Part shown: positions 1-40,063 of the stretch, in pieces
How the letters are laid out: every line of letters starts with the position of its first letter
Numbering within the stretch: position 1 is the first letter of the stretch
IMG/VR virus record: IMGVR_UViG_3300036760_001549
Location: 1-40,063 of that record
Direction: 5' to 3' (one strand)
DNA: 40,063 bases
Source: a virus
The notes under the pieces: model-generated
Told to the model about the DNA's origin: nothing
Database searches by the model: none
What the model saw: only the letters and a program-made list of their open reading frames with translations
Position numbers and translations under genes: made by a program

Positions 1-579
1 CTAGTGGGTGGAGGAAGAGGTATTGTGACCGGAATGAGACCGGAATGGAACCACTTTTGAGGGGGTCGTGGAGGAGGGTTCCAAAGGTGGGTTTACTTGA
101 GAATTTGACGTCGCGGATTTCGGTTCGCATTCCGGTATTGTACCGCTGAGCGGAACGTTTGTCGCGGCGCCGTAATCACGACGAATCATCGACTTAAAGG
201 CTTCGATGATTTTAGATGCTTCATATATAGTGCGGGGTTCTGGCTTCTTTACAACCTTCAAACAGAAGCCGCGATAACGAACCTCATTCCACCCCAACCG
301 GCGAACAAGGTCAACGATCATCGTTTGTTGTTCAAGGCTCATCAAACTCATCACATTGCCCGGACGAGCGGTCTTTTTCTTTCGCCCCTTAACCTGTCGA
401 GCCTTCAAAAATAATTGTTTAATCAGCCGCTCAAGACCGGCGCCATCCAAAGCGGAGATACTGTCGATTTTGTTTACCTGGAGATTCAGGTGGTGGAGCA
501 TCTCATCATCCAACCCGATCGCGCGCGCGGTACCCCAGATAGTCCGAAGCTGATGCGCGCGAGTTCTTTCTACACTCAT
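1..579 (-). CDS. gemA: Mu gp16/GemA-like regulatory protein
   Basis: A 192-residue protein whose first ~60 residues match the style of the Mu gp16/GemA (DUF1018) family: a short basic N-terminus, then 'LRTIWGTARAIGLDDEMLHHL' -like helices and a 'SISALDGAGLERLIKQL' helix. In Mu this gene is an early regulator that affects host gene expression and DNA topology. The middle (about residues 66-130) is basic, and the last ~50 residues are low-complexity (S, T, P, N), unlike typical members, and may be disordered. It is the last visible gene of the leftward early operon and overlaps the methylase stop by 4 bases (ATGA type). The stop codon is at base 1, so the gene is complete. The family assignment is from remembered family features, not a search. 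Confidence 0.72.
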   Translation of the reverse strand: MSVERTRAHQLRTIWGTARAIGLDDEMLHHLNLQVNKIDSISALDGAGLERLIKQLFLKARQVKGRKKKTARPGNVMSLMSLEQQTMIVDLVRRLGWNEVRYRGFCLKVVKKPEPRTIYEASKIIEAFKSMIRRDYGAATNVPLSGTIPECEPKSATSNSQVNPPLEPSSTTPSKVVPFRSHSGHNTSSSTH

Positions 580-1421
580 ACTGGCTTGATCTCCTGTTCT
601 GTTAGGAGGCGTCGAGCAAGCTCATTAATCCAAAGGATTTCGGTACGCGGTGTTTTGAGTTTTGAAGAGTGAGCTACGGTGTCGATCGATATCTTCGTAA
701 ATGTGCCGTCAAGGATCAATCGCTCGTAGGTTTCCGCCTGATAGGAACTGATGACTATTGCACCTTTAGCCTGTAGGCAAAACTCCACCAGTTTGTGATG
801 AGCTATGCCCGGGAGTGTGTGCCCGCGGTAAGCCCGCACCGCATCACGCCGTACGGAAATAGAATCCAACAGGTAAGGTGGGTCAATATAGAAGACGGTC
901 TCCGGACCGTCGTAAGTGTCGCAGCATCGTAGCCAATCCTGACAATCAAGTTGAACCTCGGAAAGCCGCCGCGCCATTAGCGGCAGTTGCGACAAAATCT
1001 TGAGGAGCTTATAGCACTCGTGAGACATGCCTCGTCGAGAGGAGCGCTTCGCGTAAATCCAGGTGTCCGAACCACAGTAACTCTGCCTATTAAAAACAAA
1101 GAAGCGATAGGCCCTTTCGACCTCATCCTTACACTGCTCGAAGGTTGCGCGGCAGTGCTCAAATTCAGCACGGGAATAAGGCGTCAGGACGGCCTTCCCG
1201 TAAAACCGACCGAACATCTCCGGATCCCGGAGCACACGAAACAGAGCAACGACATCCTGGTTGATATCGTTGAGCACCTCAACCGGCGATGGCCGGCGGA
1301 CAAAAAACAACGAAGCCCCACCACAGAACGGTTCCACGTAAGTGCGGGCATAAGGCACGTACTGCTGCAGATGGTGTAGCAGGTTGCCTTTGCCGCCGTA
1401 GTATTTTAGAGGGCCTCTCAT
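576..1421 (-). CDS. D12-class adenine-N6 DNA methyltransferase (Dam-like)
   Basis: A 281-residue protein that should transfer a methyl group from SAM to adenine in DNA. The N-terminus has the D12 signature K6-YYGGK, followed by the SAM-binding motif 'VEPFCGGASLFF' at 29-40 and the catalytic DPPY at 180-183. Length fits Dam/D12 enzymes (about 270-300). In phages such orphan methylases usually protect the genome from host restriction; the Mu counterpart function is supplied by Mom, so this gene may be its replacement. It is the penultimate visible gene of the early operon. No cognate endonuclease is seen beside it. The start has only a weak upstream ribosome binding site. Recognition sequence cannot be deduced here. 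Confidence 0.93.
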   Translation of the reverse strand: MRGPLKYYGGKGNLLHHLQQYVPYARTYVEPFCGGASLFFVRRPSPVEVLNDINQDVVALFRVLRDPEMFGRFYGKAVLTPYSRAEFEHCRATFEQCKDEVERAYRFFVFNRQSYCGSDTWIYAKRSSRRGMSHECYKLLKILSQLPLMARRLSEVQLDCQDWLRCCDTYDGPETVFYIDPPYLLDSISVRRDAVRAYRGHTLPGIAHHKLVEFCLQAKGAIVISSYQAETYERLILDGTFTKISIDTVAHSSKLKTPRTEILWINELARRLLTEQEIKPV

Positions 1422-1424
1422 TTT

Positions 1425-1673
1425 CTAATACCCGCTTCTTGCGCAAGTGCGAGGTGGTAAAGGCTGACGCAGTGGGTCCAATAGCCCTCTCTGCCAGGTC
1501 CGGGTTCGATGATCCAGGATGCTCCACTCACGCAGCTCGCGCCTATTCATCAGGCTATGCCTCTCGAGATGAGGGAAAGCGATCTCGTTGAGGAAGATGA
1601 CCCTGGCTTCAAGCTCAGCCTCTGCTAGCGCGCAACGTAGGTTGATGACCCCCATGCGCCGATAGGCATTCAT
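1425..1673 (-). CDS. Hypothetical small early protein (82 aa)
   Basis: A small arginine-rich protein with no motif I recognise. Its start overlaps the stop of the upstream gene by 4 bases (ATGA arrangement), and it ends 4 bases before the methylase start, so it fits the tightly packed early operon. The C-terminal third is rich in R and P and looks less protein-like than the N-terminal helix region, so it may be unstructured. It could be a spurious frame, but otherwise the operon would have a 250-base gap here. Confidence 0.5.
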   Translation of the reverse strand: MNAYRRMGVINLRCALAEAELEARVIFLNEIAFPHLERHSLMNRRELREWSILDHRTRTWQRGLLDPLRQPLPPRTCARSGY

Positions 1674-2053
1674 TCGGGCACCTCCAGGGCGAGTTGACCG
1701 AGCAGGTCTTCCAGCGATATACGCTCAACAACGGCCGCACGCTTCAGGATTGAGAGCGCATGATGGCGGAGAACACGCGAAGTCTCTTCTGATTCCTCTG
1801 GGGTACAAATGATGTAGTAACCGGGGTGCTTGCCTGAATAGCAGCTCCCGATCCGGATGTGAAACACCAGGATCAGGGCCGTAACGATCTCTCGAACTTC
1901 GCGCTCCGGAATGTTGGTTGCTGATGCCAGGTCTTGCACCCGGATCGCGCGATCTTTGCCCCGGCAATTTTCGAGAACCGAGTGAACGAGCTTCTGTTCG
2001 GCGGTCATTGGCACGGGACCTGCGCTCTCGTAAAACGATTTGTGTTCAGACAT
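1670..2053 (-). CDS. Hypothetical protein with predicted winged-helix-like segment
   Basis: A 127-residue protein. Residues about 18-75 ('TAEQKLVHSVLENC', 'AIRVQDLASATNIPEREVREIV', then a beta-like 'IRIGSCYSGKHPGYYII') look like a winged helix-turn-helix of the replication-organiser or transcription-regulator kind, with the recognition helix around NIPEREVREIV. The tail is helical. An AAGG sequence lies 6 bases before the ATG, and the start overlaps the preceding gene by 8 bases. The position late in the early operon, next to GemA-like and methylase genes, suits an accessory DNA-binding protein. The function is inferred from pattern only. Confidence 0.62.
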   Translation of the reverse strand: MSEHKSFYESAGPVPMTAEQKLVHSVLENCRGKDRAIRVQDLASATNIPEREVREIVTALILVFHIRIGSCYSGKHPGYYIICTPEESEETSRVLRHHALSILKRAAVVERISLEDLLGQLALEVPE

Positions 2054-2354
2054 CCGGAACCTTCATGAGGAAGTTTTCGTTCAGCCAGTCTATAACCCTG
2101 AGCGTGATGGGGAGCCAATATACGTAAGGCATATATGAATGGGAACAGTCTCCTTCATCGCCCACCATCTGATCAATATCATCCTCGGCTTCGCACCGAA
2201 GAGATAATTCATCCACACCCCAATGGCCATCCTCGTTCCGGCACCAGCCGGTGATCTCCTCTATATATAGCTTCAACCCGCAGTACGGACATTTTGATAG
2301 GGCAGGCGGAAGCCCGGGCGGATGATTTAAATCTAAGGCAAGAATTTCAGGCAT
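2046..2354 (-). CDS. Hypothetical protein with N-terminal CPYCG zinc knuckle
   Basis: A 102-residue acidic protein. It contains CPYCG (about 22-26) and further cysteines at about 38 and 54, compatible with a small zinc ribbon, although the spacing of the second pair is irregular. The rest is acidic and aromatic and ends in an amphipathic helix ('LRVIDWLNENFLM'). It overlaps the genes on both sides by 8 bases, which supports co-translation in the early operon. The family was not recognised. A 10-bp palindrome CTATATATAG lies inside the gene (2261-2270). Confidence 0.6.
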   Translation of the reverse strand: MPEILALDLNHPPGLPPALSKCPYCGLKLYIEEITGWCRNEDGHWGVDELSLRCEAEDDIDQMVGDEGDCSHSYMPYVYWLPITLRVIDWLNENFLMKVPDV

Positions 2355-2565
2355 TGCGAATCCACTTCCTCATTTCCTGCTCAGCAGCAAATGCGACACG
2401 GAGAAGTGCGCTTTCTTGAGCTTTCGAAAGTTTGGATTTACCCACGCATACGGTGATGTGAATGGAGGCGGAAGACGGGGTATCGTAAGAAGACGCGATC
2501 GGCGTTCGAACGCTCATCTTGATTTTGATTCGTTCTTTATTGTTCCGTCGTTTCAGGCCCGTCAC
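2347..2565 (-). CDS. Hypothetical small early protein (72 aa, GTG start)
   Basis: A small basic protein with unknown function; the last ~30 residues form a helix ('SKAQESALLRVAFAAEQEMRKW'). The start is placed at the GTG at 2565 because it is preceded by a strong ribosome binding site (AGAGGAG, about 5 bases away). A longer frame beginning at a TTG at 2598 would start inside a 12-bp inverted repeat and has no such site. An internal ATG at 2517 also lacks one. It overlaps the next gene by 8 bases. Confidence 0.55.
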   Translation of the reverse strand: MTGLKRRNNKERIKIKMSVRTPIASSYDTPSSASIHITVCVGKSKLSKAQESALLRVAFAAEQEMRKWIRNA

Positions 2566-2577
2566 GTTTTCTCCTCT

Positions 2578-2612
2578 GCGAGGTCCACAGAATTTCAAGT
2601 TGTGGACCTCGC
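2578..2612. repeat. Perfect 12-bp inverted repeat between gam and the next early gene
   Basis: GCGAGGTCCACA (2578-2589) is the exact reverse complement of TGTGGACCTCGC (2601-2612), with an 11-base loop. It lies in the ~140-base gap downstream of the gam-like gene and just upstream of the ribosome binding site of the GTG-start gene at 2565. No T-tract follows on either strand, so it is not a standard terminator. An RNA processing, stabilising or attenuation hairpin, or a protein-binding site, is more likely. Confidence 0.75.
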
Positions 2613-2706
2613 GGAAAAGGCGGCGATCCGGCGAGGGGCTTGCCGGACCGCCGCAACCGGCGGTCGTCAGGCGCCGGGCGAACCATCTCCAGTGGTCCAG
2701 GAGGTA

Positions 2707-3234
2707 CTAAGAGAGCTCATATACAAATTCATGGTCCTCCTGCGTGTAGATCCCGAGCTTTTTGGCAGCCAGATCGGCACCCTCAGCCTGGATCGCTTCG
2801 CGCCGCAAGGTATTGGTCACCTTCACAAAACGGCTGAGCGTTTTCGACCGGAGGAACTTACTGAGGAGACCTTCGAGCGTCTTGCCTTTGGGCCACAACC
2901 AGACCGTTTTCTTGCGGAGGCCTACAACGCCGAAGTCTAATTTCTTCGATCTGCCGTCAAGATCCTTTTCGTGATCGCGAACAAACCCTTCAACAACGGT
3001 GAGCAGGTTCTTTACCTGCAGTTCGATAGGTTCGGCCTTCGCCTTTGCCTCCGCGTTGAGCTGGTCGATCTTGAGTTGCAGAGGGATTGTCTCGTCCGAC
3101 CGCTTGTCCTCGATCTTCTGCAGCTCGGTCCGTTTCTCCTTCAAGTCATGGAGCAGGAAATCAACGTCCGGCCAGCCTTCAAGCTTCGGCTGACCAACCG
3201 TCAGGTCTCTTAAAATATTTTTAGCACTTTTCAA
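2707..3234 (-). CDS. gam: Mu Gam-like host-nuclease inhibitor
   Basis: A 175-residue protein. Mu Gam is a Ku-like double-strand-end binder that shields linear phage DNA from host exonucleases. The sequence shows the family pattern: an N-terminal long charged coiled-coil helix (about 25-95, rich in L, K and E), then the beta-hairpin 'KKLDFGVVGLRKKTVWLWPKG' with its G-x-x-x-x-R signature, and a helical C-terminus with 'TLRREAI'. Length matches Mu Gam (174 aa). The ribosome binding site is strong (GGAGGTGAG just upstream of the ATG at 3234). It sits downstream of A and B as in Mu. Confidence 0.88.
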   Translation of the reverse strand: MKSAKNILRDLTVGQPKLEGWPDVDFLLHDLKEKRTELQKIEDKRSDETIPLQLKIDQLNAEAKAKAEPIELQVKNLLTVVEGFVRDHEKDLDGRSKKLDFGVVGLRKKTVWLWPKGKTLEGLLSKFLRSKTLSRFVKVTNTLRREAIQAEGADLAAKKLGIYTQEDHEFVYELS

Positions 3235-3253
3235 AATCTCACCTCCTTAACGT

Positions 3254-3430
3254 TCAATTTCTGAGACTCTTCTTTACCGGCTCGACGCCGGCCAGTTTTT
3301 GGCGGACGGCATCCAGCAGATCGCGGCCATCCACATAACACGTTTCCGGAAGCGGTCCGGATTCGCGAAGCGTGTAGCCGTTCCTGGCCGCCTCGATTTC
3401 GAGGCGCAGCGGCTTCTTCTCGGCGCTCAT
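3254..3430 (-). CDS. Hypothetical small protein (58 aa)
   Basis: The start is taken at the ATG at 3430, which overlaps the stop of the small membrane-protein gene (ATGA). A longer frame upstream is out of place because that DNA codes for the membrane protein in another frame. The protein begins MSAEKKPLRLEIEAARNGYT, looks like a compact beta-plus-helix fold and contains 'CYVDGRDLLDAVRQKL'. No family was recognised. It ends 20 bases before gam. Confidence 0.6.
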   Translation of the reverse strand: MSAEKKPLRLEIEAARNGYTLRESGPLPETCYVDGRDLLDAVRQKLAGVEPVKKSLRN

Positions 3431-3600
3431 TGGTTCGGGCCTCGCCGATAGTAGCCGTGGTTCCGAAGCCATTCGTCGCTCAGTTTTTTTGATTCCCGGT
3501 CCATGCGATGCCGGGCCAGGAAGTTGATCAGGATAGAAAGAGCGATCACAGCCACGAACACGCCGAGCAGCAGCCCGGCAAAAAACTGTACTATAGGCAT
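3427..3600 (-). CDS. Small single-pass membrane protein (57 aa)
   Basis: This short gene lies between B and gam. The ATG at 3600 has a strong ribosome binding site (GGAGGTGAG). Residues 4-29 are a clear transmembrane segment ('VQFFAGLLLGVFVAVIALSI' region), followed by a basic, polar tail ending in RRGPNQ. The stop overlaps the next start (ATGA). The topology suggests an N-out or N-in signal anchor with a short cytoplasmic tail. Function unknown; candidates are superinfection exclusion or membrane tethering of an early protein. Confidence 0.72.
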   Translation of the reverse strand: MPIVQFFAGLLLGVFVAVIALSILINFLARHRMDRESKKLSDEWLRNHGYYRRGPNQ

Positions 3601-3609
3601 TCTCACCTC

Positions 3610-4644
3610 CTATGCGCTGAGAACACACTTCGCGGTGATGTTCTTTTCACCGACCCTCATCGCGTAAAGCAGCACGGTCGCCGCCGTGCGATTCAGAACT
3701 AACGGATACGGCTGCTGAAGGTCGCGGCCCACGCGTTCGTAAACGGCTTCCAGCGCCGCAGCCGGCAGCGCGTGCGCATTGCCGGCGCGCGCGAGCTTGT
3801 GTCCCAGATACTTGACCGCTTCAGGTTTTGAAAAAGGCTTCATATAGATGTGGGTCAGCCTATTGCCGAGCTCAGGAACGCGCTGATCGAGGAGTGGAAT
3901 CAGAGATTCATGTCCGATCAGCAAGAGCCCCATCAGGGATTTCCGCCCCACAACGCGTTCGGAGAACCATTTCAGGGTCCGCAGCGTGCTCCAGTGCCAC
4001 GCGTGCGCTTCCTCGGCGACAAATAAGATCGGTCGGGCCAGATGCTCCAGGTGGTTTTGGAAAGCGATCTTCCGTTTCTCGCGAGAGATGGGTAGCGACT
4101 CAATGCCGCAGCTCAGCATCAGCCCTTCGACAATATTCATATCGGAGAGCTTCTTCTGTTGGCACAGTCCGTTCTCCGGAAACGTCTTGTACACGACCAC
4201 GCCCGCATCCTGGACCTCGGCAAGAACGCTGTTTGCGATCTCAGTCTTGCCGCTGCCGTTCTTTCCGCACAGCAGTGCCCGGCCGTTGGATTTGATAAGA
4301 GCAACAAGCGCCTTCCGCGATCTGGTGGCGCTTTCGGTCAAGTAAAGATCGCCATCATCCGTGATTTCGTTTACGAACGGTTCTCCGGAAAAGCCGTGAA
4401 AATTAATAGCATCCTGTCCGATCGACATTTGTTTCTCCTTTTCGGGTTCGAACATATCCTCGGACCAAAAGCACCGTTTTTTCGCGTAGCGCACGATGCG
4501 GTCCTTTATCTCCATATCGTTTTTTGGAAAATCGCCCCTGTTAACGACGTAGAACATTGTGGTCTTTGAAGCCTGGGCGCCCTGGGCCAGATCGGCCAAT
4601 GAAATGCCGTGGTCCTCAAGAAGCCGCTTTAGCTTTAGAGCCAT
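3610..4644 (-). CDS. B: MuB-like ATP-dependent transposition helper
   Basis: A 344-residue AAA+ ATPase. MuB binds target DNA, recruits the transposase and controls target choice. The N-terminus has a helix-turn-helix of lambda-repressor type ('LKRLLEDHGISLADLAQGA', then 'ASKTTMFYVVNRG'), as in MuB. The Walker A motif GKNGSGKT is at about 127-134 and Walker B 'PILFVAEEAH' at about 205-214. The ATG at 4644 is chosen over one 12 codons upstream because GGGAGG precedes it. The gene overlaps the end of A by 29 bases, so the two are translated together. The order A-B-gam matches Mu. Confidence 0.92.
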   Translation of the reverse strand: MALKLKRLLEDHGISLADLAQGAQASKTTMFYVVNRGDFPKNDMEIKDRIVRYAKKRCFWSEDMFEPEKEKQMSIGQDAINFHGFSGEPFVNEITDDGDLYLTESATRSRKALVALIKSNGRALLCGKNGSGKTEIANSVLAEVQDAGVVVYKTFPENGLCQQKKLSDMNIVEGLMLSCGIESLPISREKRKIAFQNHLEHLARPILFVAEEAHAWHWSTLRTLKWFSERVVGRKSLMGLLLIGHESLIPLLDQRVPELGNRLTHIYMKPFSKPEAVKYLGHKLARAGNAHALPAAALEAVYERVGRDLQQPYPLVLNRTAATVLLYAMRVGEKNITAKCVLSA

Positions 4645-6487
4645 TTGTACCTCCCATAATTTGAAGCTTTCGAAACGCAACGCGACCTTCTCTCACGCCC
4701 GAGAGCAGTTCGCTTACCTGCGATTCGAAGACTTCATCGGTATCCTTGAACAATTGATCGATCAGCCACTGGCGATCGTCCTCCGCAACGGGATCGTCGA
4801 AGATCCGCGCTTCCTGGAAATCGGATATCGCCTGCCAGAGCGAACGCTTGCGGCCGGAAACCTGCACGCCGAAATCGATCTCAGCCGGCGTTCCCTCTTC
4901 CTGGGGAAAGCGGAGCTTGGAATATTTTTCGTTGTAGAACCCGGGGACCTCCAGCTCTTTGACCTGGCTGTCCATCAACTCCTGGTACTTCTTCTCGCCG
5001 CGCGTTTCGGGGACGCTCTTGAATTCCTCACCCAGGCTCACGATGTTCTCCGGCGCTTTAGCCAGGCTCGCATCGAACCAATGGATACTCTCCTTCCAGG
5101 CAACGGCCATTTGCGGCCACGGCGCGACGCCGTTTTTTGCTCGGGCAAACTCCAACTGGTTGATGTAGATCTCCACTTTTCTATGGCAGAGCTCGTTGAA
5201 GGGCTCGCGATCGGAGGGAAGGCGGAAAACGATTCCGTCATACGAAAACTCGTAAAAATAATTGATCGATCTGGATATCGGAGTGTAGGCGAGGAAACGC
5301 AGCAGCTCGTTATCCTTGGGGAGATCACGGATTGTTTTTTTCTGGTCTGATACCCATGCGAGTGCCGGGCTAGTTCCTGTCTGCGTGTGCGTTTCGGCGT
5401 TCAGCTTGATGCAGTAATCGAGCAAGCCGAGATTGATCTGATAGAGAGAATACTCACGACCTCTAATGCGTTCGAAGAATGGCTTATAAACGTTGAAGGT
5501 GTTTTCCACCTTGCCGGTTGAATTGCTGGATCCGGATAATCTGGGCAGCTTCCGAACGTTGAGTTTATCCAGCGCTGAGGCGAAAACGCCGAAGCTGATC
5601 TCGCTCCCGTTGTCGGCGTAAAAACAATCCGGCACGCCGCGCAACGGAAGCACGGATGGGCGAATCCATGCCAGGCTTTTAACCACATTTTTCGTATACA
5701 TAGGGTCCTGGGAGAGATCGGCCCACTGCGGATCGCCCGCGGCCGGCCAGAACTCCGGTCGCCCAGGGCAATCCAGAAACAGGTCCGTCGTTTTGGGAAG
5801 CATTGCCTTGAGCACGAAGCTCAGCATGTTGTGGCTGTTGATGCCCGCATAGCACCACGCAAAACGGTAGCGGGATTTGTCGTCCACGCAGGAGACAAGC
5901 TTGAGGGGGAAATGATCCGATCTGCCCTGCTTGCCGAGTTTGTTTTTGCTGCAGGACAACGGTGATTCCCATTTGATCGAACCATCGATATCCGGGATCC
6001 AAAACGACGGGCCGGTTGTGGAATCCATCTGCCACACGAAGTTTACGCAACGTGCCTCCTGGCGTCGTCCGCCTCGCATCTTCAGCGTTGGGCCGTATTT
6101 CGATTTGATGCGCGAAAGCCCTTTGTCGCGGTCCGTCACGGCGATGCCGTGATCGGCCATCCATTTGTTCAGCGTGCGCGCGCTCGGCGCCTGCTCCGGC
6201 GCCAGATCGCCGGCCTGGATCGCCTCTTCGATCGCGTCCTTTGCGCAATAGTGTTTTTGTAGGGCGCGAGCGCCGAGTGCGTCCATGATCTCGATCGGAA
6301 ACGAGCTGCGGCCTGCGTCGTTCCGCTTTTTGCGGCGCCGGAAGTCCTTCGTGAATTCATAAAGGCGTTTGAGCGTGACGGAGTAGCGGAAGGCCAGCTC
6401 ATCGGCGGCCGCGCGGAACTCCGCGCCGGGCAGCCCGGCAAGCGAGTGGCGGATCTCGTTGCGGAGCGACTCGGGGATCCGCGTCAT
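4616..6487 (-). CDS. A: MuA-like DDE transposase
   Basis: A 623-residue transposase (MuA is 663) that would cut and join the phage ends during integration and replicative transposition. The N-terminal ~140 residues are helical DNA-binding domains. The catalytic core has D155 in 'VWQMDSTTG', D292 in 'CFYADNGSE' and E328 in 'STGKVENTF'; exactly 35 residues separate the second Asp and the Glu, the DD35E spacing. A beta-barrel-like region follows (about 430-500), with a charged C-terminus that in MuA contacts MuB. No N-terminal enhancer-binding Mu-type domain is obvious, so the recognition part may differ from Mu. The start overlaps the small upstream gene (ATGA). Confidence 0.96.
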   Translation of the reverse strand: MTRIPESLRNEIRHSLAGLPGAEFRAAADELAFRYSVTLKRLYEFTKDFRRRKKRNDAGRSSFPIEIMDALGARALQKHYCAKDAIEEAIQAGDLAPEQAPSARTLNKWMADHGIAVTDRDKGLSRIKSKYGPTLKMRGGRRQEARCVNFVWQMDSTTGPSFWIPDIDGSIKWESPLSCSKNKLGKQGRSDHFPLKLVSCVDDKSRYRFAWCYAGINSHNMLSFVLKAMLPKTTDLFLDCPGRPEFWPAAGDPQWADLSQDPMYTKNVVKSLAWIRPSVLPLRGVPDCFYADNGSEISFGVFASALDKLNVRKLPRLSGSSNSTGKVENTFNVYKPFFERIRGREYSLYQINLGLLDYCIKLNAETHTQTGTSPALAWVSDQKKTIRDLPKDNELLRFLAYTPISRSINYFYEFSYDGIVFRLPSDREPFNELCHRKVEIYINQLEFARAKNGVAPWPQMAVAWKESIHWFDASLAKAPENIVSLGEEFKSVPETRGEKKYQELMDSQVKELEVPGFYNEKYSKLRFPQEEGTPAEIDFGVQVSGRKRSLWQAISDFQEARIFDDPVAEDDRQWLIDQLFKDTDEVFESQVSELLSGVREGRVAFRKLQIMGGTNGSKAKAAS

Positions 6488-6615
6488 GACCGCAACCTCT
6501 CTCCCGCTTTGGAAAGATAGATGCGCGATCGGCGGCGGAAAATGCGATATTGCAACTTCAATCGGCGTCCCAGTTCGTTTACTAGGGTTTCCGCCAGATC
6601 GCTGAACTTTTCCAT
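6484..6615 (-). CDS. Small basic protein upstream of transposase (43 aa)
   Basis: A short, strongly basic protein ('LNELGRRLKLQYRIFRRRSR' region) whose stop overlaps the transposase start (ATGA), which argues for translational coupling. The ATG at 6615 is used; a TTG at 6630 with a nearby AGAGGGG is a reasonable alternative (48 aa). Long basic helices suggest nucleic-acid contact, but no family was recognised. It could function mainly as a leader that delivers ribosomes to A. Confidence 0.5.
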   Translation of the reverse strand: MEKFSDLAETLVNELGRRLKLQYRIFRRRSRIYLSKAGERLRS

Positions 6616-6640
6616 CGAACGTTTGCCCAAGTGACCCCTC

Positions 6641-7126
6641 TTATTCGGTTTGCTTTTCCTTCTCTGCCCTGGCCGGTTTGCTGCAGTAACGGAACACATG
6701 ATGACCAAAGCCCCAACTCACTTCGGGTTCCTGGAATTCCGGGCCGCCAAATTCACGGACGCCTTCAAAATAAATAAGTGCTGTCACTTCCGGAGTGCCG
6801 GCCGCAACCATGCAGAGGTAGAGGTTCAGGTCCGCGCGCAGGCGCGCGTCCGCAGGCCCGCCGTAGTAATACTTTGCATCGTGCTCGACACAGCACGCGC
6901 GCACATCTGCGTTGACGTCGTCCGAGTGGGAACACCCGTCCGACCATTGCGGATTCCATCTATATAGATACTTTTGGCATTCACCGCGCTGGTGCGCGCA
7001 GCCGGCCAGGGAGAAAAGAATAAAGATAAATAGCAGGACGCGGAGGCTCTGCGGGCAGAGAACCGCTTGTTGAGGTTCTATCTCCTTTTGGCCCTGAGCC
7101 GCCGCGCCAATCATTGCTTGCTTCAT
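6641..7126 (-). CDS. Lipoprotein with phospholipase-A2-like HD motif
   Basis: A 161-residue probable outer- or inner-membrane lipoprotein: residues 28-43 are a hydrophobic segment ending in the lipobox L-A-G-C43. After it comes 'WSDGCSHSDD' (61-70), then 'CCVEHDAKYYYGG' (78-90) and a helix with 'ARLRADLNLYLC'. The C-C-x-x-H-D core followed by Y and G, with an upstream DGC loop, resembles the calcium loop and His-Asp active site of secreted phospholipase A2 enzymes, which hydrolyse the sn-2 ester of phospholipids. The cytoplasmic N-terminus (about 27 residues) is long for a lipoprotein, so the true start may be internal. GAGGAAG precedes the ATG at 7126. It overlaps the upstream gene (ATGA). 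Position inside a transposition operon is unusual. Confidence 0.68.
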   Translation of the reverse strand: MKQAMIGAAAQGQKEIEPQQAVLCPQSLRVLLFIFILFSLAGCAHQRGECQKYLYRWNPQWSDGCSHSDDVNADVRACCVEHDAKYYYGGPADARLRADLNLYLCMVAAGTPEVTALIYFEGVREFGGPEFQEPEVSWGFGHHVFRYCSKPARAEKEKQTE

Positions 7127-7401
7127 ACCGCTTCTTCCTCTTCTTCGCGGATACTCAGCCAGGCCAGAGCATCGCCCGCGATAAACGAAAGGGATCTGCG
7201 GGCGGCCCGCGTTTTCAGGAATGAATACTCCGTGCTTGTGTCGGTCGAAACGGCGAGTATCGTCTTTAACTCACGCAGGATGCCGATCAGCGACTGCGAG
7301 CACCGTCTGCAGAGCGTCGGCGAATCCAGCCGGCAGCCGGCGCGGCACAGCTTCTTTGCCGTGCATCCGCACAGCCGGCAGTAGGGATTCCGTCGGATCA
7401 A
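7123..7401 (-). CDS. Hypothetical protein with N-terminal cysteine knuckles
   Basis: A 92-residue protein with CxxCxC and CxxxC clusters in its first 35 residues ('CRLCGC', 'LCRAGC', 'LCRRC'), suggesting one or two small zinc sites. It ends in a helix and a run of five Glu. It starts 4 bases inside the upstream gene and overlaps the lipoprotein start. No family recognised; it belongs to a series of small zinc-type proteins in this operon. Confidence 0.58.
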   Translation of the reverse strand: MIRRNPYCRLCGCTAKKLCRAGCRLDSPTLCRRCSQSLIGILRELKTILAVSTDTSTEYSFLKTRAARRSLSFIAGDALAWLSIREEEEEAV

Positions 7402-7610
7402 CCGTCCCTCCTTCGCAGCGTTGACGACAGAAGAACGCCGATCAGAAAAGCGATCGCGATCTTGTACCCTAGAAACAACCAGGCTAAAAAAAATATGAGT
7501 GCGGATACAAAGAATGCAGGTTCAGTCAGCAGCACGAAGCAAAGGATAGCGGCTACCGCAAAAGTTGCGCCCACATTCGCCACGACGCGTCCAAGGAAAG
7601 TTCTAAACAT
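7398..7610 (-). CDS. Small two- or three-pass membrane protein (70 aa)
   Basis: The ATG at 7610 has GAGGAAAG just upstream and is preferred over one 12 codons earlier. The protein is almost entirely hydrophobic: segments at about 8-28 ('VGATFAVAAILCFVLL'), 31-47 and 48-63, ending in RRRDG. This gives a compact multi-pass inner-membrane protein with a basic cytoplasmic tail. Function unknown; superinfection exclusion or holin-like roles are both possible. It overlaps neighbours on both sides. Confidence 0.6.
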   Translation of the reverse strand: MFRTFLGRVVANVGATFAVAAILCFVLLTEPAFFVSALIFFLAWLFLGYKIAIAFLIGVLLSSTLRRRDG

Positions 7611-7806
7611 TGCTTTCCTCCGGCACGATCTTGTGCGCGAGGACATAAGTGCGGATCTCGGCGCGGTGCGATGGATCCGCGTCCCAAAGGCAACCTGGGC
7701 AGCGGCCGCAGGTCATACTGAGCGCGTAGTCAAGATCTGCTTTTCGCTCGAAATATCTACTCTCCCTCCGGACGGGACACCATATGACAAAAATACGATC
7801 GTTCAT
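7603..7806 (-). CDS. Hypothetical small protein with CGRCPGC motif (67 aa)
   Basis: A small protein with CxxCxxC ('CGRCPGC') in the middle, consistent with a metal site, and a helical C-terminus. Starts 4 bases inside the upstream gene (ATGA) and ends inside the start region of the membrane-protein gene. Unknown function. Confidence 0.52.
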   Translation of the reverse strand: MNDRIFVIWCPVRRESRYFERKADLDYALSMTCGRCPGCLWDADPSHRAEIRTYVLAHKIVPEESNV

Positions 7807-8045
7807 TTTGTCTTCTCCGGAATCCCCAGGATCGAGTGAACCACCGCGTCAATGTGCAGGCAGCGCCCGTTCAGCCGGTCCGCAATGTAATGAGGGCATT
7901 CGCAAGAGTAGCCCTCTCTGCGAGACACAACGACGAAGGGGAATCCGCCGCCGTCTGCAATGTAGATTCCGAGAATGCCGCACTCATACATCACGGCGAA
8001 AGATGGTTTGCGGTCAAGATGATCGACCACCGTAAGGATTTTCAT
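7803..8045 (-). CDS. Small SWIM-type zinc-finger protein (80 aa)
   Basis: Residues 48-64 fit the SWIM pattern C-x-C-x(n)-C-x-H: C48, C50, C62 and H64 within 'YSCECPHYIADRLNGRCLHI'. SWIM domains mediate DNA or protein binding and are found in transposases and in RecA-associated proteins. The N-terminal 45 residues are beta-rich ('MKILTVVDHL', 'SFAVMYECG', 'FPFVVVSRR'), so the protein may be a beta sheet packing on the zinc site. It overlaps genes on both sides by 4 bases. The exact role is not known. Confidence 0.66.
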   Translation of the reverse strand: MKILTVVDHLDRKPSFAVMYECGILGIYIADGGGFPFVVVSRREGYSCECPHYIADRLNGRCLHIDAVVHSILGIPEKTK

Positions 8046-8305
8046 GCGGTCACCTTTGCTGCATCGCTCTCAAGAAACTCAATTGCCCTGCTGATCAAAA
8101 GATGAGCGACGGCCATTGCTTCTTGGGTGCGGAGGAAGCCGGCGTTGAACGTCGCTTTCGCGATATCCGATTGTATGTGCGCTGGCAACTGACGGTGATG
8201 GGCCTTGCAAAAGGGTCTCAGGTCCAGTCGATTCTCCGCGCACCTGGGCATGTTGCACAGCCTGGCAAGCCTGCGTGTTGTCGCCGCCGTCATGCGTCTA
8301 GCCAT
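8042..8305 (-). CDS. Hypothetical protein with C/H-rich segment (87 aa)
   Basis: A small basic protein with 'LCNMPRCAENRLDLRPFCKAHH', where two Cys, one Cys and two His could form a zinc site, followed by two helices. The start overlaps the preceding stop by one base (TGATG). No family recognised. Confidence 0.55.
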   Translation of the reverse strand: MARRMTAATTRRLARLCNMPRCAENRLDLRPFCKAHHRQLPAHIQSDIAKATFNAGFLRTQEAMAVAHLLISRAIEFLESDAAKVTA

Positions 8306-8571
8306 CAGTTTGCCTTCACGCTTTGGGATGCAGGTGGAGCAATCTCACCGGCTTCATGCTTTGCGATGAACTCCTTCATCGTTTTCAACATGCTGTCGCG
8401 GTCCGCGTTTGATATATAGGTAAGAAAATGACGTAGTTCCGGATCCGGGGCGTCATCAAAACCAAAGACAAGAAGGCAGAAGCCAAGGCGCATTCCGGAA
8501 GCACGAATGATGTTTCCGAGTGTTTCGCCGACCCTGCGGCAAAGATCTTCGGTGTTGATGAGCGTGCTCAT
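8305..8571 (-). CDS. Hypothetical protein (88 aa)
   Basis: The ATG at 8571 overlaps the stop of the upstream gene (TGATG), so it is preferred over one 26 codons earlier. The protein has an alpha/beta look: an N-terminal helix ('LCRRVGETLGNIIRASGM'), a strand 'LGFCLLVFGFDD', a strand 'RHFLTYISNAD' and a terminal helix. It is similar in shape to small phage proteins of unknown function. No motif recognised. Confidence 0.55.
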   Translation of the reverse strand: MSTLINTEDLCRRVGETLGNIIRASGMRLGFCLLVFGFDDAPDPELRHFLTYISNADRDSMLKTMKEFIAKHEAGEIAPPASQSVKAN

Positions 8572-9440
8572 CAGTCGGTCCTCGCTCCGCGGTGTTTGAT
8601 CGGTCCGCCCGCGTTGTGCTGCTGGCACCAGCCCTGGGCCTTTTCGCACAGCCGGTCGTACGCATTGCGGATGTTTTCCATCCCGGCAGAAAGGCTGGCA
8701 AGGGTGATTTTGCCGTCGTCATAAGCGTCGAGATACACCTTCTGGATTCCGGCCACGGCGTGCATCACGTTAATATCGAACTCCGTCATCTCGGAATGTC
8801 CGGAGGTCTTAGCCTTCAGCTTCTTGTTCTCCGTCTCCAGTTTGTGAATGACTCGATCCTTGTCATCGCAATCTTTTTCCGCGCGCTTCCTCAGCTTCTC
8901 TCCTTGGACGAGTTGCTCTGCCATCTTCATGATCTCTTTCTTGTTGCCGGCTTTGAGCTCGATGACATGATCTCCATATGAGATCTTTCCTTCCTGCAGG
9001 AAGTTAACGCGAATTGGCTCTGGAAGAAGACCGAGAACTTTCATGTCGCGTGTGGCCAGACCAAGTTGAGCCAGGCTTTTGATCGCAGGCAGGCCAAAGA
9101 TCCGCGTGAGGTTCAAAAGCGCATACGCCTGGCTTTTCTTTAGATGGAGAACTTTCTCCGCGAACTCTTCAAAATTGGGGTATCCCATCTGCACGTAACG
9201 TTTCGACTCGTAGACCTGATAAATGAGTGCGCATTTAAAAAAAGCAGCCGTCGATTCGTTGAACGTTGTCATTGCGTTGATGGCCCTGAGCGATCCGATA
9301 AAGAAGGCTTCGAAATTATTGGAGGGGACTTCACTTGCCTGGCTGATCAGATGTTCTATCTGCCGAAATTCAGGTGATAGATCTTCTTCGGTTTGCAGGA
9401 TGACGAGGCCTTCCGGCTCCTTGTTTTCGTCGATTTTCAA
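8571..9440 (-). CDS. ParB/DUF3102-like DNA-binding protein with coiled coil
   Basis: A 289-residue protein. Residues about 60-135 contain 'GYPNFEEFAEKVLHLKKSQAYALLNL', a helix-turn-helix of the kind found in ParB-like and DUF3102-like phage or plasmid proteins. A lysine/glutamate-rich coiled coil follows (about 165-210), then a helical C-terminal domain. In transposable phages an early gene in this position could help replication, segregation or regulation. It begins 4 bases inside the HTH gene upstream. Assignment rests on the HTH and overall architecture only. Confidence 0.55.
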   Translation of the reverse strand: MKIDENKEPEGLVILQTEEDLSPEFRQIEHLISQASEVPSNNFEAFFIGSLRAINAMTTFNESTAAFFKCALIYQVYESKRYVQMGYPNFEEFAEKVLHLKKSQAYALLNLTRIFGLPAIKSLAQLGLATRDMKVLGLLPEPIRVNFLQEGKISYGDHVIELKAGNKKEIMKMAEQLVQGEKLRKRAEKDCDDKDRVIHKLETENKKLKAKTSGHSEMTEFDINVMHAVAGIQKVYLDAYDDGKITLASLSAGMENIRNAYDRLCEKAQGWCQQHNAGGPIKHRGARTD

Positions 9441-9901
9441 TCTCCCTCCTTCTTCTCTGGGCAGGCGTTTTGTGCCGCTGGGCGGTACACTTTTCCACCG
9501 CCGGTGGACTCGGCCTCGTCGAGAACTAAACGCTGATTTTCAGTCTCTCGAGCATGACGAAGTCCACCGGCCGGTGGACTTTTCATTACATCAAAAGCCT
9601 GTCTTGCAATAAGTGGGATGGCAGCTTCGGCGGCGCGTTCGATCTGGGCAAATGGGCTATCTTCCGGCCACAGGGATCCGGCCAAAGTGGTGAAGGAAAT
9701 CCGGCCGGTCAGGCTGTACTTTGTGTGCTTGCCGCTGCCGATCGTGCTCACCTGCAGCCAGCCTGCTGCGGCCAGCACTTTGATGATGCGCATCGCGGAG
9801 GCCGGCGAGGCTTTGGCCGCGCGCGCCGCCTCCCGCACCCCGGACCACGGATGCGATCCGAAATGCTCAACGATCTTGATGACCCGCTCTGCCCCTTCCA
9901 T
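9437..9901 (-). CDS. Winged-helix DNA-binding protein (IclR-like N-terminus)
   Basis: A 154-residue protein. Residues 3-65 form a winged helix resembling IclR-type domains: 'AERVIKIVEHFGSHPWSGVRE', the recognition region 'AKASPASAMRIIKVLAAAGW' and a wing 'GKHTKYSLTG'. The remaining residues are helical then proline/glycine-rich. It has no visible ribosome binding site; a TATATATG stretch covers its start. It is the second gene of the early operon, just after the Ner-like gene, so it is likely a transcriptional or replication regulator. Confidence 0.68.
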   Translation of the reverse strand: MEGAERVIKIVEHFGSHPWSGVREAARAAKASPASAMRIIKVLAAAGWLQVSTIGSGKHTKYSLTGRISFTTLAGSLWPEDSPFAQIERAAEAAIPLIARQAFDVMKSPPAGGLRHARETENQRLVLDEAESTGGGKVYRPAAQNACPEKKEGD

Positions 9902-9908
9902 ATATATG

Positions 9909-10112
9909 TCAGGCGGCGAAAAGATCGTTGACCGAAACGCCGATCACGCGAGCGATCGCTTCCCGGGTTTCTTTGCCCTGCAATTTTCCCTGGAGCGTCA
10001 TGGTCACGGCCGCCTTTGATTTGCCGATCCGCTTTGCCACCTGCTCCAGTGTGAGATCCTTCTGAATCAGAAGGATCCTTAAAGCCTTTCCGGAGATTCG
10101 CGGTTTATTCAT
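9909..10112 (-). CDS. Ner/Cro-like small HTH regulator (67 aa)
   Basis: First gene of the leftward operon. It encodes a compact HTH protein: 'KALRILLIQKDLTLEQVAKR' and 'GKSKAAVTMTLQGK', ending in VSVNDLFAA, the lambda-repressor/Cro fold. In Mu, Ner at this position represses early and repressor promoters. The ATG at 10112 is preferred: a GAGG lies about 11 bases upstream, while the alternative ATG at 10148 falls at or near the predicted transcript start. Acts presumably at the operators at 10159-10197. Confidence 0.74.
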   Translation of the reverse strand: MNKPRISGKALRILLIQKDLTLEQVAKRIGKSKAAVTMTLQGKLQGKETREAIARVIGVSVNDLFAA

Positions 10113-10154
10113 CTTTGTGTTAACCTCGTTCTTGTTAACTGAATTCATGAAAGT

Positions 10155-10183
10155 ACATTACACTTTTTAGTGTAGGTTGTCAA
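10155..10183 (-). promoter_or_regulatory. Leftward early promoter
   Basis: On the minus strand a perfect -35 TTGACA lies at 10183-10178. The -10 is either TAATGT with a 17-base spacer (10160-10155) or TGTAAT with a 15-base spacer (10162-10157). Transcription would start near 10148 and run into the Ner-like gene. One operator lies in the spacer/-10 and the other overlaps the -35, as expected for a repressible phage early promoter. Confidence 0.75.
10159..10174. promoter_or_regulatory. Operator O1 (perfect palindrome)
   Basis: TACACT-TTTT-AGTGTA is a perfect 6-bp inverted repeat with a 4-base centre. It covers the spacer and part of the -10 of the early promoter. It is probably bound by the divergent repressor and/or the Ner-like protein. 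Confidence 0.72.
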
Positions 10184-10197
10184 CACCGTTCAGTGTA
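10182..10197. promoter_or_regulatory. Operator O2 (imperfect palindrome)
   Basis: ACACC-GTTC-AGTGT matches O1 in both half sites with a single change in one arm. Its centre is 23 bp from that of O1, close to two helical turns, so the sites are on the same DNA face. It overlaps the early -35 and touches the ATG of the repressor gene. Confidence 0.66.
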
Positions 10198-10571
10198 TGT
10201 GGAACAAAGACGAATTCGCCCGCCGACTCAGGAGCTTAGCCGGCGAGAACATTTCTGAGTTCGCAAGGCGAATGCGAATTCCTCAGCCAATGATGGACCG
10301 ATACGTAAAGGGGCAGGCGGTTCCGCGCGCAGAGTTCCTCTGTCGGGCGGTTCAAAGCGGCGTAGATGTGGTCTGGCTTCTTACGGGGCGCGATTCTGCG
10401 AGAGTCGCCGAGCGACAAACGGCTTACGACTTGGATGAGATCACTGAGGATATAGTACGGATTGCGAAGACGCTTTCGGAGCAGGACCGGTACACGCTGC
10501 TCGAAATGATGAAAGGGATGCAATCGGCCAGGGCGAGCCAGGCCGCACAAAAGCGCAAAAAGGCGGGATAG
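10197..10571 (+). CDS. CI/Mu-c-like lysogeny repressor
   Basis: A 124-residue HTH repressor. Residues 5-60 show the CI-type fold: 'DEFARRLRSLAG', 'NISEFARRMRIPQPMMDRYVKG', then 'VDVVWLLTGRDS', a phrase common in phage CI-like HTH proteins. Residues 75-105 form a helical C-terminus that may oligomerise; there is no LexA-type peptidase, so induction would not be by RecA cleavage. It is divergent from the early operon and starts at the edge of operator O2. No ribosome binding site precedes the ATG, and an in-frame stop lies 8 codons upstream with no other start between, so the mRNA may be leaderless, as for lambda cI from its maintenance promoter. Confidence 0.85.
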   Translation: MWNKDEFARRLRSLAGENISEFARRMRIPQPMMDRYVKGQAVPRAEFLCRAVQSGVDVVWLLTGRDSARVAERQTAYDLDEITEDIVRIAKTLSEQDRYTLLEMMKGMQSARASQAAQKRKKAG

Positions 10572-10575
10572 TATT

Positions 10576-10719
10576 TTAGCGTTGATGGCGGCATTTGCCG
10601 AGTGAGTTTACGAACCGAATGATTATCTGAAACAGGACGTCCAGATCCTCCCAAGTCAGCCATTCCACCTCGATCTTCAATTCGAATTTGATCGGCTTGT
10701 GTTCGCGCGAAGCCCCCAT
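10576..10719 (-). CDS. Possible small ORF convergent with repressor (47 aa)
   Basis: A short minus-strand frame beginning MGASREHKPIKFELKIEVEW and ending 5 bases from the repressor stop. It has an alternating charged/hydrophobic strand and then a helix ('DLDVLFQIIIRFVNSLGK'), which looks protein-like. There is no clear ribosome binding site. It could be a small regulator or antirepressor, or chance. The rest of 10572-10863 is noncoding apart from the promoter at 10814-10843. Confidence 0.35.
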   Translation of the reverse strand: MGASREHKPIKFELKIEVEWLTWEDLDVLFQIIIRFVNSLGKCRHQR

Positions 10720-10813
10720 CTATATTGTTAGACAGGCCCAGCCTCTAAATCGCTGTTCATGCCGTTGGCAGTGAATTTCCACCTATCTTTGCGGCACTCG
10801 TCGACAGGCTCTA

Positions 10814-10843
10814 TTGGCGCACAGTTTGCAAAGGGGGTATAAG
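10814..10843 (+). promoter_or_regulatory. Rightward promoter for exported-protein genes
   Basis: TTGGCG (10814-10819) and TATAAG (10838-10843) are separated by 18 bases, a reasonable sigma-70 promoter. Transcription would start near 10850, just before an AAAGGAGG ribosome binding site and the ATG at 10864. It could be active in the lysogen, independent of late control. Confidence 0.58.
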
Positions 10844-10863
10844 TAAGTAAAGGAGGAAACAGT

Positions 10864-11310
10864 ATGAAACGTACAGCTTTGTTCGTTGTTTTTGTGCTCT
10901 TCGCGTCATTGGCGCATGCGGGGATTTTCAAGGGATCCCTCGGCGCGAACGGAAACAAGTTTTATACCTTCACTGCGTCCGGCGCGGGGATACTCGAAAT
11001 CACAGTGATCGCTGACAATGCCGCGAGCAATGTCAACGTTGGGCTCGGGCTTTCTTCAGGGACGCTGCTCTGCGCCTCTGTCTCCACCATCAAACAAATG
11101 GAAAAACTGGAATGTGGAATTCAAGCCGGATCGTTTAATATCCTGGTACAGAATTACTCCGGGCCATCAACGCCGTATCGAATCTACATCGGATACTCAC
11201 TGAACACGATTGGAACAGCAAAGCCGATGGATGTAAGTAAACAACCGATCTCACCGGAAGCGCTCCAACGTATGGTCGGTCAGTTGCGAACGCTGGCACA
11301 GGCCAAATGA
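10864..11310 (+). CDS. Secreted beta-sandwich-like protein
   Basis: A 148-residue exported protein. A typical signal peptide (residues 1-19, ending SLAHA) precedes a beta-rich mature domain with 'GSLGANGNKFYTFTASGAG', 'LEITVIADN' and 'SFNILVQNYSGPSTPYRIYIG', which resembles bacterial pre-peptidase C-terminal-like beta-sandwich domains. The C-terminal ~30 residues form a helix. The ribosome binding site is excellent (AAAGGAGG). It has its own promoter, a sign of a moron gene expressed in the lysogen. Possible roles are surface modification or blocking superinfection; this is not shown by sequence. Confidence 0.72.
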   Translation: MKRTALFVVFVLFASLAHAGIFKGSLGANGNKFYTFTASGAGILEITVIADNAASNVNVGLGLSSGTLLCASVSTIKQMEKLECGIQAGSFNILVQNYSGPSTPYRIYIGYSLNTIGTAKPMDVSKQPISPEALQRMVGQLRTLAQAK

Positions 11311-11374
11311 AGTCTCTGCCGGCTCCCCCACAATTGGAAGATGAAGATATTGTTTTAGTTGTTCTCAGGAAAAG

Positions 11375-12046
11375 ATGGGAGTGAAGCTTATGAACAAGAT
11401 GATCGGAGCTTTGATCTGTGCCTTGCTTTTCTTTCCTTTATTAGCTGACGCGCAAAAGGCCCAACTGACCGATGACGACATCGCGGCGGCGATCGCGGCC
11501 GGCGCGAAGGACAAGAATAAGGAACATGGGCTGGTTCTCGAGGATTCAGGGATGAAGTTCTTAAATGCTATGGCCTCGCCGAACGCCACAGGACCCACTG
11601 GCTTTAGCGTAATTGTGTACTCGCCAACAACGTGGATAGAACAGCTTTCTGCGGACGCCGCGAGGGAATATAAAGAATTGAAACTTGAGGACCTGACCGA
11701 CAACGATAAAGCGCCGGTGCTACGGGTGATCGTGAATCCCAACGTGCCAACCAGGATTACGGGCGGCAGCACAGCAGGATCTTCGTCTGTCCAACATGTT
11801 GTGTTGAGAGGCTCCAACAAGAAGGGTGCTGTTCAGCCTATCAGCAAGGACGAATTCACGACGCCTGTGCAAAACGCAATGGGGGCGAAGCTAGAATATG
11901 TCGGAGTGCGCGCGGTCTTTCCTTTGGATCAGCTTCAACCATTGCGCTCAAGTGACAAGGATGGCGAGTTCCTGATCACTGTGGTAGGCGAGAAGGGCGA
12001 AAAGAATTTCACGGTCAAGAAAAAACACTTCGAGAAGCTCCCCTGA
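11375..12046 (+). CDS. Secreted protein of unknown function
   Basis: A 223-residue exported protein. A signal peptide (about 1-26, ending LLADA) follows either of two starts: ATG 11375 with AGGAAAAG close by, or ATG 11390. The mature part is mixed alpha/beta: 'LTDDDIAAAIAAGAKDKNKEHG', 'GFSVIVYSPTTWIEQLSADAA', 'PVLRVIVNPN', and a C-terminal 'GEFLITVVGEKGEKNFTVKK' strand pair. I do not recognise the family. It lies 64 bases after the previous secreted gene, probably on the same transcript, and a strong terminator follows at 12203. Confidence 0.7.
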   Translation: MGVKLMNKMIGALICALLFFPLLADAQKAQLTDDDIAAAIAAGAKDKNKEHGLVLEDSGMKFLNAMASPNATGPTGFSVIVYSPTTWIEQLSADAAREYKELKLEDLTDNDKAPVLRVIVNPNVPTRITGGSTAGSSSVQHVVLRGSNKKGAVQPISKDEFTTPVQNAMGAKLEYVGVRAVFPLDQLQPLRSSDKDGEFLITVVGEKGEKNFTVKKKHFEKLP

Positions 12047-12104
12047 AAAGTCGATCATGGGCCTTCTCCTTTTTTTCGCAATGGAAAAGAATTTCTCTAA
12101 ATGG

Positions 12105-12246
12105 TATAACTTTAGCTGTATGAGGAGAAGCATAATGTAACGCGTTAAAAGCAACGAGGCCCTGAGCGGCCCGCTTACCTAATTCGATAGCGGCTCTGAG
12201 AAGCCCGGTCGAAACATCGGCAACGGTGTTCCGACCGGGCTTTTTT
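12105..12246 (+). ncRNA. Candidate small RNA with repeats and terminator
   Basis: A possible -10 TATAAC (12105-12110; -35 weak) lies upstream of a 130-base region. It contains AGGAG followed by ATG-TAA (12135-12140, a start codon directly followed by a stop), then the paired units GAGGCCC/TGAGCGGCCC (12156-12172) and GCGGCTC/TGAGAAGCCC (12190-12206), and a terminator. No real ORF is present. The same repeat-plus-terminator arrangement recurs at 24858-24952. Existence as a separate transcript is inferred. Confidence 0.38.
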
Positions 12247-12250
12247 ATTT
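12203..12250 (+). terminator. Rho-independent terminator
   Basis: GCCCGGTCG (12203-12211) pairs perfectly with CGACCGGGC (12232-12240); further inner pairing AACATCG/CGGTGTT is possible. It is followed by TTTTTTATTTTT. It ends transcription from the secreted-protein genes. Confidence 0.9.
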
Positions 12251-12487
12251 TTGGCCGACCTCTGAACAGGCCCTTGACGCGCGGTTGCGGCGTAAGTCTC
12301 TAGGCGCCGCAACCCGCTGCGGGAAAAGACGAATGAAAGATTTGAGCAGAAAAACGAAAAGCAGCGCCGGCCGGACGCTGCTTCGCAAGATTCTCGGGGG
12401 AGTACCTGGTGGGACTCGAAGGGTTGAGACCTTCGATTCCCCTCTCCTCCACCTCGGATCTAATACATCACAGAGAGTATACGCCGA
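12251..12487 (+). other. Noncoding region with three hairpins and a tRNA-like segment
   Basis: No ORF is convincing here. Three hairpins occur in series: GGTTGCGGCG/CGCCGCAACC (12283-12314), AAGCAGCG/CGCTGCTT (12359-12383) and GAAGG/CCTTC with a 7-base loop (12418-12434). The last lies inside a segment in which GGGGGAG (12396-12402) can pair with CTCCTCC (12444-12450), followed by ACC, like a shortened tRNA acceptor end. A T arm is missing, so a normal tRNA is excluded. It may be a structured leader of the hydrolase gene or a relic. Confidence 0.45.
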
Positions 12488-12913
12488 ATGATATTCACCG
12501 ATCAAGTCAAGGCCGCATTTTTCCTGGCGCTTCTCATCTGGCGGGAGAGCCGGGGCGAAGGCGCGCAGGGGATGACCGCGGTCGGCTGCAGCGTGCGCGA
12601 TCGCGTCAGGAACCCGGGCTGGTGGGGAAACGATTATCTGTCGGTGATCGAGAAGAAGTGGCAGTACAGTTCGCTCACCAATCCGAAAGACGGCCAGCTC
12701 ACCGCGTTTCCGCCGCAAGGCGATCCGCAATTCGATTTTGCGCTGGACTCTGCGATCGGGATCATCGGCGGTTGGGTTCGTCACCCGGTTGCCGGCGCGG
12801 ATTCGTACTATGACGATTCTATCCCGCCGCCCGAATGGGCGACACCGGACAAGCTTGTCGGCAAGATCGGACGTTTGAACTTTTACAACATCGATGGAAA
12901 GACGGAGGACTGA
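12488..12913 (+). CDS. SleB-type cell-wall hydrolase (candidate endolysin)
   Basis: A 141-residue protein with the Hydrolase_2/SleB signature: 'LIWRESRGEGAQGMTAVGCSV' (17-37), where E20 is the likely catalytic glutamate, followed by 'RDRVRNPGWWG' and a conserved-looking 'YSSLTNPKD' and 'DSYYDDSIPPPEW' region. These enzymes cut the glycan strand of peptidoglycan. No signal peptide is apparent, so export would need a holin, consistent with a phage endolysin. It precedes a run of exported-protein genes, with the next ATG one base after its stop. The ribosome binding site is weak. Confidence 0.85.
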   Translation: MIFTDQVKAAFFLALLIWRESRGEGAQGMTAVGCSVRDRVRNPGWWGNDYLSVIEKKWQYSSLTNPKDGQLTAFPPQGDPQFDFALDSAIGIIGGWVRHPVAGADSYYDDSIPPPEWATPDKLVGKIGRLNFYNIDGKTED

Positions 12914-12914
12914 A

Positions 12915-13754
12915 ATGCGAAGAATCACTTCTATTGCAATGTTCTTGTTCCTGCTGCTGCTTCCGCTTGTGGCGCAAGCGCACTACCGGGTGAACAGCAA
13001 GAACCCGGTCGTGGTGATTGTGAACACGGGCAACCTGGATGCGGAGCGCGCGCTCGGCGTTGCCCTGGGCCTGGCGCTTACTGATGGCGGCGCAAACGGG
13101 AGCGTCACGATCTCCTTCTCATATACGGCGACGCTTGCCTCAAATCCCGCTCTTGCCTCCGGCCACTGCCTTTGGGCCGCAACAGGATGGATTTGCGAGG
13201 GATTGACCGCCAACGATTACGAGACGCTTTTCACTATCACGGATCCAACTGCCGATCGGACGATTAATTTTCCCAACGCGAGCGGCAACGTATTGATGGA
13301 CGGTTCGCAAAACGGAGGAACCGATGTCACCGCTGATCTGGAAGAAGAAGGGCAGATCAAAGGCACGGCCGTAGCGGACGACGCGGGGAGCGCGGAGATT
13401 CTGGTCGGATCGGGTACGGCCGCGGCCGCCTGGGTCCCTGTATCCGGAGATGCAACGATCGCGACCGGCGGCGCCGTTACGGTAAGCCACGCAACGGCCG
13501 CAGATGGACTGGCCAGCAATCCGGCCGACTGCACCGGTGGGCAGTTTGCCGACACGATCGCAGCCAATGGAAATTTAACCTGCGCAACGCCGGCGATCGG
13601 CAGGCTCACGCCGCAGGCCGCGCCGCCGGCTGCGTGCGATGGAACCACTGAAGGGACGATGTACTACGACACTTCCGGCGCCGTGTGCGCATGCGTGCTT
13701 GTGTCCGCTTCGCTCGGATGGAACAAAATCCTCGGAGACGGAACGTGTTCATAA
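12915..13754 (+). CDS. Secreted fibre-like repetitive protein
   Basis: A 279-residue protein with a signal peptide (about 1-22, ending VAQAH). The mature part is rich in G, A, T, N and D, and has phrases typical of phage fibre or stalk proteins such as 'TADRTINFPNASGNVLMDG' and 'CDGTTEGTMYYDTSGAVCACV', the latter resembling C-terminal knobs of many uncultured phages. A signal peptide on such a protein is unusual for a virion part. The ATG at 12915 has GGAGG 7 bases upstream and is preferred over an upstream frame start. It overlaps the next gene by 10 bases. Confidence 0.66.
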   Translation: MRRITSIAMFLFLLLLPLVAQAHYRVNSKNPVVVIVNTGNLDAERALGVALGLALTDGGANGSVTISFSYTATLASNPALASGHCLWAATGWICEGLTANDYETLFTITDPTADRTINFPNASGNVLMDGSQNGGTDVTADLEEEGQIKGTAVADDAGSAEILVGSGTAAAAWVPVSGDATIATGGAVTVSHATAADGLASNPADCTGGQFADTIAANGNLTCATPAIGRLTPQAAPPAACDGTTEGTMYYDTSGAVCACVLVSASLGWNKILGDGTCS

Positions 13755-14182
13755 AACGCGTTCTGATTGCAGCTCTTGTCCTGGCCGTGGTCGGGCTCGC
13801 GGCGACATTCACCACGCAGGAAGTGCTGAACAGGGTTTATGACTCTGTCAACCACAGTCTGCGAATGGAAGAAGTCGCAAGCGTCGCTTATGGGAGCGGC
13901 GCCCAAATTTTCACCGGTACGGCCTCCGATGTTGTCGCGTCGATCCCGTCGGCTGCAAATTTCACAAACGATACTTACCGCCTCATCATCTGGAATTACG
14001 ACGGCACAAATACGCTCTATGCCAAGATCACCGGCACTGGAGCAACGACTGCCGACATCCAGATCAGACCGGGCGATCCGCCGCTCTACCTGGACTTTCG
14101 CACATCGCGAATAAGCCTGATCTGCGCAACTGGAAAAACCGCAGCATACCAGGTGCTGGTACTGGAGAAAGTGTGGCCGTGA
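13745..14182 (+). CDS. Exported or signal-anchored fibre-associated protein (GTG start)
   Basis: A 145-residue protein starting at GTG 13745, with GGAG 7 bases upstream; upstream in-frame ATGs lack such a site and lie within the previous gene. N-terminal hydrophobic segment 5-22 ('VLIAALVLAVVGLAATF'), then 'QEVLNRVYDSVNHSLRM', a phrase typical of phage fibre or attachment proteins, and a beta-rich domain. It overlaps both neighbours, so it is co-translated with the two fibre-like genes. It may be surface-displayed rather than virion-borne. Confidence 0.62.
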   Translation: MFIKRVLIAALVLAVVGLAATFTTQEVLNRVYDSVNHSLRMEEVASVAYGSGAQIFTGTASDVVASIPSAANFTNDTYRLIIWNYDGTNTLYAKITGTGATTADIQIRPGDPPLYLDFRTSRISLICATGKTAAYQVLVLEKVWP

Positions 14183-15471
14183 AGAAGCTCTGCTTTGTTC
14201 TCCTGATCTGTGCGGCCATTTGTCCGATCGGCGCATATGCGATGGACGGCTATCAGATCAACAGGAGAGCGCTCATCCCGCAGTCGACCAATGCCGGCGC
14301 ATCTGCGGCGCACGGTGCGATGAAAATCACCGCCATAGGCAAGACAGGTTGCCCGGGCGCCTGTGCTGTCGCGATTACGTGGGAAGCGCCAACTGTTGAT
14401 CAGTACGGCAATGCGTGCACTATTGCCACCTACAAGGTCTATCGCGGTGTCTTTCAGCCCTCCAACGTTTCCGAGCGCCTCATCGCAACAGTCAACGCTC
14501 CAACGGTCACCTACACAGATTCCACAGCGATGACTCAGATCAACGGGCACGCGGTCGATTACTTCTGGCGGATCTACGCGTGCAGCGCCGCAAACGTTTG
14601 TAGCTACTGGAAGCAGATCCCCAAAAATCATTCGAACAAGATCCAGTGGCAGACGTCCGGCACGGATTGGTACGGATCTTTCCGTCTCTTACGCAGAGAT
14701 TATCCTGGCGATTCGGTTTCTGCTTTCGCAAAACTTGATGGTTTAAATACTTTCGACGCGGACAATTTTGTTACCGGTGGCGCGGATCAGAACACGGCTT
14801 TGATTCTCCGATACGCCAGAGGGAACGATTACATCGAGCAGGCCTACACGCTGGCCGATGCCTCGAATGATTCCGTAAATGTCCCGTCGACCGCTACGAA
14901 AGCCACGGTTCCAAATCCAACGGCCTCGGGGGGCGGTAATGAGATAAACGTGTCCTGGCCTGCCGCAGGTGGAAGCATCTCCGGCTATAAGATCAGCCGC
15001 AACGGAATATTGATTGCGACCACGACTGACACTTCGATTACGAATGACATTTCCAGTCTGACCGCAAACCTGAAGTCGTGCGGCGCAGTGGGCGTCGGTT
15101 ACGGACTTCAGCTTTTGTTCTCGGACGGAACTACTTTCGGTGGCACGAGCTCGAACACGTTGTTTCGTAACGATTCACAGCCCGCAATTACTGCAACGCA
15201 AAACGGGCAGAACGCGGATCTTTCCTGGACGGCAGGCAGTGGATCCATCGATCACTATGAAGTGATCCGTAACTGGTGGGTTGAAAATCCTCCTGGCGGC
15301 GGGACGTATTACTGGAATCATCGGACATCAGCAAACACGTCCGCGCTCAGTTTTACAGACGATATCTCGGACATCCCGGCAACTCACCACGTTTGGTGGT
15401 ATCTGACAATTCACTTTTCCGACAGCTCGATTTGTGGCCCTCTCGACGGCCCGATGATCCAAAAACAATGA
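14173..15471 (+). CDS. Secreted multi-domain Fn3-like protein
   Basis: A 432-residue exported protein beginning at GTG 14173 (GGAGAAAGT upstream). It has a signal peptide (about 1-24, ending IGAYA) and then beta-sandwich domains with fibronectin type III character: 'VAITWEAPTVDQYGNACTIATYKVYRG', 'EINVSWPAAGGSISGYKISRNG' and 'NADLSWTAGSGSIDHYEVIRN'. The spaced W, Y and 'Y.I.R.G' repeats argue for three related domains (about 50-140, 245-335 and 338-430). Such modules bind carbohydrate or surfaces. It overlaps both neighbouring genes (ATGA with the peptidase). Confidence 0.7.
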   Translation: MAVKKLCFVLLICAAICPIGAYAMDGYQINRRALIPQSTNAGASAAHGAMKITAIGKTGCPGACAVAITWEAPTVDQYGNACTIATYKVYRGVFQPSNVSERLIATVNAPTVTYTDSTAMTQINGHAVDYFWRIYACSAANVCSYWKQIPKNHSNKIQWQTSGTDWYGSFRLLRRDYPGDSVSAFAKLDGLNTFDADNFVTGGADQNTALILRYARGNDYIEQAYTLADASNDSVNVPSTATKATVPNPTASGGGNEINVSWPAAGGSISGYKISRNGILIATTTDTSITNDISSLTANLKSCGAVGVGYGLQLLFSDGTTFGGTSSNTLFRNDSQPAITATQNGQNADLSWTAGSGSIDHYEVIRNWWVENPPGGGTYYWNHRTSANTSALSFTDDISDIPATHHVWWYLTIHFSDSSICGPLDGPMIQKQ

Positions 15472-16160
15472 TGATTGCAATTTTTCTTTTGTTTTCCGCG
15501 CTGCACTTTCCCGGAGAGATGCTCGCCGACGAATGGCGTTGGAACGAGAAGCCCACCGCGTACAAGAATAATAATTCGGTGGCAAAGCGATTTCTCGATG
15601 ATTTCGCCGATGATCTTGGTCGTTGGAACGGCGCGAAAATTGCCACACGGAGGTCCGCGCTCGATTTCAGATATCTCGCAGACGACGGCTCCGAATATTT
15701 CAGAACCCGTTATGGTATCGAAGTTTCCGGAGCATCATTGCAAGACTCTTATTTTCTTGACGGCGTCTTGCGGGATCTGCCTTCCTGGCAGATTGCAGGA
15801 CTGAAGAGAATTTCGATTGAGGCATGTCCGGATACGCTCGGCGGTTATTACATGGGTGTATCCGGAGAGGTGCATTTGTGCGCGGCCGAAATGCAGAGCG
15901 ATTCCTGCACTTCTGTCTGGCCCGACTACATCGCCCGGCGATTGTACATAGTGCTACACGAGATCGGCCACCACATATGGTTTGTAAATCTCCCGGAGAA
16001 GGTCCGTCAGGAATTTCAATCGATCACGATGCAAAACCCCGTAGAAAATTTTGCAAAGTTCTATGGATACGCGATCGTTTATCCCGAAGAACTCCACCAG
16101 CTGTCGCCACGACTAATGCATTTCTTTTCCGCGAAGATTTTTGTCACGAGGAAACCATGA
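15468..16160 (+). CDS. Secreted zinc metallopeptidase
   Basis: A 230-residue exported protein starting at the ATG overlapping the previous stop (ATGATG). Signal peptide about 1-20. Zinc site H164-E-I-G-H168-H within 'YIVLHEIGHHIWF', the HExxH zincin motif; 'NPVENFAKFYGYA' 20-odd residues later offers E193 as a third ligand, as in gluzincin-like or anthrax-lethal-factor-like peptidases. A cysteine pair region (C120, C138, C147) may form disulfides outside the cytoplasm. It probably cleaves an envelope or extracellular protein; the substrate is unknown. Confidence 0.78.
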   Translation: MMIAIFLLFSALHFPGEMLADEWRWNEKPTAYKNNNSVAKRFLDDFADDLGRWNGAKIATRRSALDFRYLADDGSEYFRTRYGIEVSGASLQDSYFLDGVLRDLPSWQIAGLKRISIEACPDTLGGYYMGVSGEVHLCAAEMQSDSCTSVWPDYIARRLYIVLHEIGHHIWFVNLPEKVRQEFQSITMQNPVENFAKFYGYAIVYPEELHQLSPRLMHFFSAKIFVTRKP

Positions 16161-16271
16161 ATGCGGATCGTGCTTGCCGTCCTGGTGCTTTTGCTGCTGG
16201 GCGCGCTTTCAACGCTTGCCGGGCTGCTGGCCGGCTACGCCTGGGAAAAGCGCAGAAGGAAAAAGCAATGA
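16161..16271 (+). CDS. Very small membrane protein (36 aa)
   Basis: Reads MRIVLAVLVLLLLGALSTLA then GLLAGYAWEKRRRKKQ: one transmembrane segment with a basic cytoplasmic tail. GAGGAAACC lies upstream, and the stop overlaps the next start (CAATGATG). It could be a pinholin, a small lysis regulator or a membrane anchor. No other evidence. Confidence 0.6.
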   Translation: MRIVLAVLVLLLLGALSTLAGLLAGYAWEKRRRKKQ

Positions 16272-16545
16272 TGCGGACGGTCTTCCTGGTCATCCTTGTG
16301 CTGCTCGTGGTCAACTTCGCCATTGCGGACACCGTGCGTCTGTCGGCGGCTTCTTCCGGTACTCAAAGCAGCCGGCAACGCCTCAAAATGTTCCGCCCGG
16401 TGTTCCGCCCAGTGAAACACTTTCGATTTCAGGGCCTACAACGCACGAAAGGCCGTTCCAACGCCCAAAGGGGCTCGGTTTTTATTCTGACCCGTTCGCG
16501 AACGATGCGAGCGGGTGCTGTAGCGATTTTAGGAGGAACCCATGA
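16268..16545 (+). CDS. Small exported protein, apparently frame-disrupted
   Basis: From ATG 16268 the frame encodes a good signal peptide (MMRTVFLVILVLLVVNFAIA). After about 16330 this frame turns arginine-rich and runs far into the next gene, while the frame one base back becomes protein-like: 'GGFFRYSKQPATPQNVPPGV', a proline-rich stretch, then 'KGLGFYSDPFANDASG', with a stop at 16545 that overlaps the next ATG (ATGA). That second frame has no start codon. So the gene is probably one exported, proline-rich protein of about 90 residues read with a -1 shift near 16330-16350, from sequencing error, mutation or unusual decoding. No canonical slippery heptamer is seen. Confidence 0.42.
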
Positions 16546-17006
16546 GAAATTTCAGACTTTCGAACGTCCTTGTTCTGATCCTGGTGGCTTGCACCGCCTT
16601 GATGCAGTTCGGGTGCCCAAGCGCGATCGCGCGCCGGGGCGTCAATCCATCGAGCGTTCACGACGACCTGGAATCCGTGATCGACGGATACAATACGGCC
16701 CAGGATCTGGCGCAGCAGGCCCACGATGCTGGGCTGATCCCGTCGCACGCCTGGAACGACTACGTTGTGACCGCGTCTGAAGCGGCAAACAGCGCGCTCC
16801 ATACGGCGGTGGCTGGACTGCGGGCATACAACGAAGCGCTGCAGGCTGTGGTCGACAACACGGATCCGGCGCAAAAGGACGCTCTGGCAGCCGAGGCGGA
16901 AAAGAAGAAAGCCGAGTCCGTGGAGTCTTTGACCGCGGCGAAAACCGCCATCAGCGATTTTCGGTCTGCAACCGACAAAGCAAAAACCGCAGCCGGCAAA
17001 TCCTGA
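16542..17006 (+). CDS. Helical lipoprotein, spanin-like candidate
   Basis: A 154-residue protein with an N-terminal hydrophobic segment (about 7-30) that includes L-V-A-C17, a valid lipobox. The rest is a long alpha-helical, alanine-rich, charged region ('EALQAVVDN', 'KDALAAEAEKKKAESVESL'), resembling coiled-coil lysis proteins or periplasmic lipoproteins. The ribosome binding site is strong (AGGAGG, 5 bases upstream). Position among small membrane proteins near the hydrolase and holin-like gene suits a spanin-type role, but there is no specific family match. Confidence 0.55.
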   Translation: MRNFRLSNVLVLILVACTALMQFGCPSAIARRGVNPSSVHDDLESVIDGYNTAQDLAQQAHDAGLIPSHAWNDYVVTASEAANSALHTAVAGLRAYNEALQAVVDNTDPAQKDALAAEAEKKKAESVESLTAAKTAISDFRSATDKAKTAAGKS

Positions 17007-17033
17007 GCTGCAGACATTTTAAGGGAGACGAAC

Positions 17034-17207
17034 ATGGATACACTTTTGATCTTCAGGTTGGTTGATCTCGGAATCAAATCCGGGCTTTCACTTGTTTCGC
17101 TTTTTCACCGCGCCAGCGAACGCGCCGCGCGCGAGAACCGTCCGATCAGCGGCGAGGATATTGACGCTCTGGAAAGCGAAATCAATCCGCCTCTTCAGAG
17201 AGATTGA
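17034..17207 (+). CDS. Hypothetical small protein (57 aa)
   Basis: Begins MDTLLIFRLVDLGIKSGLSL and ends in an acidic tail ('SGEDIDALESEINPPLQ'). The amphipathic N-terminal helix may lie on the membrane. GGGAGACG precedes the ATG, and the stop overlaps the next start (TGATG). No family recognised. Confidence 0.58.
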   Translation: MDTLLIFRLVDLGIKSGLSLVSLFHRASERAARENRPISGEDIDALESEINPPLQRD

Positions 17208-18688
17208 TGCGCAGGATTATTCTTCGCTCGCTTCTAGAGATGTCCCCGATTCTGGTTCTTGTGGTTGCGCTCTTCGCGTGCGCCGGCGGCGGCGGGCATC
17301 ACGGTCCGCCGCCGATCGCAGTTTGCGGAAACCACGTCTGCGAACCTGGCGAAACACCGGCAGGCTGCGCAGACTGCGCGGCGCCCGGGCCGGTCTGTGG
17401 TGATGGCGAGTGCGATTCTCCGGAGACGGCTGCGAACTGTGTTGTCGACTGCAAACCGCAGACCGTTTGCGGTAATGGCAAATGCGATGCCGGCGAGACG
17501 CAGGAAACTTGTCCTGTCGACTGCAAGCCAAAACCCGTATGCGGTGATGAACCGCTGGATCCGGATTGTCCGAAGATCACGCGCGATCACAGCCAGTGGA
17601 TATCGCTTGGGTTGTACGTGGGCGCGACGGGGCAAAGCAAGTTCGATCCCGTTGCGTTATTCCAACTGCTGAAAAAGTTCAACGCCGTCGCGATCCATGA
17701 GCTGAGCCCCTGGAACGCCGAGGACGGGTACGGGCCGTTCAAGTTCGATCCTTCAAAGAAGATCTTTCTTCTTTCCGAATGGAACGAAGATTGGTGGGCA
17801 CATTTCCGGCTGATCCTGCGCGCGGCCGCCTACTACGACCACGGCCTCGAGCTATGCCTGCTCGATTCATACGGTGGATCCCACTGGCAGCGCTACCACG
17901 GCATTGCGAAATATTCGCCGTGGCGAAACAACGATACGCGGGACATCTGCGGCGATGACAATTGTATGGGGTTTTACAATAACTGGAATCGCCAGAACCC
18001 TGCCGACAAGAAGAACTACAGGGTATTCAACTGGACCGACGAATTCAAGTGGGAAACGTACAAGGGCACATCCGGCGCCGGCGAAGCCGTGATCGGATAT
18101 ATCAAACGTACGGCGCAGGAATGCGCCGAGGTGAGGAAGGAGTTTCCGGATTTCCGTTTGCTGATTCGATCGGCAAATGAAGGCGTGAGTTACGTGGGCG
18201 CCGATGGGCGCACGATTGACTACAGCAAGAAGAAGTATCTTGACGATCGTTGGGACATCCTGGTCTCCGGTATTTTCAAGGCGGCCGGCTTCGTGGTTGG
18301 GAAAAGCTACAACTACGTCTACACCATCACCACACTTAACACAGACCAAACTTGGAACGCATACTGGCCTGAAAAGACGATGCGCCAGTTCATCAAACCG
18401 CGTCGCGTGTTGGTTACCTGGCACAACATCCAGTCCAGGAAGGACCTGGACTTCTTTCACGTGGTCTGCGGTTTTCCGTTTGGGAATTTTTATCCCTCAT
18501 CGGATGGGGACAAAGAAGACAGTGAGTACTACGACGAGATGCGCGCGATAGCCGCGCTGAAGCTGCCTTATTTTGATTACAAACTGTACGCTGAATACGA
18601 TGGTCCGGACAGATGGCGCGATCTCGATCTTAACTGGAACGTGCAGCATTACGTGCCGGCACAGGAAGCTGCCGTTTTTGCACATTGA
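17207..18688 (+). CDS. Lipoprotein with three Cys-rich repeats and a glycosidase-like domain
   Basis: A 493-residue exported protein. Signal sequence 1-24 and a probable lipidated C25 in 'ALFACAGGGG'. Three tandem knottin-like repeats of the form C-G-x-G-x-C-x-x-x-E-T-x-x-x-C-x-x-D-C at about 40-57, 64-82 and 88-106, a motif often used as spacer in secreted proteins of Myxococcota and other environmental bacteria. The remaining ~370 residues look like a TIM-barrel hydrolase: 'VAIHELSPWN', 'LELCLLDSYGG', 'YRVFNWTDEF', 'FRLLIRSANEG' and 'RRVLVTWHN' at spacing expected for barrel strands. A glycoside hydrolase acting on surface polysaccharide is plausible; catalytic acids cannot be fixed. The ATG overlaps the preceding stop. 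Confidence 0.66.
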   Translation: MRRIILRSLLEMSPILVLVVALFACAGGGGHHGPPPIAVCGNHVCEPGETPAGCADCAAPGPVCGDGECDSPETAANCVVDCKPQTVCGNGKCDAGETQETCPVDCKPKPVCGDEPLDPDCPKITRDHSQWISLGLYVGATGQSKFDPVALFQLLKKFNAVAIHELSPWNAEDGYGPFKFDPSKKIFLLSEWNEDWWAHFRLILRAAAYYDHGLELCLLDSYGGSHWQRYHGIAKYSPWRNNDTRDICGDDNCMGFYNNWNRQNPADKKNYRVFNWTDEFKWETYKGTSGAGEAVIGYIKRTAQECAEVRKEFPDFRLLIRSANEGVSYVGADGRTIDYSKKKYLDDRWDILVSGIFKAAGFVVGKSYNYVYTITTLNTDQTWNAYWPEKTMRQFIKPRRVLVTWHNIQSRKDLDFFHVVCGFPFGNFYPSSDGDKEDSEYYDEMRAIAALKLPYFDYKLYAEYDGPDRWRDLDLNWNVQHYVPAQEAAVFAH

Positions 18689-19056
18689 AACAAGAAGGCA
18701 AAAGGATATGCCCATTCGCGAACAAAGAATGTTTCGTTAAAGGAAGAGGAGCTATGGTAAGAGACAAACACGAGGATACGCTTTGCGCATTTGACAGGTT
18801 GAAAAAGCGAGTAGCCGAAGCCCGGGCGAACAAGGTAAAAGGCGCGGCGGATGCGGAGCAACTGGACGCGATCCAGGAAAAACTTGATACCCTCATCGAC
18901 GCGATGGACCTGCTGATGGAAGGCGGCGCGCCAGGGGACGCAAAGACGGAGGACCTGTTCTACGATTGCGCGCGTGAATTTGTGGATGCAGAGAAGACCG
19001 AGCGAGACAAGAAAAACGAAATCAAAATGGTCGAACATCTTCGCAAAAAGAAGTGA
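18685..19056 (+). CDS. Hypothetical protein with N-terminal CPF...C motif
   Basis: A 123-residue protein. The start is drawn at a TTG overlapping the previous stop (TTGA), because the stretch 'RICPFANKECFVKGRGAM' is typical of short phage proteins with a C-P-F-x(4)-C motif; an ATG at 18754 with AGGAG nearby would drop it and give 100 residues. The middle is a long charged helix ('DAIQEKLDTLIDAMDLLMEG'), and the end is lysine-rich. Unknown function, next to the holin-like gene. Confidence 0.52.
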   Translation: MKQEGKRICPFANKECFVKGRGAMVRDKHEDTLCAFDRLKKRVAEARANKVKGAADAEQLDAIQEKLDTLIDAMDLLMEGGAPGDAKTEDLFYDCAREFVDAEKTERDKKNEIKMVEHLRKKK

Positions 19057-19059
19057 AGT

Positions 19060-19320
19060 ATGGACGCCTTTGTTGCCGCGTTGAAGTCGATGCTGGATCA
19101 GAAAGATGTTGCCTTTATCCTGCTCGCCGTCGGGCTGTGGTACATGTGGAAAGAGAAGTCCGCCGCGCAAACAAAATACGATGAACTTTTAAAATCAATC
19201 ATGGAGTATGTCGATGTCACTGGTAAATCCCATCTCAAAGCTCTTGAACGTTTGGAAGACGATCGTCGCGAGCAAGCGGCAAAAGCATCTCCAACAAAAC
19301 CTGATGCTCCTCAAGTATGA
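19060..19320 (+). CDS. Holin-like single-pass membrane protein (BhlA/UviB type)
   Basis: An 86-residue protein with an N-terminal helix, one transmembrane segment ('DVAFILLAVGLWYMWKEKSA', about 16-35) and a long charged coiled-coil tail ('LKALERLEDDRREQAAKA'). This architecture (short N-terminus, one segment, then K/E-rich helix) is that of the BhlA/UviB and related holin-like proteins. With the SleB hydrolase upstream it may form the lysis cassette, though they are separated by 6 kb. A second reading frame is nested in its 3' end. Confidence 0.55.
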   Translation: MDAFVAALKSMLDQKDVAFILLAVGLWYMWKEKSAAQTKYDELLKSIMEYVDVTGKSHLKALERLEDDRREQAAKASPTKPDAPQV

Positions 19321-19357
19321 ACTGATAAAGCGCAGACAGCGCCTGCTGGCCGAGTAA
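19214..19357 (+). CDS. Possible nested basic small protein (47 aa)
   Basis: The ATG at 19214 lies in another frame inside the holin-like gene with GGAG 7 bases upstream. The product begins MSLVNPISKLLNVWKTIVAS and is a basic, Leu/Lys/Arg-rich helix that extends 37 bases beyond the host gene, ending 12 bases before the next gene. Overlapping lysis genes are common in phages, but this could be chance. Confidence 0.35.
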   Translation: MSLVNPISKLLNVWKTIVASKRQKHLQQNLMLLKYELIKRRQRLLAE

Positions 19358-19369
19358 CAAGGAGACAAC

Positions 19370-19912
19370 GTGGAACCCGGAGATGTTCGCGAGGAGGCCT
19401 TCCTTATGTGGGTACAGGCCGGCCCCAGCGGAGAGCACAGATCTTTTGACGTCATAGCCAAAGCAAAAGGCGTCAGCAAAGGGACGATCGTGCGGTGGGC
19501 GCAAAAGGACCGGTGGAAGCAGCGCGCTGCGGAAATAGCGGCACAGGTCGCGGATAAAAACGATTCGAGCCTGGTCAAACATAAGATTCGTCTTGCCGAT
19601 AAGCTGCAGCTCCTGATGGACCACATCGAGCAGCAAATTCCAAAGAGAGAAATAGGAAGCGCCGAGGGGGGCGCGCACGCATTTGCATCGCTCCTGAGAT
19701 TGCAAACGCAACTCCTTGATCCGGGAAAGGTGCCTGCCGATAGAATTGAAATTGCAAGACACCTGGTCCCGCGCGTTCTGCTTTCGCTGATCGAAAAATA
19801 TTCGGACGACCCGGACATGCAAAAGAAATTTGAATTGCGCCGGGCCGAGATCACGAAGATCGTAACCGAAGACCTTGTGAAGTTCGCAAACGATGACTAC
19901 AAAAAAGAATAA
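19370..19912 (+). CDS. Terminase small subunit-like protein
   Basis: A 180-residue protein with an N-terminal helix-turn-helix ('SFDVIAKAKGVSKGTIVRWA', then 'QKDRWKQRAAEIA'), as in phage terminase small subunits and Mu gp27-like proteins; the rest is helical with a long charged middle for oligomerisation. It would recognise phage DNA for packaging. GTG start with AAGGAGAC upstream. It overlaps the large subunit by 20 bases, so they are translated together. Assignment is supported mainly by context and HTH. Confidence 0.76.
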   Translation: MEPGDVREEAFLMWVQAGPSGEHRSFDVIAKAKGVSKGTIVRWAQKDRWKQRAAEIAAQVADKNDSSLVKHKIRLADKLQLLMDHIEQQIPKREIGSAEGGAHAFASLLRLQTQLLDPGKVPADRIEIARHLVPRVLLSLIEKYSDDPDMQKKFELRRAEITKIVTEDLVKFANDDYKKE

Positions 19913-21488
19913 CTTCGAGGCCCAGATCGATGCGATCCTGGCCGGCAAAGCCAAGCTTGATTTTCTGCCGTGGTGCTACGACCATATTCGTACCGAGTAC
20001 GGGAAGCTGACCTTCGACAACCATAAAGCTCTTGTGGAAATTTACGAAGAGCACCATCCCTACAAGGTGATTCTCAAGGGACCGCAGATCGGCATCTCGC
20101 AGTACGGTTACAGCCTGGCGCTCTGGATCGCGGATCAGCTCCACAAGGACTGCATCTACTACGCCCCGGACGACAACAAGCGGGACGAGTTCATGGAGAC
20201 GCGGGCGAAGATGATCATCGAACGGTCGGCGTACCTGAGAAAGAAAACGCGGACCGCCGGCAACGAGATTAAGATCGGCCAGAACATTGTGTACTATCGC
20301 GGACTGTTTACCGAGAAGGCTGCGATCTCGATCCCGAGCGACGCAAACATTTACGATGAAGTCGATTACATCCCGGCCAAGCACATGAAGGTGAGCAAGG
20401 ACCGCATCGCGGCCAGCAAAATGGGTTGGCTGATCTACTACTGCAAGGGCATGATTGCAGGCGCCGGCATCGACGAGATGTATTCCCGGAGCGATCAGCG
20501 CAAATGGCTGGTGCGCTGCCCGGGCTGCAGAAAGGACCACATTCTGGAAGAAGAGTTTCCCGAGTGCATCGATTTCAAGAAGACGGCCGTGATCTGCGTA
20601 AAGTGCGGCCATCAACTGGACCGGCAGGCCGGACGGTGGGTGGCCGAAAGGCCGGACGTCACGGTCCGTCGCGGATACCGCGTGCCTCAGCTCGTTGTGG
20701 GACAGATCAGCCTGAAGACGATTTGCGACGATTACCAGGACATCAAAGAGCAACCCTCCGAGCTGGCGGAATTTTCCGCCTCGCGGCTGGCGATCGTAAA
20801 GGCCGGCAGCCGGCAGCCGATCACGATTGCGATCATCAAGAAAAGCAAACGCTACGAACACAAGATGGTTGCCCGGGCCGCCTGGTCGTTCCTCGGGATC
20901 GATGTGGGAGACACGTGTCACCTGGTGCTCCATGACATTCTCCCGAACCGGAAGCGCCGAGTTCTTTACGCCGAGACGTGCCATTCGGATAACCTCGAAG
21001 CGCGAGTCGCTGCGCTCTGGCCACAGTACGGAATCATCTGCGGTTGCGGAGACGCGATGCCCTACGCGCCCACGTTGCGGTCAATCGCCCGCAGGTTTGC
21101 GGGCAAGTTCTTTCTCTGCAGGTATACCGAAACTGCGCCCACGCTCAGGATTGAAAAGGAGGGCGAGACCGAAGATCAGACGGTGGACGTCGTGAAAGTG
21201 GACCGCGACAAGTCGCTCGACAACACCTGCGATCTGTTCAAGAGGGACATGGTTGTATTGCCTGACGATCCGCCTCCCGATTTCGAAAAACATCTGATGC
21301 TCCTGGCGAAAGAGATTATTACGGATGGCCGCGGTAACAAGATCGAGCGTTATAGAAAAAACGTCGCAAACCACTACGGCATGGGCATGAATTATTCCCG
21401 GCTTGCATCGCTCATCAGCAAGATCAAGCCACAAAACTTTGTGGGACTCGATCCCATTTTCTTCGATCAGCAGGAAGCAATGGTATGA
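19893..21488 (+). CDS. terL: Terminase large subunit
   Basis: A 531-residue DNA-packaging motor with the ATPase and nuclease halves. The ATPase loop 'KVILKGPQIGISQYG' (58-72) is a deviant Walker A in which Lys precedes the loop, as in lambda GpA-type terminases. Walker B with catalytic Glu is 'IYDEVDY' (D155, E156). A zinc ribbon C209-x-x-C212 ... C235-x-x-C238 sits between the domains. The nuclease starts at 'LGIDVGDT' (D337, D340), with later acidic residues. This composition fits terminases of transposable and lambda-like siphophages. It overlaps the portal gene by 4 bases (ATGA). Confidence 0.93.
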   Translation: MTTKKNNFEAQIDAILAGKAKLDFLPWCYDHIRTEYGKLTFDNHKALVEIYEEHHPYKVILKGPQIGISQYGYSLALWIADQLHKDCIYYAPDDNKRDEFMETRAKMIIERSAYLRKKTRTAGNEIKIGQNIVYYRGLFTEKAAISIPSDANIYDEVDYIPAKHMKVSKDRIAASKMGWLIYYCKGMIAGAGIDEMYSRSDQRKWLVRCPGCRKDHILEEEFPECIDFKKTAVICVKCGHQLDRQAGRWVAERPDVTVRRGYRVPQLVVGQISLKTICDDYQDIKEQPSELAEFSASRLAIVKAGSRQPITIAIIKKSKRYEHKMVARAAWSFLGIDVGDTCHLVLHDILPNRKRRVLYAETCHSDNLEARVAALWPQYGIICGCGDAMPYAPTLRSIARRFAGKFFLCRYTETAPTLRIEKEGETEDQTVDVVKVDRDKSLDNTCDLFKRDMVVLPDDPPPDFEKHLMLLAKEIITDGRGNKIERYRKNVANHYGMGMNYSRLASLISKIKPQNFVGLDPIFFDQQEAMV

Positions 21489-22954
21489 AAGCAAAAGTCA
21501 AAACCCCGAAGCGCGCGCCGGCGATCCGGACCAGTCGGAAGTCCGCAATCAAGAAACTGAAGGCAGCCTTCCCGGATCTGCCTGCCGGCGGCCGTTCTTC
21601 GGTTGAAGAGCCGGTGACGCTCGACGATCAGAAGAGCAGCTTCAATCAGTTCTGGGATACGGTTAACCCGTTGATCCCGATCGAATGGTACGACTGGCTC
21701 ACGAACGTTTCCTGCATCACTCCGGATTTATCTGAGGCCGTGTCTAACCTGGTGTCGCTGGGAAATCCCGGCCATACGCTGCAGATCGAAGGCTCCGATC
21801 AGATCGTTGCAAACGCGATGGAGCGTTTGAATTTCCAGTCGTACAACTTGTACAAGCGCGGCCCCGGGATCGACGGCCTGGTCAATCAATACTTGGCGGA
21901 CGCCGCGCGCGTCGGCTGCGTGTCCTCCGAAGACGTGCTCACGCCGGCCCTTGACGGAGTGCAACGAGTCGCGATCGTCCGCATCTCATCGATACGGTTC
22001 AAGTACGAGAACGGAGATTACCGGCCTTACCAGACCCCGGCAAATTCTTCGTTTGCCCACGACTGGATCCCACTGAACGAACGGACGTACGCGCTTTACA
22101 ACTGGGCGAGCCTGGGCAACTCACCGTATCCGCTTCCTCCTTTCCTTTCCTGCATTCAGCCGGTGCTTACGCAGCACAACATGATGGGCAATCTTGATTT
22201 CATCATCCGCAAAATCGGACTGCTCGGTCTGATCTCGCTTACGCTGACGCCGCCTCCGCAAAACGACGGCGAGACGGCCGACGAATATCACGACCGGCTC
22301 AAGGACTACGCCAAGCGCCAGACGGATATCTACAAAGAGAACATGCGCAAAGCCATTCTGGTGAAGTGGTCCGACCAGGAGTTCGAAAGCCATCCGATCA
22401 CGACCGACGCCCGCGGTGTGCGTGACCTGGTGCAAACAAACGAAGAGCAGTTATTCTCCGCGCTTGCCTCGCCGCCGGCGATGCACGGCCGCATGTACGG
22501 CACAACCGAATCCTGGATGGCGATCGCCTTTTCGCTCCTGCTTTCAAAAGCGCATATCTTCCAAATGCTGGCAAAGCGCCGTATCGAACAAACGTATCGC
22601 CTCGATCTGCAGCTCCAGGGGATCCCGGCCGACAACGTAACGCTCAGCTTTGACGATTCGATGAAGGCTCAGCCGCTTGCCGACGCCCAGGCCGAACAGG
22701 TCAACGTGCAGACAGCGGTATCGCTCCGGGACGCAGGATTCATTTCAAACGACCAGGCCGCCCAGCGCATCGGTTACGATGAGGCGTTTCGGCCTGACGC
22801 AGATTACGGCAGCGGCGGATACGGAGCCGGCCGCATCCTGAAATTCCGCTTCAACCGGTGGAGCCAGAAGTATTCTTATCTTCCGGACCGCATCGAGATC
22901 GCCGCGCCCGCGCCGGCCGTCCTGCCTAAAAAAAAACTAAGATTGTTCGCCTGA
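21485..22954 (+). CDS. Portal protein (DUF935/Mu gp29-like)
   Basis: A 489-residue portal that forms the DNA entry ring at one head vertex. The first ~50 residues are basic and disordered and contain RSSVEEPVT (37-45), almost identical to a stretch in the scaffold. From about 55 the portal fold begins, with 'LSEAVSNLVSLGNPGHTLQI' and the wing/clip strands, and the C-terminal half has 'LASPPAMHGRMYGTTESW', 'FQMLAKRRIEQTY' and 'QTAVSLRDAGFISNDQAAQR', the latter typical of the DUF935/SPP1-gp6-like C-terminus. The end ...PKKKLRLFA is encoded over a run of nine A; see the frameshift site at 22928. Confidence 0.87.
   Translation: MKAKVKTPKRAPAIRTSRKSAIKKLKAAFPDLPAGGRSSVEEPVTLDDQKSSFNQFWDTVNPLIPIEWYDWLTNVSCITPDLSEAVSNLVSLGNPGHTLQIEGSDQIVANAMERLNFQSYNLYKRGPGIDGLVNQYLADAARVGCVSSEDVLTPALDGVQRVAIVRISSIRFKYENGDYRPYQTPANSSFAHDWIPLNERTYALYNWASLGNSPYPLPPFLSCIQPVLTQHNMMGNLDFIIRKIGLLGLISLTLTPPPQNDGETADEYHDRLKDYAKRQTDIYKENMRKAILVKWSDQEFESHPITTDARGVRDLVQTNEEQLFSALASPPAMHGRMYGTTESWMAIAFSLLLSKAHIFQMLAKRRIEQTYRLDLQLQGIPADNVTLSFDDSMKAQPLADAQAEQVNVQTAVSLRDAGFISNDQAAQRIGYDEAFRPDADYGSGGYGAGRILKFRFNRWSQKYSYLPDRIEIAAPAPAVLPKKKLRLFA
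22928..22936 (+). other. Nine-A slippery run, probable -1 frameshift/slippage site
   Basis: In the portal frame the run reads AAA AAA AAA, containing the -1 heptamer A AAA AAA. The portal stops 16 bases later (22952-22954). The -1 frame after the run is open and protein-like and leads into the MuF gene, which lacks ATG, GTG or TTG between the upstream stop at 22927 and 23080. Runs of nine A are also used for transcriptional slippage, as in Thermus dnaX. A homopolymer sequencing error is the alternative. Confidence 0.6.
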
Positions 22955-24300
22955 CGGTAGAAGACGACATCGCCTACGCGGACGATCGCGAAAACACGCT
23001 GCGCAACAAGATCGAAGAGTACATCCAGGCGATCGCGCCGATCAGACACCGCGCCCTGGGCGATGCGGTTGAATCCGCAATGAGCACGATCGAGGCGTTG
23101 GGCGGTGACGTTTCGGAAGCCGAGTTCAAGTCGGCCGTCCTCTCTTCAATCCAGGATTCGGTTCCCGCCGGCTGGGAAACTCCGGAGGCCCAACGCCAGA
23201 TCATCGAAAGCACGAACGACATCTACGAGTATTACAGGCTCGAAGACACGAGCGTCTTTGACGGCCAGATTGAAGACCTCCCCAACTTCAGATTTACCGG
23301 CGCCGACCGTCGCACCATGCGTTTCGTTTCGAAGGTCGACAACTTTTTCTTTTCCGGCTATGTCGACAACTCCGATTTTCAGGAGCCGTTCAAGGACTTC
23401 CTTCACGATGTGTTCGGCGAAGGGCTTCCCGAATTCAACGACGAGATCCGCGACAAGTTCAAAGGCTTGTTCGCGGGCAAGCTCGACGACCTGACCGATG
23501 CGCAGGTACGACGGATCGTAGAAACCTCGGCCGCCAGGATGCGCAACTGGGCACAGATCGAACAGCTTCACGAGGCCGGGATCGAAGAGGCGCGCGTGGT
23601 GGCGATCCTGGATTCAAAGACCTCGCAGATCTGCCGCTTCATGAACGGCCGCATCATCAGCATCTCGGATGCGGTCGGCGCCGTGCGATCGCTCAGCAAG
23701 CTCGCGCCCACCGAATTCAAGCAACACTTCTACGAAAGCGATGAAGGTAAGTCATTTAATTCGGATCCCGTGGCCCATATTCGAAGCCAGGGCGTCTCTG
23801 CCGCGGTTGCCTCCGGCCGCGGCGTTCCGCCCTATCACGCGCACTGCAGGACCGATCTTGTGTATCACTACGAAGATTCATCGGTGGGGCCCACCGCTTC
23901 AATGTCGGACAACGCGGACGGCCGTGCCGGCTCGCGGGCGGAGGAGATGAACGAACTGACGCCGTACGAACTGGACAAGCAGGTTGAAACGATGCGTCTG
24001 TCGGGGTGGAGCATCCGCAATCCACAGCAGCATTTCGGCAAGCACGCCGGGCTGATGGGCTACGGCGCCGGGGACTTTGAGAAATATAAGTCGGACGCTG
24101 CAGAAGTTTTGACTTCGTCTACAAATATAGTAACCTTTATTCATGCAAGTGGAGACCGGCAGTGGAAGTTCTTCGGAGAGATAAACGGGCGCCCGGCGTC
24201 CGTTACGATATCGGAGGAGACCGGCCGGATCGTGACGTTTCACAGAGATGATCCTTATCACTTAAGGTCGCAGGACGTGGGTATCGATTATGGCGGCTAA
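22936..24300 (+). CDS. MuF head-morphogenesis protein with C-terminal toxin-like domain
   Basis: Coding begins in the -1 frame after the A run ('TKIVRLTVEDDIAYADDREN') and gives 454 residues, or a ~938-residue fusion with the portal; the first ATG is at 23080. The MuF domain (about 200-310 in this numbering) shows 'AILDSKTSQICRFMNGRII' and 'RGVPPYHAHCRTDLVYHYE', the Cys/His pattern of Mu gp30/SPP1 gp7 proteins. The last ~100 residues ('WSIRNPQQHFGKHAGLMG', 'WKFFGEINGRPASVTISEET' and 'RIVTFHRDD') resemble BECR-fold nuclease domains that are fused to MuF in many phages and are thought to be delivered toxins. The catalytic residues could be H319 and K321 in ATG numbering minus a few; this is not certain. 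Confidence 0.78.
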   Translation, partial: TKIVRLTVEDDIAYADDRENTLRNKIEEYIQAIAPIRHRALGDAVESAMSTIEALGGDVSEAEFKSAVLSSIQDSVPAGWETPEAQRQIIESTNDIYEYYRLEDTSVFDGQIEDLPNFRFTGADRRTMRFVSKVDNFFFSGYVDNSDFQEPFKDFLHDVFGEGLPEFNDEIRDKFKGLFAGKLDDLTDAQVRRIVETSAARMRNWAQIEQLHEAGIEEARVVAILDSKTSQICRFMNGRIISISDAVGAVRSLSKLAPTEFKQHFYESDEGKSFNSDPVAHIRSQGVSAAVASGRGVPPYHAHCRTDLVYHYEDSSVGPTASMSDNADGRAGSRAEEMNELTPYELDKQVETMRLSGWSIRNPQQHFGKHAGLMGYGAGDFEKYKSDAAEVLTSSTNIVTFIHASGDRQWKFFGEINGRPASVTISEETGRIVTFHRDDPYHLRSQDVGIDYGG

Positions 24301-24691
24301 GTTTTTCCAGGACGACACGGCAGAAGATTTGGTAACCGGTTACTCGGCTCTCGCTTCGGCTGCCGCGCTTGGCGAAGTGTTTTACGCGGACGAAGTGGAG
24401 CTGCTTTCCAAGACCCGACAGGCGATCGATGACCGCGGCGTGGATCCGCTGACCAACGACGAACTGCGCAACGCCGATGTGAACGTGATCGATTCTCTCG
24501 AATCTCTGCTCACCGATTTCCTTGCGGACAAACGAGCGTTCGCCGATCTCTCTCCCTTCTCGATCGACGAATCCGATCTTACCAACTGGTGGTTCCGGCT
24601 CAATGAAATTCTTGCCGGCTCAATCGACACCGAGGACCTTCCGGAGTATCTGAAAGATGCAGCGACAAAGCACAGCACGGCAAGAGCCTGA
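24290..24691 (+). CDS. Acidic helical protein, candidate immunity partner
   Basis: A 133-residue protein, strongly acidic and helical ('NADVNVIDSLESLLTDFLADK', 'EILAGSIDTEDLPEYLKDA'), starting 11 bases before the MuF stop in another frame. Small acidic proteins right after polymorphic toxins are often immunity proteins that shield the nuclease by mimicking its nucleic-acid substrate. That role is inferred from position and charge; no family was recognised. A generic head-module protein remains possible. Confidence 0.55.
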   Translation: MAAKFFQDDTAEDLVTGYSALASAAALGEVFYADEVELLSKTRQAIDDRGVDPLTNDELRNADVNVIDSLESLLTDFLADKRAFADLSPFSIDESDLTNWWFRLNEILAGSIDTEDLPEYLKDAATKHSTARA

Positions 24692-24851
24692 ACCTGAGCA
24701 GATCCGGATCCGGGTCCTTGATGATTACGTTGAGCTCAAGTGTCCTTATTGCAAAAGGACCAACGGGGAGAGTAAGATTGTAGCTGATACGAAGTCAAAG
24801 AAGATTATTCGGATCGTTTGTAAGAAGTGCGGTAAGCTTTCGGAGTTTTGA
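24657..24851 (+). CDS. Small zinc-ribbon protein (64 aa)
   Basis: Encodes a basic protein with a two-knuckle zinc ribbon: 'LKCPYCKRTN' and 'IVCKKCGKLSEF' with 20-odd residues between. It resembles in shape the Mu Com translational activator, which also is a ~60-residue zinc ribbon, though the order of the knuckle motifs differs, so I do not assign that name. It overlaps the preceding gene by 35 bases and ends just before the repeat module at 24858. Confidence 0.62.
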   Translation: MQRQSTARQEPEPEQIRIRVLDDYVELKCPYCKRTNGESKIVADTKSKKIIRIVCKKCGKLSEF

Positions 24852-24857
24852 AAAACT

Positions 24858-24952
24858 GAGCGGCCCTGAGCGGCCCGAGAAAATTTAAAGAGCGGCCCTG
24901 AGCGGCCCGGTCAAAGCATCACCACGGTGCTTTGACCGGGCCTTTTGTTTTT
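24858..24952 (+). repeat. Tandem GAGCGGCCC module with terminator (copy 2)
   Basis: GAGCGGCCC-TGAGCGGCCC (24858-24876), an AT-rich spacer, and the same pair again (24890-24908), running straight into a terminator hairpin. This order, with diverged sequence, is found at 12156-12246. The two hairpins differ at paired positions in a compensatory way, which points to a conserved RNA structure. Confidence 0.72.
24904..24952 (+). terminator. Strong intrinsic terminator directly before the protease gene
   Basis: GGCCCGGTCAAAGCA (24904-24918) pairs perfectly with TGCTTTGACCGGGCC (24928-24942), followed by TTTTGTTTTT ending at 24952. The next ATG is at 24953. A terminator in the middle of the head operon implies read-through, antitermination or a separate promoter further down. 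Confidence 0.88.
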
Positions 24953-26239
24953 ATGCCAAACACACTGATCGAGATGCTGGATGCAAAGACGATCCATGCG
25001 CGTCTTCACATGCCCGATACGTTCCTGAAGTTCATCACCAGGAGCGAACTGAAAAAGCTTGGCGCCGAAGATTCGGCGGAAGCTGCATCCGATGCGCCGC
25101 TCTCGTTTGTGCCCAAGGAAAGCGACTTCATCTATCCGACTTTCCGCGCGATCAGCAAAGCCTACCTTGGAAAGTTCGGTTACTACATGGACTTCTCAAA
25201 GGCCGACGTCCTGGAACAATCCGTGCCGCTTCTGAACGGCGTTGGAATCTATGCCGACCACAACGACGATCCTATGCGCGTACTGGGCGCAGTCGATCAG
25301 GCGATCTGGAACACGGAAGGAAAGGCTCCCGGCATCAATGTGGTGATGAAGATCGACGCGGCCGCAAATCCGCGAATCGCCCGCGCGCTTCTTATGGATC
25401 CGCCTGCGCTCAAGTCCTGTTCGATCGCACCGTTTATGCAAATGTCACGGTCCCATCCCGATCTGGACGGATGGACGTTCTACGATCTGCTCGGTCTTGA
25501 AGTCGAAGGACAGATCGTGCGTTTCATCGTGGACAAGATCGATCTCTACAAAGAGCTGTCGATCGTTTCCCGCGGCGGTGATCTGGAAGCAAACAAGCAG
25601 GTCGGCGATGCGGCGGAATCCTTCCGGCTCAAGATGCGCGATCGCCACGTGGGCGAAAAGAAAACGGCGGTTTCCATACCGGCTGCTCACCTGCGTATGG
25701 TCGATGGCCGCGAAGGTTCGCACGTTTCGGTAACACTATCCCAACCAACGGAGGAAAAGATGAACAAGGCCCTTCTAAAACTGCTCGGTCTGACAGATGA
25801 AAGTCCATCGCAGGATGCGATCGATGCCGCAATTTTAACGCTCACCGAAACGAACGCTTCCCTGAAAACTAAGGCGGGCGATCTGGAAGGTCAGATCGCA
25901 AAGCTGAAAGCGGAGAAGGACGCACTGGCCCTCCGCGCAGCCGACGGCGACAAGTACCTGGCCGACGTGCGTGCCGATGCGGTCCGCCTGGCCACGCTTG
26001 TTGCGCAAAACGGCAAGCTCAACGACACGGTAAAAAAGCTCATCAGCAATGCGTCGCTTACCGAAGCCCTGGACGTGCGTAAAGATTACCAGGGCCAGGT
26101 CACCGTGGCGTTTCCGCTCAAGTGCCAGGCGTGCGGAAAGCAGCAGGTCGAACGGCGATCCTCGATCGAGGAGCCGGTCACAAGCAATAAAACACCGGAG
26201 AAAGCCGGCAAGGACTTTTCCGGATTCACTTTTCAATAG
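24953..26239 (+). CDS. Prohead protease-scaffold polyprotein
   Basis: A 428-residue protein equivalent to Mu gpI or S78-type protease plus scaffold. Candidate catalytic residues are H103 in 'GVGIYADHNDD' and S157 in 'ALKSCSIAP', with 'KELSIVSRGG' as the following strand, as in prohead proteases. Residues ~262-270 link to a coiled-coil scaffold (about 300-332, 'KTKAGDLEGQIAKLKAEKDA'), then 'LKCQACGKQ' and RSSIEEPVT at 402-410. The ATG abuts the T-tract of the terminator and has no ribosome binding site; 'MLDAKTIHARLHM' at residue 8 is an alternative start. The scaffold part also has its own start. Confidence 0.82.
   Translation: MPNTLIEMLDAKTIHARLHMPDTFLKFITRSELKKLGAEDSAEAASDAPLSFVPKESDFIYPTFRAISKAYLGKFGYYMDFSKADVLEQSVPLLNGVGIYADHNDDPMRVLGAVDQAIWNTEGKAPGINVVMKIDAAANPRIARALLMDPPALKSCSIAPFMQMSRSHPDLDGWTFYDLLGLEVEGQIVRFIVDKIDLYKELSIVSRGGDLEANKQVGDAAESFRLKMRDRHVGEKKTAVSIPAAHLRMVDGREGSHVSVTLSQPTEEKMNKALLKLLGLTDESPSQDAIDAAILTLTETNASLKTKAGDLEGQIAKLKAEKDALALRAADGDKYLADVRADAVRLATLVAQNGKLNDTVKKLISNASLTEALDVRKDYQGQVTVAFPLKCQACGKQQVERRSSIEEPVTSNKTPEKAGKDFSGFTFQ
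25760..26239 (+). CDS. Nested scaffold protein (internal start)
   Basis: Within the protease gene, in the same frame, ATG 25760 is preceded by CGGAGGAAAAG, the best ribosome binding site in the region. It would make a 159-residue protein starting MNKALLKLLGL, consisting of the coiled coil and C-terminal tail. This is the arrangement known for Mu gpZ inside I and lambda Nu3 inside C, where the extra copies are scaffold. It would outnumber the full-length protease. Confidence 0.8.
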   Translation: MNKALLKLLGLTDESPSQDAIDAAILTLTETNASLKTKAGDLEGQIAKLKAEKDALALRAADGDKYLADVRADAVRLATLVAQNGKLNDTVKKLISNASLTEALDVRKDYQGQVTVAFPLKCQACGKQQVERRSSIEEPVTSNKTPEKAGKDFSGFTFQ

Positions 26240-26251
26240 GAGGAAAGAAAC

Positions 26252-26635
26252 ATGGCGGGAATTCTCGGGATCCGGCTCGATGGGGTCGGGTTGGATTTGA
26301 TCTATTCACAACACTCAGCCCTTGTCCAGGGGACGGATGAAGACAAGGTCGTTTCGCAAAAATCAGACGCGGACAACACGGTCGTGCTTACGCCTGATAA
26401 TGGGCCGATCGAGGGCGTGGTGACTCACATCAATGACGAAGGTGACTGCAGCGTGAAAACCAAGGGTTATGTTGAGGTCATCTATACGGGCAACGCGCCA
26501 GCACGCGGGTTCACGGAACTTGCGGGCAACGGCACGGGCGGCGTGAAGGTCGCGACAACCCCCGGTGACGGCCGCAAGTTCTGGATCAAGATGGTCGACA
26601 CCGTAACAACCATTGTCGGATTTTTCCTGGAGTAA
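26252..26635 (+). CDS. Head decoration-like protein
   Basis: A 127-residue beta-rich protein between protease/scaffold and major capsid, the usual place for capsid decoration (DUF2190-like) proteins. It contains the alternating strands 'GVVTHINDEGDCSVKTKGYV' and 'GVKVATTPGDGRKFWIKMVD', with glycine turns. AGGAGGAAAG precedes the ATG. It would bind on the capsid surface and stabilise it. Assignment is from context and fold style. Confidence 0.68.
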   Translation: MAGILGIRLDGVGLDLIYSQHSALVQGTDEDKVVSQKSDADNTVVLTPDNGPIEGVVTHINDEGDCSVKTKGYVEVIYTGNAPARGFTELAGNGTGGVKVATTPGDGRKFWIKMVDTVTTIVGFFLE

Positions 26636-26669
26636 CGGGAAAAGCAAAACTGGAGTAAGGGAGCAATTT

Positions 26670-27845
26670 ATGGCAAAGAGAATCATCGTTGAAGATGCAA
26701 CCCGCGAGTATGACCTCGGGCAGATCCTTTCGGATCACGGGGACGTGTTCGAAAGAGTGATCGCCGAGGAAGGCATGATCGATCCGTCTTCGGAGCCGGC
26801 GCCAAAGCTTGAGGTGACAAAGGACACCTATCACGAGATGGCCGCGCGCGGCATTCGAAGCCTGGCCGGCATGCTGGAGGAAAAGGATCCAAGCAGCAAG
26901 TACAAGGCGGTCCGCACCAGCACCGGGAGACTCCATCGCACGGACGCATTCGAGCGTCAGCTTGCGCTGCGCGACATCGTGATCAGCGGTCCCAATGCCG
27001 CAAAACTCGAGGTCTTCTACGAGACTGCGAACCGGTTCCTGTTTCCTGAAGTGATCAACAGAAACCTCTTGATGGGCATGTTGATGTCCGACATCGATCT
27101 GAAGGTGGAAGACATGATCGATCCCAGCATGGAGGTCACGATCGATCAGAACTCCTATCAGTCGGGCCGCGTGGACCTTGCCGGATCGAAGAAGAAGGGA
27201 AGGATGGCCGATGTCGAAGAGGGCACACAGTTTCCCGAATGCTCGATCAAGCTTCTGACAGCTTCGATCCTGCTGAGAAAAATGGGCGGCAAAATCAAGG
27301 GCACCTATGAAGCCCTGGGCGCGATGACCATACCGATGTTCGCCAAGGTCGTTCAGTTCGTGGGCATGATGTTCGGTTCCGATATGGCGGACTACTGCGT
27401 GAGCGTCGCACTGGCGAGCGTTACGGCCAACGCGCTGCAGAACAGCGCGGTCGCTCTGGGCGGCACGCTGGCGTACGATGACCTAGTCCGGTGGCGGCTG
27501 AAGTTCCGGCCGTACGGATGCCGGCTGATTGCGGCGAACGAAAAACGCGCGGGCGATCTGCTCACGATGGAAGAGTTCAAGGACCCGACGGCGGGCTTTA
27601 ACTACCAGGCGACGGGCGAAATGATTTCGCCGTTCAATTCCAAGCTTCGCATCAACACGACGCTTGCCGACGCGAAGCTCCTGGGCATCGACAACAAGTT
27701 TGCAATGTATAAGATCCTCCGGAGAAACGGAAGCCTCACCGAAACCGAGAGCATCATCGACGGCCAGTGGAAAGTCATCGTGTTCTCCGAGCAATTGAAT
27801 TTCGGCGTGCTCTTTCCGGAAGCGATCCGAACACTCACCATCTAG
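26670..27845 (+). CDS. Major capsid protein
   Basis: A 391-residue protein expected to form the HK97-fold shell. The first ~60 residues are acidic and helical; then come 'RNLLMGMLMSDIDLKVEDMI', the E-loop region and a long spine helix ('ALGAMTIPMFAKVVQFVGMMF'). The C-terminal P-domain and beta strands ('WKVIVFSEQLNFGVLFPE', 'IRTLTI') end the protein. ATG 26670 has GGGAG 8 bases upstream and is preferred to an earlier frame start. Position after decoration gene and before connector genes fixes the role better than sequence alone. A GC hairpin follows its stop. Confidence 0.86.
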   Translation: MAKRIIVEDATREYDLGQILSDHGDVFERVIAEEGMIDPSSEPAPKLEVTKDTYHEMAARGIRSLAGMLEEKDPSSKYKAVRTSTGRLHRTDAFERQLALRDIVISGPNAAKLEVFYETANRFLFPEVINRNLLMGMLMSDIDLKVEDMIDPSMEVTIDQNSYQSGRVDLAGSKKKGRMADVEEGTQFPECSIKLLTASILLRKMGGKIKGTYEALGAMTIPMFAKVVQFVGMMFGSDMADYCVSVALASVTANALQNSAVALGGTLAYDDLVRWRLKFRPYGCRLIAANEKRAGDLLTMEEFKDPTAGFNYQATGEMISPFNSKLRINTTLADAKLLGIDNKFAMYKILRRNGSLTETESIIDGQWKVIVFSEQLNFGVLFPEAIRTLTI

Positions 27846-27859
27846 CATTGTATTATGTT

Positions 27860-27902
27860 GATCACCTCCTTGGCGCCCGGGGTTGGGACGGCCCCGGGCG
27901 CC
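27860..27902 (+). other. Anti-Shine-Dalgarno-like 12-mer plus GC hairpin after capsid gene
   Basis: GATCACCTCCTT (27860-27871) equals the 3' end of bacterial 16S rRNA. It is followed at once by GGCGCCCGGGG/CCCCGGGCGCC (27872-27902), an 11-bp perfect stem with a 9-base loop and no T-tract. The hairpin may protect the capsid mRNA or slow transcription. The rest of 27846-28017 holds no convincing gene. Confidence 0.6.
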
Positions 27903-28017
27903 CATGTTTCGCGGACGCCGCATTTGAGCATCGGCCGGCTGCTTTCAGTTTCAATGACGCGGCCGCCAAATACTGAAGAGCCGACCGACGTTCAAAACTT
28001 AGAAAAGGAAGAAGACG

Positions 28018-28443
28018 ATGTCGATCGTAACAACAAGCTACATCCGTGATGTTGCGAACATCCCGCTCAATTCCGTGCCGGACGGTAGGATCAGCGTCTT
28101 CTTTCCTCCCGCCGAAACACGGCTCCGTAAATGGGTGGGCGATGTGGCCTACGATGACGCGGCCGACGACACGCCCGCCGACGAAAAGCGCGCGGCCGCG
28201 CTGAAGTACGCTGAAGCGCAGCTCGTGATCGCCGCCGGCCTATCTGCCTGGAACATGGCGCACACGGGGACGGGCATCGCGGCCAGCCGCGACGGCGGCG
28301 CGCAAAGCAAAGGCCTGGTCATGCTCACTCCCGAGCAGATAAAGCAGATCCGGGATGCAGCGCTTGAAGAAGCGGCGCGATCGGCAAAGCCTTATTCGCA
28401 GCTTGGCATACAAGGCCCGTCACTCATAGGGTGCAAATCATGA
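28018..28443 (+). CDS. Head-tail connector-like protein
   Basis: A 141-residue protein. It begins with 'DVANIPLNSVPDGRISVFFPPAETRLRKWVGD', the style of gp6/DUF1320-type connectors, and has a helical body ('ADEKRAAALKYAEAQLVIAAG') followed by a glycine-rich loop and a C-terminal helix. The position right after the capsid gene fits the first adaptor under the portal. AAGGAAG precedes the ATG. It overlaps the next gene (ATGA). Confidence 0.7.
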   Translation: MSIVTTSYIRDVANIPLNSVPDGRISVFFPPAETRLRKWVGDVAYDDAADDTPADEKRAAALKYAEAQLVIAAGLSAWNMAHTGTGIAASRDGGAQSKGLVMLTPEQIKQIRDAALEEAARSAKPYSQLGIQGPSLIGCKS

Positions 28444-28874
28444 GCGCGTCATTTCGCATCGATGCCTCCAAGCTGGCCGGGCTTGCGGTCAAACTTCGCA
28501 AGGGCGTGGTCAGAGGGTTTACGCTCGCGCTGAAAATGCTTGAAGCGATCACCAAACAGGAGGAGCCTAAGCGGACCGGACGGATGAAGCAGTCGACCAT
28601 CGCCGACAAACCCGTTGACCTCGGCAACGAGCTGCACGGGACGGTAACGGTCACGGCTAAGAGCAAAAAAGGCGATCCATATCCGCTGTTCGTCGAAGGC
28701 GGCACCGGCATTTACGGTCCCAACGCACGGCCGATCGCCATGCGCTCAAAAAGCGGCAAAGCTTATGAGGTCCCCGGCATGAAACCAAATCCGTATGCCG
28801 AGCGTGCTGTTGCAAAGGCCGAACCTCGCGTGGCCGGCGAGATTGAAAAAGGAATCCGGGCGGCCGGGCTATGA
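28440..28874 (+). CDS. HK97 gp10-like neck/tail-completion protein
   Basis: A 144-residue basic protein with an N-terminal helix, 'EEPKRTGRMKQSTI' (the P-x-x-T/S-G pattern of gp10-like proteins), 'YPLFVEGGTGIYGPNARPI' (equivalent to the family's V-E-x-G-T) and 'VPGMKPNPYAERAV', the family's C-terminal P-N-P/F motif. It would help close the head and join the tail. The ATG at 28440 overlaps the previous stop; a GTG at 28431 is less likely. Confidence 0.8.
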   Translation: MSASFRIDASKLAGLAVKLRKGVVRGFTLALKMLEAITKQEEPKRTGRMKQSTIADKPVDLGNELHGTVTVTAKSKKGDPYPLFVEGGTGIYGPNARPIAMRSKSGKAYEVPGMKPNPYAERAVAKAEPRVAGEIEKGIRAAGL

Positions 28875-29326
28875 ACGCGAAGGACGTGCTCAAAGAAATC
28901 CTGGAAGCGGAGATCGGCGCCGGCAAACCGCTGGAAGGAATCGAGGCGGTGAAACTGAGCAACGAGAACCTGACCGACAAGGCAAAGTTCATCCTGCTCT
29001 GGAATCAAACCGAAGAGAACATGCCGAACATCGGTAACCGTTTCAGTTTATGTAAACGCACGGTTGAGATGCATATGATCTTCCGCGATGCGGAGCAAAG
29101 CTCCGACACGATACGCGCTGCGGTGATCGCAAAACTGGAAGCGGCTCGTTCCGTGATTAAGGCAAACCCTACATTGCAGTGCACCTCTGTGCCTGCAGGC
29201 TTTGCCGTGCGCACGGAGATCGGGGAAATGCAGGATGCAACGCCGGACCTGGGCGAAGGGGGAATCAATTCCCACGCGGCGATCGCTTCGATCGGCATCT
29301 GGTATTTCGTGCAGGAGTGGTCATGA
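28871..29326 (+). CDS. Hypothetical tail-completion or neck protein
   Basis: A 151-residue protein in the neck cluster. Mixed alpha/beta with 'FSLCKRTVEMHMIFRDAEQ', 'GFAVRTEIGEM' and a last strand 'ASIGIWYFVQEWS'. Such short alpha/beta proteins between gp10-like and tail tube genes are generally tail terminator or completion proteins. ATGA overlaps on both sides. No family recognised. Confidence 0.58.
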   Translation: MNAKDVLKEILEAEIGAGKPLEGIEAVKLSNENLTDKAKFILLWNQTEENMPNIGNRFSLCKRTVEMHMIFRDAEQSSDTIRAAVIAKLEAARSVIKANPTLQCTSVPAGFAVRTEIGEMQDATPDLGEGGINSHAAIASIGIWYFVQEWS

Positions 29327-29850
29327 GCGCTGAAGTTCTGGCGATACTGGAGCAGGCAAAAACGGAGCTGCTTGCAGACGCCACGCTCAGCTCAAACTAC
29401 ATGCAGAATCCGGATCCCGTTACCGGCGATCTGCGCGATCCGTTGTTCATAGCAATCGATGACTACGATGTGAACGCGCTTCCCGACTTCGACCGCTACG
29501 CGCTGCTGCTGTTTCTCCAGACCGAAGAAGAGGCGCACGATGGCGGGCACAACTCGAAGGAAGGCGTCTATACGATCGGCATTGCGGCGATCGTGCGGCG
29601 CTACGACAAGCTCAAATCTTGCTACGGGAGCCAGCCTCCGGACATGGGTCTGATTCAACTTGTCCACGACGCGAAGGAAGCACTGCGCAGCAGCATGCTC
29701 AATGATCTGATCGATCTCACCAAGAACGAGTTCGACGATCCGGTTGAGTATCGATTGAGTTATTCGGAGGCGCGGAAGGAATACTATCGCGAGGCGACCA
29801 TTCCCTACCGTGTGAGAACGGAGCCGGCCGAGATGCCGGATCCGCATTGA
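29323..29850 (+). CDS. Hypothetical tail-terminator-like protein
   Basis: A 175-residue protein. N-terminal helix 'VLAILEQAKTELLADATL', several strands ('DPLFIAIDDYDV', 'YALLLFLQTEEEA', 'GVYTIGIAAIVRRYD'), a helix 'VHDAKEALRSSMLNDLIDL' and a final strand pair. This layout is that of tail terminator (gpU/gp37-like) proteins, which cap the tail tube. The start at 29323 has GGAG 5 bases upstream and overlaps the previous stop. Confidence 0.6.
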   Translation: MSAEVLAILEQAKTELLADATLSSNYMQNPDPVTGDLRDPLFIAIDDYDVNALPDFDRYALLLFLQTEEEAHDGGHNSKEGVYTIGIAAIVRRYDKLKSCYGSQPPDMGLIQLVHDAKEALRSSMLNDLIDLTKNEFDDPVEYRLSYSEARKEYYREATIPYRVRTEPAEMPDPH

Positions 29851-29863
29851 AGGAGCAACCATC

Positions 29864-30112
29864 ATGGAAAAGAAGATTTTTTTCAAGCCTGTAAATAAAG
29901 GCTCCGTGCGTATCGTTGAAGGCGTCGCTTACAAGCGGAATTTCCCGGAGCAGAAGCAACCGTTTGAGGCAACCGAACAGGAGTGGGACCTTTTCCTGAA
30001 GGGCCGCGGCGTCTTTGAAAAGGTCGATAAACCCGAGAAGGACAAAGAGGAATCGAAACCTCAAACGCAAACCGGCGGGGACGCGCCTGCAGGCGCCGCC
30101 GACAGCAAGTAG
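29864..30112 (+). CDS. Small tail-module protein (82 aa)
   Basis: A short protein: beta strands at 1-30 ('FFKPVNKGSVRIVEGVAYKR'), helix 'TEQEWDLFLKGRGVFEKV', then a disordered K/E/Q-rich tail. Its position between terminator-like and tube genes is where Mu-like phages carry small proteins such as DUF2635 members; the match is only general. AAGGAGC precedes the ATG. Confidence 0.6.
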   Translation: MEKKIFFKPVNKGSVRIVEGVAYKRNFPEQKQPFEATEQEWDLFLKGRGVFEKVDKPEKDKEESKPQTQTGGDAPAGAADSK

Positions 30113-30124
30113 GAGGAGGCAATC

Positions 30125-31183
30125 ATGGGAAGCGAACGACAGGTCAGAGTTGCAGCGGCAGTATCGTACAGCGCGGAAGTGGGCTACGGCGCGGGGCTTG
30201 CAGACAATCTTCTGGACAAAGGATTTCTGTTCTACGGTCCGGACCTCATTGAGCGCGTGCCTGAGACGTCCGATAACAAGGACTGGGCCAACAAGGGGCA
30301 CGAATACCCGACCGAGCAGTACCTCGACAGTTGGAGCGTCAAGAAAAAGCGCAGCATGGCCTGCAGCGTTGAAGCGCTGGCGTGGCTCGCGTCCCTTGCC
30401 TTCGGATCCGACACGGTTACTCAGCCCGACGCAGTCAACAATCCGACCGTTTATTCGCACGCGTTCAAGCCGTTCTCTACGCTTTCCGCGCAGCAACTGC
30501 CCAGCACCGTTTACGCGGAGAAGGTAGACCAGTACCGGGTGAAAAAGTATCCCGGCATCGTGGTTGCGGATTTGAGCCTCTCGGGCGAAAGCACGAAGTT
30601 CCTTTCGCTTGAAGCCAACCTGCTCGGGTCCGGTGCGCTCGCCGCGTTTGCCGGCAGTCTTCCGGCCGCGATGACGTGTCACTACCTGCGCTTCCACGCG
30701 GCAACGCTCAAGCTCGGAGACCACGGCGGTGCGCTCACGGATATTTCCCCTCGGTTCAAGAAGTTCTCTTTCAAATGGGACAACGCTCCGGATACCGAAG
30801 ACGGCTTCCACCCGGGCGCGGGGTTTGCGGTGGCCGGCGATCCTGATTCCGGCGCCATCATGGGCCGGCTCGAACGCGGTGAGCCCAAACTCGATCTGTC
30901 ATTTTCCCTGCGTGTGGCGTCCGACCAGCAGAGGCAGGACCTGGAAGACAATGAGGAGCTCGCGCTGCAGATCATTATCGACGGGAAGGTGATCACGGTC
31001 GGCAAACCCGAGACTTACCAGGCGACTCTCGACGTGTACAAGCTGGGTTACACTGCCGTTTCGTCCGGCTTTGAAAAAGGCATCGAGGTCTACAACATCA
31101 GCACGCGGCCGCTCTACGATGGCTCCATCTCGAAGATCGTGCAGTTGACCGTGCAAAACACGGTGGCCGCCTACCTGTTGTAG
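30125..31183 (+). CDS. Major tail tube protein
   Basis: A 352-residue protein immediately before the chaperone pair and tape measure, the standard siphophage position for the tail tube. It has a two-part beta fold with 'SWSVKKKRSMACSVEALAWL', 'GIVVADLSLSGESTKFLSLEANL' and 'LDLSFSLRVASDQQRQDLED', reading like IgG-like tube subunits with extra insertions. No sheath gene is seen, so the tail is non-contractile. AGGAGG precedes the ATG. Confidence 0.77.
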   Translation: MGSERQVRVAAAVSYSAEVGYGAGLADNLLDKGFLFYGPDLIERVPETSDNKDWANKGHEYPTEQYLDSWSVKKKRSMACSVEALAWLASLAFGSDTVTQPDAVNNPTVYSHAFKPFSTLSAQQLPSTVYAEKVDQYRVKKYPGIVVADLSLSGESTKFLSLEANLLGSGALAAFAGSLPAAMTCHYLRFHAATLKLGDHGGALTDISPRFKKFSFKWDNAPDTEDGFHPGAGFAVAGDPDSGAIMGRLERGEPKLDLSFSLRVASDQQRQDLEDNEELALQIIIDGKVITVGKPETYQATLDVYKLGYTAVSSGFEKGIEVYNISTRPLYDGSISKIVQLTVQNTVAAYLL

Positions 31184-31232
31184 CTGCAGCTCGACTATCA
31201 ACATCTTAATAGTTTTTTTTCGGAGGCACTCC

Positions 31233-31952
31233 ATGAATGCAGAAGAGGGCTACGACGTAGCCAGAAACGAATCCTTTTTTTATGTGCAGGAAGGAAAGCA
31301 AAAATTTCTGCACTGGTTTGAGCGCTTCGAGGATGCGGACTGGGAGCACATCGAAAAACTGCGAGCGCTCACGATTGAGCAGCAGGCCGACAAGGTATCG
31401 TTCGAGGGCGATGATCTCGATGCCTGGCGTTGGGCGTGGGACAAGCGGTCCACGCACGTTACCAACGAGGCCGGCGAGGACGTGCTCCCGGGCGATCCCG
31501 ATTGGAGGCGGAAGATTCCGTATCTGCACAAGAAAACAGCCGTGAGAACCTTCGGCGAGGTCCGCGCCAACGATGCGGTCACGGCTGATTTCAAATTCGG
31601 CAGCAACGAGCGGACGGTCGATCTGTTGGTTCCCCAGGACGGCCGGCTCTGGCCGGTGTCGTTCGACTTTGTGAACCCGGAGATCGATCACGATCATGAG
31701 TACCGCTTTCTGCTGACCGGCAAACAGGATTTTTTCCGGACCCGGAACGGCGGCATGATGAAGGTCCACGTGACGAACCTGGCCGGCTACCGAAAGCTCT
31801 TCCGTGAAATGGTCCGGCGAGCAAAAGGCTGCGTGGCATCGGGAGTTGCGTTCGAGGATTCAAAGGATCTGCTGGACCAGGTGGACCTGCTTGTTGTCCG
31901 GACCGCGATCGATCTGCTCTTCCGCCAGGATCCGGTGTTAATCCCAAACTGA
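31233..31952 (+). CDS. Tail assembly chaperone (lambda G-like)
   Basis: A 239-residue acidic protein between tube and tape measure. It should coat the tape measure during tail assembly. It starts 'MNAEEGYDVARNESFFYVQE' and has helical and alpha/beta parts with 'LWPVSFDFVNPEIDHDHEYR'. The stop follows a perfect -1 slippery heptamer (31943-31949), and the -1 frame continues in the next gene. TCGGAGG precedes the ATG. Confidence 0.75.
   Translation: MNAEEGYDVARNESFFYVQEGKQKFLHWFERFEDADWEHIEKLRALTIEQQADKVSFEGDDLDAWRWAWDKRSTHVTNEAGEDVLPGDPDWRRKIPYLHKKTAVRTFGEVRANDAVTADFKFGSNERTVDLLVPQDGRLWPVSFDFVNPEIDHDHEYRFLLTGKQDFFRTRNGGMMKVHVTNLAGYRKLFREMVRRAKGCVASGVAFEDSKDLLDQVDLLVVRTAIDLLFRQDPVLIPN
31943..31949 (+). 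other. Programmed -1 frameshift heptamer CCCAAAC
   Basis: In the chaperone frame it reads C CCA AAC immediately before TGA, an exact X-XXY-YYZ signal. After slipping, decoding continues CCC AAA CTG in the -1 frame, which stays open to 32305. This is the position at which lambda and most siphophages frameshift (G to GT). Confidence 0.9.
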
Positions 31953-32305
31953 AACGCGCCATACAGGTGGCGCTTCGAAGGTCACTGAAGTATGAGATCT
32001 GCCCTGGGGAAAGCAACTGTCCGATCTATGAATCGAATCCATGCGAGTCCTGCATCGATTGCCCCATCAACTTCGGGTACCGCAAACCCGAAGACGAGGC
32101 TCAGGGATTCGAGTTCTGGGAACCTTGGATATCGCATCTCTGCTATCTGCACTCAGCAAATGCGATCGCACCGGTCGGACGGCTCAAGGCCGAGGAGCTG
32201 CACGGACTGATGATAATCGCAAACGAAATTCCCCAGGCGCAGAAGGACCTGCACGAACTGAAGGAACAACAGCGGACCAAGGACAAAGATGAGCACGAGG
32301 GTTGA
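31949..32305 (+). CDS. T-like extension of the chaperone, made by frameshift
   Basis: The -1 frame after the slip reads 'LKRAIQVALRRSLKYEICPG' and continues with a cysteine-rich part ('CPIYESNPCESCIDCPINFG') and a helical tail, ending 17 bases inside the tape-measure gene. The fusion would be about 357 residues, made in low amounts as for lambda gpGT. A GTG at 31967 has no ribosome binding site and would cut off coding sequence, so independent start is unlikely. The cysteine cluster (four to six Cys) suggests a metal site, not usual for gpT parts. Confidence 0.83.
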   Translation: MKRAIQVALRRSLKYEICPGESNCPIYESNPCESCIDCPINFGYRKPEDEAQGFEFWEPWISHLCYLHSANAIAPVGRLKAEELHGLMIIANEIPQAQKDLHELKEQQRTKDKDEHEG

Positions 32306-35300
32306 AGCGCAGTTCGTCCTGAGCGGACTCGAGCAGTTCGGCGGACTCAAGAATCAACTGGACCTGCTGGGTGTTACCTCGAGCAAATCCTCAACGGGCG
32401 TGCAACAGCTTGGAAATCAGGTCGATAAGCTCGGGTCTTCGTCCGCAGCCGCCAGCGCCAGGTGGGATCAGTTCATCGGAAAAATGGAGCACAGCGTCAG
32501 CACAACGAATATGCTGACCAAAGCAACGACCGACCTGCAGGCAAACACGAACAAGATGGGCAACGCTGTCGATCAGCTCGGCAGTCAGGTGTCCCGAACG
32601 GGAGACATCACCGTGCTCGGGCGTGACAAGTTTATCAGCTACTCGAACATGGTCGAAGGCAGCGCCATAAGCGCGTTGCACGCTTCGGGCGCGGTCGCAA
32701 CGTTGGATCGCACAATGGCTGGCATTCCAAGCGTGGCGCTGAATGTCGTGAACGCCCTCGACAATATTAGTGATAGGTCTAACGCGTTAGGTTCTTCGGT
32801 TGGCGCGGCAACAAAGCAAATCGGAGGCTTCGGCTCATCCATGCTCATTGCCGGAGCTGCCTTCGTGGGCTGGACGATCGGGGCGAAAGCGAACGAACTG
32901 ATGGAACTGGACGGATGGATGGGTAAGCTCATCAAATATACGACGCCGCTTGGCCTGGTAAAGGTCGGATTCACCGCGCTCGGCGATGCGATTGTGGACG
33001 TCACAGACGATACGAGCAGTCTCACTGTGGCCACCGAAAGCTCCGCTGCAGCTTACGTTGCCGCTCTCGCCCGCATGCACCAATCAACATGGCAGTTTGC
33101 GGCCACCATGCGGGAGATGAATGAGAAGAGGGCCTCGGATTGGGCGGAATCTCAACTCAGTGCGCAAGATCTGTACGCTAAGAAAAACCAAGAATTCCTC
33201 GACCTGATGCTCGAGGACAGAAGAGATATGGACTTGAAGGAAATCGCTGCGCACGTGGCGAAGCTTGAAACAATGTCCGGCGCGCTTAATGGTTTTCGGG
33301 CGGCAGCCGAAAGTGAATCGAAGGCGCTGGCCGACACCCAGATACGTGAAGCTAAACGAGCCGCCGACGCAAATACAGCTCAACTCGAGAGAATCAAGAG
33401 CGCATGGGACGCGTACCAACTAAAAGCGGTCGAGGCGCAGAACAAAATCGACATCGCGGTCATGGAAGCCCTGGGGCCAATGCACGCGTTCGAATCGGCG
33501 TTGGGTGGAGTGCAGGTGAAACTCGATGCAACGGATACCACGACGTTGGCGGCCGCCGAAAGCACAGGGATGCTCACGCAGAAGTACTCGCTGGCCGCAG
33601 GCATCATGAAGGGCCTCGCTGGCGACTTCGATAATACAAACGCAGCGCTGCAAGAACAAAAGGGTTGGCTCGACACACTTAGTCCTGCTGTGGAAGCTTT
33701 GACAATCGCCTGGAAAGACATGGCGATCGAGCAAAAAGCGGCCGTGCAGCAGGCGATGATCGATTACCTGCAGAACATGATCCAGCTTCTTCAGTTCATC
33801 GATCCCGCGATGGCCGCGTATTACCAGCAGCTTCTGCTTGTGGCGCAAAACGGCGGGCAGGCGAGTGAGGCGACAAATAAAGTTTCCGAAAGTATGCAGA
33901 AATTATCTGAGCATGCTCGTATTGCAGGCGAGGCGCTGGGCGAACTGGCACAACAGTTTGACGGCGTTTTCGGAGCGGTGTTAGCGGCGGCCTCCTCTTT
34001 CGCGGACGCATTCGCTTCGGCAATCGAATCAGGAATGAGCAGAGCGCAAGCCGCAATAGCGGGCGCTGCCGCTGCTGCTAGCTCTCTGGTAGATAGCTTC
34101 GCGAAATCAGACGAGGCGAAAAAAGGCGCGGCTATCGGCGGCGCCATTGGTTCAATTGCGGGATCATTCTTCGGTCCGCTCGGCACCATAGTAGGTGGGG
34201 CGCTCGGCAAGGCGGTCGGGGCGTTCATCGGCCATTTGTTCTCTCACGATTGGGCCAAAGATGTTACCAACGTTTTGGATCAGTTCGGAATATTTGGGCA
34301 GATAAGCGAGGGGCTTCAGAAGCAATTAGAAGAAGACGCCAAGGCCCTCGGCGACGCGGGCTCTGCGGCTGTCGTGAATATCGGAGCTTTGATGCAAGAA
34401 TTGGGCGTATCACAAGATACGTTTGCCGGTTTCATTAACGCCCTTGTGTATGGCTTCGACGCGGTTAACAAAGGTTTCATTACTGCTGAGCAGCAGGCGC
34501 AAGCTCTCGCTGACGCATTCCCACAATTAGCCGACGCAGCCATTGAATTCGGAGGAGCGTTCATCGATCAACTGGACCAGGTCATTCAAAAGATCGGCGA
34601 CACCGGAATCGGTATCGAAACGCTTCAAGCCTACATGGCGACGCTGCAAGCAAAAATAGACGCTATCAGGTCGACGGCACTGACTGACCTAATCACGCAG
34701 GTCAACGGCCTTGGCGATGCATTCTCCGCGATGTTGGCGAAGATGCAAGCGAAAGGGATAGCGGCAGGCGGGAACGCAGACACGTGGCAGATGTTCCTTT
34801 CCGAGAAAGATCTGAACCTGGCGAAGCATCGTTTCGGCGAAATGCTAAGGTATTTCGACGAAACCGTAGCCAGCATGCGGGCGCAACGGATGTCGATGGC
34901 GGAGATATTCAGGCAGGTCGGTCCACTATGGGATGAACTGTCTGAAACTGCAAAGCGCTTTGGTTTTAACACAAGCAAAGAATTCAAGCAGATCTCCCTG
35001 GTGATGGTGCAATTTAAGGAGCACGCGGCAGGCTTTGCTCGTCTTGATTTCCTCAGCAAGATTGCGGCGGATGAGGTTCGGCTCGGAGTGCTAACGAAGC
35101 AGACCTTCCATGATGTTGAAGCCAGTATCTTCAACCTATATAACAATATGACCAAGGGCTTGACCGATGCCGAAAAACAGCATTCAGCGCAAGGCAAAGC
35201 GGCGATACAGTCAGTTTTGCCATCGCTGATCCAAGTGATCGGAATGCACAACCAGACAGGAATGGCGATCTCGGCCAATGACCAAAAGTTGATTGAACTG

Positions 35301-35843
35301 GCCCAAAAATACGGCCTGCTTCCGAAGGATACTTCTCAGGTTGGTTTAGATCCAACCGTTACGGCGATGAACGCGATGCTGGAAGTGATGAAGAAAATCC
35401 AAACGGCGCTCGACACTTTCATCTCCACGCTTACCGGTATACCACCGGTCACTGATGTAGACGTAAACGTGAACTACAACAGCAACGGGACTCCACCTCC
35501 GGGGACGGGCGGTTGGGATGCAAGTAATCCGACAGGCAGGCGTCATGCATCCGGTCCAGTCACTCGCCTCACAGCGTCTGGCTGGCACTACCTCGACCCC
35601 GGGGATATCATCATTCCACCCAGAGGCAACCCGGTCGGCGAAGCACTTAATGGCAGCCACCGTGGCGGCGGATCTACAACTTCATCAGCTCCTGGCGCGC
35701 AGATCCATATCACCCTGGGGCCGATCATCCTTCCGCCTGGCACGACGCCTGGTCAAGGCAGGCTCTTCACGCGACAAATGTACCGGGAGCTCAACCAGGC
35801 GATCGCAGACGGCACGCTGAAAGCCCAACCGCGAAAATCATGA
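32289..35843 (+). CDS. Tape measure protein
   Basis: At 1184 residues it is the longest gene and sets tail length (roughly 175-180 nm by the usual 1.5 A per residue). The first ~250 residues are helical with Q/N/S-rich repeats; a hydrophobic segment 'SSMLIAGAAFVGWTIGA' lies near 190, and a long glycine-alanine stretch with transmembrane character ('GAAIGGAIGSIAGSFFGPLG') near 610-660. Extended coiled coils follow, then a C-terminal beta-rich part with 'LDPGDIIIPPRGNPVGE' and a final strand 'IHITLGPIILPP'. The start overlaps the T-like frame; the end overlaps the next gene. Confidence 0.93.
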   Translation: MSTRVEAQFVLSGLEQFGGLKNQLDLLGVTSSKSSTGVQQLGNQVDKLGSSSAAASARWDQFIGKMEHSVSTTNMLTKATTDLQANTNKMGNAVDQLGSQVSRTGDITVLGRDKFISYSNMVEGSAISALHASGAVATLDRTMAGIPSVALNVVNALDNISDRSNALGSSVGAATKQIGGFGSSMLIAGAAFVGWTIGAKANELMELDGWMGKLIKYTTPLGLVKVGFTALGDAIVDVTDDTSSLTVATESSAAAYVAALARMHQSTWQFAATMREMNEKRASDWAESQLSAQDLYAKKNQEFLDLMLEDRRDMDLKEIAAHVAKLETMSGALNGFRAAAESESKALADTQIREAKRAADANTAQLERIKSAWDAYQLKAVEAQNKIDIAVMEALGPMHAFESALGGVQVKLDATDTTTLAAAESTGMLTQKYSLAAGIMKGLAGDFDNTNAALQEQKGWLDTLSPAVEALTIAWKDMAIEQKAAVQQAMIDYLQNMIQLLQFIDPAMAAYYQQLLLVAQNGGQASEATNKVSESMQKLSEHARIAGEALGELAQQFDGVFGAVLAAASSFADAFASAIESGMSRAQAAIAGAAAAASSLVDSFAKSDEAKKGAAIGGAIGSIAGSFFGPLGTIVGGALGKAVGAFIGHLFSHDWAKDVTNVLDQFGIFGQISEGLQKQLEEDAKALGDAGSAAVVNIGALMQELGVSQDTFAGFINALVYGFDAVNKGFITAEQQAQALADAFPQLADAAIEFGGAFIDQLDQVIQKIGDTGIGIETLQAYMATLQAKIDAIRSTALTDLITQVNGLGDAFSAMLAKMQAKGIAAGGNADTWQMFLSEKDLNLAKHRFGEMLRYFDETVASMRAQRMSMAEIFRQVGPLWDELSETAKRFGFNTSKEFKQISLVMVQFKEHAAGFARLDFLSKIAADEVRLGVLTKQTFHDVEASIFNLYNNMTKGLTDAEKQHSAQGKAAIQSVLPSLIQVIGMHNQTGMAISANDQKLIELAQKYGLLPKDTSQVGLDPTVTAMNAMLEVMKKIQTALDTFISTLTGIPPVTDVDVNVNYNSNGTPPPGTGGWDASNPTGRRHASGPVTRLTASGWHYLDPGDIIIPPRGNPVGEALNGSHRGGGSTTSSAPGAQIHITLGPIILPPGTTPGQGRLFTRQMYRELNQAIADGTLKAQPRKS

Positions 35844-37747
35844 GCTGGACCGACGACGTTGCAAACTCCGTCAAACGGAATCTGCAAGCTTGCTCCATCC
35901 AGGTCTTCCAAGAACTTTCATTGCAGAAGGACTCGACGCGTACCTGGACAAAACCAGGCGGGAAAAACTACTACACCACGCCGGTCGATGAATCGGCCGA
36001 TTATCCTTTTGAATTCATCCGTTTTTTTTCTGATGGTTTGGAGTTCACCAAAGCCTCTTCGCCGACCGAAGTGAACAGCAATCAGCGTTATTTTTTTCAC
36101 GACGTTACAGGTAAGCTCCTCTACGGACGTTTCCCGGGTTCGACCAATCCGCATACGCTCATCAACAAAGGGGTGGTGGAACTGTATGTCGCCAACATGG
36201 AGCGCGATCTGGATGGCGTGCGTTACGAAGCTCGGCTGCCGGCGCAATCGATCAAAGTCCAATTGGCTGCAGGGGACCAGTTTATTACCTCGTTTACGCT
36301 CAATGGCGGCGGCCTTTCGCTGGCCCGGGATCCGGACGGCAAACTCGCAGACCTCTTGCAGAGGTTCGAATGGCTTGACGGGACCGTATTTTTTTACTAC
36401 GGGCCCGAAATTCAGACGATCGTGACTTCGCTCAGTCAGTGCAAGCGTACGCAGGTCGCTCGTATCCGCAGGGTTAGCGCAGACTTTCATCCGATCGTGC
36501 AGCTTGAGCTGGGCGAGCTTGCACAAAAGTGGGGTTCCGAAATCCCGAAATACGTTTTCTCGGACGACGCGGACGACACCAACGAAAGCGCCTTCGCAAA
36601 CATTGCAGACGACTGTACCGGACCCATCCCTATGTGGTGGGGAACCAACACTGCCGGCGCGACCGACGCCGCGTCGAAGTGGGCACGCGCGATCTCGGGA
36701 AACGGAAAGTGCATTGATAAAGGCACGGAAGCTACAAACGGAAACAAGAACTGCAAGTTTAAGTTTGCCCAGCAGGTCAAAGATCCGGAGGGCGGAACTC
36801 ACGGGATTACGATCACGGAAGTTTGGTTTTCCAAAGCAGGAGGAAAGCCGTTTAAGCTGCAGGCGGGCGATTGGACGACTGAGGATAACGGCACGGTCGT
36901 AAAGCTGATTAATAACCGGCTGTTCGTTCACGGCAGCGATGAACTGCGAGTACTGGGTACCGGGTACAAAGACGTCAGCGGCAAATTCACCGGCTCAGGG
37001 AGCAGCACGATCGACAAGACATATGAAATTATCCCCTTTTTGGCCGCAACGCAGATGGGCATTCGTTGGGGAGACATCGACACATCGTCGATTGCCGCAA
37101 TTCGCGCCAATCCGCCGGCGTGGGACGATTCACAATTCATTTATCTCACTTCTGCCACGCAAATCTCGGAGGTTCTTTCTGCGCTGCAGCTCGCCGGCTG
37201 GCAGGTTTGGCAGATGGGGCGCGACGGAAAATGGTGCCTGGATCAGAAAAGCTCAGTGCTACTGAAGACTGATCCCTCTTTGCTCAGCAACGATTACATC
37301 GATTTCAAGGAATGGCGCGCACTCGAAGACGTGATCAGCGGTCTGTGGCTGGAATGGGGGTTCAATGCTCAGACCGGACAGTTTAAAAGCAAGAGCCAAA
37401 AGGGAACGAAATCGATCTCCGGATTCACGGTGCAGGATAACCCCGGGCAGGCGCTCTACGACATCGACAATAAGGTGACGAAGCGCACGTGGAAGACCAG
37501 CAAAACCAAGGTGAAGCTTCTACTGCAGGAGATCTTCGATTACATTAAGCGGCCGCCTCACATGATCGAGTTCGGCACGGGCGGCGCGCTGATCGATCAG
37601 CCGCTTGCCGGCAGGACCGGCATCACGAACGAGAGCGTCCTGGTCGGGAGTGTGGACGACGAGCCGTATCACGTCCTGGTCAACGATCGGGCCTACGACA
37701 ACGGCATGTGCGATGTGCAGCATCGCCAGGCGAAGAAATTCGTGTGA
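35840..37747 (+). CDS. Tail tip / baseplate hub-like protein
   Basis: A 635-residue protein following the tape measure, where distal tail or hub proteins lie. Beta-rich from the start ('IQVFQELSLQKDSTRTWTKP', 'PFEFIRFFSDGLEFTKASS'), and a long middle domain with 'QLELGELAQKWGSEIPKYVF' of the type seen in DUF2163-like tail proteins. The C-terminal third reads like a catalytically empty hub. No known enzymatic motif. It ends with 'GMCDVQHRQAKKFV' 7 bases before the next ATG. Confidence 0.62.
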   Translation: MSWTDDVANSVKRNLQACSIQVFQELSLQKDSTRTWTKPGGKNYYTTPVDESADYPFEFIRFFSDGLEFTKASSPTEVNSNQRYFFHDVTGKLLYGRFPGSTNPHTLINKGVVELYVANMERDLDGVRYEARLPAQSIKVQLAAGDQFITSFTLNGGGLSLARDPDGKLADLLQRFEWLDGTVFFYYGPEIQTIVTSLSQCKRTQVARIRRVSADFHPIVQLELGELAQKWGSEIPKYVFSDDADDTNESAFANIADDCTGPIPMWWGTNTAGATDAASKWARAISGNGKCIDKGTEATNGNKNCKFKFAQQVKDPEGGTHGITITEVWFSKAGGKPFKLQAGDWTTEDNGTVVKLINNRLFVHGSDELRVLGTGYKDVSGKFTGSGSSTIDKTYEIIPFLAATQMGIRWGDIDTSSIAAIRANPPAWDDSQFIYLTSATQISEVLSALQLAGWQVWQMGRDGKWCLDQKSSVLLKTDPSLLSNDYIDFKEWRALEDVISGLWLEWGFNAQTGQFKSKSQKGTKSISGFTVQDNPGQALYDIDNKVTKRTWKTSKTKVKLLLQEIFDYIKRPPHMIEFGTGGALIDQPLAGRTGITNESVLVGSVDDEPYHVLVNDRAYDNGMCDVQHRQAKKFV

Positions 37748-37754
37748 GGGAAAA

Positions 37755-38606
37755 ATGAGTGATGAAGCAAGACTTCAGATAGGCGAGGATATCTCTGCCG
37801 GTGACTTTCTCGGTTACAACATCCTGACGTCCCGGTGGACCAAATCCGGCGGCATGTCCCTCCAGATGTTTTACACGCAAGCCATAGCAAAACAGGACGG
37901 AGTCACCGACGAGTTTATTCCTTGCTGGATGCTTGGCCACACCTTTGAGTCGCCCATAGTTTTCTGTGACGGCATTCCCGGGCATGAACCCACCGCAGGA
38001 TATACGATGCAGCCGACCTATGATCTCGGGCAACCGAACATCCTGGGAGACAGTGTCCAGCGCAACGGCTGGCGCAATCCGTTTCTAGGCTACCTCCTGG
38101 GAGACGTTGCGAATAACGGTGAGAATCAAACTATTTTCGTGCCTGACAATCCAAGATCGATGCTGCTGGACCTCGCCGACAACAGTAGCACGGCTGTCTT
38201 CCTCAATAATGTGTGGTTCGACAGATTAAAAGATACACTCAATCGGACCATTAAATTCACAGGGCTCTCGCCCGATGGCACCACCTTCTTCGGCTTCCGG
38301 CATCAAGCAGACCTGAACAACTATTTTATCTCGGTGCGCATGCTGCTTGCGTCCGCGAACGCCGGCGATCTGAGGCTCCGGGTAATCACTTATGCCGGTG
38401 GTGCACAGATCGACGATACGACGATGTCTACCGTTTCGATCGGAGCCAATTCTATATACAACTGGCTGCGATTCATTAACCTGGGCACGATGGTTTACGA
38501 GCCGGAGCATTTTCCGATCACCGTGTCGGTGCAACGCGACGCCACTGCCGGCGCTGATACGACAAACGGAGACCTGTATATTTCAAAGGCGACCGTTCTG
38601 TTTTAA
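37755..38606 (+). CDS. Tail tip or fibre-associated protein
   Basis: A 283-residue beta-rich protein in the tail-tip cluster ('FIPCWMLGHTFESPIVFCDG', 'FGFRHQADLNNYFISVRMLL', 'RLRVITYAGGAQIDDTTM'). No coiled coil or enzyme motif. GTGAGGG precedes the ATG at 37755; the preceding in-frame stretch belongs to another frame. It is probably part of the distal tail assembly. Confidence 0.58.
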   Translation: MSDEARLQIGEDISAGDFLGYNILTSRWTKSGGMSLQMFYTQAIAKQDGVTDEFIPCWMLGHTFESPIVFCDGIPGHEPTAGYTMQPTYDLGQPNILGDSVQRNGWRNPFLGYLLGDVANNGENQTIFVPDNPRSMLLDLADNSSTAVFLNNVWFDRLKDTLNRTIKFTGLSPDGTTFFGFRHQADLNNYFISVRMLLASANAGDLRLRVITYAGGAQIDDTTMSTVSIGANSIYNWLRFINLGTMVYEPEHFPITVSVQRDATAGADTTNGDLYISKATVLF

Positions 38607-38620
38607 AAGGGAGCAAACGA

Positions 38621-40063
38621 ATGGGCAAAACAATACTCGCCTGGGACAATCTCTTTATTAAGCCGTCCACCGTTATCACTGCCTCGGACTCGGAAATCAT
38701 GTACGGGATCGCACGGCTGTTCGACCCGAAGCCCACCCATCCGATTCGCTCTATATATAGATGCTGCGAATTCCGTGCAAACCAGAACGACCGGCTTCCG
38801 TTCGATATCGGCGGGGCCGAGCTTAATGCAGCGCTGGATGCCGGGAGTTACAAATGGGATAACTCGATGGGCCACGTGGCCCAGAAAATGAACGACATTG
38901 CCAGCGTTTCAAACATCACCGCCAGCAGGGACAGCACTACGGGCATCGTGACTATCGCGCGCGGATCCGGGCCGCTCAACCTCAAGTGTAAGGACGGAAC
39001 CACAAGGCAGCGCAGCGCCTGGCCGTCCCTGGGCTACTCTACAGGCAGCAATCGCACAGGCGCGCTGACCTATGCCGGGAATCGCGGCGTTTTCAGCACG
39101 GGCGGCCGCCTGGAGATTGTGAATGCGGAAAAGAACATCCGCTTTGATATTGGCGGGTCCACGTTCTCCCAGGCGCTGACCGTCGCGGTGTATAACGAGC
39201 TCAGCATCCTGGGCGAAATCAAGTACCAGATGGAGTCGGCTTCCGGCGCTACGGACATGGACCCTTACCACGATTGGGCCGTTCGGAAGTACCACCTTGC
39301 TAAAGCTGCAGGCACTCTAAATCTGCGCTTTGGCGGTGGAGCCAGCCTTGCGAACGTGCGCCTCGGGTATAACGCGGCCGACGCAACCGGTGCCCTCGAT
39401 TACACGGCAGACAGCCGGCGCATTCACTCGGAGTTTTATATTCGGTTTGACCTCGGTGCTGCCTATTCGTTAGCCCTGGTTGCTTTTATTCGACACAACC
39501 TTTCCTCTACCGCAACGATTCTGATCAAAGGATCCGCAGACAACTTCGCCACCTTCCCATACTCTTCCGCTGTCACGTGGACAGCAGACAACCTGGTGAA
39601 GGTTATCGATCCTGCGCAGTCGTATCGGTATTGGGAGCTGCACCTCACCGATCGCGACAACCCGGCTGAATTCATCGAGGTCGGGGTCCCCTGTGCTTTC
39701 CTGAGCGCGGCAAGCGGCAGCATAGCCGCCTACGCGGACCTTTTGACCAACTACAGTTTTGGTGGGCAGATCGGCTCAGTCAGCAAGAGTGAGAGTGTAG
39801 AAACCGACGCAGGATCGTTCTATGGGAACGAAGGGGGCGATCGCCTTGAGTGGCACCTGCCGTATAAGCGGGTTCCGAACGCCGATCTGGCGCTCTTCCA
39901 GGCAGCCTGGGCATGGGGTCATAATGTGCGGCCGTTCGCCTGGTTTCCGGATAACTCAGACCTCAGCACGGTCTATTGGGTGATGTTCCAGAACCCTGAT
40001 ATGATATGGACTGATGAAAGGAATCGATGGACGCGCACGATCGATCTGGTTCAGTTTAAGTGA
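38621..40063 (+). CDS. Distal tail protein with tandem duplicated domain
   Basis: A 480-residue protein at the right edge. Two successive domains of ~95 residues share the pattern F-D-I-G-G ... A-L ... L-G-Y-x ... G-A-L-x-Y (about 61-155 and 168-265), and a third, more divergent part starts with 'IRFDLGAAYSLALVAFIRHN' and resembles a jelly-roll ('YWELHLTDRDNPAEFIEVGV'), as in discoidin-like domains. Such modules recognise surfaces or sugars. AAGGGAGC precedes the ATG. The stop is the last base of the window, so downstream fibre genes are likely missing. Confidence 0.64.
   Translation: MGKTILAWDNLFIKPSTVITASDSEIMYGIARLFDPKPTHPIRSIYRCCEFRANQNDRLPFDIGGAELNAALDAGSYKWDNSMGHVAQKMNDIASVSNITASRDSTTGIVTIARGSGPLNLKCKDGTTRQRSAWPSLGYSTGSNRTGALTYAGNRGVFSTGGRLEIVNAEKNIRFDIGGSTFSQALTVAVYNELSILGEIKYQMESASGATDMDPYHDWAVRKYHLAKAAGTLNLRFGGGASLANVRLGYNAADATGALDYTADSRRIHSEFYIRFDLGAAYSLALVAFIRHNLSSTATILIKGSADNFATFPYSSAVTWTADNLVKVIDPAQSYRYWELHLTDRDNPAEFIEVGVPCAFLSAASGSIAAYADLLTNYSFGGQIGSVSKSESVETDAGSFYGNEGGDRLEWHLPYKRVPNADLALFQAAWAWGHNVRPFAWFPDNSDLSTVYWVMFQNPDMIWTDERNRWTRTIDLVQFK

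Follow-up and report, generated by a model that had tools for sequence, protein, structure and literature searches.

Doubled Com-type mini-hairpins overlapping terminators before the hydrolase and protease genes of a Mu-like phage: candidate late-operon attenuators

The window, by which is meant the whole 40,063-bp stretch of DNA analysed, is an IMG/VR virus contig of a divergent Mu-like (transposable) phage with a B3-like layout. Early genes are on the minus strand and encode a GemA-like protein, a D12 DNA methyltransferase, Gam, a MuB-like ATPase and a MuA-like transposase. Late genes are on the plus strand; these include the genes for TerS (19370), TerL (19893), the portal (21485), the minor head protein (23080), the major head protein (26613) and the tape measure (32289). 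The same strand carries a cell-wall hydrolase gene (12488-12913; Hydrolase_2, phrog_938 endolysin) and a head maturation protease gene (24953-26239; phrog_8158, E 4.8e-41), the relatives of which align from residue 8 onward. The interval from the hydrolase to the terminase (12894-18688) is a run of ORFs for signal-peptide and lipoprotein-like products, which gave scarcely any family matches. By structural genes, the closest kin are prophages in Neomarinimicrobiota MAGs (~40% portal identity) and a Leptospira plasmid prophage (L025).

Two homologous modules of ~90 nt are found on the plus strand, at 12156-12246 and 24857-24952. The hydrolase gene is the first late gene after module 1. Module 2 is directly behind a gene for a 64-aa four-cysteine zinc ribbon (24657-24851, plus strand), and its U-tract abuts the protease ATG with zero gap. 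A preliminary description of this DNA had recognised a pair of repeat-plus-terminator units here; this is confirmed, and the sequences and coordinates hold, with module 2 beginning at 24857. The stem and U-tract of the module 1 intrinsic terminator occupy 12200-12246 (-32.8 kcal/mol, z -6.84). The module 2 terminator has a 17-bp stem (24904-24942) and a U-tract (24943-24952), and folds at -35.2 kcal/mol (z -8.40). Against shuffles, z is thus -6.8 and -8.4 for the terminators alone; it is -4.7 and -4.4 with the repeats included.

The repeats upstream of each terminator are better read as doublets of mini-hairpins of the form GGCY-CUGAGM-RGCC. In module 1, hairpin A (12158-12171, plus strand) is GGCC-CUGAGC-GGCC and hairpin B (12192-12205, plus strand) is GGCU-CUGAGA-AGCC, so that pairing is kept although the direct repeat is broken. 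In module 2, hairpins A (24862-24875) and B (24894-24907), both on the plus strand, are GGCC-CUGAGC-GGCC. The window has four CTGAG loops on 4-bp stems, each of them inside a module (0.13 expected per shuffle). A scan of both strands of the 40 kb with a wider Com pattern returned the same four module hairpins and no others; the background for Com-pattern hairpins is ~1.7 per 40 kb (43 control loci). The exact 10-mer TGAGCGGCCC is present five times in the window, with four copies in the modules and an extra copy noted at the 5' edge of module 2 (24857-24866, plus strand). When two mismatches are allowed, its frequency is no higher than chance.

The 3' arm of hairpin B (RGCC; 12202-12205 in module 1 and 24904-24907 in module 2) is also the base of the terminator 5' arm. 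Because this arm is common to both, hairpin B and the terminator are mutually exclusive; R pairs either with the Y of hairpin B or with the Y of the terminator 3' arm. Between the window modules all three letters (hairpin B, RGCC and terminator) covary, U-A-U versus C-G-C, and a base pair changes from A-U to G-C. The terminator arms show few differences between copies 1 and 2: changes from G-C to A-T and from A-T to G-C are compensated, and an A.C mismatch in copy 1 is an A-T pair in copy 2. When relatives are included, 10 of 22 predicted pairs are changed on both sides. The modules number seven in all; they come from four phage groups, and some are near-identical. Three-way RGCC pairing holds in 82/84 cells across the seven modules; the exceptions are one outer A.C pair in each hairpin of the L079 group described below. 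Formal covariation counts for hairpin B alone in the seven sequences are not above shuffles (75/500). With two copies to rest on, the earlier claim that covariation shows a maintained RNA structure was too strong. The A+B region folds no better than shuffles. Hairpins A and B are weak alone, and the nascent RNA favours other pairings by 0 to 7 kcal/mol.

A possible promoter for module 1 (TGGAAA-17-TATAAC; 12082-12110, plus strand) stands ~45 nt upstream of the module; it scores 9/12, which is also reached by 5% of random 120-nt stretches. The module 1 leader also contains a start-stop mini-ORF (12123-12140), in which a Shine-Dalgarno-like AGGAG is followed by seven bases, ATG and then TAA. No promoter-like site was found upstream of module 2, which may be reached via read-through from upstream. 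Since the protease ATG abuts the U-tract, there is no promoter room at that point, and a transcript of the gene either passes the terminator or starts within the hairpin. Between module 1 and the hydrolase gene there is a GC-rich terminator-like hairpin with a T-tract on the minus strand (12358-12384). Just before the hydrolase gene, a stretch at 12396-12454 (GGGGGAGTACC...GACCTTCGATTCCCCTCTCCTCCACC) resembles a tRNA without the anticodon arm; neither ARAGORN nor Rfam makes a call here, and it folds mildly better than shuffles.

Three unrelated phage groups in IMG/VR proved, in pattern scans, to share this architecture, beside genes for Com-family or Com-like zinc ribbons. A search of related phages for tandem pairs beside terminators, as had been suggested, therefore yields modules (L079, G251, L126 and L131/L133). 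The doublet pattern alone returned five near-identical contigs (the L079 group), each carrying a pair of 22-nt repeats of which the latter runs into the terminator; the doublet is directly behind a Com-family gene. The doublet plus GGCYTTTT returned G251 (with two modules), L126 and the L131/L133 group. These patterns fixed the loop and the terminator end, and in the first scan also three bases of one hairpin 5' arm; full 5' arms, neighbour genes and operon position were not selected. Even so, the 5' and 3' arms are complementary in every one of the seven modules, the L079 outer A.C excepted. A relaxed whole-architecture search of 1.46 Mb, using a pattern that excludes window module 2 and L079, returned only window module 1 and the known L126, G251 and L131/L133 modules.

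G251 is a 35-kb Mu-like phage, and its two module copies are in places that match those of the window: the window modules precede the hydrolase and protease genes, and those of G251 likewise precede a lysis gene and a protease region. Module b is directly before an M15-type endolysin gene; module a is between Mu F-like and Com-like genes and the protease region. The G251 protease is putative; it was not recognised in a Pfam scan, and the call rests on its location ahead of the major head protein and on its appearance. In G253 the order is Gam, Com-like gene, promoter-like site, module, amidase endolysin, TerS, TerL, portal and protease. G251a and G253 each have a sigma-70 promoter-like site scoring 10/12 shortly before the module; a leader RNA from there would be scarcely longer than the module itself. 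The L131/L133 group (G253/G254) keeps the stems and the terminator overlap, with the loop UUCAC replacing CUGAG; RNA specificity has possibly shifted together with the divergent Com-like protein.

No module was found in the sequence examined from the Neomarinimicrobiota kin, in the portal relatives (L029-L031, L065-L068 and, from IMG/VR, L037-L064) or in the Leptospira plasmid prophage. Scans of IMG/VR with the exact 20-mer and 19-mer repeats gave nothing or chance coding matches. Single-protein scans with the protease and with TerL gave no relatives; the collections may omit close kin. Covariance model matches in Neomarinimicrobiota (L151-L153) are plain terminators. A weak candidate (G255/L134; 19.7 bits) has a 3-bp stem and no upstream zinc-ribbon ORF was found; it is not counted.

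SELEX with a Mu-like Com zinc finger (Nowacka et al. 2019) selected GAG(N)2CC (PMC6483171). Com recognises this as CC(N)2-3GAG within a hairpin loop of six residues on a 3-4 bp stem; the C-G pair that closes the loop is invariant, and the GA is protected (PMC6483171). This published target is matched by GGCC-CUGAGC-GGCC and AGCC-CUGAGA-GGCC. Three of the four window hairpins conform to it; hairpin B of module 1 departs in having a U-A closing pair and CU replacing CC. The G251 hairpins match with a 7-nt loop.

Zinc-ribbon ORFs are found just upstream of modules in L079, G251, L131/L133 and the window. In the second scan they are present at every true module whose upstream sequence is visible, the second G251 copy excepted, and at 0/10 chance matches. 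The Com-family gene of the L079 group matches PF10122 (E=5e-9); the Com-like gene of G251 gives E 9.5e-4 to 9.5e-5, which is significant but under the cut-off, and the protein beside the G253/G254 module is divergent Com-like. The window zinc ribbon is Com-like by profile comparison only: hhalign against the Com profile gives a probability of 84% with both Cys pairs aligned, compared with 6.6% for a zinc-knuckle control protein. It has no match to the Pfam Com model, and PDB sequence and fold searches gave nothing significant.

Hairpin B shares bases with the terminator, which suggests that a Com-like protein passes RNA polymerase into the late genes. We consider it somewhat probable that the modules are late-operon leader attenuators relieved by a Com-like RNA-binding protein. 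Each module would be a protein-responsive attenuator in the leader of a Mu-like phage late operon. When the protein is absent, the strong intrinsic terminator would form and RNA polymerase would halt just before the first gene. When present, the zinc ribbon would bind hairpins A and B at their conserved loops on the emerging RNA; in the window the ligand is probably the 64-aa protein, and one protein may serve both modules. With hairpin B held, RGCC would be withdrawn from the terminator base and the stem would fail to close beside the U-tract. Binding would thus act as antitermination, with read-through into lysis and packaging genes (module 1) or protease, capsid and tail genes (module 2). 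Hairpins A and B are too weak to win alone. This fits termination as the default, but it is also where the model is most vulnerable.

Several known systems resemble this arrangement in part. Mu Com/mom has a small CCCC zinc protein, a short hairpin with a CC(N)2-3GAG loop beside an inhibitory RNA structure, and the gene just upstream. The modules differ in having two hairpins each and, as the inhibitory structure, an intrinsic terminator ahead of lysis and protease genes, whereas the inhibitory stem in Mu blocks translation before a DNA-modification gene. In the BglG/SacY/LicT systems a protein-stabilised RAT hairpin overlaps the 5' arm of the leader terminator, as hairpin B does; here the candidate protein is a zinc ribbon and there are two hairpins per leader. 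No CAT_RBD/PRD antiterminator domain was found by Pfam among the subset of window proteins scanned. Lambda nut and HK022 put are, like the modules, RNA elements in phage operons tied to termination, but they act on distant terminators, whereas the module element overlaps its own. No boxA (looked for by eye) and no boxB-like pentaloop was seen in the modules. A likeness of GCCCUGA to lambda boxB was rejected; loop size, stem and the missing boxA do not fit. There is also no Rfam match to a known RNA family or riboswitch. Of the preliminary suggestions, a binding site for a phage RNA-binding protein next to a terminator has good support; the site resembles the Com target and not nut/put.

The known action of Com is translational (PMC6483171), and the long hairpin could instead block the ribosome before the start codon until a Com-like protein opens it, as at mom. 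The start codon is 10 nt past the stem in module 2 and is also close in G251a. A purely translational hairpin needs no U-tract, yet every module keeps a canonical one; the gene start is farther off in module 1 and G251b, and G251b has its own Shine-Dalgarno. Translational control in place of attenuation is unlikely, if the most credible of the alternatives; the same hairpin could block translation as well, and both levels may be used. Rather less likely again, the terminators, which are strong alone, are ordinary late-operon boundaries and the hairpins are protein sites for RNA stability, autoregulation or pro-termination, the protein perhaps raising termination. The shared bases mean that binding of hairpin B should weaken the terminator, not help it, and there is no visible promoter after the terminator for the protease and all following genes.

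Control points directly before a lysis gene and a protease gene recall Mu Plys and PI, whose places in the Mu gene order we take to be those of the window modules; here the element is a terminator-bearing RNA leader. The Mu lys and I promoters are activated by C (PMC4461284), and the GGCC arms are palindromic in DNA. The near-palindromic GGCC-N6-GGCC might be a DNA operator for a late activator such as C, with an incidental terminator overlap. We regard this as improbable, as the CUGAG loop is conserved and strand-specific, the candidate promoters of G251a, G253 and module 1 precede the sites, and hairpin B changes track the terminator. No Mor/C family activator was found among the early proteins scanned (a subset of the window), although distant members could escape. 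As copies of part of the terminator arm, the repeats might be a neutral local duplication of its 5' arm with no function of their own; this is very improbable, since unrelated phages have them at the same pair of operon positions, beside zinc-ribbon genes.

What is understood of late gene control in Mu-like phages comes from Mu, where it depends on the C activator; to our knowledge such control is largely unexplored beyond Mu, and we know of a single job for Com, activation of mom translation. If attenuation by these modules is correct, the recurrent association of Com-like proteins with doubled Com-type hairpins and terminators ahead of lysis and capsid operons would represent a second, transcriptional Com role; it would also provide an antitermination system that is simple, can be tested directly and has a factor of ~60 aa. 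More tentatively, and at rather less than even confidence, Com-like zinc ribbons might be an unrecognised class of antiterminators which switch on late operons via a terminator-competing Com-type hairpin; mom control would be an offshoot. In B3-like phages of Pseudomonas, Burkholderia and Curvibacter (L120-L125), GAGNNCC-type repeats are found at the 3' end of com. These do not pass the strict Com hairpin pattern. They could form two GGC..GCC mini-hairpins, mostly just before the methyltransferase start, and look like natural Com sites.
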